DNA from: an uncultured Limosilactobacillus sp. | GTDB lineage: Bacteria > Bacillota > Bacilli > Lactobacillales > Lactobacillaceae | NCBI GenBank assembly: GCA_944327195.1 | Contig: CALVGV010000009.1 | Coordinates: 1 to 57,619, forward strand | DNA: 57,619 nt | Reading direction: 5' to 3' | Shown: positions 1 through 57,619 of the stretch, one piece after another | How positions within the stretch are numbered: position 1 is the stretch's first letter | How the letters are laid out: the number at the start of each line of letters is the position of its first letter | Made by a program: the position numbers and the translations under genes | Notes under the pieces: model-generated | Seen by the model: the letters and a program-made list of their open reading frames with translations, nothing else | Databases searched by the model: none | Told to the model about the DNA's origin: nothing

Positions 1-53
1 AATCACCTTTTTTGACAAGATCATACCAAAGGTGAAATTTGAAAACTAGGATT

Positions 54-1214
54 TTAATTTCCGCGGAAGTCTATTATCCGGACGAGCAATACCGCCATTC
101 CAGTTAGCGAAATCCCAAATCCTAGACCGACAAGTGCAACGTGAAGCCAGCTAAAGTCATTTATCGTCCAACGGATTAAGAACATCCCCAACGCTTGAAC
201 GAACAAACCACTGCTAAATAATCCAAATCCCTTGGATAACTCTTCAGTGCTCCGCCGCAAGGCAAATAGCATTAACGTGGAAGCTATCACGGCAAGACCG
301 AATGCAATCCAAAAGCTCAAGCGATACTGATAAGGTTCACTGTCGTACTTGTAGTATCCATAGATATACTTAATGTTACCCTCAGTAAGAAAACTTGGTG
401 CCGCCGCGAAGAGATACCCAACAATAAGCCAAAGAACCGTTGATACCCCAACGATGTTCCAGTTCTTCGAGAAAGATAGCTCCCTTTTTTCGTGCGCCTT
501 GAACGACTTCCTTGTAAGTAGAATTACACCAGCACTTGCAACAATTAATGGAATGTCTACTAGCAAGCCCCTAATAATGGAGTAAATCATATTGAGGCGA
601 GTAAAAGTGAGATCCGTTTTTAAATAAATCCACGAAAAGGTTTCTGAGTAGACTAGTGCAATAACCTCAATCACTAGAAAGAAGCCTGCAAATGCAAGTA
701 ACCCGATTCGACTTGTCTTTCCCTTACTTTTCTCACTAAAAAGAATTGCCAGTCCACAGCCAAGCGAAAGCTCTCCGGTAATTTGCTTTACAAGGTTCAA
801 CACCGTACTAATGGTTCCATCCTCAAGGGCTAAAATCTTGTACAAAATTATCATGATTAGCCCAACTGCAAAGGAAGCTAAAGTAAGGCTATATAAAACT
901 AGCTGCAATGTTTTCTCGTTCAGTTTCGGTCGGATAGTCCCAACCAAGAACCCCACCGCGATAATTAAAAAAAAAAAAGGAAGGGGGTTAGCCATTGACT
1001 CAAATAGGTAAATGGCTTCTGAAAAAATACCCGCAAATACTAGCCCCTTGCAAATCGGGATCAATTTATTCTCCGTCTCCGCGGATTGTTCAGCCAAAAC
1101 TTTAGTTGGGTCGATAGCGCTAGCCGCCTTTAGTTCTTTCCCACAAAAGGGACAGAACGCATTCCCCTGCGCAATCTTCTTCCCACAGAATGGGCAAAAA
1201 ATTGTTGATTCCAT
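54..1214 (-). CDS. zinc-ribbon multi-pass membrane protein, function unknown
   Basis: A 386-residue protein. The N-terminus carries a zinc ribbon of two CxxC pairs (Cys7/10 and Cys21/24, each in CPFCGK). After a short polar linker come about nine or ten hydrophobic segments from residue 52 to the C-terminus, so it is an integral membrane protein. ATG is preceded by GGGGGAG at good spacing. It lies 21 bp downstream of the TM2/zinc-ribbon gene on the same strand, so the two may be co-transcribed. Codon use is AT-richer than in the neighbouring tsaB or galU genes, which may mean later acquisition. Similar zinc-ribbon membrane proteins are common in lactobacilli, but I know of no assigned function. 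The architecture is clear; the role is not. Confidence 0.75.
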   Translation of the reverse strand: MESTIFCPFCGKKIAQGNAFCPFCGKELKAASAIDPTKVLAEQSAETENKLIPICKGLVFAGIFSEAIYLFESMANPLPFFFLIIAVGFLVGTIRPKLNEKTLQLVLYSLTLASFAVGLIMIILYKILALEDGTISTVLNLVKQITGELSLGCGLAILFSEKSKGKTSRIGLLAFAGFFLVIEVIALVYSETFSWIYLKTDLTFTRLNMIYSIIRGLLVDIPLIVASAGVILLTRKSFKAHEKRELSFSKNWNIVGVSTVLWLIVGYLFAAAPSFLTEGNIKYIYGYYKYDSEPYQYRLSFWIAFGLAVIASTLMLFALRRSTEELSKGFGLFSSGLFVQALGMFLIRWTINDFSWLHVALVGLGFGISLTGMAVLLVRIIDFRGN

Positions 1215-1235
1215 TTTTCTCCCCCAGATTACGTA

Positions 1236-1877
1236 TTAGCGTGCATCAACCTTCGCACCACAATTGGTACAGAAGGTAGCTCCCTCAACCAGTTTTGCCC
1301 CGCATTGGTTGCAAAATTGTCGCTGAGTCTGGGTGGCAGTTGATTCACTAGCCGTTTCAGAAACCGCCGTTCCACTTTGGCTCGTGCTTAATGAAGTAGA
1401 AGTAGAAACAGAGTTACTGGTAGTGAAACTTGCCGAAGTTTGCCGGTTCTCCATCTTTGGTGCTGGCTGACTCACCCGATTTTGAACCGGTGCCGGGGTT
1501 GGGTTTTGCGCCGGCGCTGGGGTAACGTTGGTAGCTTGGTTTGATTGCAACTTCCCTAGTTGCAGTTCATTGAAGACCTGTTCTTCAACCTTTTGCGTAT
1601 CCTCCCGAAACCAACTACCAATCGAAAATACGTCAATGATTGCCCAGATGAGGGTAATTGCGGCCCCAAGGCCAAAAACCCAAACCCCGAGCCAGAAAAT
1701 TAAGGTCATCGCAACGGCACTTTGGGTTTTCCCGAAGTAGTACCGGTGGCCACCCATGAACCCAAAGAACCACCAGATTAAATACGCAACCACCGAGTTT
1801 TTCTTCCGGTTTTCCACCTCTTGGTTGAAAATCATCAGTTCCTTGCTCGACAATTGGGGCTTATCAATCGTGTTCAT
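1236..1877 (-). CDS. TM2-domain protein with C-terminal zinc ribbon
   Basis: A 213-residue protein from the ATG at 1877, with GGAGG upstream. Residues about 28-90 form a TM2 domain: two hydrophobic helices around GGHRYYFGK and a conserved acidic residue (IIDVFSI). A Pro/Gln/Ser/Thr-rich linker of roughly 80 residues follows. The last 26 residues form a zinc ribbon (CNQCGAK then CTNCGAK). The order is the reverse of its downstream neighbour, where the ribbon is N-terminal. TM2 proteins are small membrane proteins of mostly unknown function in bacteria. The pairing of two ribbon-bearing membrane proteins suggests a shared process, but that is inference. Confidence 0.8.
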   Translation of the reverse strand: MNTIDKPQLSSKELMIFNQEVENRKKNSVVAYLIWWFFGFMGGHRYYFGKTQSAVAMTLIFWLGVWVFGLGAAITLIWAIIDVFSIGSWFREDTQKVEEQVFNELQLGKLQSNQATNVTPAPAQNPTPAPVQNRVSQPAPKMENRQTSASFTTSNSVSTSTSLSTSQSGTAVSETASESTATQTQRQFCNQCGAKLVEGATFCTNCGAKVDAR

Positions 1878-2162
1878 CAAAAATACTCCTCCGTCTCGTA
1901 ATCTTCACATTCTTGTGAACCACGTCTAATTTTAATATGCACGGCGCATTGAATAAACCGTTAAACAGGAAAAATATTAGTTTTTTTATTAACATCACTT
2001 CTATCTAGGGATAAGTAAACCGTCAAACGCTATTTTCATTGTCTCTGGGCAGTCACTATTCTCTGCATTGCTTAACCCTACTACTACCCGCAACTAAATC
2101 CACCGCTTTTCCGGAGCCAATATGGTAAGATAGTCAACGAACAAGAAAGGAACGAAATTATA

Positions 2163-2885
2163 ATGAAGATTTTGGCACTCGATACCTCCAACCACCCGAT
2201 GAGCATCGCTTTGGTGGAGGACAACCTCCTCAAGGCAACCACCACCATCAACACCATCCGCAACCACAGCATCTACGTTCTGCCGACGATCAACGACCTG
2301 ATGGCCAAGGCCGGCTGGCAACCGGCCGACCTCGACCGGGTCGTCGTCGCCCAGGGGCCCGGCTCCTACACCGGGATCCGGATTGCCGTCACCACCGCCA
2401 AGACCCTGGCGATGACCCTCGGAATCGACCTGGTGGGGGTGTCCAGCCTCAAGGCGCTGGCCGCCGGGATCGCCCCCGTCACCAACGCCCTGCTGGTGCC
2501 CTTCTTTGATGCCCGCCGCGGCAACGTCTTCGCCGGCAGTTACCGCTGGCAGGACGGCGAACTGACCGGCGTTTCTGCCGATTCCCACCTCGCCTTTGCC
2601 AGCCTGCTCGACCGCCTGCCGAGCGACCAGCCGGTCTACTTGCTCGGCGAAATGACGCCGAAGCTGGCGGCCGCCGTCCCGGAACTGCCGGCCAACGTCA
2701 CCCTCCTGCCGGCCGCGGCGATGGTCTCAACCTTCGCCCTCGCTCGCCTAGGAAAAACGGCCGCACCGGTGGCTGACGTTGACGCCTTCATCCCCAACTA
2801 CCTGCGCCTGACCGAGGCCGAGGCCAACTGGCAAAAGGCCCACCCGGGGCAAAGCAAGACCAACTATGTTCACGAAGTTAAGTAG
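2163..2885 (+). CDS. tsaB: tRNA threonylcarbamoyladenosine biosynthesis protein TsaB
   Basis: A 240-residue ASKHA-fold protein. It starts MKILALDTSN and has the diagnostic GPGSYTGIRI segment near residue 62. TsaB is the non-catalytic partner of TsaD in the TsaBD(E) complex that makes t6A37 on ANN-decoding tRNAs in the cytoplasm. It is the first gene of a tight operon: rimI overlaps its end by 20 nt and tsaD follows. Length is normal for Firmicutes (about 230-245). AAAGGAACG precedes the ATG. tsaE is not in the window. Confidence 0.95.
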   Translation: MKILALDTSNHPMSIALVEDNLLKATTTINTIRNHSIYVLPTINDLMAKAGWQPADLDRVVVAQGPGSYTGIRIAVTTAKTLAMTLGIDLVGVSSLKALAAGIAPVTNALLVPFFDARRGNVFAGSYRWQDGELTGVSADSHLAFASLLDRLPSDQPVYLLGEMTPKLAAAVPELPANVTLLPAAAMVSTFALARLGKTAAPVADVDAFIPNYLRLTEAEANWQKAHPGQSKTNYVHEVK

Positions 2886-3429
2886 CTTTTGGCGGTGGCT
2901 GACCGGCGCGCCGCTGACCCCGCCGCTCTTCTTCCGCCCGCGACCCCTCCTCTTGGGCGACCGGGAGTACTACCTCGCCCCCGCCCGGCCGAAGGAGGTT
3001 AGCCAGCTGGTGGAAATCGAGCGGCTGATCTACACCATCCCGCCCTGGGACGAGACCGCCTTTTACTACGACCTCCAGCGGCGCAACTGCCTCTACCTAG
3101 TGGTCAGGGACGGGGACGCCGTTCAGGGCTACGCCGGGATGGCGGTCAACTTCAACGCCAAGGACGGTCACCTGACCAACGTCGCCGTTCACCCGGCCGC
3201 CCAGCGCCGCGGGATCGCCACCCAGCTGATCACCGCCCTGATCCAGGTGGCCCAGGAAAACCACCTGCTGACCCTCAGTCTCGAGGTGCGGGCCGACAAC
3301 GCCCCCGCCCAGCGCCTCTACCGCCAGCTGGGCTTCGTGCGCTCCGGGATCAAGCACGAATACTACCTCGAGGACGGCGAGGACGCCTACACGATGATAC
3401 TAACGCTCAACCAAACGAAGGGAATTTAA
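2866..3429 (+). CDS. rimI: ribosomal-protein-alanine N-acetyltransferase RimI (GNAT family)
   Basis: A GNAT acetyltransferase of 187 residues. The acetyl-CoA pyrophosphate loop is seen as QRRGIATQL around residue 105, followed by the [13 protein letters not shown] segment typical of RimI. RimI acetylates the N-terminus of ribosomal protein S18. Its place between tsaB and tsaD is the conserved Firmicutes arrangement. The first 40 residues before the GNAT core are longer than usual (RimI is normally about 150 residues), so a later start is possible; the called ATG overlaps tsaB by 20 nt and has only a weak ribosome binding site. The family is certain, the exact start is not. Confidence 0.9.
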
Positions 3430-3430
3430 C

Positions 3431-4468
3431 ATGGCAGAAGACACATACCTCTTAGCATTTGAAAGCAGCTGCGATGAGACCAGCGTGGCGGTGATCAAGA
3501 ACGGGACCGAGATTTGTTCCAACATCGTGGCCACCCAGATCGAGAGCCACCAGCGCTTCGGCGGCGTGGTGCCGGAAGTGGCCAGCCGTCACCACATCGA
3601 GCAGGTGACGATCTGCACCCAAGAGGCGCTGGACCAGGCCGGGGTCGACTACGCTGACCTGGCCGGGGTGGCGGTTACCTACGGGCCAGGGCTGGTGGGG
3701 TCGCTTTTGATCGGGGTGACCGCCGCCAAGACGATTGCCTGGGCCCACGATCTGCCGCTGATTCCGGTCAACCACATGGCCGGCCACATCTACGCCGCCC
3801 GCTTTGCCGGTGAGTTCACCTACCCGCAGATGGCCCTGCTGGTGTCGGGGGGCCACACCGAGTTGGTCTACATGCCAGAGGAACACGTCTACCAGATCGT
3901 CGGCGAAACCCGCGACGACGCCGTGGGCGAGGCCTACGACAAGATTGGCCGGGTGCTGGGGGTCAACTACCCGGCCGGCAAGACGGTTGACGAATGGGCC
4001 CACCAGGGGAAGGATAGCTTCAACTTCCCGCGGGCGATGGTCCAGGAAGACAACCTCGACTTCAGCTTCAGCGGCCTGAAGAGTGCCTTCATCAACACCG
4101 TCCACAACGCCGACCAGCGGGGGGGGCGGCTCGATAAGAACGACCTGGCGGCCAGCTTCCAGGCGGCGGTGGTCGACATCCTGGCCGAAAAGACCCAGCG
4201 GGCCCTTCGCGAGTACCCGGTAAAGCAGCTGATCCTGGCCGGCGGGGTGGCCGCCAACCGCGGCTTGCGTGACCGCTTGACCAGTGACCTGGCAAGGAAC
4301 TTCCCGGGGCTAAAGCTCCTCTTGGCCCCGCTGAAGCTCTGCGGTGACAACGCGGCGATGATCGGCGCCGCCGGCTACGTTGGCTACCAGCACGGCGACC
4401 GCGCCGACTGGGACCTCAACGCCGTTCCGGGACTAAGCTTCGAGCGGATTACGCCGGTTGAGGAATAA
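3431..4468 (+). CDS. tsaD: tRNA N6-adenosine threonylcarbamoyltransferase TsaD
   Basis: A 345-residue catalytic subunit of t6A synthesis, which transfers threonylcarbamoyl from TC-AMP to A37 of tRNA. The metal-binding NHMAGH motif (about residues 115-120) is intact, with the nucleotide-binding GGHTEL and the C-terminal [12 protein letters not shown] and GDNAAM segments. Length matches the family. It starts one base after the rimI stop and ends the tsaB-rimI-tsaD operon, followed by a strong terminator. Confidence 0.97.
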
Positions 4469-4480
4469 TAGTGAATAATG

Positions 4481-4518
4481 AAAATGCCCGTTCAGCGTGA
4501 TTGCTGAATGGGCATTTT
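4481..4518 (+). terminator. intrinsic terminator of tsaB-rimI-tsaD
   Basis: Inverted repeat AAAATGCCCGTTCAGC / GCTGAATGGGCATTTT with a 6-nt loop and one G-T pair, ending in a T-run. It begins about 12 bp after the tsaD stop. Confidence 0.9.
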
Positions 4519-4658
4519 CTATTGGTAAACATCATTGCGCGTAAGAACGCTTCTAAGCTATCTCAAATCCCTCGGGCACCATTTCCCCTTTCCCTTACTA
4601 AGGGCCTTCTAGTGGGGCTCATGGCGCCCTTTAACGATCCAGGGAGCTCACCTTGACA

Positions 4659-4713
4659 AGCTTAAACATCATTGATCTGCGAGACCTCTAAAACTCTGCA
4701 GTACCTCTAAAAC
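4659..4713 (-). CRISPR. relic of a type II-A-like CRISPR repeat (one full plus one truncated copy)
   Basis: Read on the minus strand, 4694-4659 is a 36-base unit that begins GTTTTAGAGGT, has the core CAGATCAATGATGTTTA and ends AAGCT. Both the length and the GTTTTAGA start plus AGATCAAT core match Lactobacillus type II-A CRISPR repeats as I remember them. Directly before it, 4713-4695 repeats the first 19 bases with 16 matches. A 12-base piece of the same unit (CAATGATGTTTA) recurs at 4537-4526. The minus strand has a perfect TATAAT at 4755-4750, about 37 bp upstream, in AT-rich leader-like DNA. No spacer-repeat series and no cas gene are present in the window. It is best read as the collapsed remains of an array; a tracrRNA anti-repeat is less likely because no terminator-like tail follows. 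Confidence 0.5.
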
Positions 4714-4849
4714 CCATGTCAAAATTATCCTCACCTGATGTTGACCCATATTATATCATGACAAAAATCTAAAAGGGTAATATTACACTTGGCTCCACTC
4801 GGTTAATCACTAGGGGTCTTAGGTCAGAAATTGACGCTAGTAAACCGAA

Positions 4850-4887
4850 AAAAATCCCGGTCAGCGTAATTCCTGACTGGGATTTTT
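4850..4887 (-). terminator. terminator of the hydroxyacid dehydrogenase gene (bidirectional)
   Basis: AAAAATCCCGGTCAG / CTGACTGGGATTTTT with an 8-nt loop. It has A- and T-runs on both sides, so it can work in either direction. It sits about 60 bp after the minus-strand dehydrogenase stop. Confidence 0.85.
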
Positions 4888-4945
4888 ACGTCAGCGGGGC
4901 AGTTGGTGGACCCCGGCTGGCAAGTTCGACTTAATTTCTGTTCGC

Positions 4946-5899
4946 CTAGTTATCTTCTTCTTGGGCCCGCGCTTCTTCCTTGGCGAGCCGGTCCTTGATG
5001 TAGCCGGCGGTCTTGGCCAACTTCTCCTCTTCTTCCGGCAGAAGGTTCAACTGGAGTTGCTTGACCACCCCGCTGCGGCCGACCACCGCCGGGTAGGACA
5101 GGTAGGTGCCGAATTCTTCCCGGTAGTTGGACAGTGGCAACTCGGTCTGGGCGTCGTTGAGCACCGCCAGGGTCAAGCGGACCGCCGCGGTGGCCACCCC
5201 GTAATTGGTGTACTTCTTCCCCTTGTAGACCGTGTAGCCTCCCTGGCGCGCCCGTTCCTCCATCGCCGGCAGGTCGGCGTGGACCGCCGGGTTCTCCTTG
5301 AGGTAGGTCAACAGGGGCTTGCCGAAGACGCGGACGGTTGACCAGGCGGTGAACTGGGAATTGCCGTGCTCACCGAGGTTGTAGCCAACCACCGACCGCG
5401 AGTCGAGACCGAGGGTTTCGCCAACCGTCGCCCGCATCCGCGCCGAGTCGAGCAGGGTCCCGGTGCCGACCACCTGGTGCTTCGGCAGGCCGGTTGCCTG
5501 CTGGTACATGGCGGTGATCACGTCGCAGGGGTTGGTGATGTTGACCAAGACGCCCTTGAAGCCGTGCTCGGCCAGCTTCTTGCCGACCACCGGCACTTGG
5601 GTGCGGGTGAATTTGAACTCGGCAAAGCGGTCGTGATCGGGGGTGTCAACCAGTTTCGACTTCCCGAGGGCCGAAACGACCACGTCGCAGTCGGCCACTT
5701 GGGACCAGTCGTTGACGTAGAGGTTAGTGTGCGTCGGCAGGTTAGCCATCGCGTCGCGGAGGTCGAGGGCGTCGGATTGCACCTTGGCTTCGTTGGTGTC
5801 AAAGAGGGCGAGGTCGTCTACGAATCCGCCGGAAACGAGGTAGTGGGCAACGGTGGCCCCAACGTGGCCCATCCCGACCACGGCAACTTTTCTTGTCAT
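4946..5899 (-). CDS. L-2-hydroxyacid dehydrogenase (L-HicDH/L-lactate dehydrogenase family)
   Basis: An NAD-dependent dehydrogenase of 317 residues in the LDH/MDH fold. The Rossmann start reads VAVVGMGHVGATVAHYL, with NITNPCDV, GTGTLLDSARMR and the catalytic-site YNLGEHGNSQ. Overall it resembles L-2-hydroxyisocaproate dehydrogenase of Weissella and Lactobacillus (NLGEHGNSQF-AWSTVRV, TLLD-ARM, SYPA-GR) more than classical Ldh, so it may reduce branched 2-oxo acids as well as or instead of pyruvate. I chose the ATG at 5899, with GGAAG nine bases upstream, over an upstream in-frame ATG at 5929. It stands alone between its own promoter and terminator. The family is sure; substrate preference is inference. 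Confidence 0.85.
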   Translation of the reverse strand: MTRKVAVVGMGHVGATVAHYLVSGGFVDDLALFDTNEAKVQSDALDLRDAMANLPTHTNLYVNDWSQVADCDVVVSALGKSKLVDTPDHDRFAEFKFTRTQVPVVGKKLAEHGFKGVLVNITNPCDVITAMYQQATGLPKHQVVGTGTLLDSARMRATVGETLGLDSRSVVGYNLGEHGNSQFTAWSTVRVFGKPLLTYLKENPAVHADLPAMEERARQGGYTVYKGKKYTNYGVATAAVRLTLAVLNDAQTELPLSNYREEFGTYLSYPAVVGRSGVVKQLQLNLLPEEEEKLAKTAGYIKDRLAKEEARAQEEDN

Positions 5900-5970
5900 A
5901 TGTATTGCTTCCTTTCTCAGCTTGAGCAAATCACGTTGATTTCTAATATGTCTCTAATGAGATTGTCATT

Positions 5971-5998
5971 ATTATGCCACGATTTTCGAAAGTGTCAA
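5971..5998 (-). promoter_or_regulatory. promoter of the hydroxyacid dehydrogenase
   Basis: On the minus strand TTGACA (5998-5993) and CATAAT (5976-5971) are 16 bp apart, about 70 bp before the chosen start codon. Confidence 0.6.
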
Positions 5999-5999
5999 T

Positions 6000-6246
6000 C
6001 CATTATTTCAAAATTGCTCGCGTTTTTTGGAATAATGAAAGGGGCGGTACGCTGGCTAGCTTGAGAGCATCCCCGACGGAAGCCCCTCAGAGCGCTGCTG
6101 CCCGCCCCCTTCTTCATGGGGCCAGCCCAAGCTAATCGGCTAAAGCAAAGGGTACCCGCAACCCCCGATTACGACCGTCTCCTTTGAAGTAGCTCCCTGT
6201 CATCACCTTGTCATCATTTTCCGTAAATAATCACTTTAGTAATACG
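6000..6246. other. gene-free stretch with GC-rich fold-back sequence
   Basis: I find no convincing gene. GGGGCGG at 6040-6046 can pair with CCGCCCC near 6104-6110, so the stretch may fold. The segment around 6116-6150 (GGGGCCAGCCC, then ATCGGCTAAA) resembles 21769-21800 (GGGGCCAACCC, then ATCAGCTAAA) next to the tandem structured repeats, so it may be a diverged copy of part of that element. Confidence 0.3.
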
Positions 6247-6280
6247 AAAAAGGCCGTTATCTCAAGGATAACGGCCTTTT
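6247..6280 (-). terminator. terminator of the tRNA-Arg/tRNA-Leu transcript
   Basis: AAAAGGCCGTTATC / GATAACGGCCTTTT hairpin immediately after tRNA-Leu on the minus strand, with a T-run. Confidence 0.9.
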
Positions 6281-6285
6281 GATTA

Positions 6286-6369
6286 TGCCCCAAACAGGAT
6301 TCGAACCTGTACATGGTTACCCATACAACGACCTGAACGTTGCGCGTCTGCCAGTTCCGCCACTGGGGC
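6286..6369 (-). tRNA. tRNA-Leu (anticodon CAG)
   Basis: Acceptor stem GCCCCAG pairs with TTGGGGC and the discriminator base is A. There is a long variable arm typical of leucine tRNA. The anticodon stem CAACG/CGTTG encloses the loop TTCAGGT, giving CAG. The T-arm is GTTCGAATC. CCA is not encoded. Confidence 0.93.
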
Positions 6370-6393
6370 ATCTTAAGAATATTCAATTCTTAA

Positions 6394-6465
6394 TGCGCCC
6401 CCGGGGAGTCGAACCCCGATCTCGAGAACCGGAATCTCACGTGCGATCCATTACACTAAGGGCGC
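6394..6465 (-). tRNA. tRNA-Arg (anticodon CCG)
   Basis: Acceptor GCGCCC pairs with GGGCGC and the discriminator is A. The anticodon stem TGAGA/TCTCG encloses TTCCGGT, giving CCG. The T-arm is GGGGTTCGACTCCCC. It is transcribed ahead of tRNA-Leu. A TATAAT box on the minus strand at about 6485-6480 is a likely promoter element. Confidence 0.93.
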
Positions 6466-6556
6466 CTCATCAACAGGTATTATAATACCTGATTGATAAT
6501 CAAATTGCAAGAGCTTTGGAAAACTTTTTTGTTTTCTCTCCTGCGGCTTGATCAAA

Positions 6557-6670
6557 TTACTTTTCTTCAGCTGGCTTTTGCTTAGCCCACTTCCGAATTT
6601 CTTCGATCTTCTTTTCCTTTAATGCCCGCTTGTACTTTGGAGCAACGGGACGACGGCCTTGTACGCCATG
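6557..6670 (-). CDS. small basic Lys/Arg-rich protein, unrecognised
   Basis: A 37-residue reading frame starting MAYKGRRPVAPKYKRAL and ending in a Lys/Glu-rich helix-like tail (KEKKIEEIRKWAKQKPAEEK). I do not recognise it. A strong promoter (TTGATT-17-TATAAT) sits about 60 bp upstream. The best ribosome binding site, AGGAGG, is nine bases before a different ATG at 6689 whose frame (MRKAHPHGVQ) runs out after 35 residues. A +1 shift near 6661 would join the two frames into a 43-residue basic protein. So either the start is the ATG at 6670 with a weak AAGG site, or the gene is frameshifted. Expression is likely from the promoter; function is unknown. Confidence 0.5.
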   Translation of the reverse strand, partial: HGVQGRRPVAPKYKRALKEKKIEEIRKWAKQKPAEEK

Positions 6671-6730
6671 TGGATGTGCCTTACGCATACGTTCTGCCTC
6701 CTTCATTTATTCTGAATAATCAACATTCCG

Positions 6731-6759
6731 ATTATAACCAACAATCCCCAAAGAATCAA
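6731..6759 (-). promoter_or_regulatory. promoter of the small basic ORF
   Basis: TTGATT (6759-6754), a 17-bp spacer and a perfect TATAAT (6736-6731) on the minus strand. Confidence 0.7.
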
Positions 6760-6849
6760 CCTTTCGCCGGTTAATTTTTCCTCTTCCCCCGTAAAACCGC
6801 GTCTGGCCGCAATTGATAAACCCTTAGCAAAATTGTAATATTAAACCCC

Positions 6850-6878
6850 TTGATAACTATACCGATCTGGGGTAGGAT
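6850..6878 (+). promoter_or_regulatory. promoter of the 43-residue ORF
   Basis: TTGATA (6850-6855), 17 bp, TAGGAT (6873-6878) on the plus strand, about 80 bp before the start codon. Confidence 0.6.
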
Positions 6879-6955
6879 AGCAACATAACACTTGTACGAG
6901 AGAAAGACAAAACTAGACCAATTTTATTATCGATTTTGAAATGGAGGAACTAACC

Positions 6956-7087
6956 ATGACGCAAGCAGAAAAGACCCAAAAGGAACTCGCCTTAATGAAG
7001 GACCACGCGGAAAACCACGACCGGCCAAAGCTCGACGCCGAATGCGTCCTGACCGAACTGAACCTGATCAGCCACGACCTTCACTAG
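6956..7087 (+). CDS. 43-residue acidic/helical small protein, unrecognised
   Basis: ATG at 6956 follows GGAGGA at ideal spacing. The product starts MTQAEKTQKELALMKDHAEN and ends ELNLISHDLH; it is charged, contains one Cys and no membrane segment, and is probably helical. It has its own promoter and a terminator just downstream, so it is a monocistronic unit ahead of clpP. I do not recognise the family. Codon use matches neighbouring genes, which supports it being real. Confidence 0.6.
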   Translation: MTQAEKTQKELALMKDHAENHDRPKLDAECVLTELNLISHDLH

Positions 7088-7142
7088 TCATCCCCACTTT
7101 ACGGATGGGTCCTAACCCCCACTCCGCCCAGTCTATCCCGCC

Positions 7143-7170
7143 AACCGGCTCCTCTTGGGGGCCGGTTTTT
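7143..7170 (+). terminator. terminator after the 43-residue ORF
   Basis: AACCGGC / GCCGGTT hairpin followed by TTTTT. Confidence 0.75.
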
Positions 7171-7189
7171 GGTTTAGGGAGGGAAATGA

Positions 7190-7219
7190 TTTGACCTTTG
7201 CTGACCAACGGGGTAAAAT
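7190..7219 (+). promoter_or_regulatory. clpP promoter overlapped by a CtsR-type operator
   Basis: TTTGACC-TTT-GCTGACC (7190-7206) is close to the CtsR tandem heptad read in reverse (GGTCAAA-N3-GGTCAAA). Its first heptad contains the -35 TTGACC; TAAAAT (7214-7219) is the -10, 17 bp away. Binding would block the promoter, consistent with class III heat-shock control of clpP. Confidence 0.75.
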
Positions 7220-7273
7220 AGTCCCATCAGTTAGCAATCAAAGCTAACCAGTGCTAATTAAGGAGGCCACAGT

Positions 7274-7864
7274 ATGAACTTAGTTCCAACGGTCATTGAG
7301 CAATCGTCCCGTGGGGAACGTGCTTATGACATTTACTCCCGCCTGCTGAAGGACCGGATCATCATGGTATCAGGCCCAATTGAAGACGAGATGGCAAACT
7401 CAATCGTTGCCCAACTGCTCTTCTTGGATGCCCAAGACTCCACCAAGGACATCTACATGTACATCAACTCCCCGGGTGGCGTGGTAACGTCCGGGATGGC
7501 GATCTACGACACGATGAACTTCATCAAGTCCGACGTGCAAACGATCGTGATCGGGATGGCCGCATCGATGGCCAGCGTCCTGGTTTCCTCCGGGGCCAAG
7601 GGCAAGCGCTTCGGCCTGCCGCACTCCACGGTGATGATTCACCAACCATCCGGTGGTGCCCAGGGGCAACAAACCGAAATTCAAATCGCCGCCGAGGAAA
7701 TCCTCAAGACCCGGAAGATGATCAACGAGATCTTGGCCAAGAACTCTGGTCAAACCTTCGAAAAGGTTCAAGAAGATACCGAACGCGACAACTACATGAC
7801 CGCCCAGGAAGCCGTCGATTACGGCCTGCTCGACGGCATCATGGACAGCAACAACCTGAAGTAG
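7274..7864 (+). CDS. clpP: ATP-dependent Clp protease proteolytic subunit ClpP
   Basis: A 196-residue serine protease that forms the barrel of ClpXP, ClpCP and ClpEP. The catalytic serine lies in GMAASMAS, the histidine in MIHQPSGG and the aspartate in the [12 protein letters not shown] region. Length is normal. AAGGAGG precedes the ATG. It is a single gene between a CtsR-type promoter and a strong terminator. It degrades, among others, ssrA-tagged proteins; the tag gene is also in this window. Confidence 0.98.
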
Positions 7865-7888
7865 GCATTCCCCTACTAAGGCTTGCAA

Positions 7889-7921
7889 ACGGGGCCAGGA
7901 GCTTTCCTGGGCCCGTTTTTT
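7889..7921 (+). terminator. clpP terminator
   Basis: ACGGGGCCAGGA / TCCTGGGCCCGT hairpin followed by TTTTTT, 25 bp after the clpP stop. Confidence 0.88.
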
Positions 7922-7955
7922 GCTCTCCCGGGTTTTCCCTGCCCTAGGGAACACA

Positions 7956-7998
7956 AAAAGCGCCGGTTGTACCATTTGGCGGTACAACCGGCGCTTTT
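7956..7998 (-). terminator. terminator of the galU-side operon
   Basis: Perfect 18-bp stem AAAAGCGCCGGTTGTACC with its complement, 7-nt loop, at the 3' end of minus-strand galU. It probably stops transcription from both sides. Confidence 0.9.
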
Positions 7999-8012
7999 CT
8001 ACTTGCGGCGAA

Positions 8013-8921
8013 TTACTTCTTGGCCTTCTTGTCTTCGGCCGCCAGCTTGGCGCCGAGTTCCTTGATGTATTCGCGCAGTTCGTCCTTGGTTTGTGGGTGG
8101 TTAAGCCCGTAGGAAATGTTGGTTTGCAGCCAACCGAACTTGTTCCCGGTGTCGTAACGGTCGCCCTTGTATTCGTGGGCGAAAACCCGTTGCGTCTTGT
8201 TGAGGGTGTTGATGGCGTCGGTCAGTTGGATTTCGTTCCCCTTGCCCGGCTTCGTCTTTTCCAGTACGTCAAAGATTTCCGGCGTGAAGACGTAGCGCCC
8301 GATGATTGCCAGGTCGGATGGGGCGTCCTTCGGGTCCGGCTTTTCAACGAAGTTCGTTACGTTGAAGAGACCCGGTTGCACTTCGGCACTCGGGTTGATA
8401 ACCCCGTACTTGGCGGTGTCTTCGTGTGGCACCCGCATTACGGCCAGGGTGGAAGCCCCGGTTTCTTCGTAGGAGTCAATAAGTTCCTTGGTCAGCGGGT
8501 TGCCGTTGCCGTTGATGTTGTTGAGGTCGTCCCCCAACATTACCACGAACGGTTCGTCGCCGATGAAGGCGCGGGCCGTCAGCACGGCATCCCCCAGGCC
8601 CCGCGGGTGGGACTGACGGATGAAGTAGATGTTGATGTCGGTGGTTTCTTCAACCAACTTCAGCATTTCGTCCTTGTGCTTGGAGCGCAGGTTGTCTTCG
8701 AGTTCCGGGTTGGAGTCGAAGTGGTCCTCGATCGAGCGCTTGTTCTTGCCGTCAACCACAACGATGTCTTCGATCCCCGACTTGCGGGCTTCTTCAACGA
8801 TGAATTGAATCGTCGGCTTGTCGACAATCGGCAACATTTCCTTGGCCAAGGCCTTGGTGGCCGGCAAGAACCGGGTCCCGAGACCCGCCGCCGGAATGAT
8901 TGCTTTGCGTACTGGTTTCAT
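8013..8921 (-). CDS. galU: UTP--glucose-1-phosphate uridylyltransferase GalU
   Basis: A 302-residue enzyme making UDP-glucose for exopolysaccharide, teichoic acid glycosylation and the Leloir pathway. The nucleotidyltransferase motif [20 protein letters not shown] is at residues 11-30, with VVMLGDD for metal binding and the conserved NFVEKPD. Length is usual. It is the last gene of the minus-strand series hprK-lgt-gpsA-galU, 51 bp after gpsA. Confidence 0.96.
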
Positions 8922-8972
8922 AAGAAAATATCCTCCGTAAATTTAATTGCATCCGCTACCATTCTACCACAT

Positions 8973-9989
8973 CTATTCGACTTCTGAGGTAACTTCTCGG
9001 CTCATTAGGGCCTTAATCGCCGTTTTTACGTCTTCCCCTTCGTATAAAACGCGGTAGATGGCCGCCGTGATCGGCATCTTCACGTGGCGCTTCTGGGCCA
9101 ACTCGTAAGCAGCCTTGGTGGTGTAGACCCCCTCGATGACCATCCCCATTTCGTCGATCACCTGCTGGAGGGGCTTGCCCTGACCGAGCTGGTAGCCGGC
9201 CCGCCAGTTGCGCGAGTTCTTGCTGGTGGCGGTCACCACCAGGTCGCCGACCCCGGAGAGACCAATGAAGGTCAGCGGGTTGGCGCCAAAGGCCACCCCG
9301 AGGCGGCGAATTTCAGCCAAGCCCCGGGTTATCAAGGCGGCACGGGCGTTATCGTGGTAGCCCAGCCCCTGGAGGGCGCCGGCACCGATCGAGACGATGT
9401 TCTTGAGGGCGGCCCCGAACTCGGCACCGATCACGTCGTCGTTGGTGTAAACGCGGAAGTAGTCGTTGCTAAAGAGGTGCTGCACCAGCTCGGCGCTCTC
9501 CTGGTCGGCGCTGGCGGCGGTAACGGCGGTCATGTCGTGGATGGCCACGCTCTCGGCGTGACTCGGCCCGGAAAGGACCACGATCCCCTTGCGGTTGGCT
9601 TCCGGGATCGTTTCGGCCAGGATTTCCGACGGCCGCTTGTAGCTTTCCTGCTCCAGCCCCTTGGTGGCGTGAACCAGCACCGGTTGGCGGCCAGTTTCGG
9701 CCAGGATCGCCCGCAGCTGCTCGCTGACCGCGCGGAAGCCGCCGGTCGGGATCACGATCAGGACCACGGTGGCGGCGGCCACGGCTTCCTTCATGTCGCT
9801 AGTGGCCACCAGGCCGGGCTGGTAGGTGAAGTCGGCCAGGTACTTGTGGTTGGTGTGGTGGTCGTTTAGCTCGGCCACCTGGTCCGGGTTGCGCGACCAG
9901 AGGCGGACGGCGTGGCCGTTTTCGACCAGGACGTTGGCCAGGACGCTCCCCCAGGAGCCGGCACCGAGGACTGCAATTTGTTCACTCAT
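8973..9989 (-). CDS. gpsA: glycerol-3-phosphate dehydrogenase [NAD(P)+] GpsA
   Basis: A 338-residue cytosolic enzyme that reduces dihydroxyacetone phosphate to sn-glycerol-3-phosphate for phospholipids and lipoteichoic acid. The Rossmann motif is VLGAGSWGSVLA; GPSHAESV, EFGAALKN and GLSGVGDLVVT are conserved. I chose the ATG at 9989 (AAGGAG at proper spacing) rather than one three codons upstream that sits on the ribosome binding site. The start overlaps the end of lgt by 8 nt, which suggests translational coupling. Confidence 0.96.
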   Translation of the reverse strand: MSEQIAVLGAGSWGSVLANVLVENGHAVRLWSRNPDQVAELNDHHTNHKYLADFTYQPGLVATSDMKEAVAAATVVLIVIPTGGFRAVSEQLRAILAETGRQPVLVHATKGLEQESYKRPSEILAETIPEANRKGIVVLSGPSHAESVAIHDMTAVTAASADQESAELVQHLFSNDYFRVYTNDDVIGAEFGAALKNIVSIGAGALQGLGYHDNARAALITRGLAEIRRLGVAFGANPLTFIGLSGVGDLVVTATSKNSRNWRAGYQLGQGKPLQQVIDEMGMVIEGVYTTKAAYELAQKRHVKMPITAAIYRVLYEGEDVKTAIKALMSREVTSEVE

Positions 9990-10806
9990 TTTTTTCATTC
10001 TCCTTTAAGTCGTACCACGGTAGCTGCGCATCCTGCCGCCGGTAAATCACCAGGCCGAGGGCGGTGAAAAAGATCACCACCGAGAGGACCTGGGAGATCC
10101 GCAGCGGCCCGAGCATCAGGCTGTCGGTCCGCATTCCCTCGATGAAGAAGCGACCCAGCGAATACCACATCCCGTAGGCCAAGAAGACCTCGCCGCGCTT
10201 GAAGAGGTGGCGGCGGTGGCGCAGCAACATCAGGAGGGCAAAGCCGAGGAAGTCCCAGCTCGATTCGTAGAGGAAGGTCGGCACCCGGTAGGCACCGTTG
10301 ACGTCCATCTGGTTGATCAGCCAGGCCGGCAGGTGCTGGGCCTCCAGGGCGGCGCGGCTGGTGATCTTGCCGAAGGCCTCCTGGTTGAAGAAGTTCCCCC
10401 AGCGGCCCATCCCCTGGGCCATGATCACCGTCGGCGCCACCACGTCGAGAAAGTGCCAGACCGAAATGAAGTGGCGGCGGCAGTAGATCACCAGCACGAT
10501 CGCGCCCCCGATCAGGGCCCCGTAGATGGCAATCCCGCCGTCCCAGATGGCAATGATCTCGCCCGGGTGTTGGGAATAATAGCCCCACTGAAAGAGGACG
10601 TAGTAGGCGCGGGCGCAGATGATCGCCACCGGCAGGGCGTAGAGGAGGAAGTCGTAGAAGGCGTCCTCCTCGATTCCCTGCCGCTTGCCCTCGCGAATTG
10701 AAAGCAAGAGGGCCAAGACGACCCCAGTGGCGATGATCACCCCGTACCAGTGGACGCTGATCGGCCCCAGCTGGAGGGCGATCGGGTTGAGGGCGGCCTT
10801 AAGCAT
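9982..10806 (-). CDS. lgt: prolipoprotein diacylglyceryl transferase Lgt
   Basis: A 274-residue membrane enzyme that adds diacylglycerol to the lipobox cysteine. It has about seven hydrophobic helices and the signature GRWGNFFNQEAFG, plus HPGE and the C-terminal EGMRTDSLM. The start used is ATG at 10806, eight bases after AAGGA and overlapping the hprK stop by 8 nt; an in-frame ATG lies two codons upstream. The hprK-lgt order is conserved in Firmicutes. Confidence 0.95.
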   Translation of the reverse strand: MLKAALNPIALQLGPISVHWYGVIIATGVVLALLLSIREGKRQGIEEDAFYDFLLYALPVAIICARAYYVLFQWGYYSQHPGEIIAIWDGGIAIYGALIGGAIVLVIYCRRHFISVWHFLDVVAPTVIMAQGMGRWGNFFNQEAFGKITSRAALEAQHLPAWLINQMDVNGAYRVPTFLYESSWDFLGFALLMLLRHRRHLFKRGEVFLAYGMWYSLGRFFIEGMRTDSLMLGPLRISQVLSVVIFFTALGLVIYRRQDAQLPWYDLKENEKNE

Positions 10807-11761
10807 TCCCATTGTCCTTGGCGTCGGCCGCCGAGTTCTGCTTGATCAGCCGGTTGAGGTTTTCGTCGAAGGTCTTGGTGGCGTCGTAGCCCATCGTCTC
10901 GGCCCGGTAGTTCATCGCCGCCGATTCGATGATGATCGCCAGGTTGCGCCCGGTCTTGACCGGCACGGCCACCTTCGGCACCTCAACGTCGAGGATCGTC
11001 TGGGTGTCGCCGCGGTCGCCGAGGCGGTCGAACTGCGAATCCGGCGTCCAGGTCTCGAGGTGGACGATCAGGTCGATCGAATCCTCCGGCATCACGGCCC
11101 CGGAACCGTAGAGGGTCATCACGTTGATGATCCCGATCCCGCGGATTTCCATCAGGTGTTGCAAGATCATCGGCGCCGCCCCGACCAGGGTCTGCTCGTC
11201 GCGGGCGTAGACCTCAACCCGGTCGTCGGCAACCAGCCGGTGGCCGCGGCGGACCAGCTCGAGGGCGGTTTCACTCTTGCCGACCCCGGAGTCACCGGTG
11301 ATTAAAACGCCGACCCCGGCGATGTCGACCAGCACCCCGTGGATCGACTGGCGCTTGGCCAGGCGGGCCACCAGGTAGGAGGTCATGTTCCCGAGGATTC
11401 GTGAGGAGGTCAGCGGCGTGCCGAGGATCGGAATGTGGGCCTTCTTGGCGGCCACCTTGAGCTCCTCCATCACCGGCAGGTCGGTAGAAACGACGAAGCA
11501 CGGCGTGGCCGGCATGCACATCCGCTCCAGGTATTCCTGGCGCTTGTCGTGGCCGATTTCCTTGGCAAAGGAGGTTTCGGTGATCCCGAGCAGCTGGATC
11601 CGCATTGCCGGGTAGTGCTTGAAGTAGCCGGCAAATTCCAGCGACGGCCGGCAGATGTCGCTGGTGGTGATCGGCCGGTCGAGGTAGTCTTCCCCCTGGA
11701 GGACCTTCAAGCGGACGTTCTTCACCAGGTCGGCCACGGTAACTGAATTGATTTCTGGCAT
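10799..11761 (-). CDS. hprK: HPr kinase/phosphorylase HprK
   Basis: A 320-residue bifunctional enzyme that phosphorylates and dephosphorylates HPr at Ser46, setting CcpA-dependent catabolite control. The Walker A loop is GDSGVGKSE (around residue 155) and the family signature EIRGIGIINV is present. Length is normal (about 310-320). It heads the hprK-lgt-gpsA-galU group; the YvlD-like gene lies just upstream on the same strand, 12 bp away. Confidence 0.97.
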   Translation of the reverse strand: MPEINSVTVADLVKNVRLKVLQGEDYLDRPITTSDICRPSLEFAGYFKHYPAMRIQLLGITETSFAKEIGHDKRQEYLERMCMPATPCFVVSTDLPVMEELKVAAKKAHIPILGTPLTSSRILGNMTSYLVARLAKRQSIHGVLVDIAGVGVLITGDSGVGKSETALELVRRGHRLVADDRVEVYARDEQTLVGAAPMILQHLMEIRGIGIINVMTLYGSGAVMPEDSIDLIVHLETWTPDSQFDRLGDRGDTQTILDVEVPKVAVPVKTGRNLAIIIESAAMNYRAETMGYDATKTFDENLNRLIKQNSAADAKDNGNA

Positions 11762-11773
11762 AATTTTCCCTAC

Positions 11774-12127
11774 CTAATCTTCAAAATGACTGGAAATAAT
11801 GACGTTGCACAGCGACATCACCAGGGCGATGATGATCGCCGCCCCGAGCGAGGAAAAGTGAAAGGCCGCGCTGCCGACCACCACCGAGGTCAACTGGAGC
11901 ATCAGGCCGTTGATCACGAAGCTAAACAGCCCGAGGGTCAGGATGTTGATCGGCAAGGAGAGCAGCAGCAAGAACGGCTTGACCAACAGGTTCAGCACCG
12001 CCAGCACCAGGCTGGCCACCAGGGCCGCCCAGAAGCTGCTCAAGTAGAACCAGCCGGTCTGGGCAAAGAGGCCGGCCAGGGCCACGAACAAGACGGCGTT
12101 GATCAAAATTCCCTTAAAAAAGCCCAT
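11774..12127 (-). CDS. phage holin family IV / YvlD-like membrane protein
   Basis: A 117-residue protein with about four hydrophobic helices covering nearly its whole length. Composition and size match the YvlD family annotated 'phage holin family', usually found beside PspC proteins and hprK in lactobacilli, as here. It is not a phage gene in this context; an envelope-stress role with PspC is inferred. It starts 3 bp after the PspC stop. Confidence 0.8.
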   Translation of the reverse strand: MGFFKGILINAVLFVALAGLFAQTGWFYLSSFWAALVASLVLAVLNLLVKPFLLLLSLPINILTLGLFSFVINGLMLQLTSVVVGSAAFHFSSLGAAIIIALVMSLCNVIISSHFED

Positions 12128-12130
12128 GCG

Positions 12131-12433
12131 TCATCCCTTCTTTTCGTCTTCTTCCTCAACGTTGTGCAACTCGCGCCGCTGGCGGTGCTCGGCATCCTGG
12201 CGGTCAAAGAAGGCCGGCCGGACCGGCTTCTCCGGCGGCATCGCCAGGGCCATCATGAAGTAGATGATGACCCCCGGCACCGTCCACACCAGCAGGGTGA
12301 AGGCCACGTAGGCAATCCGCATGTAGGTGGCGTTGAGACCAAAGTAGTCGGCAAAGCCGCCGAGGACCCCGCAGACGCGCCGGTTGTGGGCCGACCGGGT
12401 GAGGCGGCGACGATTATCGTAACGACTTGGCAT
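12131..12433 (-). CDS. PspC-domain membrane protein
   Basis: A 100-residue protein with a PspC domain: RRVCGVLGGFADYFGL at residues 18-33, then MRIAYVAFTLL and a membrane helix ending in MALAMPPEK. A charged C-terminal tail ends EEEDEKKG. I chose the ATG at 12433, which follows GGGGGAG, instead of a longer upstream frame without a ribosome site. PspC proteins respond to membrane stress; its pairing with the YvlD-like gene fits that, though no psp regulon is visible here. Confidence 0.85.
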   Translation of the reverse strand: MPSRYDNRRRLTRSAHNRRVCGVLGGFADYFGLNATYMRIAYVAFTLLVWTVPGVIIYFMMALAMPPEKPVRPAFFDRQDAEHRQRRELHNVEEEDEKKG

Positions 12434-12565
12434 AAAATCTCCCCCTTTGCTGACCGCCCCGCTTGGGGGGCAGACGATTGATGGTTGTGGTTCGGGTTTC
12501 TTATTAATGAAAACAATTGAACCCCTTTCATCCATAATCTTACTTGCTCAGGGGAAGAAAGGCAA

Positions 12566-13682
12566 TCAATCCCCCGCCTTTTTGCTCAACTTCCACTGGA
12601 GGTAGGCGTTGATGAAGGGGTCGAGGTCGCCGTCCATCACCGCCTGGGTGTCGTGGGTCTCGTAGCCGGTGCGGGTGTCCTTGACTAGCGAGTAGGGGTG
12701 GAAGACGTAGGAACGAATCTGCGAGCCCCAGCCGATGTCGGCCTGCTCGCCCTCGATTTGGGCCCGCTCCTGGGCCTTCTTTTCCTGCTCGCGTTCGTAG
12801 AGCTTAGCCTTGAGCATGTTCATCGCCGTCACCCGGTTTTGCAGCTGGGAGCGCTCAGCCTGCGAGGAGGTGACGATCCCGGTCGGCAGGTGGGTGATCC
12901 GGACGGCTGACTCGGTCTTGTTGATGTGTTGCCCGCCGGCCCCGCTGGAGCGGAAGGTGTCCACCCGCAGGTCGGCCGGGTCGATGTTGACCTCGACCTC
13001 GTCGTCGAGCTCCGGCATCACGTCGACCGAGGCAAAGGAGGTGTGGCGACGGTTGGCGGCGTCAAATGGCGAGATCCGCACCAAGCGGTGGACCCCCTTT
13101 TCCGGGTGGAGGTAGCCGTAGGCGTTGTGGCCCTTGATCAGCAGGGTGGCGCTCTTCAGGCCGGCCTCTTCACCAGCCTCGTAGCTGGCAACCTCGACGG
13201 TGAAGTCGTGCTGGGCGGCCCAGCGAGTGTACATCCGCAAGAGCATTTCGCCCCAGTCCTGGGCTTCGGTCCCCCCGGCGCCGGGGTGGATTTCCAGGAT
13301 CGCGTTCTTGGCGTCGTACTTGCCGCTGAGGAGCTGCTCCAGCCGGTAGGCCTCGAGCTTGACCTGGGTGTCCTTGAGTTGGCTGGCCAGGTCGGCGGCC
13401 AGGTCGGGGTCGTCCTCGAGCTCGAGCAGCTCGATCGTGGCCGCGATGTCCTCGACGCCGGTCTTGAGGGCGAGGAAGGTGTCGCGGCGGCTCTTGAGTT
13501 CGTTGTTTTCGGCGATCAACTTTTGGGCGGCCTGCTGGTCGTTCCAGAAGTCGGGTTCGGCCATCTTGTGTTCGTTGATGGCGATACTTTCGTTGAGGCC
13601 GTCTAAGTCAAAGAGACCTCCCGAAGCGGGCAATCTGGGATTGCATTGCTTCTAACTGTTTCTTGGCGTCACTGAGTTCCAT
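12566..13682 (-). CDS. prfB: peptide chain release factor 2 (programmed +1 frameshift)
   Basis: RF2 releases peptides at UGA and UAA. The gene is in two frames. The first runs from ATG at 13682 for 24 residues (MELSDAKKQLEAMQSQIARF...) to an in-frame TGA at 13610-13608; the second frame continues with FDLDGLNESI to 12566. The joined protein is about 371 residues, normal for RF2. SPF (recognition motif) is seen in LVRISPFDAANRRH and GGQ in SGAGGQHINKTE. The secA gene lies upstream on the same strand. A caller that ignores the shift would lose the N-terminal 24 residues. Confidence 0.96.
13607..13622 (-). promoter_or_regulatory. prfB autoregulatory frameshift site
   Basis: On the minus strand GGGAGG (13622-13617) acts as an internal Shine-Dalgarno just before CTT-TGA-C (13613-13607). 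When RF2 is scarce, ribosomes slip +1 on CTT and bypass the TGA. This is the classical RF2 arrangement. Confidence 0.93.
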
Positions 13683-13715
13683 GCTGACTCCTTTCACTTC
13701 TTGGTGAAAACGCAA

Positions 13716-13747
13716 AGGAACCCTCCCGCAGGTGCGGACGGGTCCCT
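13716..13747 (-). terminator. hairpin between secA and prfB
   Basis: AGGGACCCGTCCGC / GCGGGAGGGTTCCT on the minus strand with one internal mismatch, followed by TTTGCGTTTT. It may terminate or attenuate secA transcription before prfB. Confidence 0.6.
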
Positions 13748-13757
13748 CGTGATTCAA

Positions 13758-16124
<2,367 letters not shown>

Positions 16125-16303
16125 TGAATAATCCTTTCCTTCCACTCAGAGTTGCCGGTCGTGCTTCTAAAAATGACCGGTATTTTTCCATCATAAATCT
16201 AAATACACAGTCATCATTTTACCATGGTCCCCAAGCAATGAAAACTAATAACCCCGCGCTTTCAGAACCTTTTGGCCGAATCACTAGCGCTTTGCTAGCA
16301 GCA

Positions 16304-16333
16304 AAAAAGGGACCGGATCGCTCCGGCCCCCTT
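16304..16333 (-). terminator. hpf terminator
   Basis: GGGGCCGGA-GCGA-TCCGGTCCC followed by TTTTTT on the minus strand, about 40 bp after the hpf stop and ahead of secA. Confidence 0.85.
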
Positions 16334-16375
16334 CGCATTTCAAGCGCTAACGAAATGCTTTAAGACAATTAAGAA

Positions 16376-16918
16376 TTAGTTGATTTCAATTAAACCGTAC
16401 CGGCCATCCTTGCGCCGGTAGACAATGCTCGTGCCGTTGGTTTCGGAGTCTTCGAAGACAAAGAAATCGTGGCCCAGCATGTCCATTTGCAAGACGGCTT
16501 CTTCCGAGTCCATCGGCTTCAGCGAGATTTGCTTGGTCCGCACAATCTTCAGTTGGTCGGTGGCCGGTTCGTCGTCTTGGCTGTTAACAAACTCGAGGCC
16601 CTTGAAGCCCTTTTCGCGGGCCTTGCGGTTAACCTTCGTCTTGTACTTCCGGATTTGCCGCTCCAGCTTGTCGGTTACCAAGTCAATGCTTGCATACATA
16701 TCGTTGGAAGTTTCTTCCGCCCGCAAGGTCAAGTACGGTAACGGGATCGTTACTTCAACCTTGTAGGTCTTGTCGGTGTAGACCTTCAGGTTAACGTGGG
16801 CGGTTGCTTCAACGTTGTCTTCAAAATACTTTTCCAACTTGCTAATCCGCTTGATTACGTAGTCACGGATCGCATCGGTCAGGTCAACGTTTTCTCCGCG
16901 AATATTAAATTGTAGCAT
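16376..16918 (-). CDS. hpf: ribosome hibernation promoting factor, long form
   Basis: A 180-residue protein with an N-terminal ribosome-binding S30AE domain (start MLQFNIRGENVDLTDAIRDY) and a C-terminal dimerisation domain (VRTKQISLKPMDSEEAVLQM, then RRKDGRYGLIEIN) after a linker. Long HPF makes 100S ribosome dimers in stationary phase. It has its own terminator and about 170 bp of AT-rich upstream DNA. The secA gene lies downstream. Confidence 0.96.
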   Translation of the reverse strand: MLQFNIRGENVDLTDAIRDYVIKRISKLEKYFEDNVEATAHVNLKVYTDKTYKVEVTIPLPYLTLRAEETSNDMYASIDLVTDKLERQIRKYKTKVNRKAREKGFKGLEFVNSQDDEPATDQLKIVRTKQISLKPMDSEEAVLQMDMLGHDFFVFEDSETNGTSIVYRRKDGRYGLIEIN

Positions 16919-17087
16919 TGTACCTCTCTCCTTTCAGTACAAGCGATTTGGCTTGCACAATATCAAGAAAGCCCTTTCCTTGATATCTTACCTACATTAT
17001 AGAGGAATAAATTAAAATATACAATCGTTCCTTGCAATCGTTTTACATTTCTTACAGAATGACATTCCAGGCTAATTTGTCAAGAAA

Positions 17088-17756
17088 TCACGCCGCCAGG
17101 ACCAGCCCCCGCAGTTGGGCCGCCCCGGCCGCCCTCAGGAGGGTGGCGGCGTGGTAAAAGGTCCGCCCGGTGGTCATCACGTCGTCGATCAGGACCACCC
17201 GCTTGCCGGCCACCAGCGCCGGGTTCGTTAGGGCAAAGGGCTGCGGGGTGGCCAGCCGGGCGGCCCGCCCCTTCTCTGACTGACGGGTCTTCCCCTTCCC
17301 GGCCACCACTAAAGCCGGCGTCAGCGGTAGGTCAACCATCCCCGCCACCTGGTTGAAGCCGCGGGTGACCATCGTTTCCGCGCTCACCGGCACCGCCACG
17401 AAGCAGTCGCCCAGCGCCCGCGCCTTTTCGGTCAGCTCCCGCTGAAAGGTCGCCCGCAGGCGGTAGTCGCCGAGGAACTTGTAGCGGTGCATGAAGTCCT
17501 TCATCGCCTGGTTGTACTGGTAGCAGCTGGTCACCGGCACGTACCAGCCGAGGCGGTCCTGCCAATCGCGGCACTCGGCACACAGCCGGCCTTCGTGGCT
17601 GGTCCGGCCGCAACCCGGGCAGTGCGACCCCGGCCAGGGAGCAAAGCTGGCCTGGCAGGTGGGGCAGAGGACCGGTGGGTGGAGGGCCCCCGGCAAGAGG
17701 AGGTCGGCGAAGGATGGCCGCCAGTTGAGCCGGCGGTTGCAGAGAAGGCAGTTCAT
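17088..17756 (-). CDS. comFC: competence protein ComFC (phosphoribosyltransferase-like)
   Basis: A 222-residue protein. Cysteine pairs at the N-terminus (CLLC, CPTC, CPGC, CAEC) form zinc fingers, and the C-terminal PRTase domain ends with the PRPP-type loop VVLIDDVMTTGRT. ComFC is needed for DNA uptake in naturally competent Firmicutes. It overlaps comFA by 4 nt and shares its promoter. Confidence 0.93.
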   Translation of the reverse strand: MNCLLCNRRLNWRPSFADLLLPGALHPPVLCPTCQASFAPWPGSHCPGCGRTSHEGRLCAECRDWQDRLGWYVPVTSCYQYNQAMKDFMHRYKFLGDYRLRATFQRELTEKARALGDCFVAVPVSAETMVTRGFNQVAGMVDLPLTPALVVAGKGKTRQSEKGRAARLATPQPFALTNPALVAGKRVVLIDDVMTTGRTFYHAATLLRAAGAAQLRGLVLAA

Positions 17757-19060
17757 TGGAGCCGCCGCCCCCTTCGGTTGACCGCCTTGATCTGGGCGCA
17801 GGCGGCCTTGACGTTTCTGGCCGGGGCTGCGAGGAAGAAGGCCACCTCCCCGTCTGGCCGGGCGGCTGACCGGCCGACCCGGCCGGCGATCTGCACCAGG
17901 GCCGCCGGGGAAAAGACCGGGTCGTCGGCGCCAAGGACCAGCAGGTCGATTCCCGGGAAGGTCACCCCGCGCTCGAGGATGGTGGTGGTGATCAAAAACT
18001 GGTAGCCGTACCGGCGCATCCGCTCCACCTTGACCGCCCGCGCCTCGTCACTGGCGTGAACGGTGGTGAAGGGCGTTGTCCCGACCACCCGGCGGGTTGC
18101 CCGGGCCACCCCCGCCAGGTCGGCGACGTGGGGCACAAAGAAGAGGAATTCGCGCCCGCTTTCCACCCGTGCCCTCAGCCAGCGGCAGAGGGCCGGCGGT
18201 AGTTGCCCGCGAGCCACCCGCTTGCGCCAGTCGCCGACCACCAGCGACCTGATCTCCGGCAGGAGGTGGCCGTGGTAGCGGAGGGGCAGGTAGCTGATCG
18301 AGAGTCGTCCCCGCCGGACCTGGCTCAACAGGCGCTGGTCCGGGGTGGCGGTCATCAAGAGCAGGCCGCCGTCTTCCTTGACCGCCTGCTTGGTGGCGTA
18401 GAGGAGGGCCGGGTTCATCGCGTAGGGGAAGGCGTCGACCTCGTCCACCACCAGCAGGTCGAAGGCGTGGTAGAAGCGGAGCAGCTGGTGGGTGGTGCAG
18501 ATCGTCAGTTGGCGGTAGGCGTAGGGCTCGCTGCCGCCGTGCAAAAGGGCGATCGGCAGGGCGAAGTCGCGCTTGAAGCGCGGGTAGAGCTCGCGGCAGA
18601 CGTCGATCCGCGGCGAGGCGATCACCACCCGCTCCCCCCGCTCCAGGGCGGCCGCAATTGCCGGGTAGGTCATCTCGGTCTTGCCGGCCCCGGTGACCGC
18701 CCAGAGCAGGTGGTGGGCATGGGCAGCCATCTTCTCCTTCACCACGGCGGCCGCCTCCCCTTGCAGAGGCGACAGCTCCCCCTGCCAGCGCAGGACCCCG
18801 GGGCAGGGCGGAAATTGATTTGGCTCGGGAACATGATAAAATCGAGCTAGGGTTGAGACCCGGCCGAGGTTGATGCAGGCCGGGCAGTAGTAGTGGTGAT
18901 TGGGTAGGGCCACCCTGGCGGCGACAAAGCGGCTACCGCAGCGGAGGCAGGTTACCCCCTTCCCACTGATTCGCATTGGTTCTAATGACTGGACGCCGGC
19001 CGGCACCGCCTGGGTGGCCGGAAAGAGTTCGCGGCGCCCGTACAACAATTCAATCTTCAC
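17753..19060 (-). CDS. comFA: competence DEAD-box helicase ComFA
   Basis: A 435-residue ATPase that helps pull transforming DNA through the membrane. It has an N-terminal zinc finger (CLRCGSR and CPAC), Walker A AVTGAGKTEM, the DEAD-type motif DEVD and C-terminal helicase motif QIAGRVGR. I chose GTG at 19060 with GGGGG upstream; longer frames have no ribosome site. It is divergent from yigZ. The 29 bp right before the gene also precede the broken Rpn gene at 33 kb, which points to a shared, probably competence-related promoter. Confidence 0.93.
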   Translation of the reverse strand: MKIELLYGRRELFPATQAVPAGVQSLEPMRISGKGVTCLRCGSRFVAARVALPNHHYYCPACINLGRVSTLARFYHVPEPNQFPPCPGVLRWQGELSPLQGEAAAVVKEKMAAHAHHLLWAVTGAGKTEMTYPAIAAALERGERVVIASPRIDVCRELYPRFKRDFALPIALLHGGSEPYAYRQLTICTTHQLLRFYHAFDLLVVDEVDAFPYAMNPALLYATKQAVKEDGGLLLMTATPDQRLLSQVRRGRLSISYLPLRYHGHLLPEIRSLVVGDWRKRVARGQLPPALCRWLRARVESGREFLFFVPHVADLAGVARATRRVVGTTPFTTVHASDEARAVKVERMRRYGYQFLITTTILERGVTFPGIDLLVLGADDPVFSPAALVQIAGRVGRSAARPDGEVAFFLAAPARNVKAACAQIKAVNRRGRRLQ

Positions 19061-19067
19061 AAAAACA

Positions 19068-19096
19068 CCCCCTACTTTATATATACGCGGAAAGGG
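19068..19096 (-). promoter_or_regulatory. comFA leader/promoter shared with the Rpn-type gene
   Basis: On the minus strand it includes TTTCCGCGTATATATAAAG and then TAGGGGG as ribosome site. All 29 bases are identical to 33163-33191. CGTATATA could be the -10 of an alternative (ComX/SigH-type) sigma factor; that assignment is inference. Confidence 0.6.
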
Positions 19097-19126
19097 GCGA
19101 TTTTGTTCGGAAGGAGCGCAAAAAAA

Positions 19127-19771
19127 TTGGCAGAAGTTCCCTACATCACGATCAAGCAAGGCGGCCAGAGCGAGCTGATGATCAAGAAGTCCCGCTTCAT
19201 CTGCTCGCTAGCCCGGGTGAGCAGCGAGGAGAAGGCCAAGGCCTTCATTGACCAGGTAAGCACCGCCAACCGCAAGGCCACCCATAACTGCTTTGCCTAC
19301 CTGATTGGCGAGCGCGACCAGATCCAGCGGGAAAGCGACAACGGTGAACCGAGTGGTACCGCCGGGGTGCCGATCCTGGAGGCGCTCAAGGGAGCCCAGC
19401 TCCACGACGTCTGCGCGGTCGTCACCCGCTACTTCGGCGGGATCAAGCTCGGCGCCGGCGGCCTGATCCGCACCTACAGCAACACCACCACCGAAGCTAT
19501 CCACGCCGTTGGCCGGGTGCAAAAAATCCCCCAGGTAACGTTGGAGGTCACCACCCCCTACCCGCTGTACGACCAGCTGACCTACTGGCTAGGGCAGGAG
19601 GAATTGGCGACGGCCGAGCCGAGCTACGCCACGGCGGTCACCGTGCCGGTCTTCGTTGACGAAAGCAAGCTGGCCACGGTCAAGGCCGCCCTGACCAACC
19701 AGTTCAACAACCAACTGACGATCAAGCGCGGCCCGGTGCGCTTCAACGAGGTGCCAATCACTGAACCCTAA
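19127..19771 (+). CDS. YigZ/IMPACT family protein
   Basis: A 214-residue protein of the UPF0029 (IMPACT/YigZ) family. Motifs seen include KATHNCFAYLIGE, DNGEPSGTAGVPILEAL and YFGGIKLGAGGLIRTYS, with a C-terminal DUF1949-like domain. Cytosolic; function in bacteria is poorly known. I chose the TTG at 19127, ten bases after AAGGAG. It diverges from comFA and ends at a bidirectional terminator shared with the MFS gene. This position opposite comFA is common in lactobacilli. Confidence 0.9.
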   Translation: MAEVPYITIKQGGQSELMIKKSRFICSLARVSSEEKAKAFIDQVSTANRKATHNCFAYLIGERDQIQRESDNGEPSGTAGVPILEALKGAQLHDVCAVVTRYFGGIKLGAGGLIRTYSNTTTEAIHAVGRVQKIPQVTLEVTTPYPLYDQLTYWLGQEELATAEPSYATAVTVPVFVDESKLATVKAALTNQFNNQLTIKRGPVRFNEVPITEP

Positions 19772-19785
19772 ATTTCCCGGGAAAT
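19772..19785. repeat. palindrome ATTTCCCGGGAAAT, copy 1
   Basis: A perfect 14-bp palindrome one base after the yigZ stop. Copies recur at 22579-22592 and, in near-perfect form, at 24622-24635. Confidence 0.7.
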
Positions 19786-19796
19786 ATTTCCAAACC

Positions 19797-19839
19797 AAAA
19801 GGCATCCCCTTCCCCGATTGCGGAAAGGAGATGCCTTTT
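19797..19839. terminator. bidirectional terminator between yigZ and the MFS gene
   Basis: AAAAGGCATC on the left pairs with GATGCCTTTT on the right; the inner bases CCCTTCC/GGAAAGG also pair. It serves converging genes. Confidence 0.85.
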
Positions 19840-19852
19840 TCGCTTGGATTGA

Positions 19853-21250
19853 CTATTGCTTGGCGACGGCCCGCTTCGGCAGGGTGGCCAGGCCAGTCAG
19901 TAGGATGATCACGATCAACACAAGGAGGAAGAGAAAGGCCTCTTGGGTGCCGACCTTGGTGCCGACCAGCTGGCAGTGCTGGCGCTGACTGGCGGCGACG
20001 ATCACCGAAACCAGCGAGGTTCCCATCGCCCCGGCGAACTGCTGGAGGGTGTTCAAGATGGCGTTCCCCTGGGTTTGCTGGTTGTCCTTCAGGAAGGTCA
20101 GGGCGCTGGTCATCAGGCTGCCCATCGTCATCCCCATCCCGAACATGTAGAAGATGTAGACGGTGGCAACCAGGCCGTCGGTCAGCTGGCGGGCCAACAG
20201 GGTGAAGAGGACGATCGCCAGCAGCATCAGGCAGTTGCCGGCCACGATCGGCCGCCGGGCGCCGTACTTATCGAGCAGGCGGCCCCCCACCGGAGCGGCC
20301 ACGGCCCCGGCAAAGCCGGCCGGCAGAACCACCATCCCGGCAACCAGGGCCGACTTGCCGTTGACCAGCTGGATGTAGTTGGGCAAGAGGAAGGCGAAAC
20401 CGAGCGAGCAGAGCTGGGTGAAGAAGAACATCAGGAGGATCCGGTGGAAGCGCCGGTTGGTCAAGAGACGCAGGTCCAACAGGGGTTGGTCCAGTGTCAG
20501 GGAGCACCAGGTCAGCCCGGCCAGACCAAGAAGGCCGAGCAACCAGGCCCCGCCGACCGCCATGCTAATTAACGGCTGGCCGGAAAGGTTGGCAAAGCCG
20601 GTCACCAGGCCGCCGAAGAGGAGGGCGATGAAGCAGAGGCTGAGCTGGTCGAAGCGGCCGCGCTGCGGCGGGGTCGGCTGTTGGATGCCGGCGATCCCCA
20701 GCAGGAGTGAGACCACCAGGAAGGGCAAAAGGAAGATGAAGACCCAGCGCCAGCCCATCCCGGTGACCACCAGGCCACCAAAGGTCGGACCGAGGGCCGG
20801 GGCGATCCCGGTGATCAGGTTGGCGACCCCCATCATCAGCCCCAGCTTTTCTTGCGGCACCTGCTCGAGGATGATGTTGAACATCAGCGGCAGGGAGATC
20901 CCGGTCCCCAGCCCCTGGATCAAGCGACCCAGGAGAAGGAAGGTGAAGTTGGGCGCGCTGGCGTCAATCACCAGTCCGAGGATGAAGAGCAGGTTGGCAA
21001 CGATGAAGAGGTGCTTGGTCTTGAAGGAGCGCTTGAAGTAGGCCGACAGCGGCACCATCACCGCCACCACCAGCAGGTAGATTGAGGTCATCCACTGAAC
21101 AACGTTGGTGGTGACGCCGAACTCCTTCATCAGGGTCGGGAAGGAGATGTTCATCGCCGTTTCGACGATCACCCCACAAAAGGAGAGCAGGCCGGTGGCG
21201 ACCACCGCCATGATCAGCTGCGGGGTTAATTGCTTTTTACTGGTCGTCAT
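19853..21250 (-). CDS. MFS multidrug exporter, DHA2 (EmrB/QacA) type
   Basis: A 465-residue membrane transporter with about 13-14 hydrophobic helices. MTSIYLLVVAVMVPLSAYF and GRLIQGLGTGISLP match the conserved motifs of drug:H+ antiporters, and GPTFGGLVV is the antiporter motif C. The marR gene overlaps its start by 14 nt upstream, so regulator and pump form one operon. Substrates cannot be read from the sequence. Confidence 0.88.
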   Translation of the reverse strand: MTTSKKQLTPQLIMAVVATGLLSFCGVIVETAMNISFPTLMKEFGVTTNVVQWMTSIYLLVVAVMVPLSAYFKRSFKTKHLFIVANLLFILGLVIDASAPNFTFLLLGRLIQGLGTGISLPLMFNIILEQVPQEKLGLMMGVANLITGIAPALGPTFGGLVVTGMGWRWVFIFLLPFLVVSLLLGIAGIQQPTPPQRGRFDQLSLCFIALLFGGLVTGFANLSGQPLISMAVGGAWLLGLLGLAGLTWCSLTLDQPLLDLRLLTNRRFHRILLMFFFTQLCSLGFAFLLPNYIQLVNGKSALVAGMVVLPAGFAGAVAAPVGGRLLDKYGARRPIVAGNCLMLLAIVLFTLLARQLTDGLVATVYIFYMFGMGMTMGSLMTSALTFLKDNQQTQGNAILNTLQQFAGAMGTSLVSVIVAASQRQHCQLVGTKVGTQEAFLFLLVLIVIILLTGLATLPKRAVAKQ

Positions 21251-21665
21251 TCTCGTTCCCCCTGATTGCCCGTTGCAGGAAGGCGGTGATTACCTCGCGT
21301 TCGCTAGCGGTGAAACCCGCCTGGAGCCAGTCCTCGGACGCGGTGATGTGCTCGCGAATCACCGGGATCAGCTCGGTGGCCTTGGCGGTGAGCTGCACTA
21401 GGCGGCGGCGTTGGTCCCCCGCCACCACCTTCTTGACGATCAGCCCCTTCTTCTCCATCCGCTGGAGCAGGATCGTGGTGGTCGAGCGGCGAATGCGAAA
21501 CTCGCGCTCGATTGTCTGCTGACTGCTGCAGTAATCCTCCTGGCGACCAAGAAAATCGATCACCGACATCTGGGTGCCGGTGAGGTCGTAGGGAGCGGCG
21601 AAGCGGTCGAACTCGGTTGCTAACTGGTAGTTGGCCTGTTTGATTAAGCGACCATAAAACATCAT
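21237..21665 (-). CDS. MarR family transcriptional regulator
   Basis: A winged-helix repressor of about 142 residues (start MMFYGRLIKQANYQLATEFD). The wing segment reads IRRSTTTILLQRMEKKGLIVKK. AGGAGG precedes two adjacent ATGs (21665 and 21662); the second has the better 7-nt spacing. It overlaps the MFS gene by 14 nt. A TTGCTA-N2-TAGCAA palindrome beside its promoter is a likely autoregulatory operator, so the pair would be induced when a ligand releases it. Confidence 0.9.
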   Translation of the reverse strand: MMFYGRLIKQANYQLATEFDRFAAPYDLTGTQMSVIDFLGRQEDYCSSQQTIEREFRIRRSTTTILLQRMEKKGLIVKKVVAGDQRRRLVQLTAKATELIPVIREHITASEDWLQAGFTASEREVITAFLQRAIRGNENDDQ

Positions 21666-21681
21666 ACTTCCTCCTTTTTGT

Positions 21682-21723
21682 TTGCTACCTAGCAATTTTA
21701 GTTAGTTGGCAAACAATTGTCAA
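21682..21723 (-). promoter_or_regulatory. marR-MFS promoter and operator
   Basis: On the minus strand TTGACA (21723-21718), 17 bp, TAAAAT (21700-21695). A perfect palindrome TTGCTA-CC-TAGCAA lies at 21682-21695 right after the -10, and GTTTGC/GCAAAC flank the region. This is placed well for a MarR dimer. Confidence 0.75.
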
Positions 21724-21801
21724 CCTCCTTGCTGTAAATCTCTTCAGCGAGGGGCCAAAAAGGAGCTGGGGCCAACCCGCTGCGGCTACCATCAGCTAAA
21801 C

Positions 21802-22260
21802 GGAGCAGACTAGGGGATCAAAATCATGTCCCACGTTCCTCAATACTCCGGAAGCTATGGAGTGCAGACTCCCCCGCTCTAGTTGCCGCACCCACGTTTC
21901 GTTGTCGGAGGCCGGAGCAGAGCAGACCCGGGAGCTCAGGGGTAAAATCTCATTTGGCGGTTCATCGTCTAATGAAAGACTGAATTCTGAGACCCGGAAA
22001 GGAGTTTAGAATCATGTCCACCCTGTTCTTCAATCTGCCAGAAGCTATGAATCGTAAACTCCCCTACTCTAGTTGCCGCAGCCACGTTTAGTCGCCGGGG
22101 CCGGAGCGGAGCAGACCCGGGAGCTCAGGGGTGAAATTTCACTTGGCGGGTTTCCCGCCTAGTGAAAGGCCGAGTTCTGAGACCCGGAAAGGGGCTCAGA
22201 ATCGTGCCCACCCCGTTCCAGTCTCCCGGAAGCTGCGGAGCGGAGGCCCCCTGCACCCCG
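21802..22260 (+). ncRNA. tandem ~189-bp repeats resembling a structured RNA element, unknown class
   Basis: No protein-coding frame is convincing between 21730 and 22300. Instead there are imperfect tandem units. The marker AATCATGTCC / AATCGTGCCC begins at 21822, 22010 and 22200 (spacing 188 and 190), and a shortened unit precedes the first. Shared blocks include CTCTAGTTGCCGCA, GACCCGGGAGCTCAGGGGT and TCTGAGACCCGGAAAGG. Each unit has two hairpins. One is 21951-21974 and 22137-22167: stems keep the same T-T mismatch, T-A in unit 1 becomes C-G in unit 2, and a G-T pair becomes G-C. The other pairs TTCTGAG with TTTAGAA (21985-22011) or CTCAGAA (22175-22201). Wobble pairs are G-T on the plus strand only, so a plus-strand RNA is favoured. 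I cannot match it to a known family. Confidence 0.5.
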
Positions 22261-22267
22261 CCAACCA

Positions 22268-22293
22268 AAAAGCCCCACCGCAAAAGCGAGGGG
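22268..22293 (-). terminator. terminator of the small membrane protein gene
   Basis: GCCCCCTCGC-TTTT-GCGGTGGGGC then TTTTT on the minus strand, just after the stop at 22307. Confidence 0.8.
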
Positions 22294-22306
22294 GCAGTGA
22301 AGATGG

Positions 22307-22564
22307 CTAAACGAGGGCCTCGGCCACCCGGAGGATGACCAGGAGGAGGCAGAGGGCGCTGAGCAACCAGGTTAGGCGGCGAACCCGGCGGTTGCCGGCC
22401 TTCCACTGGGCCCAGTTGAAGACCAGGTAGGCGGCAACCACGCAGAGGCTGCCGGCAATCCCCAGGATCCCGGAGTGAAAGTTCTGGTGCTGGATTGAGA
22501 AGGACATCATCAAGAGGATGCCGAAAATCATCAGGAGGCTGGCAATAATTTGACGCTTGGGCAT
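22307..22564 (-). CDS. small three-helix membrane protein, unrecognised
   Basis: An 85-residue protein starting MPKRQIIASLLMIFGILL. Three hydrophobic segments (about residues 5-22, 33-52 and 64-83) cover it, with a basic loop RRVRR between helices 2 and 3. I chose ATG at 22564, which follows GGAGA. It has its own terminator, and an ATTTCCCGGGAAAT palindrome lies 15 bp upstream of the start. I do not recognise the family. Confidence 0.6.
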   Translation of the reverse strand: MPKRQIIASLLMIFGILLMMSFSIQHQNFHSGILGIAGSLCVVAAYLVFNWAQWKAGNRRVRRLTWLLSALCLLLVILRVAEALV

Positions 22565-22578
22565 AAAGTTCTCCAATC

Positions 22579-22592
22579 ATTTCCCGGGAAAT
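22579..22592. repeat. palindrome ATTTCCCGGGAAAT, copy 2
   Basis: A perfect 14-bp palindrome directly upstream of the small membrane protein start, followed by a second partial TTTCCCGG. Its position would suit an operator or a 5'-UTR element. Confidence 0.65.
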
Positions 22593-22620
22593 TTCCCGGC
22601 GGGGCAACAGAAAATTCAAC

Positions 22621-22657
22621 GGCGGCCGGGGGAATGGCCATCACTCCCCCGGCCGCC
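22621..22657 (-). terminator. strong hairpin after the KimA-type gene
   Basis: GGCGGCCGGGGGA / TCCCCCGGCCGCC, 13-bp GC stem with an 11-nt loop. Only a weak T-rich tail (GTTGAATTTT) follows on the minus strand, so termination efficiency is unsure. Confidence 0.6.
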
Positions 22658-22663
22658 GGCTGT

Positions 22664-24502
22664 TTATTCGTGTAAGTGGTAGTTGTAGGTCGAAACGATG
22701 ATGTTCTCGCGGCTGTTCAGCACCGTCCGCAGGCGAAGGCTGGTCTGGTTATGGAGGGCCAGCTGCCAGGGGTGCTTCGGCACGAACTGCGGAACGAGGA
22801 CGGTCGTCGAGTAGTTCTTGGCCTCGGCCCGCTTGGCGATCACGTCAACGAAGCGCAGGGTTGGCGTCGCGATCGAGCGGTAGGAGGAGTGGATGTCGAC
22901 GAAGCGGACGTCCGGGTACTCGGCCTTGAATTCGTTGGCCGTCTTGTGCTCCTTGCCTGGGTTTTCGTCGAAGGAGACGTGCATGGCAATCACGTAGTCC
23001 CCAATCGAGCGGGCGTAGTTGATTGCCCCGCGGGTCACCCGGGTGACGTTGCCGACGAGGACGATCACGGTCGCCCCGTCGTAGTCGTGAAGCTGCACCT
23101 TGGTCTTTTCGGCCACCCGCAGCTGCTTGCCGACCTTGATGTAGTGGCTGTGGATGCTGTGGAACATCCAGAGCAGCACCGGCATGATGATCAGGTACGG
23201 CCAAACGTTGGCGAAGTGTTGCCAGAAGAGGAAGACCACCAGGGCCAGCGAAATTGCCGCCCCGAGGAGGTTCACGCAGGCCTTAGCAACCCAGGCCCCT
23301 TCCCGCTTGCGGAACCAGTGCACGATCATCCCCGATTGCGAGAGGGTGAAGGGCACGAAGACACCGACCGCGTAGAGCGGGATCAGCAGGTTGGTTTGCC
23401 CGTGGAAGATGACGATCAAAATCATCGCCCCGGCCGCCAGGCAAATGATCCCGTTGGAGTAACCGAGCCGGTCCCCCCGGTCCATGAAGGCGTGCGGCAG
23501 GAACTTGTCCTTGGCCATGTTGTAGGCCAGAATCGGAAAGGCCGAGAACCCGGTGTTGGCCGCCACCGCCAGGATCATTGCCGTTGCCAGTTGGAGGAGG
23601 TAGAAGCCAACTCCGTGGCCGCCGAAGACGGTCGAGCCGATTTGCGACAGGACGGTCGAGCGGTCGTTTGGCACGATCCCGAAGTAAAAGCTCATGAAGG
23701 TAACGCCGGCGAAGAAGGAAGCCAGGATCAGACTCATGATCGTCAGGGTTGTGGCCGCGTTCTTTTCTTTCGGTTGGTTGAAGTTTGGCACAGCGTTACT
23801 GATCGCTTCGACCCCGGTCAAAGAAGACGACCCGGCCGAGAAGGCGCGAATCAAGAGAACCATCGACATCCCGGCCACCGGTTGGCCGATGTTGGCCGTG
23901 GCGTGGTAGGCCACGTGGCCGGTAACGATGTTGAAGAGCCCCCAGATGATCATGACCGAGAGCATGACCACGAAGAAGTAAACCGGGATCGTGAGGAAGT
24001 TGGCACTTTCGCTCATCCCCCGCAGGTTCAGGAACATGATCAAGAAGACGATGATCAGGGAAATCGGGATCGAGTAGTTGTACAAGGACGGAATGGCCGA
24101 GGTGATCGCCTCGGTCCCCGAGGTGGTTGAAACGGCCACCGTTAGCATGTAGTCAACCAGCAAGGATCCCCCGGCGATCAGGCCCCCGTTGCTCCCCCAG
24201 TTCTTGGTGGCCACCACGTAGGCGCCCCCGCCGCTCGGGTAGGCGTGAATGATCTGCCGATACGACATGGTGATTGCAAAGAGCAAGACCAGCACGACAG
24301 CCGCAATCGGCAATGAGTACCAGATGGCCGCCGCCGAAAGGGTGACCAGCACGGTGGTGATTTGCTCCGTCCCGTATGCGACCGACGAGAGGGCGTCTGA
24401 CGACAAGAGGGCCAGCGCCTTGAACTTGGTCAGGTGGGCCTGACCTTCGTCGAGGGTCTTTAACGGTTTCCCAATCAATACACGTTTAAGATACCGCCAC
24501 AT
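22664..24502 (-). CDS. kimA: APC-superfamily transporter, KimA (YdaO)-type potassium importer
   Basis: A 612-residue protein. It starts MWRYLKRVLIGKPLKTLDEG and has about 12 hydrophobic helices to residue ~460, then a cytosolic domain of about 150 residues (VTRVTRGAINYARSI, MHVSFDENP, HSSYRSIATP). It matches my memory of Bacillus subtilis KimA along its full length (LTK-KALA-LSSDALSSVAYGTEQI, SYRQII-AYP-GGGAY, GDRLG-SNGII, PLYAVGVF-PFTLSQ). KimA is a high-affinity K+/H+ symporter controlled by c-di-AMP in Bacillus. I see no c-di-AMP riboswitch in the ~220 bp upstream, so control may be at the protein level. Often annotated only as amino-acid permease. Confidence 0.8.
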   Translation of the reverse strand: MWRYLKRVLIGKPLKTLDEGQAHLTKFKALALLSSDALSSVAYGTEQITTVLVTLSAAAIWYSLPIAAVVLVLLFAITMSYRQIIHAYPSGGGAYVVATKNWGSNGGLIAGGSLLVDYMLTVAVSTTSGTEAITSAIPSLYNYSIPISLIIVFLIMFLNLRGMSESANFLTIPVYFFVVMLSVMIIWGLFNIVTGHVAYHATANIGQPVAGMSMVLLIRAFSAGSSSLTGVEAISNAVPNFNQPKEKNAATTLTIMSLILASFFAGVTFMSFYFGIVPNDRSTVLSQIGSTVFGGHGVGFYLLQLATAMILAVAANTGFSAFPILAYNMAKDKFLPHAFMDRGDRLGYSNGIICLAAGAMILIVIFHGQTNLLIPLYAVGVFVPFTLSQSGMIVHWFRKREGAWVAKACVNLLGAAISLALVVFLFWQHFANVWPYLIIMPVLLWMFHSIHSHYIKVGKQLRVAEKTKVQLHDYDGATVIVLVGNVTRVTRGAINYARSIGDYVIAMHVSFDENPGKEHKTANEFKAEYPDVRFVDIHSSYRSIATPTLRFVDVIAKRAEAKNYSTTVLVPQFVPKHPWQLALHNQTSLRLRTVLNSRENIIVSTYNYHLHE

Positions 24503-24621
24503 TTGAATTTTCTCCTCATGCGTTAGTGATAGTAATCAATTCTGAGTTTGGTTTCTTTTAATGGTAGAACCGAAACATCATTTGATTGTAACGCAGTTCG
24601 GCGGCAAAATCCAACCCCAAA

Positions 24622-24635
24622 ATTTCCCGGGAATT
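24622..24635. repeat. palindrome TTCCCGGGAA, copy 3
   Basis: AATTTCCCGGGAATTT: perfect over the central ten bases and nearly so over 16. It lies 120 bp upstream of the KimA-type gene and beside the adhesin terminator. Confidence 0.6.
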
Positions 24636-24650
24636 TAACCTTTTTGCAAC

Positions 24651-24686
24651 AAAAGCGGCGGCTCCCGAACTGGGGAACCGCCGCTC
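24651..24686 (-). terminator. terminator of the LPXTG adhesin gene
   Basis: AGCGGCGG / CCGCCGCT hairpin with further inner pairing, followed by TTTT on the minus strand, about 40 bp after the stop. Confidence 0.8.
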
Positions 24687-24727
24687 GAATCCGCCCGCAT
24701 GGGGCTTGCTAGGAGTTACCGTTCACA

Positions 24728-27700
24728 TTAATTTTGCCGCTTGCGCTTGGCACCGAGGGCCGCCAGGGCACCGAAGAGGCCAGCCAGGCCGAGGCCGGCG
24801 GCGGCTGCCGGGTTTTCGTTCCCGGTTTGCGGCAGTTGGGCTGCCTGATCCTTGGCCGTGGTTGCACTAGCGCTAGCCGGTGCGGCGCTCTTGGCCGCCG
24901 CTTGGGACGGCGTTGCTGGCGAGGTCAGCTTGGTCGTTTCGGTGTTACCGGTTTGGCTCTTGTTGGCCTTGCCGGTGGTCCCACCCTGGTTGCCAGCTGC
25001 CGGCGTGGTGGTCGAGGCTTGGCCTTCCTTGGCCACCTTGACAGTGATCGTCTGGTCGCCGGTCAGGGTGAGGGTCGTCGGCAGGTCTTGGCCGGTGACG
25101 ATCTGGTAGCCAGTCGGTACGTTGGCCGTAATCCCGGTCGTGACCTCTTCGCCATCCTTGCCGGTTACCTTGTAGGTCTTGACGACCTGGTTGCCGTTTT
25201 GGTCGACGTAGGTCACCGTCAGGGTGTGTTCCTTTGCTACTGGCACGTTGATCGTCTTGTCGCTCGTCAGAGTAACCGTATCTGGCGTGTTGTTGGAGAC
25301 AATCGTGTAGCCGTCCGGAACGTTGTCCTTGATCTTGGTCGTGACCGTGTTGCCGTCCTTGCCGGTTACCGTGTAGGTCTTGACCGTCTTATTACCGTTT
25401 TGGTCGACGTAGTTAACGGTCAGGGTGTGGTCTGCCGTTGGCGTCTCGTTCTTCGTGACCTTGACCGTGATCGTCTTGTCGCCATCCATCGTTACCTCGG
25501 TTGGCAACGTTGGGTCTGGCACCTTCGTGTAGCCAGTCGGCACGTTTTCGTCGATGTTGGTCTTCACATTGTCACCGTCTTGGTGAGTCGTGGTGGTCGT
25601 CTTCACCGGCGTACCCGTCTTTTCGTCAACGTAGGTGATCGTCAGCTTGTGGTCTTCCGTCTTCTTTTCAACCTTCACCGGGATCGTCGATGGGGTCTTG
25701 TCGTTGAAGTCAACCGTCTTCGGCAGGTTTTGGCCGGTAACGATCGTGTAGCCATCCGGAACGTTGTCCTCGATCTTGGTATTAGTCGAGGTCCCAGTCT
25801 TACCCGTCAATTCGTAGCTATCAATCGTCTCGCCAGTCTTGTTGTCGATGTAGGTAACGGTCGTCTTCTTCGTTTCGTCCGTTGGCGTGGTTGGCGTTTC
25901 CTTCTGCTCAACCGGTACGTTGATCGTCCGGTCGCTCGTCAGGGTTACCGTGTCCGGCGTGTTGCTGCCAGTGACGATTTGGTAGCCGTCCGGTACGTTA
26001 TCCTTGATCCCGGTCGTGACGTTCTCGCCGTCCTTGCCAGGTACCGTGTAGGTCTTGACCGTCTTGTTGCCATTTTGGTCGACGTAGTTAACCGTCAGGG
26101 TGTGGTCTTCCGTCGGCGTGGTTGGGTTTGCCGTGTAGGTTACCGTGTAGGCCTCGTTTGGCGTCTTGCTGGTAACCGTTTCGGCGTTAATTGCCGTTGG
26201 GGTGCTGCTTGCCGTGGTGCCGTCTTCGGCCGTCGTTACCAGGGCGATCTTGGCCGTGTAGCCATCAATCGTCGGTACCGCATAGTTGTTCCAGCTTCCC
26301 TCGCTCCACGCGCTGTAGCTGGCGACCTTGCCGGTTACCTCGTCAACCGTGGCCGTCCGGGTCAGGGTGACGTTGAAGGTTTCGGTCTTCTTGGTGCCGT
26401 CCGGTTGAACTACCGTTACCGTCCGGGTGACCGTCTTGTTGAGGTCGCTCTGGCCAACCCCCTTCGGGTAGGTCTTGTCGGCGTTGTCCGGCAGCGGGTC
26501 CTTGGTCGTCTTCGGGTCGGTTGGCGTAACCGTGGTCAGCTTGTGGCCAACCTTAACGACGATCGGCGTGTTGGTTCCTTCCTTAAGGTTGACCGTTGCG
26601 TGGTTATTCTTCAGGTTGGTCGTCCCTTGGGTGATCGTGGCCGTGCTCGTGTCGTAACCAAAGGCGGCCAACTTCGCCAGGGTGCTGTCGATATCGGTGT
26701 TAACGTCCTTGCCGGCATCATCCTTCAGGTTCTTGGTGTAGGCATTCAGCTGCTGGTTCGTGTCCGCGTCAACGTATTGAACCTGCAAGGTCCCCTGCTT
26801 AGCCTGGTTCTTGGAGTAGTAAATAGTTACCGTTTGGTCGGTTGTCGTGTTCGTAACCGGGGTCTTCGCAACCACCTTAATCGTTGGCGTGTAGCCATCA
26901 ATTTCAGGGGTGGTGAACTGGCTCCATTCACCCGTGGCCCACGTGTCCGTAAGCACCTTGCCGGTTACCTTATCTGTCGTAACCGTGTGGGTCAGGGTTA
27001 CCGGCTGGGTCGTGATCTTGGCATCCCCGGTCGTCGGGTCGATCACCTTAATCGTCCGCGTAACCGGCTTATTCGTCGTTTCCGTTACTTGCTGGTGACG
27101 GACAACCACCTCGATGTCCGGGTTTTCATCCGCCAATACCACGTTCTTGTAGTTGGTCAGTTTTGTCCCGTTTTGGGTCACCCCAACCAGTTCGTATCCT
27201 TGGTCGCTGAGCTTTCCAAGGGTATCCCCAATACCAGTCTTAGTTGAGTAACCACTCTTCCCATTTACCGTCGAGTTGTATTTTGACAGGTCGTTGCCAC
27301 CCTCGTCCTTGTAGGTGATGTTAACACTGGTTTCGGCGGCCGACTTGGTGGACATGTTGACGACGATCGTTGCGCCATCCTTCATCTGAAGGATCGTCAT
27401 GTTGTCGCTAGACAGGGTCAAGCCCCCGTTGTCCTTTACATAGTAGCTCTGGTACTGCGGCATAAACTTTTCAACCGTCGCTGCCCGGAGCGGAATGTTG
27501 ACGTCTGCCGACGCCCCTTCCGATCCCGTAACCTTGTAAGTCATGTATTGCTTGGTAGGCAACTTGATCAGTTCATTCGTGTCCTCATCGCGGAATTCAA
27601 CCGTCACCGTTGCTTCCGCGGCCGGAACGTAGGTGACTTCGTGATCTGTCCCCAGGTTCTCCGTTGGGGTGAACACGTTCGTCCCGGAATCCTTCAACTT

Positions 27701-29752
27701 GTAGGTTACCTTCGAGCCATCCGCAAGGGTAACGGTGTAGCTTTCGGCGAGCTTGGTCTCGGCCGCCTTGGTTGCGTCGCTACTATCGTTGTTGTATTGA
27801 ACCGCAAAGCCAGTTCCGTCCGCATTTGTCAGGGCGTTGCCGTTCTCGTCAACCGGAATCATTGACCCCAGCTTCTGGTAGGTAACCGTCGTGGTGCTAG
27901 TTGGATTTGCCGGCGTTACCGTTGCCCCGGCAACCGTTGCTTGGTCAGCATAGTAGCCCGTGACAACCGGCGTCTTTACGTCGTTGAAGGTGTGGGAATC
28001 CTCGTTCCAAGTCGATTCCCCGGTCGTCGTGTCGTAGGTCTTTACGAAGCTTGCTTTCTGGGTATTTGCTACCGGGGTGGCGCTCCCCGCCCCGGTGTAG
28101 GTTACGGTTTGGCTTGCTTGCTCGGTGTCATCAAAGATGTATTCCGGCGCCGCAGTCCCCCCGGAGAAAACGTTCCGTTCGTATTGACCCTTGTTCCGGA
28201 GCAAGTGGTAGTACGGGTCGTTGATATCAACGTACAACGTTGAATCAGCGTCGCCGGCAACAACAATCTTAACCGTCCCTTGGTACCTAGCCGTCGTGCT
28301 AGTTTCAAGGGCTGCCCGGGTTGCTTCATCCTTCAACGTCCCGGTCTTTTCATTTACGTACCCATCGGTAATTGACGGCATCGTGCTGTAGTAGTCAGAA
28401 ACACTCCCCGGAACGGCAGTGTAAGTGGTGTTGGACAGGCTTGAGTACTTTACAGCTCCCCGGGCGTATTCCGAGATCTTCCCGGTAACGATATTGCCAG
28501 AAACGGTTAGGCCCGCTTGGTCCACCTTTTCGGACTGCAGGGTCCCGTCAGCACTGGTGTAAATCCCCTGCAATGGCGCGGTAAAGGTTTGCCCCGCTAG
28601 CCCGGTAATTGCAACGTAGCCAAGGGTGTTGCCATCGACATCCAAGTAGTAGGCCTTCATCGTAACCTTCCGCGGGATTACGATCTTGTCACCAACCCAA
28701 CGGGAGCCATAAGGAGCCCTTACCCCTGCCCAAGAGAATAGTTGCTCAACGGGGCCAACGTCCGAGCTAGTTTTATTATAACTAAGCATCCCATCAAGCG
28801 CGGTAATCTTGTAACCGGCAGCGGTGATCCCATTTTCATCGTCGGTTGGAACCTCTTCTTGACCAACTTGGTTTCCGTCCTCGTCATAGAAGGTTGCCCA
28901 AACCTTCCCATCACCGGTCTTGTTGGTTGAGAAGGCGATTTCCCAAACGTCCTTACCGTTAACCTGATTAGCACTGTTTTCACGGCGAATCTCGTCGAGG
29001 CCGATTACCCCGAAGGTGATCCGCCCCTCTGTTTGGTCGTAATTGAAACGACCACTCCAAGTCCATTGAGCAGAACTAGAATCAGTCCGCAGGGATGGCG
29101 TCCACCATTCGCTTTCGACAGAGTAGCCGTCCGTTGAGATGTTCGAGTTGGAAGCAACAACCGAGCCAATTTCGTAGTCGCTGTCACTAGTCGTCGTTGC
29201 GCTGGTGTTAACTGCTAACGAGGTCAGCATGGCGCTAACGTTCGTTGCACTAGTAGCGGAAGTAAGGTCAGCCGTGGTGGCACTGCTAGTTGCACTTGTC
29301 GAGTTGGCGCTGGTAGTGGCACTGGTTGCACTGGCGCTAGTTGCTTCGCTGGTTGCGGCGCTTTCGGCTACTGCCGTGCTGGATGCAGCGGAGCTAGCGG
29401 CTTGGCTGGTTGCGCTCGTGGTGGTTGCGCTTGCAGAAGTGGCCGAAGAAGATGCCGCACTCGAGTCAGCCGCCGAACTGGATGCAGCGGAAGTGGAAGC
29501 CGAAGCAGACGAGGTGGCGCTCGTCTTCAAGGTCGTTGCACTTGACTGAGTAGTCGCTTGATCAGTCGTCGCCGTGGTTGCCGTTGCTTCGTTAGTCACT
29601 TGATCGGCTGATGCCGAGGTCGTTGCACCCATGAAAAGCAGGGCCCCAACCATTACAGAAACCGTCCCGATGCTTAACTTACGCAAAGAAAACCGTTGTT
29701 GTTCATTCGCGGTTTTCTTTTCGCTCATTACTCGATTGTTCTTTGAAAACAT
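24728..29752 (-). CDS. giant LPXTG-anchored mucus-binding-type adhesin
   Basis: A 1674-residue surface protein. The N-terminus is a YSIRK-type signal peptide (RFSLRKLSIGTVSVMVGALL). Residues ~55-185 are Ala/Ser/Thr-rich low complexity, followed by a folded region of ~200 residues rich in aromatic residues (ESEWWTPSLRTD, WTWSGRFNYD). Then come MucBP/Mub-like domains: two long ones with RTIKVIDPTTG or RTVTVVQPDGT followed by EIDGYTP or TIDGYTA, and five C-terminal ~65-residue modules. The C-terminus has LPQTG, a hydrophobic helix and KRKRQN, so sortase A anchors it to peptidoglycan. ATG at 29752 follows GGGAGG. It is monocistronic. A role in adhesion to mucus or host is inferred from the architecture. 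Confidence 0.92.
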   Translation of the reverse strand: MFSKNNRVMSEKKTANEQQRFSLRKLSIGTVSVMVGALLFMGATTSASADQVTNEATATTATTDQATTQSSATTLKTSATSSASASTSAASSSAADSSAASSSATSASATTTSATSQAASSAASSTAVAESAATSEATSASATSATTSANSTSATSSATTADLTSATSATNVSAMLTSLAVNTSATTTSDSDYEIGSVVASNSNISTDGYSVESEWWTPSLRTDSSSAQWTWSGRFNYDQTEGRITFGVIGLDEIRRENSANQVNGKDVWEIAFSTNKTGDGKVWATFYDEDGNQVGQEEVPTDDENGITAAGYKITALDGMLSYNKTSSDVGPVEQLFSWAGVRAPYGSRWVGDKIVIPRKVTMKAYYLDVDGNTLGYVAITGLAGQTFTAPLQGIYTSADGTLQSEKVDQAGLTVSGNIVTGKISEYARGAVKYSSLSNTTYTAVPGSVSDYYSTMPSITDGYVNEKTGTLKDEATRAALETSTTARYQGTVKIVVAGDADSTLYVDINDPYYHLLRNKGQYERNVFSGGTAAPEYIFDDTEQASQTVTYTGAGSATPVANTQKASFVKTYDTTTGESTWNEDSHTFNDVKTPVVTGYYADQATVAGATVTPANPTSTTTVTYQKLGSMIPVDENGNALTNADGTGFAVQYNNDSSDATKAAETKLAESYTVTLADGSKVTYKLKDSGTNVFTPTENLGTDHEVTYVPAAEATVTVEFRDEDTNELIKLPTKQYMTYKVTGSEGASADVNIPLRAATVEKFMPQYQSYYVKDNGGLTLSSDNMTILQMKDGATIVVNMSTKSAAETSVNITYKDEGGNDLSKYNSTVNGKSGYSTKTGIGDTLGKLSDQGYELVGVTQNGTKLTNYKNVVLADENPDIEVVVRHQQVTETTNKPVTRTIKVIDPTTGDAKITTQPVTLTHTVTTDKVTGKVLTDTWATGEWSQFTTPEIDGYTPTIKVVAKTPVTNTTTDQTVTIYYSKNQAKQGTLQVQYVDADTNQQLNAYTKNLKDDAGKDVNTDIDSTLAKLAAFGYDTSTATITQGTTNLKNNHATVNLKEGTNTPIVVKVGHKLTTVTPTDPKTTKDPLPDNADKTYPKGVGQSDLNKTVTRTVTVVQPDGTKKTETFNVTLTRTATVDEVTGKVASYSAWSEGSWNNYAVPTIDGYTAKIALVTTAEDGTTASSTPTAINAETVTSKTPNEAYTVTYTANPTTPTEDHTLTVNYVDQNGNKTVKTYTVPGKDGENVTTGIKDNVPDGYQIVTGSNTPDTVTLTSDRTINVPVEQKETPTTPTDETKKTTVTYIDNKTGETIDSYELTGKTGTSTNTKIEDNVPDGYTIVTGQNLPKTVDFNDKTPSTIPVKVEKKTEDHKLTITYVDEKTGTPVKTTTTTHQDGDNVKTNIDENVPTGYTKVPDPTLPTEVTMDGDKTITVKVTKNETPTADHTLTVNYVDQNGNKTVKTYTVTGKDGNTVTTKIKDNVPDGYTIVSNNTPDTVTLTSDKTINVPVAKEHTLTVTYVDQNGNQVVKTYKVTGKDGEEVTTGITANVPTGYQIVTGQDLPTTLTLTGDQTITVKVAKEGQASTTTPAAGNQGGTTGKANKSQTGNTETTKLTSPATPSQAAAKSAAPASASATTAKDQAAQLPQTGNENPAAAAGLGLAGLFGALAALGAKRKRQN
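25030..26110 (-). repeat. five tandem MucBP-like modules inside the adhesin gene
   Basis: Each ~65-residue module starts like HTLTVNYVDQNGNKTVKTYT, continues with GKDG and NVPDGYTIV, and ends TLTSDKTINVPV. Three of the five (the first, fourth and fifth) are very close to each other in DNA, the middle two more diverged. Copy number could change by recombination, and short-read assembly could collapse it. Confidence 0.85.
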
Positions 29753-30251
29753 CTCAGTTCCTCCCAAAATTTATCGTTTGATATTGATTTAACGACTTAT
29801 GATTTAAATTCTTTTAACCGAGATGTCAATAATCGAAAACAAATAATTCATAAATAGCGAGAACGGTTTATGATTCTTCATGATTAACATTATCTTTGAA
29901 ACCGCTTTAAGTCACGGTTTATTGGCTGATTAAACACTTCTTAAACTATTATTCGCGCCGGAAAAAATTTTATGGATTTCTCGCCTGTCCCACCAGCCAA
30001 AAACCGGTTTACTTCCCGTGGTTATCGCCTTTCACCATCCCGTTCCGGATTAATAATCGCATTATAAAACAGGTGTCGCATCCCGCTCCGCCAGTCGCAT
30101 TCCCGCGGCTTTTTATTCACATTTCCGTCACCTTTGCCTAGCAAATCACAAGAAAGGCGGTCGTGGTTGATTGTCTCCCCCACTACGGCCAGTTTCGCTG
30201 ATAACGGTCGATAGGTGAAGGAGCGGCACTGTCCTTCCCTAGCCGCAAAAC
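29753..30251. other. intergenic region upstream of the adhesin
   Basis: About 500 bp without a convincing gene. 29760-29950 is AT-rich and should hold the adhesin promoter. TTGAAACCGCTTTAA at 29896-29910 is a near match to a CcpA cre site, with one key base off. 29990-30250 shows short open frames but no ribosome site or known motif; I see nothing I can support there. Confidence 0.4.
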
Positions 30252-30281
30252 AAAAAAGCCATGGCAAATACCATGACTTTT
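30252..30281 (-). terminator. groEL terminator
   Basis: AAAGTCATGG / CCATGGCTTT hairpin followed by TTTTTT on the minus strand, 25 bp after the groEL stop. Confidence 0.88.
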
Positions 30282-30306
30282 GAGTAATTGCTTTAGTTAG
30301 GAGGAA

Positions 30307-31938
<1,632 letters not shown>

Positions 31939-32025
31939 TTAATTTCACCTCATTAAACTAAGTTCATTTAATGTCCCGCCGTGCCCACACAAGCGCCGGG
32001 ACGCGTTAATTCATGGTTAGTTAAA

Positions 32026-32307
32026 CTAGTCGATTACCGCAACCAGGTCTTTTTCGTGAACGACCAAGTACTTGTCGCCGTCGTATTCCACTTCTTGCCC
32101 GGCATACTTGTCAAAGAGGACCTTGTCGCCTTCCTTAACGCTAACGGCAACGACTTGCCCGTTATCCAAGGTGTGGCCAGCGCCGACGGCAACGACCTTC
32201 CCGGTAGTTGGCTTGTCCTTGGCGTTGGAAGCAAGCACGATGCCGCCAACCGTCTTTTCTTCTTCTTCCGCTTTCAGAACTACGCGATCTCCTAATGGCT
32301 TTAACAC
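32026..32307 (-). CDS. groES: co-chaperonin GroES
   Basis: A 93-residue Hsp10 lid of GroEL. It starts with GTG at 32307 ([16 protein letters not shown]), 8 bp after GGAGGG; the mobile loop is [16 protein letters not shown]. First gene of groES-groEL. CIRCE and a CtsR-type box lie upstream. Confidence 0.97.
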
Positions 32308-32368
32308 GCTAATCCCTCCATAACAAATATTTTCTGGTATTCAAATTAGCAGTCTGGGTGAGGCGGTG

Positions 32369-32395
32369 TTAGCACTCAACCACCAGCAGTGCTAA
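32369..32395 (-). promoter_or_regulatory. CIRCE element (HrcA operator)
   Basis: TTAGCACTC-N9-CAGTGCTAA, one base off the consensus TTAGCACTC-N9-GAGTGCTAA. It lies between the promoter and groES, in the 5'-UTR. Confidence 0.93.
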
Positions 32396-32406
32396 TTACA
32401 GTTTCC

Positions 32407-32458
32407 ACTATAACACGCTTCGACCAGATTGCAACAAATATTTTGACCTTTTTTGACT
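32407..32458 (-). promoter_or_regulatory. groES promoter with upstream CtsR box
   Basis: On the minus strand TTGCAA (32434-32429), 16 bp, TATAGT (32412-32407). Just upstream is AGTCAAA-AAA-GGTCAAA (32458-32442), a good CtsR operator. Together with CIRCE this gives dual heat-shock control, as known in some lactobacilli and streptococci. Confidence 0.85.
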
Positions 32459-32563
32459 AATAATTGGGAGACAGCCCGCAAAAGCCCGGTAAATCAAGGA
32501 TCAGCTCCGGTTTGACCTTTGCGCGTTTTGGGCGAAATTATCCTTTTCTTTACCTTTGGAACG

Positions 32564-32602
32564 AAAAAATCAGCCCCACCCGCGAACGGGGAGGGGCTGA
32601 TT
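32564..32602 (-). terminator. terminator after the broken Rpn-type gene
   Basis: AATCAGCCCC / GGGGCTGATT with inner CCCCG/CGGG pairing, then a T-run on the minus strand. It lies about 60 bp after the old stop codon. Confidence 0.85.
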
Positions 32603-32663
32603 GGCACCGGGGCCGGGATCGATTAGCAGTGACTCACCGTGGTCCGGTGCTTTTCGAAGCTTC

Positions 32664-33154
32664 CTAGGCGGGCACCACCTGGTTGTAGTAGCGCTCGGCC
32701 AGTTCCTGGGGAAGGCTCAAAATTGAAGTCAGTTCTGTCATGATTTCGTCTTTGCTCTTCCCGGCGGCTACCATGTTCCGGACGGGCACTGCTTCAGCCG
32801 GCCGTAGTCCTGGCGCGGCTTGAGAATCTCCTGGTCGACCGCCCCCTGGTAGTAACGGAGCCGCTGCGGGATATTGCTTTCGTTGCGCACCTGGACCTCG
32901 ATCACGAAGGTCCGGTTCTGGTTGTCGCGAACGTAAACGTCGTAGCGGACACCCCGCGAGGCGAGCGGTCCGTTGTAGGTGTGCTGGGTCTTGGTCACCG
33001 GTTGCAGCTGGCGAATCTCGATCCCAGCGAGGCAGCGTTCAATCAATTGCTTGCAAAGCGTCCGGTTTTCCATCACCCCGCCAAAGATCGGGTCGTCGTT
33101 GATCGTCAACCGTTCCCACTTGGTGCTCAGTTCCTGATCAGTTGGTAGTTTCAC
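32664..33154 (-). pseudogene. Rpn-family PD-(D/E)XK nuclease/transposase, internally deleted
   Basis: The N-terminal part (GTG at 33154, KLPTDQELSTKWERLTINDD, then YDVYVRDNQNRTFVIEVQVR with the nuclease core E-x-Q) is typical of the recombination-promoting nuclease family. It reads in frame to 32768 and stops at TAG after residue 128. The typical C-terminal tail (NMVAAGKSKDEIMTELTSIL ... ELAERYYNQVVPA) follows at once in another frame and ends at TAG 32666-32664. Full family members are about 280-310 residues, so roughly 130 central residues are gone. The gene keeps a leader identical to that of comFA and its terminator. Confidence 0.82.
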
Positions 33155-33162
33155 TTTTTCAC

Positions 33163-33191
33163 CCCCCTACTTTATATATACGCGGAAAGGG
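33163..33191 (-). promoter_or_regulatory. leader/promoter of the Rpn-type gene, identical to comFA's
   Basis: 29 of 29 bases match 19068-19096, including TTTCCGCGTATATATAAAG and the G-rich ribosome site; a GTG start follows at nearly the same distance (8 versus 7 bases). Farther upstream GAAC and TCG are also shared. Confidence 0.65.
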
Positions 33192-33242
33192 CCGAAAAAG
33201 TTCGCTCTGATTGCAACTTTCTCAAATTTTTTTGGCAAAAGA

Positions 33243-33269
33243 AAAAGCCGGCCCCGTCGGACCAGCTTT
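33243..33269 (-). terminator. terminator of the sugar transporter gene
   Basis: AAAGCTGGTCC / GGGGCCGGCTTT with G-T pairs, followed by TTT on the minus strand, close to the stop at 33282. Confidence 0.7.
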
Positions 33270-33281
33270 CAAGGTATGTTA

Positions 33282-34145
33282 CTAGGCAAAAATCGTTAGG
33301 ATGCTCCCGAGCACGATCAGCACGATCCCGGAAACGGTGAACTTCATTTCCTTGGCACTCTTGCGCTCGTGAAGGATCAGGATCCCACCGAAGGTTGCGA
33401 TGATCACGTTCAGTTGGGTGAAGATGAAGGCGGTGTTGGTCCCCAGCTGCCGGGCAGCGAAGATGTAGGCAAAGGCCGCCGCCCCCCAGGAGAGGCCCCC
33501 GAGGATGTTCTTGTAACTCTCGCTTTCCTTCCAAAATTGCCCCTTGGTTGCGATCGTCCCGTAGATCGAGGCGCCGATCAGGATCCCCAGCATTTCCGGC
33601 AGGAAGATCCCAACCGAGTCTTCGCCCTTGACCACCGGCAGGCTCGGGAAGGTGGAGTAGACCCAGTACCCGATCGTCGTTACCAGCAGGAAAAGGAAGT
33701 TAGCCGTCGTCACCTTCTGGCCGCTTCCGTTGTCGTCAGAGACCGAGGTCAAGAGGGCCCCGACCACCACGATTGCCAGGGCGGCAAAACCAATCAAGAG
33801 CGCCTGGGTCCCCGACCAGTTACCGAGGAAGAGGACCCCGATGATCGAGTTCCCGACCAATTGGAGGACGGTTGACAGCGGAATCGTGTTGGAAACCCCC
33901 ATCCGCTTGAAGGAAACGAACTGGCCGACCTGCCCGGTTGACCAGAGGGCCCCGCAGACTAGCGAGAAGATGAAGGCCGTCGTCGAAACGCTCGGGTGCA
34001 TGATCAGGAAGGCAACGATCCCGATGATCGAGGCGCCGGCCCCGATCCCAAAGATCTGGTTAGCCGAGGAACCGCCGATCTTCCCGGTGATGATCGGCAT
34101 CAGCCCCCACCCGAGGGCCGGAATCAGTGCGATTAAGTAAGCCAT
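33282..34145 (-). CDS. GRP-family sugar transporter (GlcU/RbsU type)
   Basis: A 287-residue membrane protein with ten hydrophobic helices of the drug/metabolite transporter fold. It starts MAYLIALIPALGWGLMPIIT, has GALWSTGQVGQF, and HERKSAKEM before the last helix, as in glucose uptake protein GlcU and ribose transporter RbsU. It likely takes up glucose or ribose by proton symport. I chose the ATG at 34145; AGGAG lies 13 bases upstream, and a GTG four codons earlier sits too close to that site. Monocistronic. Confidence 0.87.
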   Translation of the reverse strand: MAYLIALIPALGWGLMPIITGKIGGSSANQIFGIGAGASIIGIVAFLIMHPSVSTTAFIFSLVCGALWSTGQVGQFVSFKRMGVSNTIPLSTVLQLVGNSIIGVLFLGNWSGTQALLIGFAALAIVVVGALLTSVSDDNGSGQKVTTANFLFLLVTTIGYWVYSTFPSLPVVKGEDSVGIFLPEMLGILIGASIYGTIATKGQFWKESESYKNILGGLSWGAAAFAYIFAARQLGTNTAFIFTQLNVIIATFGGILILHERKSAKEMKFTVSGIVLIVLGSILTIFA

Positions 34146-34235
34146 TGAAGTAGTCACTCTCCTATATCTAAATTCTCTTTCTCTCTTTGCCGCCGGTTCG
34201 GCGCAGGTCGCAACCGGTTACATTGGCATGATAAT

Positions 34236-34271
34236 CAAAAGGCGCCGGTTGTTGCCAATCAGTGCCTTTTG
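34236..34271 (-). terminator. terminator of the two-component system
   Basis: CAAAAGGC / GCCTTTTG stem with a ~17-nt interior, between the histidine kinase stop and the sugar transporter. Confidence 0.7.
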
Positions 34272-34314
34272 GAAAACGTTTAACATTTTAACTGAACTTG
34301 CGATAAATTGCAAA

Positions 34315-35898
34315 TCAATTACCGCTTTCATTCCCATTTTCATGCTTTTTCCGCTGACCCGCGTGGGGAGCGTACTGGCGATCCGGGAAGAAGATTGTGA
34401 AGGTCGTGCCCTTGTTGAGCTGCGAATCGACCTTGATCTTGCCGCCGTGGAGGGTGACCAATTGATGAACGATTGCCATTCCGATCCCGGACTCACCGTA
34501 CTTGGTGCTCATCCGCGAGCGGTCGGCCTTGTAGAAGCGTTCCCAGATGTAGTCCATCTGCTCCTTGGTCATCCCGATCCCGGTGTCGGAAACGGTGAAC
34601 TGGGTCCCGTGGCTCACCCGCTCGCCCCCAATCGTGATCTTGCCGTTGTCGGTAAACTGGATCGCGTTTTGGATAACGTTGAAGAGCACCTGGACGAAGC
34701 GGTCGTAGTCGGCGTAGACGCGCAACTCGGCCGGGGCGGTCACGGTGATCGTGTCGCCCTTGGCCTCGGCCTTCTTCTTCAGCTGGTCCCGCAGGTTGGC
34801 GAGCACGGCGCCGGCGTCGAAGACCTTGCGATCAAGCAAGATCTGGTTGGTGCGGATCTTCTCGTAGTTGAGGTTGTCGTTTACCAGCCGGATCAGCCGC
34901 TTGGTGTCCTGCTGCATCAGCTCGATACTGTGCTTCTTTTCCTCCTCCGGAATCACGTCGTAGGAGAGGCCCTCGAGGATCCCGTTGATCGTCGTCAGCG
35001 GGGTCCGCATTTCGTGGGCGGCGTTGGCGAGGAACTGCTTGCGCCGCTCCTCTTGCTCCTTGATTTCCTCTTGTGACTCGCGTAGGGAGCGAACCATCAC
35101 GTTAAAGTTGTGGCTCAACTCGTCAAGCTCGTCCTTTTGGCGATTTTCGAGGTGGATGTTGTAGTCCCCCTTGGCAACCGCCCGGGTGGCCTTGTTCATC
35201 GCGTTGATCCGCTTGGTCAGGTAGCGGGAAATGACGAAGGAAACCACCAGGGCGATCACCACGGCGATCACGAAGGAGATCAAGAAGTCGTTGATGATCT
35301 GGTTGAGGCTCTGGCGGACGGTCGAGGCAAAGGTGCCGATCGCCATCGCCGCCACCAGCTTGCCCTTGTAGAAGTAGGGCTTGATGACCATCGTCATTTC
35401 CGGCGGGTTCTTGGTGGAACTAGTTTTTTTCGACTGGTGGCTCTCCGACAAAACGGTCGTTGAGCTACTCGTCGAGGTGGTGGAGCTACTGGAGACCTTC
35501 TTCTTGCTCAGCTTGGCGTAGCTCACCCGCTTTTGAATCGCGTTCCCTTTCTTAATCTTTTGCCATTCCTTCTTGGAAATCGACGGTACGTAGGTCGTTT
35601 CGTTGGTGTAACGAAGGGTCTTACTGCCGTCGTAAATGGCAAATTGAACGTGCTGGCGCGACAGCATCCGCGCCTTGGAGTCGATCTGACTCTTTTCGAT
35701 GCCGACGATCTTGCCACTCTTCTTATTGAAGATGATTTCATCGTCGTTGATCAGGCTGTCGGCGTTTTGCGAGAGTTGGCGCCAGGTGTTCCAATAAATG
35801 GTGCGGTTGGTGATCCCAACAAAGGAGATCGTTAGGGTGGTGCAGAGAACCACGATCACCACCATGATCCCGAGGATCTGCCGCCAAACTAGCCGCAT
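34315..35898 (-). CDS. sensor histidine kinase (HAMP, HisKA, HATPase)
   Basis: A 527-residue membrane kinase. TM1 spans residues ~8-30, the extracellular part (~31-205) includes a Ser/Thr-rich stretch (~135-150), TM2 is ~205-226, then HAMP to ~280. The phosphorylated His295 lies in AHEMRTPLTT; the N box reads NVIQNAIQF and the G1 box SDTGIGM. It is 6 bp after its response regulator. The signal cannot be read from the sequence; an extracellular sensor domain suggests an envelope or external cue. Confidence 0.93.
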   Translation of the reverse strand: MRLVWRQILGIMVVIVVLCTTLTISFVGITNRTIYWNTWRQLSQNADSLINDDEIIFNKKSGKIVGIEKSQIDSKARMLSRQHVQFAIYDGSKTLRYTNETTYVPSISKKEWQKIKKGNAIQKRVSYAKLSKKKVSSSSTTSTSSSTTVLSESHQSKKTSSTKNPPEMTMVIKPYFYKGKLVAAMAIGTFASTVRQSLNQIINDFLISFVIAVVIALVVSFVISRYLTKRINAMNKATRAVAKGDYNIHLENRQKDELDELSHNFNVMVRSLRESQEEIKEQEERRKQFLANAAHEMRTPLTTINGILEGLSYDVIPEEEKKHSIELMQQDTKRLIRLVNDNLNYEKIRTNQILLDRKVFDAGAVLANLRDQLKKKAEAKGDTITVTAPAELRVYADYDRFVQVLFNVIQNAIQFTDNGKITIGGERVSHGTQFTVSDTGIGMTKEQMDYIWERFYKADRSRMSTKYGESGIGMAIVHQLVTLHGGKIKVDSQLNKGTTFTIFFPDRQYAPHAGQRKKHENGNESGN

Positions 35899-35904
35899 TG
35901 CCGG

Positions 35905-36624
35905 CTAGTCCTCAATGTCGGAATCGTCAAACTTGTAGCCGACCCCCCAGACGGTTTGCACCACCTTCGGGCCGACCTTTTCGATCTTTTGCCGCAGCTT
36001 CTTGATGTGGGCGTCGACCGTCCGTTCATCCCCGTAGAACTCGTAGTTCCAAACCAGTTGGAGAAGTTGTTCCCGGGTGAAGACCTGCTTTGGCTTGGAG
36101 GCCAGCGCCTTGAGGAGGTCGAATTCCTTTGGCGTCAGGTCTTCAATTTGCTTGCCGTTGAGGTAGGCCTCGCGAGTCTTGGTGTTCATCTTGAAGTGGT
36201 CGGTTTCGACGTCGAAGTCGGAGGCCACCTTCGAGGCCCGCTGGGTGATTTGGGCCAGTTGCGACCGCCGGTAGAGGGCCTTGATCCGCGCGATCAGGGT
36301 AATCGGCGAGAAGGGCTTGGTAACGTAGTCGTCGGCCCCCATTTCCAGCCCCAGCACCTGGTCGGATTCGGAGTCGCGGGCGGTCAGCATGATAATCGGT
36401 ACCGTTGGGGAGGTCCGGCGGATGTCTGCGGCGACCTGCATCCCGTCCTTCTTCGGCAGGTTGAGGTCAAGGAGGACGATGTCGATATCGTCGCTCCCCT
36501 TTTCGTACATTTCAACCGCGGCCTCCCCGTCGTAGGCGAAATCGGCGTCCCACTTTTCCTTCTTGAAAAACATGGCCATCATTTCGCAAACGGAGTGATT
36601 ATCTTCCACCATTAGGATCTTCAT
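35905..36624 (-). CDS. OmpR/PhoB-family response regulator
   Basis: A 239-residue regulator. The receiver domain begins MKILMVEDNHSVCEMM; phospho-acceptor aspartate in VLLDLNLPKKDG; conserved TA in MLTARDSES and lysine in YVTKPFSP. The C-terminal winged helix reads LTPKEFDLLKAL and ERTVDAHIKKLRQKI. ATG at 36624 follows GGAGG; the upstream in-frame extension lacks a site. A TATAAT lies on the minus strand at 36667-36662. Operon: regulator then kinase. Confidence 0.95.
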   Translation of the reverse strand: MKILMVEDNHSVCEMMAMFFKKEKWDADFAYDGEAAVEMYEKGSDDIDIVLLDLNLPKKDGMQVAADIRRTSPTVPIIMLTARDSESDQVLGLEMGADDYVTKPFSPITLIARIKALYRRSQLAQITQRASKVASDFDVETDHFKMNTKTREAYLNGKQIEDLTPKEFDLLKALASKPKQVFTREQLLQLVWNYEFYGDERTVDAHIKKLRQKIEKVGPKVVQTVWGVGYKFDDSDIED

Positions 36625-36749
36625 TACGTATTCCTCCAATGTTTGTCGCTGTTTTGCAAATATTATACTCATGCAAATGTGATTTTTTAGTGAAAAGCAT
36701 AAACTTGTACGAAACCTTAAACTTATGTTATTCTAATTGTAATCCATTT

Positions 36750-37119
36750 GGGGATGTTTTTGGATTCGACGGGCATAGGTCGCGTCCGAACTGCGTTTAA
36801 AGGTGGCGCTTTTAAAAACGCTCAGTTTTCAAATTATAACTGCAAACAATAATTCACAATCCTACGCATACGCTGCCTAACCGGTAAGCATGCGTAAATC
36901 CGGCCGGGCTCGTCCATGGTCCGTTCCCGGGTTTCATTAGCAGTGGACTTACGTTTTCCCTTGCCGCTTGAGGGGGAGAAAAGAGATCTTCCAAGCTCGC
37001 CGGCCATGGTTGCCTTGATTAGCGGCGGGTTGACCGGTTAAACATAAGTAGTTGATCTATGAGCGTAGAGGTTCGGATGGCGATATGGTCGGACAGGGGT
37101 TCGACTCCCCTCATCTCCA
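36750..37119 (+). ncRNA. ssrA: tmRNA
   Basis: A 370-nt transfer-messenger RNA. The 5' end GGGGATG pairs with CATCTCC before the discriminator A; the T-arm is GGGGTTCGACTCCCC. The tag frame (36842-36880) encodes ANNNSQSYAYAA then TAA. Its promoter on the plus strand is TTGTAC (about 36705) with TATTCT (about 36729). It rescues stalled ribosomes; tagged products go to ClpXP, whose clpP is in this window. Confidence 0.97.
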
Positions 37120-37134
37120 TTTTTGATGATTTTC

Positions 37135-37178
37135 AAAAACGTTGATGGGCGCACAAACCGCGTCAGATCAACGTTTTT
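37135..37178 (+). terminator. tmRNA terminator
   Basis: AAAAACGTTGAT / ATCAACGTTTTT with a 20-nt loop, 15 bp after the mature 3' end. Confidence 0.85.
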
Positions 37179-37421
37179 AATTTTGTGATGAACAGTGAAA
37201 ACAGTGATTTTTCGGTTTTTGCGGAAAAATTGCGGAAAAATGACCACAAACTGATCACAGGCGGCCGGGCTATTATCTGGCACCAGATCAGCACCTTTGA
37301 TTTAGATTTAACGGTTAGCAACAATTTTTTGCGGAAACTGATGACAAAGTGATGACAGGGAGCCAACCCAATGGAGGGAAGCGCCTGGTTGCCTACTAAG
37401 TGCCATCCCTCCCACATACCA
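37179..37421. other. gene-free DNA after tmRNA with short repeated motifs
   Basis: No gene is supported. TTTTTGCGGAAA occurs at about 37217 and 37326, and GATGACAAAGTGATGACA resembles the earlier TGACCACAAACTGATCACA. A plus-strand frame (FAEKLRKNDHKLIT ... FLRKLMTK) runs through it. The tmRNA 3' end is a well-known integration site, so this could be scar DNA of past integration; no integrase or clear att duplication is visible. Confidence 0.3.
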
Positions 37422-37456
37422 AAAAAAGACGGCCACGCTTTGGTGGTCGTCTTTTT
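37422..37456 (-). terminator. terminator of the TcaA-like gene
   Basis: AAAAGACGGCCAC / GTGGTCGTCTTTT stem with T-runs on both strands, 12 bp after the stop. Confidence 0.85.
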
Positions 37457-37467
37457 GCATCCTTCAA

Positions 37468-39036
37468 CTAATCCTCGTCGTAGGTCCGTTCCCAATCCGG
37501 TTCGGTGCCGGTCTTGCCGATCGACTTGATCTTGTAACTGCCGCCGGACTTGACGATTTCCCCACCGTTGTAGGTGAACTGTTGGACCTTCTTCTCGGTG
37601 TCAGTCATGAAGGTGAACTTAACCGAGTAGGACACCTGGGCCTTCTTCTTGCCCAGCGGGGTGATGCTCTTGACCTTGGTGACCTCGACGTCGTACAGGC
37701 TGTCCTCCAGCGGTTCGTAGAAGGAAATCAGCTCGTTGTAGGAGTCGTTGTTTTCGTCGCCCACGAAGTCATCCTCGGCGATCGAACTGTTCGAACCGTT
37801 TTCCAGCTCGGTGTAGGCGTCGTTGAGCAGGGACTTGGCCTCGCTCTTGCTTACCAGGCCCTTGTAGCTCGGCGTGATCGTCGTCGTGCCGCCGTCGATC
37901 ATTGCCTCAACCGAGACCGTCTCCGACTTCATCGTCTTGCCGTCAACCGTCGTCTTCAGGTAGAGCGGCAGGCCGTTCTTCATCGGGTAGTCGCTGAAGT
38001 GCTTTACGCCCTTGCTGTTGAGGGTGCCGACCTTCTTGCCGTTGAGGTAGACGCTGCTCCCCTTGATTCCCTTGACGGTGAAGGTGGCCGTCTTGAGGTC
38101 GAGGTCCACGCTGGTCGTGTTGCCCGGGGCCAGGGTGACCTGCTTTTGGGCGCTCAGCTGACGGCCGCTAACCTTCCCGCTAGCCTTGAAGGTGTAGGTC
38201 CCCGGGAAGAGGCCGGTCAGCTTGACGCTCTGCTTGCTTGCGGTCGTGGTGGCCACCTTCTTGCTCCCGCGGTAGATGGCGGTGTTGGCGTGGTTAGTCG
38301 ACAGGGTCGCACTAGCGCCGGCGGCCTGGACCTTGTAGGCCGGGAAGACCAGCAGCCGGTGACCGGACTTGACCCACTTGAGGCCCTCGTAGCTCTGCCC
38401 CTGGGCGAAGCTCTTCTGCAGGTCGGTCGTGTAACTGGAATCGCCGCTCAGCACCTTTTCGAAGGCCCTGGCCTCGCTCTTGGACACCTTATCCTTGCTG
38501 CCTTCCAGAACCAGGTAGGCGGAAATGTCCTTATTATTGTTAACCCGGCTGACGAAGCGGTTCAGCTGGTTGCTGCTCGAGTAGTACCAGCTACCAAAGG
38601 CAATCAGGACCACCAGCACGATCGCCGCGATCACGCCGACCCGCTTGCCCTTGTTGACCGGGTGCTTGGCCGCCTGGCGGCTCAGGGCCGGTTGTTGGTT
38701 ACTTGCTTTTGTTGGCTTTTGCCGCGGGCTAGCTGCCGGCTTCTTTGCGCTCGAGGCTTGCGGGTTGGCGGACTTGTTCCCCGCCTGGCTGGCGCTGGCT
38801 TGGGTCCGGGCCGCCGCCGTGGCGCTGGCACTGGCCGCGGAACGCGTGGCAGCCGGGCGGGCCGGCTTGGCCACGTTGCTTGCCGGTTGTTCCGGCCGGC
38901 GGATCACCCGCGGGATCGGGTCTTCTTTTGGTTGAACCGGCTTTACCGGGGGCAGCTTGTGCCCGCAGTTGGCACAAAAGGCCGCGTCCGGCTTAACCGG
39001 GTGCCCACAGTTGGGGCAAAAACGTTTTTCACTCAT
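37468..39036 (-). CDS. TcaA-like zinc-ribbon membrane protein, paralogue 1
   Basis: A 522-residue protein with an N-terminal zinc ribbon (Cys7/10, 21/24), an Ala/Pro/Lys-rich linker, one membrane helix at ~132-150 and a large extracellular part. The outer part has repeated Ig-like domains (FPGTYTFKASG, IKGSSVYLNGKKVGTL) and a C-terminal NTF2-like domain (SYNELISFYEPLEDSLYDVEV ... GGEIVKSGGSYKIKSIGKTG). This matches Staphylococcus TcaA/YvbJ-type architecture, linked to cell-wall antibiotic response. A paralogue lies at 41152-42969. ATG follows GGAGG. First gene is probably its own unit. Confidence 0.85.
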   Translation of the reverse strand: MSEKRFCPNCGHPVKPDAAFCANCGHKLPPVKPVQPKEDPIPRVIRRPEQPASNVAKPARPAATRSAASASATAAARTQASASQAGNKSANPQASSAKKPAASPRQKPTKASNQQPALSRQAAKHPVNKGKRVGVIAAIVLVVLIAFGSWYYSSSNQLNRFVSRVNNNKDISAYLVLEGSKDKVSKSEARAFEKVLSGDSSYTTDLQKSFAQGQSYEGLKWVKSGHRLLVFPAYKVQAAGASATLSTNHANTAIYRGSKKVATTTASKQSVKLTGLFPGTYTFKASGKVSGRQLSAQKQVTLAPGNTTSVDLDLKTATFTVKGIKGSSVYLNGKKVGTLNSKGVKHFSDYPMKNGLPLYLKTTVDGKTMKSETVSVEAMIDGGTTTITPSYKGLVSKSEAKSLLNDAYTELENGSNSSIAEDDFVGDENNDSYNELISFYEPLEDSLYDVEVTKVKSITPLGKKKAQVSYSVKFTFMTDTEKKVQQFTYNGGEIVKSGGSYKIKSIGKTGTEPDWERTYDED

Positions 39037-39057
39037 TGTAGTACTCCTCCAAAATCA

Positions 39058-40179
39058 TCACTTCAACAGGCCGAGCTTGCGCTTGAGCTTCAGGATCCGC
39101 AAGACGCTCTGGTTGATCTGGCTTTCCTTGATCTCCCCCTGCTTGACGGCGGCAACCACCTGGTCGATCCCGGTGGCATAGTCGCTGGCAATCAACATGT
39201 CGTTACCGGCCTTGACCGCCAGCACGTCAACCGGCTGCTTGCTCTGCTGGGCGAACTTGGTGATCGCCCCCATCGACAGGTCGTCGGTCACGATCACGCC
39301 CCTGAAGTGCAGGTCGCGCCGCAGGAGGCGGTGAACCTTGGGCGAGAGCGAGGCCGGCAGGTTGGGATCGACGGCGGTCATCACCACGTGGGCCACCAGG
39401 ACGCTATCGGCCCCGGCCTTGATCCCGGCCTTGAAGGGCAGCCATTCCTGCTGCTGGTAGGTGGCCAGCGACTGGTTGCTGGTCCCGGTCCCGGTGTGGG
39501 TGTCGGGCGCCGAGCCGTAGCCCGGGAAGTGCTTCAGGCTGGCGGCCACCCGCTGGCCCTGGATCGCCTTGACCTCCTTGGCCACCAGCGGGGCCGCCTG
39601 CTTGGCCGGCAGGCCGAGGGTGCGGTCGTAGATGAAGCTCTGCTGGTCACTGGTGACGTCGGCCACCGGGGCCAGGTTCCAGTTGATCCCCAGCTGGCGC
39701 AGCTGCTTGGCGGTGGCGCCGGTCTGCTTGACCAGCTGCTTTTCCCCGCCGGCCTTCAACAGGTCCTGGGGCGACGGGTGACTGCTGCCACCGATCGCCG
39801 GGTTGGCGTCGAGGCGGGAGACACTGCCCCCCTCCTGGTCGGTGGCGATCAGAAGCGGCAGCTTGCTGGCGGCCTGCTCGGCCTTCAGCTTGGCCACGAA
39901 GCCATCCTTGCTTTCGCCCGCAAAATCACTGCCGAAGAGCAACCAGCCCCCCAGCTGGTATTCCTGTTCGGCCTTGATCGCCGTCTGCTGATCGACCGCC
40001 GGGGCCAAATACATCTGGCCGATCTTCTGGCGAAGGGTCATCTTCTTGACCCGCTGCGCCAGCTGGTGGTTGGTCACCTTGGCCTGGCTAGTGGGCGCCC
40101 CAACCAGGATGGCGGTCGCCATCGCGGCCAGGGCCAACAGCAACCAGGCCAGCCAGCGGCGCTTGCTCATCGTCTTCAT
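39058..40179 (-). CDS. secreted glycoside hydrolase family 3, NagZ-type beta-N-acetylhexosaminidase
   Basis: A 373-residue enzyme with a signal peptide (MSKRRWLAWLLLALAAMATA ... APTSQAKV). The GH3 core shows ATDQEGGSVSRL, KHFPGYGSAPDTHTG and VTDDLSMGAI, the last with the nucleophile Asp. Proteobacterial NagZ has KHFPGHGD-x-DSH; here it is YGSAPDTH, a variant seen in other Firmicutes. It likely trims GlcNAc from muropeptides or glycans outside the membrane. It begins 12 bp after the upstream zinc-ribbon gene, so the two are co-transcribed. Start at 40179 has a weak ribosome site; an ATG three codons later is possible. Confidence 0.85.
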   Translation of the reverse strand: MKTMSKRRWLAWLLLALAAMATAILVGAPTSQAKVTNHQLAQRVKKMTLRQKIGQMYLAPAVDQQTAIKAEQEYQLGGWLLFGSDFAGESKDGFVAKLKAEQAASKLPLLIATDQEGGSVSRLDANPAIGGSSHPSPQDLLKAGGEKQLVKQTGATAKQLRQLGINWNLAPVADVTSDQQSFIYDRTLGLPAKQAAPLVAKEVKAIQGQRVAASLKHFPGYGSAPDTHTGTGTSNQSLATYQQQEWLPFKAGIKAGADSVLVAHVVMTAVDPNLPASLSPKVHRLLRRDLHFRGVIVTDDLSMGAITKFAQQSKQPVDVLAVKAGNDMLIASDYATGIDQVVAAVKQGEIKESQINQSVLRILKLKRKLGLLK

Positions 40180-40191
40180 CGCCGGGGCGTC

Positions 40192-41001
40192 CTACCAGAG
40201 ACTCTCGAAGTCTTGCTTGATCTGGGTAAAGATTTCGGTCCCGCCGAGGCGCATTACCAGGAAGCTGACCAGGGCAATCGCCAGCCCCATCAAGAGGGCG
40301 GCGTAGAGCGGGTCAAGCTTGGCATTGTCGTGCATTACCGACCGGTAGAGAGCCGCACTCAGGCTGGTCAGGTCAACGACCAGGATGACGATCGCAATCA
40401 CGGCAAAGGACTTCCACTCCAGCATCAGGCCGAGGAGCAAGAGCGCCAGGTTGAGCACCAAAACCAGGTTGGTGTTGTGGGCAATCTCGTTGCTGTAGGC
40501 AAGGAAGTCGGTTGACTGCTTATTGGCGGTGATGGTGTGCAGGAAGGCCCCCACTCCCAGGATCACGCCGGTCCCCACCAGGGCAAAGAGCCAGCCCTGG
40601 ATGAAGTAGTTGTTAAGCTTGCCGGTGATCTCGTTAATGACGCTGCTGCTGATCCATTCCGACAGGCCGGAACTGGTGGCGTAGGAGCTGATCGTCCGCT
40701 TGAAGTTGAAGAGGAGCGCCAGGATGAAGAAGAGGCTCTCGGCGGCCAGGTTAATCAGGCCGCTCCCCTTGAAGGTTGGCTGCACCACCGCCGCCGGCTT
40801 CTTCAGCGAGCCGACGAACCAGCGCCAGTAGAGCTGGGCGGCGTTTGGCCCGGCCGGCGCCGCCTGGGCCGGGGTTGCCGGCTGGGTCTGGACCGTCGCC
40901 TGGGCTTGCGGGGCGTCATCGGTCAGGGCCGTCCCGCAGGTGGTGCAGAACTTGGTGCCGGCGGGCATCTCGGCACCGCAATTTGAACACTTAATCATCA
41001 T
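40192..41001 (-). CDS. zinc-ribbon multi-pass membrane protein
   Basis: A 269-residue protein with an N-terminal ribbon (CSNCGAEMPAGTKFCTTCG), a short Gln/Ala/Pro linker and about six hydrophobic helices from residue ~80 on. Residues ~60-80 (LYWRWFVGSLKKP) precede the first helix. GGAGG lies before two adjacent ATGs (41001, 40998). Downstream is the GH3 gene, 12 bp away. Function unknown; the ribbon is of the same CxxC-N10-CxxC type as four other proteins in this window. Confidence 0.78.
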   Translation of the reverse strand: MMIKCSNCGAEMPAGTKFCTTCGTALTDDAPQAQATVQTQPATPAQAAPAGPNAAQLYWRWFVGSLKKPAAVVQPTFKGSGLINLAAESLFFILALLFNFKRTISSYATSSGLSEWISSSVINEITGKLNNYFIQGWLFALVGTGVILGVGAFLHTITANKQSTDFLAYSNEIAHNTNLVLVLNLALLLLGLMLEWKSFAVIAIVILVVDLTSLSAALYRSVMHDNAKLDPLYAALLMGLAIALVSFLVMRLGGTEIFTQIKQDFESLW

Positions 41002-41102
41002 TTTTTCCTCCCAAAATGTTTGATTACCGTTCTAATTATAAAGAATTGGTTAAGAATTTCAATCCTTTGTGGGGCTGAAAACAGTTTCAATTCTGGGCAA
41101 GC

Positions 41103-41140
41103 AAAAAAGCGGGAAGCCCCCTTTAGATGGGCATTCCCGC
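41103..41140 (-). terminator. terminator of TcaA-like paralogue 2
   Basis: GCGGGAATGCCC / GGGGGCTTCCCGC stem followed by TTTTTT on the minus strand, just after the stop at 41152. Confidence 0.8.
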
Positions 41141-41151
41141 CTTGCTTACAA

Positions 41152-42969
41152 TTAGTCTTCGTCGTAGGTCTTCTGCCAGTCCGGGCTGGTCCCGGTCTTG
41201 CCGATCGACTTGATCTTGTAGGTGCTCCCGGACTTGACGATTTCGCCCCCCTGGTAGGTGAACTGCTGAACCCGCTTGTTGTCGGAGTTCTGGAAGGTGT
41301 AGCGCACCGCGTAGGTTACCTGGAAGCTGCCGGTACTCGACTTGGTGATCTGCTTGACCTTGACCACCTTGACGCTGAGGAGCTTGCTTTCCAGCGGCTC
41401 GTAAAATTCGATCAACTCATTATAGGAAGAGTTGCTGGAGCCGCTGACGAACTCGCTGGCAACCGTGCTGTTGGCCCCGGCCGTCAGCCCGGTGAAGGCG
41501 GTGTTCAAGAGGGTCTTGGCGGTGGCCGCCTTCAGGCTCGTGCTGCTGGTCTTCTTTTGCTTGGTCAGGTTAAGCTTAACCTGGGCGATCGCGCCGGCGG
41601 TCAGGCGAACCGTCTTCTTCACCGTCCGTTGCTTGCCCTTGACCGTGCCGCTGGCCTTGAAGGTGTAGGTCCCCGGGTAGAGGAAGCGGAGGGCCTGCTT
41701 GTTCTTGGCGCTGGTGGTGGTCAGCTTCTCATCTCCCTGGTAGAGGGCCACCTTGGCGCGGTTGGAGCTGAGGGTGACGGCGGCCGCGGCTGCTTCCACC
41801 TTGTAGGCCGGGAAGATCAGCCAGTGGTGGCCGTCCTTTACCCAGCGCAACCCCTCGTAGCTCTTGCCCCGCTTGAAGGCCGCCTGCAGCTTGGTCAGGG
41901 TTGATTGCTTGCTGGTGACCGCCTTTTCAAAGGCCGCCGCCTCAGTCTTGCTGACCGCCTTGGTGCTGGAGGAGAGCTTCAAGGAGGCGCTGACGTCCTC
42001 CTGCTTATCTAGCCGGGTCACCAGCCGGTTCAGCTGGCTGCTGGAAGAGTAGTACCAGCTCCCCCACAACAGGAAGGCCAGGACGACCAGCCCCAGCGCC
42101 AGCAGGGGCTTGCGGAGCCGACGGGGAAGCCAGCGGTGCGGGGCCGGCTTGCTACTTGCCTCCTCCTGCTTGGCGCTTGCCGGCTTACTTTTCGGCTTAG
42201 GCGCGGGTTTGGCCGGGGTGACCGGTGCCTTGGGGGCCGCCTTCTTCCGCTGTTCGGTCGTCCCCGGCTTGACCGGCATCTTGGCCGTGCCCTGCTTGTC
42301 AGTCGCCCCCGACTTGACCGGCGACTTTTCCCAAAGCCGCTTCTTCGCCGCCGCTTTCACCGGCGCCGGGTGCGGGCTCGCCTTGGTCGCGGTGCTAGTT
42401 GGGGCCGCTTGCTGAGAAGCCAGGGGCTGGGCGCTGGCCGTGGCCGCCCGGGGCTTTGCGGCAGACTTTTGCGGCGCCGCGCTGCTGCTGGCCGGGGACT
42501 CCTTCTTTGCCGGTCGCTTCGGCACCAACGCCGCCACCGCCTGCGTGAGGTCGCGGACGCGGTGCTGGTGGTGACGGGACTGGCGACGGGTCCGCCGGCT
42601 CAGCTCGCCGGTCGCCTGACTGGCCGCTACCGCGCTCTTTGCCCCCGTGTCCGGGGCGGCGCTAGCGCTGGATAAGGCCGCCGACCGGGACTGTGCTGCC
42701 GGGCGGGCCGGTTCTTCCCTTTTTCGCTCCGGAGCCGGCTGGTGGCTGGCCGCCGCCTGGCCGGCACGGGAAGCCCGCTCCGCCGGGGTGCCGGCTTCAC
42801 TTCTTGGCGCGGCGGACGTACTCGTCGCGCTACTTGGTTCTCCTTGCGCCGCCGCTTGTTCCTTCAGCGCCGCCATGAAGGGGCGCAGGTTCTCCCCGCA
42901 GGCCAGGCAGCGGGTCGCCCCCGGCTTAATCGGTTGCTTACAGGTCGGGCAGCGTAATTGTTCGGTCAT
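41152..42969 (-). CDS. TcaA-like zinc-ribbon membrane protein, paralogue 2
   Basis: A 605-residue protein with ribbon Cys7/10 and 21/24, a very long Ala/Lys/Ser/Pro-rich linker (~35-285), one membrane helix at ~288-307 (LALGLVVLAFLLWGSWYYSS) and an extracellular part much like 37468-39036: SYEGLRWVKDGHHWLIFPAY, YPGTYTFKASG, SYNELIEFYEPLESKLL and the shared C-terminus GEIVKSGSTYKIKSIGKTGT. It lacks the second Ig-like domain of paralogue 1. Terminators on both sides make it a single-gene unit. Role in envelope stress is inferred from the TcaA resemblance. Confidence 0.85.
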   Translation of the reverse strand: MTEQLRCPTCKQPIKPGATRCLACGENLRPFMAALKEQAAAQGEPSSATSTSAAPRSEAGTPAERASRAGQAAASHQPAPERKREEPARPAAQSRSAALSSASAAPDTGAKSAVAASQATGELSRRTRRQSRHHQHRVRDLTQAVAALVPKRPAKKESPASSSAAPQKSAAKPRAATASAQPLASQQAAPTSTATKASPHPAPVKAAAKKRLWEKSPVKSGATDKQGTAKMPVKPGTTEQRKKAAPKAPVTPAKPAPKPKSKPASAKQEEASSKPAPHRWLPRRLRKPLLALGLVVLAFLLWGSWYYSSSSQLNRLVTRLDKQEDVSASLKLSSSTKAVSKTEAAAFEKAVTSKQSTLTKLQAAFKRGKSYEGLRWVKDGHHWLIFPAYKVEAAAAAVTLSSNRAKVALYQGDEKLTTTSAKNKQALRFLYPGTYTFKASGTVKGKQRTVKKTVRLTAGAIAQVKLNLTKQKKTSSTSLKAATAKTLLNTAFTGLTAGANSTVASEFVSGSSNSSYNELIEFYEPLESKLLSVKVVKVKQITKSSTGSFQVTYAVRYTFQNSDNKRVQQFTYQGGEIVKSGSTYKIKSIGKTGTSPDWQKTYDED

Positions 42970-42997
42970 GGTTCCTCCTTGTTTTCGGTTTCACAAC

Positions 42998-43036
42998 AAA
43001 AAATGGGGCGGGAGACGCATTCCCCCAACCCCATTC
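42998..43036 (-). terminator. rex terminator
   Basis: AATGGGG / CCCCATT stem with inner GGGGGA/TCTCCC pairing, then TTTTTT on the minus strand, 33 bp after the rex stop. Confidence 0.8.
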
Positions 43037-43068
43037 TTTTTCACTTCTCTCTACCAACGGGGAGCTCC

Positions 43069-43713
43069 CTACTCCTCTTCGCGGGCCTTGTTACTTTCAA
43101 TGAAGTAAATCAGGGTCTGCAGCTCGTTGGTCAGGTCAATGTTTTGCACTTGAACGTTCTTTGGCACCGACAGGCGGACCGGGGTGAAGTTCAAAATCCC
43201 GTGCACCCCGGCGGCCACCAGTTGGTCGGTGACTTCCTGTGACTTCTCTCCCGGCACGGTCAGGATGGCAGCGTCGATTTGCTGCTCCTTGATCTGCTTT
43301 TCCAACTCGGCGGCCGGGTAAACCGGGATCCCACTCTTGATCGTGTTGGCCAGTTCCGGCTTTGGATCGAAGGCGGCGCTGATCCGCAGGTTGGTCGACT
43401 GGTGGAAGTTGTAGTTCATCAGGGCACTCCCCAGACTCCCCACCCCAACCAGGGCGACGCTGGTGAGCTTATCCTGGTTCAGGATGCCGCGGAAGAACTT
43501 CAGCAGGCTTTCCACGTCGTAGCCGTAGCCACGCTTCCCGAGCTCACCAAAGTAGGAGAAGTCACGCCGGATCGTTGCCGAATCAACTTGAACGGCCTCC
43601 GAGAGTTCGGTTGATGATACCCGGTGCTTGTTTGCGTTCAGCAAGACGTTCAGGTACCGGTAGTACACCGGCAATCGCTTGGCCGTTGCCCGCGGAATTT
43701 TCCGAGATGGCAT
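43069..43713 (-). CDS. rex: redox-sensing transcriptional repressor Rex
   Basis: A 214-residue repressor that senses NADH/NAD+. The N-terminal winged helix ([32 protein letters not shown]) is followed by the Rossmann domain ([16 protein letters not shown]) and a C-terminal swap helix. Length is normal. It controls fermentation and redox genes in lactobacilli. A Rex-like site sits just upstream. The ABC-F gene is divergent. Confidence 0.95.
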
Positions 43714-43737
43714 TGTTCTTTCTCCTCCTCATATGCT

Positions 43738-43756
43738 TTGTGAAATTAGCTTACAA
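43738..43756 (-). promoter_or_regulatory. candidate Rex operator upstream of rex
   Basis: TTGTGAA-ATTAG-CTTACAA resembles the Rex box TTGTGAA-N4-TTCACAA but with a 5-base spacer and two mismatches. A second half-site TTGTGAA is at 43782-43788. Autoregulation is common for Rex. Confidence 0.4.
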
Positions 43757-43883
43757 CTTATTCTAGCAATTCCCGGCCCCTTTGTGAACCAAATTGCAAG
43801 AAAAGTTACTTTTTTGCCCACCAAAAAGCATGGTAGAATTTTCTTTAACAGCAATTTCCAGTTAGAAAGATAGGTTTCAAAGA

Positions 43884-45800
43884 ATGCTACTATTGCAAAC
43901 CAACGACGTCCTCCGCCGCTTCGGGGCCGACGTTTTATTTCACAATATCAACCTCCAGGTGACCGACCACGCCCGGATCGCCCTGGTGGGCCGCAACGGG
44001 GCCGGCAAGACGACCCTCCTCAAGATGCTGGCCAAGCAAACCACCCCCGACGAGGGGACGATCTCCTTCGCCAAGAACGTGACGATCGGCTACCTGGCCC
44101 AGGACCAGGGGCTCGACAGCCAAAACACGATCTGGGCCGAGCTCGACAGCGTCTTTGCCCCCCTCCACCAAATGGAGGAGCGGATCCACGAGCTGGAAAA
44201 CCAACTGGCCGAAACGCCGACCGACGAGCACCTGCTGGCCGACTACGACCGCCTACAGGCCAGCTTCAAGAAGCAGGACGGCTACGCGATCGAATCCAAG
44301 ATGCGCGGGGTGCTAACCGGTTTCGGCTTCGACGAGGACAAGTACGACCTGCCGGTTAACTCCCTCTCCGGGGGGCAAAAGACCAAGCTGGCCCTGGCCA
44401 AGATCCTCCTCCAGGCGCCCAACCTGCTGATCTTAGACGAACCGACCAACCACCTCGACATGGGGGTGCTCACCTGGTTGGAAGACTACCTCAAGGGCTA
44501 CTCCGGGGCGCTTCTGATCGTTTCCCACGACCGCTACTTCCTCGACAAGGTAGTCAGCGAGGTGTACGACCTCGACAACCGGACCCTGACCCACTACAGC
44601 GGTAACTACACCGCCTTCATGACCCACAAGGCCGAGCGGCTCAAGGCGGAGATGAAGCACTACGAGCAACAACAAAAGCAAATCGCCGCCCTCGAGGACT
44701 TCGTCAACAAGAACATCGTCCGCGCCTCGACCACCAAGCGGGCCCAGGCGCGGCGCAAGCAGCTGGAGAAGATGGACCGGATCGAGCGGCCGATGACCGA
44801 CGACCGCTCGATCCACTTCAGCTTCGAGTACGGCGAGCCGAGCGGCAGCGAGGTGCTCGAGGTCGACCAGCTCAAGATCGGCTACCACGAGCAGGCGATC
44901 GCCGGCCCCTTCTCCTTTAAGGAAAGCAAGGGCCAGCGGCTGGGGATCATCGGCCCCAACGGGATTGGCAAGTCGACTTTGCTGAAGACGATCTTAAACA
45001 AGCTGCCGGCCCTGGGCGGGAAGGTGCGCTTCGGCGCCAACCTCCAGATCGGCTACTACGACCAGGAGCAGCAACAGCTCCACCCCGAAAAAACGGTCCT
45101 CAACGAGGTCTGGGACGACCACCCCGAGGTGCCGGAAACCGAGATCCGCTCCCTTCTGGGCAGCTTCCTCTTCGTTGGCGACGACGTCTTCAAGAAGGTG
45201 GCCGACCTCTCCGGGGGACAAAAGGCACGGCTGGAGTTGACCAAGCTTTCCTTTAAGCCGATCAACTTCCTCCTCCTCGACGAACCGACCAACCACCTCG
45301 ACATCGATAGCCGCCAGGTGCTGGAAACGGCGATCAACGAGTTCCCGGGGACGGTCCTCTTCATTTCCCACGACCGTTACTTCATCAACCAGGTGGCCAC
45401 CGGCATCCTGGCGGTCACCAAGAATTCGGTGACCGAGTACGAGGGGAACTACGACGACTACCTGGCCGCCCTGGCCAAGCAGGCCCCGGCCGCAAGCGAG
45501 GCGGATAACCAGCCGACCAAGCAGGTGAGCCAAAAGCAGCAGTCCTACCAGCAGAGCAAGGAGACCCAGCGGGCCCGCCGCAAGCTCCAGCGCAAGGTTG
45601 ACCAGCTGGAAGAGCAGATGAACCAGCTGAGCGCCAAGGTCGAGGAAATCGAGGCCGAAATGAGCAAGCCGGAAATCGCCACCGATATCGCCAAGCTCAG
45701 CGACCTGCAAAAGGAACTCGACGCCACCAACGGCGACCTGGCCGCGGTGGAGGACGAGTGGACGCTAGCGGCCGAAGAACTCGAGGAGTTCGACGGCTAG
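43884..45800 (+). CDS. ABC-F family ATP-binding protein
   Basis: A 638-residue soluble protein with two ABC domains and no membrane part. Walker A loops are GRNGAGKTTLLK (~36) and GPNGIGKSTLLK (~355); signatures LSGGQKTKLAL and LSGGQKARLEL; Walker B LLILDEPTNHLD and FLLLDEPTNHLD. The inter-domain linker is charged (HKAERLKAEMKHYEQQQKQI), and the C-terminus is a coiled coil (KLQRKVDQLEEQMNQL). It belongs to the translational-factor ABC-F group (YdiF/EttA-like). Antibiotic resistance cannot be inferred. TAGAAT at 43834 is a possible -10. Confidence 0.92.
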   Translation: MLLLQTNDVLRRFGADVLFHNINLQVTDHARIALVGRNGAGKTTLLKMLAKQTTPDEGTISFAKNVTIGYLAQDQGLDSQNTIWAELDSVFAPLHQMEERIHELENQLAETPTDEHLLADYDRLQASFKKQDGYAIESKMRGVLTGFGFDEDKYDLPVNSLSGGQKTKLALAKILLQAPNLLILDEPTNHLDMGVLTWLEDYLKGYSGALLIVSHDRYFLDKVVSEVYDLDNRTLTHYSGNYTAFMTHKAERLKAEMKHYEQQQKQIAALEDFVNKNIVRASTTKRAQARRKQLEKMDRIERPMTDDRSIHFSFEYGEPSGSEVLEVDQLKIGYHEQAIAGPFSFKESKGQRLGIIGPNGIGKSTLLKTILNKLPALGGKVRFGANLQIGYYDQEQQQLHPEKTVLNEVWDDHPEVPETEIRSLLGSFLFVGDDVFKKVADLSGGQKARLELTKLSFKPINFLLLDEPTNHLDIDSRQVLETAINEFPGTVLFISHDRYFINQVATGILAVTKNSVTEYEGNYDDYLAALAKQAPAASEADNQPTKQVSQKQQSYQQSKETQRARRKLQRKVDQLEEQMNQLSAKVEEIEAEMSKPEIATDIAKLSDLQKELDATNGDLAAVEDEWTLAAEELEEFDG

Positions 45801-45828
45801 CCCCATCAGTATTGAATCAACTAATCTT

Positions 45829-45868
45829 GGCCGGTTGCCCCTTGGATTGCAAGGGCGACCGGCCTTTT
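45829..45868 (+). terminator. terminator between the ABC-F and phosphodiesterase genes
   Basis: GGCCGGTTGCCCCTT / AAGGGCGACCGGCC followed by TTTT. The ribosome site AAGGAG of the next gene begins right after it. Confidence 0.85.
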
Positions 45869-45881
45869 CAAGGAGTTCATC

Positions 45882-47561
45882 ATGCTATCCGCATTTTCCC
45901 AAGTCCGCCGTGCCTGGCGGCGCTTCGCCGTCAACTGGCGGCCCTTTGCCACCTGGCTGCTCTTCTTTGAGGTCATCAACTGCCTCCTCCTCTGGCCCGG
46001 TCGTTACCTGATCACCTTCCTCCAGCAGGCCGGCGCCATCCCCTTCGTCTCGGCGGCCAGCCTCGGCTGGTTGCTGGTCCACCGACCGCTGGTGGTCGGC
46101 GGCGCCCTCCTGGTTTCCCTGGCCGCCCTGGTCCTGGCCAGCGGGGAATTTCTCTTCCTCTGGCAGGTCCTCAGCGGCCAGCGGCGGCCCATCCGGGGGC
46201 GCCAGCTCGCAAGCAGCACCCTCTTCCTACTGACCGGGGGGCTGACCCTCCTGCCGGTCGCCCAGTTCTTCTTGAAGACCCCCTTCCTCTCCCAGGTCAA
46301 CCTGCCCCTGGTGGCCAGCGACTACCTGACCCGCCTCCCCTGGCTGCCCTACCTGGCGGCGATCGCCTGGCTGATCCTGCTTGTCTGCTGGCTGGTGCTG
46401 ACCCGGGCCTTGCCGCTGGTGCTTGACAATGACCTCTCGCTTGGCTTCGCCCTCCGCCGGGCCCGCCAGCAACCCGGCCGCGGCCGCGCCCTGGCACTCC
46501 TCCTGGTGGGCGGGACGCTGGTCGGTGGGGCCGGCTTCGCCCTCCTCTACCTGATCCAGCGGGCCGCCGACCTCCTACCGACTCCCTGGCCACGGCTGGT
46601 TGCCAGCCTGACCTTCCCGCTGGTCCAGGTAGTTGGCCTGACCCTGGCGATCCTGGTCGGCGGCGTCGGCCTGACCGTCATCCAAAACGCCAGCCCCCTG
46701 CCGCTGCGGGCCAGCACCGGCCGCCGGCTGGGCTGGTTCCTTGCCCTGGCGGCGGCGCTGGCGCTGACGATCAATAACAGCCAGACCCACCAGGAGCTGA
46801 GCCGCTTCCCGCGGGTGCAAACGATCGCCCACCGCGGGGTCGCCGGCAAGAACGGGGTTCAAAACACCCTCCCAGCCCTGATCAACACTAGCAAGACCTA
46901 CCACCCCGACTACGTGGAGTTCGACGTCCACGAGACCAAGGACCACCGCTTCGTGGTCGTCCACGACGAGAACCTGAAGAAGCTGACCGGCGTCAACAAG
47001 ACGCCCCACCAGCTGACCCTGGCCCAGCTGACCAGGCTGACCGCCCGCGAGAACGGTCACGCCGCCAAGCTGGTCTCCCTGGACCGCTACCTGGCGGTGG
47101 CCAACCGCCTCCACCAGCGGGTGATCGTGGAGATCAAGACCACCCCGCAGGACTCTAAGGGGATGCTGGCCCGCTTCAACCGCAAGTACGGGCGGGAGCT
47201 GCTGACCCACCACGACCTGGTGCACTCGATGGACTACCGGGTGGTCACCCGCCTCCACCGGCTCAACCCGCGGCTGAAGATCCTGGCGATCCAGCCCTAC
47301 AACTTCGGCCTGCCAAACCGGGCCGCCAGCGGCTACACGATGGAGTACTCGACCCTAAACGCCCTCTTCATCCGCCGCGCCCACCACGAGGGCAAGCCGG
47401 TCTTTGCCTGGACGATCAACTCGGCGGCCGCGATGCACGAACTGCTGACCGAGCACGTTGACGGGATCGTCACCGACCGCCTGCCGCTCCTCCTCCGCCA
47501 GCTGCGGGCCTTCCGCCACGAGCGGAGTTACGCCGACCGCCTGTTGGACCTGGTCTTTTAA
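45882..47561 (+). CDS. membrane-anchored glycerophosphodiester phosphodiesterase
   Basis: A 559-residue protein. Residues ~1-310 hold about seven or eight hydrophobic helices (YckC/DUF-type membrane region); residues ~315-555 are a GDPD catalytic domain: TIAHRGVAGKNGVQNT, EFDVHETKDHRFVVVHDENL with the Glu/Asp metal ligands and catalytic histidine, and FAWTIN near the end. It would hydrolyse glycerophosphodiesters, for example from lipids or teichoic acids, at the membrane. ATG follows AAGGAG. It has terminators on both sides. Confidence 0.9.
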   Translation: MLSAFSQVRRAWRRFAVNWRPFATWLLFFEVINCLLLWPGRYLITFLQQAGAIPFVSAASLGWLLVHRPLVVGGALLVSLAALVLASGEFLFLWQVLSGQRRPIRGRQLASSTLFLLTGGLTLLPVAQFFLKTPFLSQVNLPLVASDYLTRLPWLPYLAAIAWLILLVCWLVLTRALPLVLDNDLSLGFALRRARQQPGRGRALALLLVGGTLVGGAGFALLYLIQRAADLLPTPWPRLVASLTFPLVQVVGLTLAILVGGVGLTVIQNASPLPLRASTGRRLGWFLALAAALALTINNSQTHQELSRFPRVQTIAHRGVAGKNGVQNTLPALINTSKTYHPDYVEFDVHETKDHRFVVVHDENLKKLTGVNKTPHQLTLAQLTRLTARENGHAAKLVSLDRYLAVANRLHQRVIVEIKTTPQDSKGMLARFNRKYGRELLTHHDLVHSMDYRVVTRLHRLNPRLKILAIQPYNFGLPNRAASGYTMEYSTLNALFIRRAHHEGKPVFAWTINSAAAMHELLTEHVDGIVTDRLPLLLRQLRAFRHERSYADRLLDLVF

Positions 47562-47570
47562 ACTTACAGC

Positions 47571-47606
47571 AATCCCCCTAGTGGCCAATGCTACTAGGGG
47601 GATTTG
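47571..47606 (+). terminator. terminator of the phosphodiesterase gene
   Basis: AATCCCCCTAGT / ACTAGGGGGATT perfect 12-bp stem with a 10-nt loop and a short T-rich tail. Confidence 0.87.
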
Positions 47607-47666
47607 TTCTCAAGTAGGTGTACACTACTGGTATGGAAGACTACGGAAAAGAATGAGGTCAGCACC

Positions 47667-48560
47667 ATGAACTACAATCTCACCCCAATCAAGTACTTTG
47701 TCGACATCGTGGAGACCGGGGGCTTCAGCTCGGCGGCGAAGAAGAATTTCGTTTCGGAAACGGCGGTTAGCGTTGCCATCCGCAAGCTGGAGAAGGAGCT
47801 TGGCTACAAGCTAATCGACCGCAACAAGGGGAGCCTGACCCTCCCGCCAACGGGCGCCCGCTTCTACAAGCAGGCGGTGGCCCTCCTCCTCGGCTACGAA
47901 AGCCTGTGGCAAAAAACGGCGGAGCGCACCCCGGCGCAGTTGCGAATTCACTACCTGGCCGGAATGGCGGGGGCGGCAAGCCGGTTTGCCAACCTATTGG
48001 GGCAAACCTACCCCCACCGCTTCCAAACCAGCTTCAATCAGGAGATCCTCGGCCCCAGCATCAACCACCTGCTGAGCGGGGAGTTCGACCTGCTGGTGGG
48101 CTTCGCGGCCGCCTTTCGCGATAACCCGAAGATCGTGTACCGCCCCATGGAACCGGTCAGCTTCCAGCTAGTCTTCAACAAAGACGAATTGGCCGCGGAG
48201 CGCAAGGGCAAGGAGCTGGCCGCGCGCTCGACCTTCTACCTTCAGTACTGGCACTCCCCCAGCATGGACCCCATCCAGCAGTACATGCTGGGCAAGTACC
48301 AGCAGGCCGGCTGGACCTACGCGAAGCTGGCGGGGGTCAACAGCTTTTCGGGCGCCCTCTTGAACGTCAACTTTTCCGGCGGCTTCACGATGGTCCCCAC
48401 CACCACGACCCTTCCCGCCGGGTGCGACCGCCTCTGTTCCCTCCACCCCGCCCACCTGAAGGAGGCCTTCTCCCTTGGCCTCGCCGTTTCCAAGAATAAT
48501 CATTCCCTGATCAGGATTGTCGACCGGGTCCTCTCCGCCCCCCAGAAGCGTCCTGACTAG
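47667..48560 (+). CDS. LysR family transcriptional regulator
   Basis: A 297-residue regulator. The N-terminal helix-turn-helix reads FVDIVETGGFSSAAKKNF and SETAVSVAIRKLEKELGYKL; the rest is the substrate-binding fold (INHLLSGEFDLLVGF). I chose ATG at 47667 (MNYNLTPIKYF); GAGGT upstream is a modest ribosome site. It lies just ahead of the flavoprotein-SDR-flavoprotein operon in the same direction with its own terminator, and is the likely regulator of that operon. The inducer is unknown. Confidence 0.9.
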   Translation: MNYNLTPIKYFVDIVETGGFSSAAKKNFVSETAVSVAIRKLEKELGYKLIDRNKGSLTLPPTGARFYKQAVALLLGYESLWQKTAERTPAQLRIHYLAGMAGAASRFANLLGQTYPHRFQTSFNQEILGPSINHLLSGEFDLLVGFAAAFRDNPKIVYRPMEPVSFQLVFNKDELAAERKGKELAARSTFYLQYWHSPSMDPIQQYMLGKYQQAGWTYAKLAGVNSFSGALLNVNFSGGFTMVPTTTTLPAGCDRLCSLHPAHLKEAFSLGLAVSKNNHSLIRIVDRVLSAPQKRPD

Positions 48561-48568
48561 GAAGCCTC

Positions 48569-48597
48569 AGCCGGTAGCGTAGTCTGCCGGCTTTTTT
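48569..48597 (+). terminator. terminator of the lysR gene
   Basis: AGCCGG / CCGGCT stem extended by TA/TG, followed by TTTTTT, eight bp after the stop. Confidence 0.8.
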
Positions 48598-48637
48598 CTT
48601 GGCCAATAATCTCAGGTTATCGGCAATAACCAAAGCG

Positions 48638-48651
48638 TGTTAGCGCTTTCT
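48638..48651 (+). promoter_or_regulatory. candidate cre (CcpA) site before the redox operon
   Basis: TGTTAGCGCTTTCT matches the cre consensus TGNAANCGNTTNCA except at two bases. It lies about 60 bp before the first flavoprotein start, where it could give catabolite control. Confidence 0.4.
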
Positions 48652-48710
48652 AAAATTTGGCCTTATCATTAATATGTGTAAAGGTTCACTAGCTTGAAAG
48701 GAGCTTTGCC

Positions 48711-50189
48711 ATGAAAGAATTAACCACCACGGTTGTGATTGTCGGTTCGGGATCCGCCGGAATTTCGGCCGGGTTCGAGCTTTACCAACACAACATCCCC
48801 TTCGTGATGCTCGAAAAGGGGGACAAGGTCGGCGGCGCCGGCAAGTTTGGCGCCCACGGGGTCTTCGCGATTAACTCAAAGCAGCAGCAGGCCCGCCGGG
48901 TAAAGTACGGCTACCAAGAGGCCTTTAACGGCTTGACGGCCTACAACCACAACTTTGTCAACGGGGAACTGCTGAGCCGGTTTCTGAAGGCCTCGGCGGC
49001 AAACATCGACCGCCTCCATGAAATGGGCCTGCCGGTGACCGTTGAACAGAGTGAGCAACGGGCCCACCTGAACGACCCTTTGGTCTACCACAAGTTCAAC
49101 CAGATGCGCGAAAAGATGGCCAACTGGGACCAACTCCCCGCCCGCTTCGCCGAGAAGGGCAACCGGGTCCTGACCGAAACGAGCCTGGTTGACGTGGACT
49201 ACGCCGACGGGCTCCGGGCGGTGATTGCCGAAAGCAAGGACGGCGAGCGCCTCCGGATCACGGCGAAGAAGGTAATCTTCGCCGACGGCGGCTACTCCGG
49301 CAACAAAGCGATGATGGCCGAAAACTTCGTTCACGCCGAAGACCTCCTCAACCTCGGCGAACGCAAGTCGACCGGGGTCGGGATCCAGATCTGCCGCCGG
49401 CTTGGCGCCACCAGCAACCACCGGCCGGTGCTGTTCGCCCACGGCTGCGCCCCGAGCTACCAGATCAACCCGATGAAGCGGGACAACGCGATCGAAACCC
49501 TGACCAACCTCCCGCTCCTCTGGGTCGACAAGACCGGCCACCGCTTCGTCAACGAGGAAATTGTTTACGACTTCGCCCTGTGGGCAAACGCGGCACACAA
49601 CGTCGGCAACCGCTACTACCTCTTGGTCGATCAGGCAACCCTCGACCGCTTCAAGAAGGAAACGGTGCCGCTGGAGGACACCTTCGAGCGCCAGTTCTGC
49701 GACGTCGGCCAAAGTCCACGGACCGATGTCGGCCCGCTGGAGAGCATCCAGACCGACTTTGACCAGGGGGTTGCCGATGGGGTCGTGGTCAAGGCAGACA
49801 CGATCGCCGACCTGGCCGAAAAGATCAAGGTGCCGGCCGCCGCCTTAAAGGACAGCCTAGCCAAATACAACGCGGCGGTTGCCGCCGGCAATGACGACAC
49901 CTTCTTGAAGAGCAAGGAGAGCCTGCAATTCAAGGTTGAGGACGGGCCCTTCTACGCGGTGATCGAGCACTGCGCCACCCTCGGGACCCTCAACGGGGTG
50001 GACGTCGACCAAAACTGCCAGCCGCTGAAGGATGACGGCCAGCCACTGACCGACCTCTACATCGTCGGCAACAACGTCAGCGGGCTCTACTCCGATAGCT
50101 ATCCAAGCTACGAAGGGATCGCCAACGGCTTTGCCTTCGTCTCCGGCTGGATTGCCGCCAAGGAAGCCCGCTTGAGCCTGGAAAAATAA
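48711..50189 (+). CDS. FAD-dependent oxidoreductase, fumarate reductase flavoprotein-like (1)
   Basis: A 492-residue FAD_binding_2 protein. The dinucleotide motif VVIVGSGSAGISAGFEL is at residues 8-24, a second FAD motif is KKVIFADGGYSGN, HRFVNEE is the conserved active-site arginine region, and the FAD end reads DLYIVGNNVSGL. There is no FMN-binding, heme or iron-sulfur part and no signal peptide, so it is a single-domain cytosolic enzyme. The segment before the second domain (EHCATLGTLNGVDVD) lacks the His and GG usual in fumarate reductases, so the substrate is probably not fumarate. AAGGAG precedes ATG. First gene of a three-gene operon. Confidence 0.85.
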   Translation: MKELTTTVVIVGSGSAGISAGFELYQHNIPFVMLEKGDKVGGAGKFGAHGVFAINSKQQQARRVKYGYQEAFNGLTAYNHNFVNGELLSRFLKASAANIDRLHEMGLPVTVEQSEQRAHLNDPLVYHKFNQMREKMANWDQLPARFAEKGNRVLTETSLVDVDYADGLRAVIAESKDGERLRITAKKVIFADGGYSGNKAMMAENFVHAEDLLNLGERKSTGVGIQICRRLGATSNHRPVLFAHGCAPSYQINPMKRDNAIETLTNLPLLWVDKTGHRFVNEEIVYDFALWANAAHNVGNRYYLLVDQATLDRFKKETVPLEDTFERQFCDVGQSPRTDVGPLESIQTDFDQGVADGVVVKADTIADLAEKIKVPAAALKDSLAKYNAAVAAGNDDTFLKSKESLQFKVEDGPFYAVIEHCATLGTLNGVDVDQNCQPLKDDGQPLTDLYIVGNNVSGLYSDSYPSYEGIANGFAFVSGWIAAKEARLSLEK

Positions 50190-50199
50190 GGAGGAATGC

Positions 50200-50946
50200 A
50201 TGATGTTAACAAACAAGGTTGCCCTGGTTACCGGGGCAAAGCAGGAAATTGGCCTGGGAATCGCCAAAGAATTTGCCAAGCAGGGGGCAAACGTTGCCCT
50301 CGTTGACCACAACGACGAGCCGACCCTCAAGAAGATCGCCCAAGAACTGACCGAAGAGTACGCGGGCGAATGCTGGCCGGTAATGGCCGACGTCTCCGAC
50401 CCGCAGGCGGTTGATGACTGCGTCGCCGCCGTGGTTGACCACTTCGGCCACCTCGACTACGCGATCAACAACGCCGGCGGCGGGATCCTGAAGCCCTTCG
50501 CCGAGCTGTCGGACGCCGACTTCAACCAGACGGTCCAGGTCGACCTCTTCGGGACCTTCTACTGCATGCGGGCGGAGCTGAAGCAGCTCTTGAAGCAGGG
50601 CGGCGGCTCGATCGTCAACACCGGTGCCCTGGGTAGCATCTACAACCCCGGCGGGATGGGGGCCTACAACGCCGCCAAGAACGGGGTGATCGGGATGACT
50701 CGGGCGGCGGCCACCGACTATGCCGACCAGAACATCCGGGTTAACTGCGTTGCTCACGGCCTGACGAAGACCGCCCTCAACGCCGGCGAGTTCCTGGAAA
50801 AGGTCCTGCCGACGGTGCCGATGAAGCGGGCCTCCTCGGTCGAGGAAGTGGCTAAAGTCTTTGTCTTCGTGGCGGCGGAAGCGACCTTCATGACGGGGCA
50901 AACGATCCTGAGTGACGGTGGCGCCGCGGTTGGTTTGAAGGGCTAG
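50200..50946 (+). CDS. short-chain dehydrogenase/reductase
   Basis: A 248-residue SDR. The cofactor motif is TGAKQEIGLGIA (residues 11-22), NNAGGG follows, the catalytic Tyr/Lys lie in YNAAKNG and the Ser in the NTGALGSI region. GQTILSDGGAAVG is the usual C-terminal end. DHND after the second strand has an acidic residue, suggesting NAD(H) preference. It begins 10 bp after flavoprotein 1 with AAGGAGG and ends 8 bp before flavoprotein 2, so all three are translated together. Confidence 0.9.
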   Translation: MMLTNKVALVTGAKQEIGLGIAKEFAKQGANVALVDHNDEPTLKKIAQELTEEYAGECWPVMADVSDPQAVDDCVAAVVDHFGHLDYAINNAGGGILKPFAELSDADFNQTVQVDLFGTFYCMRAELKQLLKQGGGSIVNTGALGSIYNPGGMGAYNAAKNGVIGMTRAAATDYADQNIRVNCVAHGLTKTALNAGEFLEKVLPTVPMKRASSVEEVAKVFVFVAAEATFMTGQTILSDGGAAVGLKG

Positions 50947-50954
50947 GTGAAAAA

Positions 50955-52388
50955 ATGTTACCAAAGAAGCACGACTATGAACTGGTAATTATTGGCGGGG
51001 GCCTCTCCGGGCTTAGTGCCGCCGTTGCGGCCGAGCAGGCCGGCCTGGCACCGCTGGTCCTGGAGAAGGGCCACACCCTCGGCGGCGACGGCAACTACGT
51101 CGAGGGGGCCCTGGGGGTCGATTCCTACCTCCAGCAAAAAGAGGGCATTAAGATTGACCGGCTGAAGTTGCTCCACGAAGAGTTGCAGTATTCGCACTAT
51201 GAGGCCAACGCCGCCCACTTGAACAAGTTCATCAACAACAGCGGGGCGACCATCGACTGGCTTCACGACCTGGGAGTGAAGTTTGCCAAGGTCGGTGCCC
51301 AGGGGGACAGCTGGCCCACCATCCACTCCTTTGCGGGGGGCGGTCACGCGGCAATCCAAACCCTCCTCAAGCAGGTCAAGAAGAGCGAGGTCGTGACCGA
51401 GGCCAAAGCGGCGCGCTTGCTCTACCAGGATGGGCGCGTTACTGGCCTCACCGTCGCCGACGAGGCCACCGGTCAGGAGCAGGACGTTACCGCCAAGAAC
51501 GTGATCCTGGCAACCGGGGGCTACGTTGACAACCCGGCCCTGGTCAAGCAGCACCAGTCCTTTGACGACCGCTTGATGGCGGTTAGCGACGGCAAGTCAA
51601 CCGGTGACGGGATGCAACTGGCCTGGGAAGTCGGCGCCGATCACTACCGGATGGGCGCCATCCAATACGGTGGCGGCGCGATCTATGACCGCCAGTTGCC
51701 GCCCTTCATGCACATGGCCTCCCAGCTGGCCGCGGCGGCCACCCAAGAGGCGATCCTGTGGGTGAACGAGCGCGGCGAACGGTTCGTGAACGAGGACGTC
51801 AACGACAACATGTGCCACGCCGGGAACGCCATCCTGACCCAGGCCAAGGTGTACTCGATCCTCGACCAGGGGACGGTTGACCACCTCGCAAAGGTCGGCC
51901 TCTACAAGGAGCTCGGCAACACCCCCTTCTCGCCGGCCAAGCTCGAAAAACTGCCGGAAGAAATTGAAAACGACCTCGGCCACCACGCAAAGTACCTGAC
52001 CAAGGGCGAGACGCTTGCCGAACTGGCGGCCAAGCTCCACCTGCCGGCCCTGGAAGAAACGGTCGCCAGCTACAACCAGCTGGCTGCCGGCGGGGAAGAC
52101 CCCGTCTTCGGCAAAGCCAAGCAGTACCTGACCGCGCTAACGACCGGCCCCTTCTACGCGGTTGAACTGGGGGTGGGGATGGCCTGTGCCCTCGGGGGGC
52201 TGAAGGTCGACACCAACAACCGGGTCCTCAATGCGCACGGCTTCCCGATCCCGGGCCTCTTCTCGATCGGCAACGATGCCGCCGGGATGCTCGTTGGCGA
52301 CACCTACGCCGTTACCCTACCGGGGAGCACCGCCGGGTACGCGGCCTTCTCCGCCCGCAACGCGGTTTCCACGATCGCCAAAAACTAG
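50955..52388 (+). CDS. FAD-dependent oxidoreductase, fumarate reductase flavoprotein-like (2)
   Basis: A 477-residue paralogue of flavoprotein 1. FAD motifs: LVIIGGGLSGLSAAVAAEQ, KNVILATGGYVDNPAL and IPGLFSIGNDAAGMLVGD. ERFVNED keeps the conserved arginine. GVGMACALGGLKVDTNNRVL retains GGLK-D but lacks the His found before it in fumarate reductases. No extra cofactor domain or signal peptide. It may act on the same cyclic or unsaturated substrate as its partner at a different step, or form a heteromer; both are inference. AGGTG precedes ATG. Confidence 0.85.
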   Translation: MLPKKHDYELVIIGGGLSGLSAAVAAEQAGLAPLVLEKGHTLGGDGNYVEGALGVDSYLQQKEGIKIDRLKLLHEELQYSHYEANAAHLNKFINNSGATIDWLHDLGVKFAKVGAQGDSWPTIHSFAGGGHAAIQTLLKQVKKSEVVTEAKAARLLYQDGRVTGLTVADEATGQEQDVTAKNVILATGGYVDNPALVKQHQSFDDRLMAVSDGKSTGDGMQLAWEVGADHYRMGAIQYGGGAIYDRQLPPFMHMASQLAAAATQEAILWVNERGERFVNEDVNDNMCHAGNAILTQAKVYSILDQGTVDHLAKVGLYKELGNTPFSPAKLEKLPEEIENDLGHHAKYLTKGETLAELAAKLHLPALEETVASYNQLAAGGEDPVFGKAKQYLTALTTGPFYAVELGVGMACALGGLKVDTNNRVLNAHGFPIPGLFSIGNDAAGMLVGDTYAVTLPGSTAGYAAFSARNAVSTIAKN

Positions 52389-52425
52389 CCTGACCCCAAG
52401 CACCCTTCTCTCCATTTGAAAAAGC

Positions 52426-52474
52426 AACGGCCCCGCCAATGTTGGAGCAATCCACATTGGCGGGGCCGTTTTGC
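52426..52474 (+). terminator. terminator of the redox operon
   Basis: AACGGCCCCGCCAATGT / ACATTGGCGGGGCCGTT, perfect 17-bp stem with an 11-nt loop and TTTT. Confidence 0.92.
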
Positions 52475-52488
52475 AGTTAACTAGCTAC

Positions 52489-52519
52489 AAAAAGGGACCC
52501 GGCAAAAACCGGGTCCCTT
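52489..52519 (-). terminator. terminator of the LysM/NlpC-P60 gene
   Basis: AAGGGACCCGG / CCGGGTCCCTT hairpin followed by a T-run on the minus strand, about 40 bp after the stop. Confidence 0.88.
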
Positions 52520-52556
52520 CGAACTAAATATTTTCTTGATGGTTGATCACCAAGGA

Positions 52557-53663
52557 CTATTCACCGATTACCACGTAGTAGGATGGCGTGTAGTAAGTAG
52601 TCGATTGGATCTTCACAACGTCACCAGTGTCTGGGGCCGCGATGAAGGTCCCGTCACCAAGGGCGATGGCGTCGTGGTACGGTGCACTGTCAGAGCCCCA
52701 GAAGAAGATGGCCCCGGCCGGTGCGTTGGCGATGTCGTAGTGGTGAGTCCCAAGGGTTTCTTGTTGGTAAGTCGTCCGGTAGGAGGAGGACAGACCGTAA
52801 GCCCATTGAACTAACCCGGAGCAGTCGAAGCCGCTCGTGGTGTTCCCACCGTAAACGTAGGATACCCCGAGAACCGACTTAGCCCGCGCAACGGCTTCGG
52901 TAGCGGTGTAGGTAGCTACGCTGCTGGAGGAAGTCGACGTGGTCGAGCTAGTCGAAGTCGTCGAGCTTGAGGAACTCGAGGAGCTCGAAGTAGAGCTGGA
53001 GCTAGTTGAGCTAGTCGAAGTCGAAGCAGTCGATGCGGAGCTCGATGCTACGCTTGAGGAAACGCTCGTCGTCGAAGCAGAAGTTGCGGCGCTGGAAGCC
53101 AGCGTCGTAGTCGAAGTGCTGTCGGACGAAGCAGAGCTGTCGCTAGTAGTAGAGGATGCCGAAGCAGCCGAAGCGGAAGCAGCAGCGGCAGAAGCAGCAG
53201 CGGCACTAGCAGAAGCAGATGCGGAAGCCGAAGCAGCGGCGGAAGCACTTGCACTTGCGGATGCAGATGCGGATGCAGCAGCCGAAGCGTCATCGCTCGT
53301 TGCGGAGCTAGTAGCGCTGGATGCAGATGCAGAAGCACTAGCAGAAGTTGCGGTGCTGGTTGCACTCGTAGCAGAAGCAGCGCTAGTGGTCGAAGCAGAA
53401 GCGCTGGTTGCAGTGCTAGTGGAGTCGCTGGTCCCAACAGAAGTTACGCCCGGCAGTTCGATGTCGTCGCCGGCGTAGATCAGGTTCGGGTTGCTCAGCT
53501 TGTTAGCTTCGATGATCGAAGCCATGGAAATGTTGTACTTTTTAGCGAGGCCCCAGACGGTGTCCCCGGATTGAATTTTAATCGTGTTTGCGCTTGCGTT
53601 TGCAGAGGTCATGAGTACTGCCCCGGCCAGACCAACAGTCGTTGCCAGGACAACCTTGTTCAT
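52557..53663 (-). CDS. secreted LysM and NlpC/P60 peptidoglycan hydrolase
   Basis: A 368-residue exported protein. Signal peptide MNKVVLATTVGLAGAVLMTS ... SANASA; one LysM domain (~26-70: IKIQSGDTVWGLAKKYNISM); a ~180-residue Ser/Ala/Thr linker; and a C-terminal NlpC/P60 domain with the catalytic Cys in FDCSGLVQWAY and His in APYHDAIALGDG. It would cut gamma-D-Glu-L-diamino acid bonds in peptidoglycan. The ATG at 53663 has its GGAG 17 bases upstream, farther than normal, so translation may be weak or the start unusual. A gap-spaced TGTAAT/TGTTAA pair at 53761-53776 hints at WalR control but its spacing is off by one. Confidence 0.9.
   Translation of the reverse strand: MNKVVLATTVGLAGAVLMTSANASANTIKIQSGDTVWGLAKKYNISMASIIEANKLSNPNLIYAGDDIELPGVTSVGTSDSTSTATSASASTTSAASATSATSTATSASASASASSATSSATSDDASAAASASASASASASAAASASASASASAAAASAAAASASAASASSTTSDSSASSDSTSTTTLASSAATSASTTSVSSSVASSSASTASTSTSSTSSSSTSSSSSSSSSTTSTSSTTSTSSSSVATYTATEAVARAKSVLGVSYVYGGNTTSGFDCSGLVQWAYGLSSSYRTTYQQETLGTHHYDIANAPAGAIFFWGSDSAPYHDAIALGDGTFIAAPDTGDVVKIQSTTYYTPSYYVVIGE
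52925..53440 (-). repeat. simple-sequence Ser/Ala/Thr linker
   Basis: The DNA for the linker is a run of short degenerate GCA/TCT/ACT-type codons encoding alternating Ala and Ser, then Ser/Thr. It is prone to slippage and length change and is also a likely O-glycosylation region. Confidence 0.8.
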
Positions 53664-54058
53664 CTTAATGATTATCACTCCAATTAGTTGAATTTTGGCC
53701 CATCTCTGATAGGTCATCTCTTAATATAAACTCAAGATTTTACCACCCAGTTACCCTTAATTAACAGATAATTACACTTTTAGCGGCTAAGGTTACAAAT
53801 TGAAATCATTCTCAAAAGAATTGGTAACTTTTCAACGATTGTTCATCATTTGTTCATAACGTAACAAGCGGTTGACATCGCCTGGAAACCGATCTCCTTG
53901 CCCGATCCCCGGCAATTTGCCGCCCTCCCCCGAAATCGGTTCCCTTTTTGCCGGCGGGAGGCAAAATTTAGTCTTTCTTAATGGCCACTTTTTCGTCACT
54001 CCCAGCAAAAACGCGTCCGCGGGCCGCCCTTCTTCTTCATCATTTCGCCACAAACAAG
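53664..54058. other. intergenic region upstream of the NlpC/P60 gene
   Basis: No gene is supported. 53690-53860 is AT-rich and should contain the hydrolase promoter. 53880-54040 shows only short frames without ribosome sites. Confidence 0.4.
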
Positions 54059-54088
54059 AAGGGCGGCGGGAAAAATCCCACCGCCCTT
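54059..54088 (-). terminator. hairpin after the DUF998-like gene
   Basis: AAGGGCGGCGGGA / TCCCACCGCCCTT 13-bp stem, 15 bp after the stop; the tail on the minus strand (CTTGTTTG) is only moderately T-rich. Confidence 0.7.
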
Positions 54089-54102
54089 GCCGGGTGTAAT
54101 TA

Positions 54103-55290
54103 TTAACCACGATCCGTGGCCTGGTCCTTTTTCACCTTCACCAACCGTACCGGCACGGTCGTCGGGCTGGTTGGCAGGAGGTTTTCGATGTACTGGAATA
54201 GGAGGAGGATCCAGGCCGCCGCCAGGATGAAGGAGAAGAGTTCAAAGGCGGTCAAGGAGAAGTAGTGGACCAGCTTGAAGAGCACGTAGTCAGCCACGAT
54301 CACCGCCCCAATCAAGTAGGAAAGCTTGAGGAACTGCTTGGTGACCTCCGGCAGGCACCAGCGGATGATGATGATCAGGAGGCAGAGCACGTAGACCAGC
54401 CACATCGAGATCCGGTCGTGCAAAAGGTGGTACTCGGGGTTATTGGGGAAGATCCCGATCGCCGCGATGCAGGCCGCCAAGAAGAGCAGGAGGCCACGGA
54501 GGACCTGGGTCTTCCAGCTCCGGTGCTCGGGCCGGAGGTTGACGAAGAGGTAGTCGACCAGCATCCCCATCAAGAGGCCGGCAAAGATCAGGGTGATGTT
54601 GAACTGCCAGGCGTTGGCGTTGTTGTTGGTGCCAAGGAAGCTGAAGTTGTAGCGCCACCAGTCCTTGCGCGAGTTGGTCAGCATCGAGAAGCCAACCCCG
54701 CCGACGATCATCACCGTCATCAGGTTGCTGACCACCCCCGGCGAGAGGGTCCAGGCGAGGTTGATCAGCAGGTAGTTGGTGATCGCGATCGCGGTGAAGA
54801 TCAGCCCGGTGACCGTCAGCAGGTCCAACCTGAGGCCGGGAAAGAGCTGGGCGATCAGCCAGCCAAAGGCCAGGCCGACCAGGGCGGTGATCATCGCGCA
54901 GGCGACGACCAGGGAAAAGAGGCTCCGCCAGCTGAAGGTGCTGGCCGCCCCCCGCTTGGCAATCTTTTGGTGGCAAAAGGCCGCCGTGAAGGCCACCACC
55001 CCGCTGACGATGCTCAGGAAGGTGGCCACCGTGCTGATCGAGGCCGTCTGCCCCGCCCAGGGGAGGGTGCGGACGTGCGGGTAGCCGATCTTCATCAAAG
55101 CCAGGAAGGCCAGCGCCAGCACGAGGGCGCCGATCCCGTAGCTGCAGAAGCGGAGCTGGGGAATCAGCGTCCGCGTGTCGTCGGGGCGGATCACCAGTAG
55201 CTGGTTTTCAATGTGCATCGAGAGGCTACCGCTCTTCTCCAGCCGGCGGCCCACCTCCTCGGGCACTTCAACAAGGTATTTCTTCTCCAC
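54103..55290 (-). CDS. DUF998-like membrane protein with AbrB-like N-terminal segment
   Basis: A 395-residue protein. I chose GTG at 55290, after GGAGGAG. The first ~45 residues (VEKKYLVEVPEEVGRRLEKSG ... IENQLLVIRP) look like a beta-hairpin of SpoVT/AbrB type; then about ten hydrophobic helices follow from ~50 to ~375, with the conserved loop NSRKDWWRYNFSFLGTN seen in DUF998 proteins. The last residues are basic. The role is unknown; the mix of a possible DNA-binding hairpin and a membrane domain suggests a membrane-tethered regulator, which is inference. Monocistronic. Confidence 0.7.
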   Translation of the reverse strand: MEKKYLVEVPEEVGRRLEKSGSLSMHIENQLLVIRPDDTRTLIPQLRFCSYGIGALVLALAFLALMKIGYPHVRTLPWAGQTASISTVATFLSIVSGVVAFTAAFCHQKIAKRGAASTFSWRSLFSLVVACAMITALVGLAFGWLIAQLFPGLRLDLLTVTGLIFTAIAITNYLLINLAWTLSPGVVSNLMTVMIVGGVGFSMLTNSRKDWWRYNFSFLGTNNNANAWQFNITLIFAGLLMGMLVDYLFVNLRPEHRSWKTQVLRGLLLFLAACIAAIGIFPNNPEYHLLHDRISMWLVYVLCLLIIIIRWCLPEVTKQFLKLSYLIGAVIVADYVLFKLVHYFSLTAFELFSFILAAAWILLLFQYIENLLPTSPTTVPVRLVKVKKDQATDRG

Positions 55291-55372
55291 GATTCGTGTT
55301 CTCCTCCCGTTTCTCTTCTGTAATCTGGGCGCGTTACGCTGACCACGCAGCGGCGCCCGCCCCCAGCACACA

Positions 55373-55405
55373 AAAAAGAAGTTAGGAGCGATTCCTAACC
55401 TCTTT
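55373..55405 (-). terminator. terminator of the rpoB-rpoC operon
   Basis: AAAGAGGTTAGGA / TCCTAACTTCTTT with a 5-nt loop and TTT on the minus strand, 18 bp after the rpoC stop. Confidence 0.88.
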
Positions 55406-55422
55406 TGGTGCTTACGCCAGGA

Positions 55423-57619
55423 TTAGTCTTCCTCGCGCTTCATCTGGGCTTCCATTTCGCGAATGGAAGAGTTTGGCATTGTGTAGGCCGCTTCGGCCGG
55501 CTTTTGAACCGCCACTTCCTTTGGTTGGATGTTGCGGTACTTGGCCATCCCGGTCCCGGCCGGAATGATCTTCCCGATGATGACGTTTTCCTTGAGCCCA
55601 ACCAGCGGGTCTTCCTTGCCACGGATGGCGGCGTCGGTGAGCACCCGGGTAGTTTCTTGGAAGGAGGCTGCCGACAGGAAACTGTTGGTTTCCAGGGCCG
55701 CCTTGGTGATCCCGAGGATTACCGGGCGGGCGGTTGCCGGGACCTTCCCCTCAACCAGGGTCTGGTAGTTGGCGTCGCGGAATTGACTGATGTCCATCAG
55801 TTCACCCGGCAGGACGTCGGTGTCACCAGGATCCATGACGCGCACCTTGCGCATCATCTGGCGGATCATGATTTCAACGTGCTTGTCGAGCAGGTCGATC
55901 CCTTGCATCCGGTAAACCTTTTGCACTTCGGCCAGCAGGTAGGTCTCGGTGGAAAGGACGTCGCGGATCCGGATCAGTTCCTTCGGGTCGATCGACCCTT
56001 CGTTCAGCGGGGCCCCGCGGTGGATGAAGTCGCCTTCAGCCACCTTCAGGCGGGACGTGATTGGCAGGGTGTAAGTCCGGGTGTCGTTTTCACCCTTGAT
56101 CGTGATGTCCTGGCTTTGTTCGGCCGGGTTCTCTTCGATCGTTTCCACTTCCCCGGTAACTTCGGAGATCGTGGCCTTCCCTTTCGGGTTCCGCGATTCA
56201 ACGATTTCTTGCACCCGCGGCAACCCTTGGGTGATGTCGTCGTTGCCGGCAACCCCACCGGTGTGGAAGTTCCGCAGGGTCAGTTGGGTCCCTGGTTCAC
56301 CGATCGATTGCGCGGCGATCGTCCCGATTGCTTCCCCGGCTTCAACCTGGTCACCGGTAGCGGCGTTGCGGCCGTAGCAGCGTTCGCAAACCCCGTGCTC
56401 GGTGTTGCAAGTGAAGGCCGAGCGAATCGTGACCTTCTTGACGCCGGCGTCGACGATCTTTTGGGCCATTTCTTCGTCCAGCAGGACGTTGCGGTCAACG
56501 ATCTTTTCGCCGGTTTCTGGGTTGTAGACCGACTTCATCGTGTAGCGGCCAAGGATCCGGTCGTAGAGCGGTTCGATCATTTCGTTCCCGTTGGTGATCG
56601 CCGTTACTTCGAGCCCGCGGTCGGTGCCACAGTCTTCTTCGCGGACGATCACGTCTTGGGCCACGTCAACCAACCGCCGGGTCAGGTAACCCGAGTTGGC
56701 GGTCTTGAGGGCCGTGTCGGTCATCCCCTTCCGCGCCCCGTGGGAGGAAATGAACATTTCCAGCACGGACAGGCCTTCGCGGAAGTTGGAGAGGATCGGC
56801 AGTTCCATGATCTTCCCGGACGGCGAGGCCATCAGCCCCCGCATCCCGGCAAGTTGGGTAAAGTTGGAGATGTTCCCACGGGCCCCGGAGTCGGACATCA
56901 TGTTGATCGGGTTGTGGATGTCCATGTGCTCGATCAGCTTCTCTTGCACTTCATCCTTGGCATCGTTCCAGATGGCGATGACCCGTTCGTAACGTTCGTT
57001 GTCGGTGATCAGCCCGCGGCGGAACTGCTTGGTAACCAGGGCCACTTGCTTGTGGGCGTTTTCGATGATCCCCGGCTTTTCCTTCAGGTCGGTGATGTCG
57101 ACCACCCCAACCGTCAGCCCGGAAATGGTGGACTCGAAGTACCCGAGGTTCTTCATCTTGTCCAAGAGCTCGGAGGTGACGGTCACCTTGTAGCGCTTGT
57201 AGACTTCGGCGATGATGTCGGACAGGAAGCCCTTCTTGAACGGCGGAACCAGCGGCGTGTTGGCCAGGTATTCGTGGATGTCTTGCCCCTTTTCGAGGAA
57301 GTACTTGTCCGGAACCCCGTTTTGCAGGTTGTCGTCGGTTGGTTCGTTGATGTAGGTGTAGTCGGCCGGCATGATGTTGTTGAAGAGGATCTTCCCGACA
57401 CTGGTTACCATGATCTTGCCGCGTTGGTCGTCAGTAAACGGCTTCTCGGTGTAAGAAGCGGTTTGGATCCCAACCCGGGTTTGTAGGGCCACGTAACCGT
57501 CCTTGTAGGCCATTTCGGCTTCGGCCGCGTTGGCAAAGATCATCCCTTCCCCTTCGCGGGCCGCGTCTTCGGTGGTCATGTAGTAGTTCCCGATAACCAT
57601 GTCTTGCGATGGGGCCACG
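55423..57619 (-). CDS. rpoC: DNA-directed RNA polymerase subunit beta' (C-terminal part)
   Basis: The C-terminal ~731 residues of RpoC; the 5' end is cut by the window. It opens with [17 protein letters not shown], just after the active-site region. The trigger-loop/bridge-helix area reads [20 protein letters not shown], the second zinc site has EDCGTDR and [15 protein letters not shown], followed by [16 protein letters not shown]. The C-terminus ends [10 protein letters not shown]. Full-length lactobacillus RpoC is about 1210-1230 residues, so some 490 residues lie outside. The operon ends here at a strong terminator. Confidence 0.97.

What the first reader, a model, noticed from the sequence alone, without database searches (positions are those of the whole stretch)
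21802..22260. Tandem ~189-bp structured elements with compensatory base changes: candidate new RNA class
Seen directly: units start at 21822, 22010 and 22200, plus a shortened one before. In hairpin 1 (21951-21974 versus 22140-22164) both units keep the same T-T mismatch, one pair changes from T-A to C-G, and one G-T becomes G-C. In hairpin 2 two G-T pairs (21985-22011) are G-C in the next copy (22175-22201). Wobbles are G-T only on the plus strand, so a plus-strand RNA is favoured. No coding frame explains the region. Tandem duplication of a folded element in a ~575-bp gap between a MarR regulator and a small membrane protein gene is unusual. I cannot name a matching family.
Basis: partly seen in the sequence, partly recalled or inferred. 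Interest (0 to 1): 0.75.

Follow-up and report, generated by a model that had tools for sequence, protein, structure and literature searches.

The report
Mobile folded repeats of lactic-acid bacteria
The repeats in this window are worn copies of a folded, non-coding mobile DNA element that we could not find described, scattered by the dozen through many lactobacilli, where it lands inside the hairpins that end genes and swaps whole hairpins between copies.

Summary
In detail: window 21801-22252 carries a remnant, a decayed core (21909-22064) and an intact ~155-nt core (22098-22252). But the core is a dispersed family: 70 places in fetched stretches of the own genome; 105 of 397 Lactobacillaceae genomes, 13 of 40 genera; no Rfam match. 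Copies share a three-way-junction fold: 51 pairs, 96.4% of cells paired, 40 pairs changed on both sides, 0/500 shuffles.

In two complete relatives (104 and 91 cores) whole elements are ~500-530 bp: two outward-facing cores, inverted repeats GGTTCTTTCTTAAG, a 7-bp target duplication. In 6 of 6 resolved insertions the restored site is a terminator-like hairpin (random sites 29 of 822). So: a non-autonomous mobile element, comparable to BOX or bcr1; its transposase was not found.

At sites shared by the two species whole hairpins are replaced: 6 of 10 otherwise near-identical cores differ in hairpin P2. Covariation is therefore partly cassette exchange, not independent events. G-U excess in the inner hairpins favours an outward-strand RNA; transcription and function are unshown. 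The own-genome copies show no such ends (0 of 59) and no duplication was recognised.

The parts
21801..21879 (+). remnant copy: outer-helix 5' arm joined to outer-helix 3' arm, both inner hairpins missing
   Evidence: repeat families D3, D5, D6 and sequence; not hit by the model
21880..21908 (+). 5' extension of the next copy (AGTTGCC..GTTGTCGG), like the upstream flank of many other copies
   Evidence: read from sequence; upstream flanks of other copies
21909..22064 (+). decayed core
   Evidence: R1 99.1 bits, E 4.8e-18 (a training row); nhmmer
22065..22097 (+). 5' extension of the intact copy
   Evidence: read from sequence
22098..22252 (+). intact core: three-way-junction fold
   Evidence: R1 175.6 bits, E 2.4e-33 (a training row)
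22098..22136 (+). outer helix P1, 5' arm, with two GGA strands of symmetric GGA/GGA internal loops
   Evidence: pair counts on A1
22137..22167 (+). hairpin P2 with conserved T.T mismatch
22168..22208 (+). hairpin P3 with bulged G
22209..22252 (+). outer helix P1, 3' arm
22273..22291 (-). terminator-like hairpin at the end of the neighbouring minus-strand gene (a neighbour, not part of the element)
   Evidence: 2 such sites found, 1.7 expected from shuffles, so weak on its own
21237..21695 (-). neighbour: MarR-family regulator
   Evidence: Pfam PF12802 1.4e-13
22307..22576 (-). neighbour: 89-aa ORF; two weak Pfam matches to membrane families, both below cut-off

Best explanation
The window array is a degenerate tandem of copies of a structured, non-autonomous mobile element of Lactobacillaceae. 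SHOWN: (1) a ~155-nt core with one conserved three-way-junction fold; (2) high copy number and patchy spread over 13 sampled genera; (3) in two better preserved genomes, an element of two outward-facing cores around a variable middle, with terminal inverted repeats, a 7-bp target duplication and, for one copy, an empty site in a sister species; (4) insertion at terminator-like hairpins in all six resolved cases; (5) exchange of whole hairpins in place. INFERRED: it is moved in trans by a transposase not identified here. Landing in terminator loops or just past stop codons makes insertions tolerable. The fold acts mainly as RNA of the outward strand, kept because a stably folded untranslated segment lowers the cost of the insertion or is recognised by the mobilising machinery. 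Short-tract conversion between copies spreads hairpin variants. The window copies are old, partly decayed derivatives whose ends are no longer recognisable.
For: Copies: 61 blast places in the own genome; 71 nhmmer rows, one a duplicate, so 70 places in the fetched stretches. Fold: 40 of 51 pairs with double changes, 411 cells v a mean of 111 in shuffles, 0/500. Spread: 105 of 397 family genomes, 13 of 40 genera; 104, 11 and 37 matches in G181, G103 and G422; 91 in G437; class sample 1 of 398, the own genome only. Composite: all 27 neighbouring core pairs less than 400 bp apart in G181 are head-to-head. Mobility: element in G181 v intact terminator in G437 with CTTGTGG duplicated; in the 16 of 137 loci with both ends recognisable the adjacent 7-mers match 0.67 v 0.34 +- 0.05 (best of 500 shuffles 0.51); six restored sites are terminator-like hairpins against 29 of 822 random nearby sites by the same criterion; nested insertions into the P2 loop of another copy, L135 and L137 (read by eye). 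Exchange. RNA strand.
Against: No transposase with matching ends was found: ISL3-type IS of G181 share only the first bases and make an 8-bp duplication, and three end-like places without a listed core were relics. Of 59 full own-genome cores none has the outer end found in the relatives (best 13 of 22; shuffled patterns reach 15). Only 16 of 137 loci in G181 and G437 have both ends recognisable, and 10 of these 16 show no clear 7-bp duplication; L112 shows a longer repeat, 11 of 12 letters. Wobble pairs are rare (1-4%) and rows are related, so the strand asymmetry is suggestive only; G.T v A.C is 31 v 24 over the own-genome structure and 12 v 18 in its P1, and 32 v 31 in A3's P1. No expression data.
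Confidence: 0.85

Rival explanations
1. A cis-regulatory RNA (riboswitch or leader) controlling downstream genes on the outward strand.
For: Some own-genome copies end just before a ribosome-binding site and start codon (e.g. L050 7895, L046 4358, L041 11079, L056 4472; read by eye); conserved unpaired letters and G-U excess in hairpins.
Against: Downstream gene orientation is mixed: own genome 26 same v 33 opposite of 59; other species 18 v 29 of 52, five without a called gene (crude ORF calling). In the window the downstream gene is on the opposite strand. One copy is absent at its site in a sister species.
Confidence: 0.07
2. A DNA-level structure (cruciform or single-strand hairpin used in transposition or replication) with no RNA role; pairing is kept by hairpin-templated conversion.
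For: Very few wobble pairs; G.T about equal to A.C in the own genome; whole hairpins replaced at once; insertion at hairpin loops.
Against: G.T excess over A.C in P2 and P3 (19 v 6, 62 v 9, 54 v 14). Conserved mismatches and a bulge survive exchange, so simple palindrome correction is not the whole story.
Confidence: 0.3
3. A domain of ISLre2-family insertion sequences that escaped and multiplied.
For: Full core 15 nt after the transposase stop in ISLca4-type IS on two plasmids and in two genomes; a weak 29-bit match at the same place in a Loigolactobacillus backii-type IS.
Against: 26 of 30 ISLre2-family loci show no core, though several are cut by contig ends. Relatives at 49% identity have the same 3' end without it. 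G181, with 104 cores, has no UPF0236 match. Ends differ from the MITE ends.
Confidence: 0.1

Closest known systems
BOX elements of streptococci (PMC3049150; abstract start and passages seen)
   Same: modular intergenic repeat, folds as RNA, many copies, variable middle, probably parasitic
   Different: here two outward-facing three-way-junction cores, targets at terminator-like hairpins, hairpin exchange at shared sites; BOX sequences themselves were not compared
bcr1-bcr18 of the Bacillus cereus group (PMC3446304, PMC6542083, PMC2267715; passages seen)
   Same: about 150-170-bp structured intergenic repeat (bcr1), MITE-like, dozens of copies, some transcribed in UTRs
   Different: restricted to the B. 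cereus group per those passages, mobility linked to a TTTAT motif; sequences were not compared here
Miniature inverted-repeat transposable elements in general (characterised in a passage of PMC3049150)
   Same: terminal inverted repeats, base-paired, target duplication, no sizeable coding frame
   Different: not AT-rich in the own genome; inner cores carry a conserved multi-branch fold across genera; mobilising IS not identified
ISLre2-family insertion sequence ISLca4 (annotation)
   Same: carries one complete core in its 3' untranslated end
   Different: codes for a transposase, has different ends; relatives lack the core, so it looks like a carrier

Membership tests
Any Rfam 15 family | covariance-model score above the curated threshold | tested here: not met
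   no match on the element in the window, in 8 own-genome stretches and in 12 loci of other species
MITE (non-autonomous mobile element) | terminal inverted repeats | tested here: met
   met in G181/G437: 37 left and 34 right ends of 137 loci at >=16/22, 16 with both; 25 matches v 0 for the reversed pattern in G181. Not met in the own genome: 0 of 59
MITE (non-autonomous mobile element) | target-site duplication and empty site | tested here: met
   7 bp; four perfect, two near-perfect of 16 loci; one empty site with an intact target, in G437
MITE (non-autonomous mobile element) | no transposase gene; ends shared with an autonomous IS | tested here: inconclusive
   no ORF over 71 aa in L118 1025-1552; no IS with these ends found in G181
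BOX element | boxA/boxB/boxC module sequences | not tested
   no module sequence was compared; sampled class genomes did not match our model except the own
ISLre2 family IS | UPF0236 transposase and its ends | tested here: not met
   no such gene in six other core-bearing genomes; two fragments at contig edges in the own genome, one of which shows its 3' end, without a core
ISL3-derived MITE | ISL3-type ends and duplication of the same length | tested here: not met
   G181 ISL3-type ends share only the first bases; 8 bp v 7 bp for the element
Structured noncoding RNA | covariation supporting a fold | tested here: met
   events not independent because of hairpin exchange
Structured noncoding RNA | transcript | not testable with these tools
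   no RNA-seq available

The most novel reading that the evidence does not exclude
The P2 (and P3) hairpins are exchangeable cassettes. Within a genome one hairpin variant spreads through copies of different subtype by tracts about 30 bp long, so each species ends with its own dominant 'key' hairpin (TTATTC.. 19 of 56 cores in G181, TTTCTC.. 18 of 57 in G437), because a trans-acting partner, protein or RNA, must recognise it. This would be a mobile RNA-like element that re-keys its dispersed copies while keeping the fold.
Probability: 0.25. Interest if true: 0.85.

Novelty: new variant of a known kind. Interest (0 to 1): 0.72.

Why it matters
It is a large, apparently unlisted class of structured repeats in a genus-rich, industrially important family. 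It can confound RNA-discovery screens, since covariation here arises partly by exchange of whole hairpins, and genome assembly. It links mobile-element targeting to terminator hairpins. It also gives a natural system in which compensatory change can be set against flanking sequence at shared sites, so the question of how covariation arises becomes directly testable.

Tried and rejected
Riboswitch or leader: rejected because gene orientation is mixed. T-box resemblance of a GGTACCACC motif upstream of one subset: no Rfam hit on eight own-genome stretches. Autonomous copy between distant core pairs: three head-to-head intervals of 2.3-4.7 kb hold ordinary host genes by eye; a 7-kb one in G422 was not examined. 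ISL3 as mobiliser: ends and duplication length differ. Three end-like places without a listed core were relics. Plasmids and phages: the 528-bp element has no match in either collection; an L. namurensis core none in plasmids; viral contigs 0 for the pattern and no relative of the IS transposase. Window-locus empty site in congeners: all 50 genomes of the genus searched (the own included) match some part, but no usable empty site was seen, because the two sides are rarely neighbours and too diverged. Papers: ten searches listed no description of this element; the library holds open-licence papers only, and listings were capped.

Full report
OBSERVATION. The array is a remnant (21801-21879), a decayed core (21909-22064) and an intact core (22098-22252), the last two preceded by short 5' extensions. 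Folding energy alone is not unusual (z -0.4 and -0.8). Rfam has nothing on the array (seven chance-level matches at E up to 10 in the wider stretch, none near its threshold).

A DISPERSED FAMILY. The array finds 61 places in its own 1.79-Mb genome. In stretches fetched around those places nhmmer gives 71 rows, one a duplicate, so 70 places; 57 are full length by the limits. By blast the window core matches only the own genome among 56 searched, of which 32 are congeners. A degenerate DNA pattern of the P3 hairpin finds 39 stretches in named genomes, by their titles all lactobacilli: Levilactobacillus namurensis, zymae, spicheri, lindianensis, humaensis, paucivorans, acidifarinae and parabrevis; Schleiferilactobacillus shenzhenensis; Lacticaseibacillus brantae; Companilactobacillus kimchiensis; two MAGs. 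A covariance model (R1) built from the 57 own copies gives 58 matches in those 39 stretches and matches 105 of 397 family genomes in 13 of 40 genera, at most seven candidates scored per genome. In a class-wide sample it matches only the own genome, 1 of 398 (few family members are listed in that sample). Fuller scoring gives 104, 11 and 37 matches in G181, G103 and G422 and 91 in G437.

THE FOLD. On the 57-row alignment RNAalifold proposes 43 pairs, 33 with double changes. With end and P2 pairs added by me (51 pairs), 96.4% of 2869 cells pair, 40 pairs have double changes, and none of 500 shuffles reaches any of the five measures. The fold is an outer helix P1 with 3x3 GGA/GGA internal loops (the inner one is replaced by ordinary pairs in a subfamily), then a three-way junction with P2, which has a constant T.T mismatch, and P3, which has a bulged G. 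The structure was partly read by eye from the same rows, so the slide control favours it.

WHICH STRAND. Over the whole structure, outer five pairs left out, G.T v A.C is 31 v 24 in the own genome, 96 v 18 in 58 copies of other species and 86 v 45 in a third set of 68 copies, mostly G181 with a few G422. By species and pair it is 53 v 12. In the inner hairpins alone it is 19 v 6, 62 v 9 and 54 v 14; in P1 it is 12 v 18, 34 v 9 and 32 v 31. This favours an outward-strand RNA, but rows are related, the alignments of the last two sets were fitted to the model, some columns are misaligned, and one column gives 31 of the 62. Wobbles are rare overall.

THE FULL ELEMENT. In G181 all 27 neighbouring cores less than 400 bp apart are head to head. 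Aligned composites show [reverse core]-middle-[core] with outer arms GGTTCTTTCTTAAGTTAGGTTA / TAACCTAACTTAAGAAAGAACC in a subset. The outer arm pattern has 25 matches in G181 and 0 for the reversed control. One 528-bp copy (L118 1025-1552) folds with z -11.5 and holds no ORF over 71 aa. The eight two-core elements with both ends found measure 501-528 bp.

MOBILITY. The L118 locus was searched in 36 genomes of its genus, G181 included, and flanking sequence was found in all 36. In G437 the same site is an intact terminator-like hairpin, AAAAAAGAGCTCGATTCTTGTGGAATCGGACTCTTTTTT, and in G181 the element sits in its loop with CTTGTGG on both sides; eight further genomes whose site I printed also lack the element. 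Over 137 loci of G181 and G437, 37 left and 34 right ends reach 16 of 22 matches, 16 loci both. In those 16 the adjacent 7-mers agree at 0.67 against 0.34 +- 0.05 for shuffled partners (maximum of 500: 0.51); length 6 with one left base skipped gives the same signal, other settings little. Four are perfect (L123, L262, L269, L305); L118 (one base offset) and L119 (6 of 7) are near. The other ten show no clear 7-mer, and L112 among them shows a longer repeat (11 of 12). In the six near or perfect cases the restored site is a terminator-like hairpin: in five the 7-mer is the loop with some closing letters, in L262 it is mostly the 5' arm beside the loop. By one written criterion (hairpin overlapping the 7-mer, stem of at least 6 pairs, T or A tract) 6 of 6 pass, against 29 of 822 random sites 120-300 bases outside the cores. 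I had noticed the terminators of L118, L119 and L123 by eye before choosing. L135 and L137 are nested in the P2 loop of another copy (by eye). In the own genome 0 of 59 full cores has such an end.

HAIRPIN EXCHANGE. I fetched 60 G437 places and compared them with 77 G181 loci; flank matches gave 39 locus pairs in which both carry a core. I used 38 and 34, dropping five with a match on one flank only; the 34 gave 44 same-strand core pairs. Their flanks are about 83-97% identical. Median identity is 0.75 for the core, 0.85 for P1 (random pairs 0.53), 0.65 for P3 (0.61) and 0.70 for P2 (0.73): P2 as a whole keeps no trace of shared ancestry. Of the 10 pairs with P1 and P3 both at least 0.90, four have P2 identical and six have P2 at 0.53-0.73, with both arms replaced and pairing kept. 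In the 13 pairs with core identity of at least 0.85, changed pair cells are 37 double Watson-Crick, 11 one-sided G-U and 15 other. One P2 sequence dominates in each genome and sits on several P1 types (19 of 56 cores in G181, 18 of 57 in G437). In the own genome P2 and P3 variants also occur in several combinations. Many low-identity pairs could instead be replaced or independent insertions; only the near-identical ones prove exchange.

CARRIER IS. The window core finds two plasmids. In both, a full core lies just after an ISLre2-family transposase gene, annotated ISLca4 in one. Among 30 loci of such transposases from 23 family genomes, two carry the full core and two a 29-bit match of the L. 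backii type; 26 show none, some of them cut by contig ends and some repeats of one IS. The two full ones (G369, G378) are the same places as two of the best model hits. Relatives at 49% identity have the same 3' end without the core, so the IS is more likely a carrier than the origin. Of seven other plasmid IS relatives only the L. backii one gives a match, 29 bits.

POSITION. Own genome: downstream gene same strand 26, opposite 33; other species 18 and 29, with crude ORF calling. Of the 33 facing genes 11 have their stop codon within 10 bases of the core's end. In the window the facing gene is the 89-aa ORF with a terminator-like hairpin (2 such sites found, 1.7 expected), and the upstream gene is MarR.

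LITERATURE. BOX: abstract start and passages of PMC3049150. bcr: passages of PMC2267715, PMC3446304 and PMC6542083. In the passages shown of the 40-genome survey PMC2267715 the one Lactobacillus is L. johnsonii, its structured family Lac-1 marked genic. That ISL3- and ISLre2-type elements have characteristic ends is recalled; the ends used here were read from the sequences.

VERDICT. A new, widespread, structured, MITE-like repeat family; the window holds old copies. Transcription, function and mobiliser are open. The exchange of whole hairpins at fixed sites is the most unusual result.

Noticed in passing
window 24728-29767 (-): 1679-aa surface-protein-like ORF with a YSIRK-like start, long repeats and an LPQTG-like end (read by eye).
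   Followed up: no
window 36750-37122 (+) and 6286-6465 (-): tmRNA and two tRNA genes by Rfam.
   Followed up: no
L189 1450-3184 and L190 1446-3185 (plasmids of L. brevis and L. plantarum): ISLre2-family IS carrying one complete core in its 3' end.
   Followed up: yes
L191 and L192 (own genome contigs C36 and C25): UPF0236 transposase fragments at contig edges, no core found; possibly an IS that broke the assembly.
   Followed up: partly
G181 loci L150-L157: Eight near-identical ISL3-type IS; 8-bp duplications read by eye at several.
   Followed up: partly
L064 3875-4254 and L072 2897-3273: Apparently the same composite in L. paucivorans and L. humaensis, differing in P3 by a compensatory pair.
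   Followed up: partly
L112, L116-L119, L123 (G181 element middles): The variable middle of many composites holds a long hairpin (AAAATAGCATCTATTCAG..) of its own.
   Followed up: no
own genome, upstream of cores in L042, L045, L048, L049, L052, L056: A conserved GGTACCACC motif 5' of one subset of cores, and remains of outer copies around some inner ones (nested insertions).
   Followed up: partly
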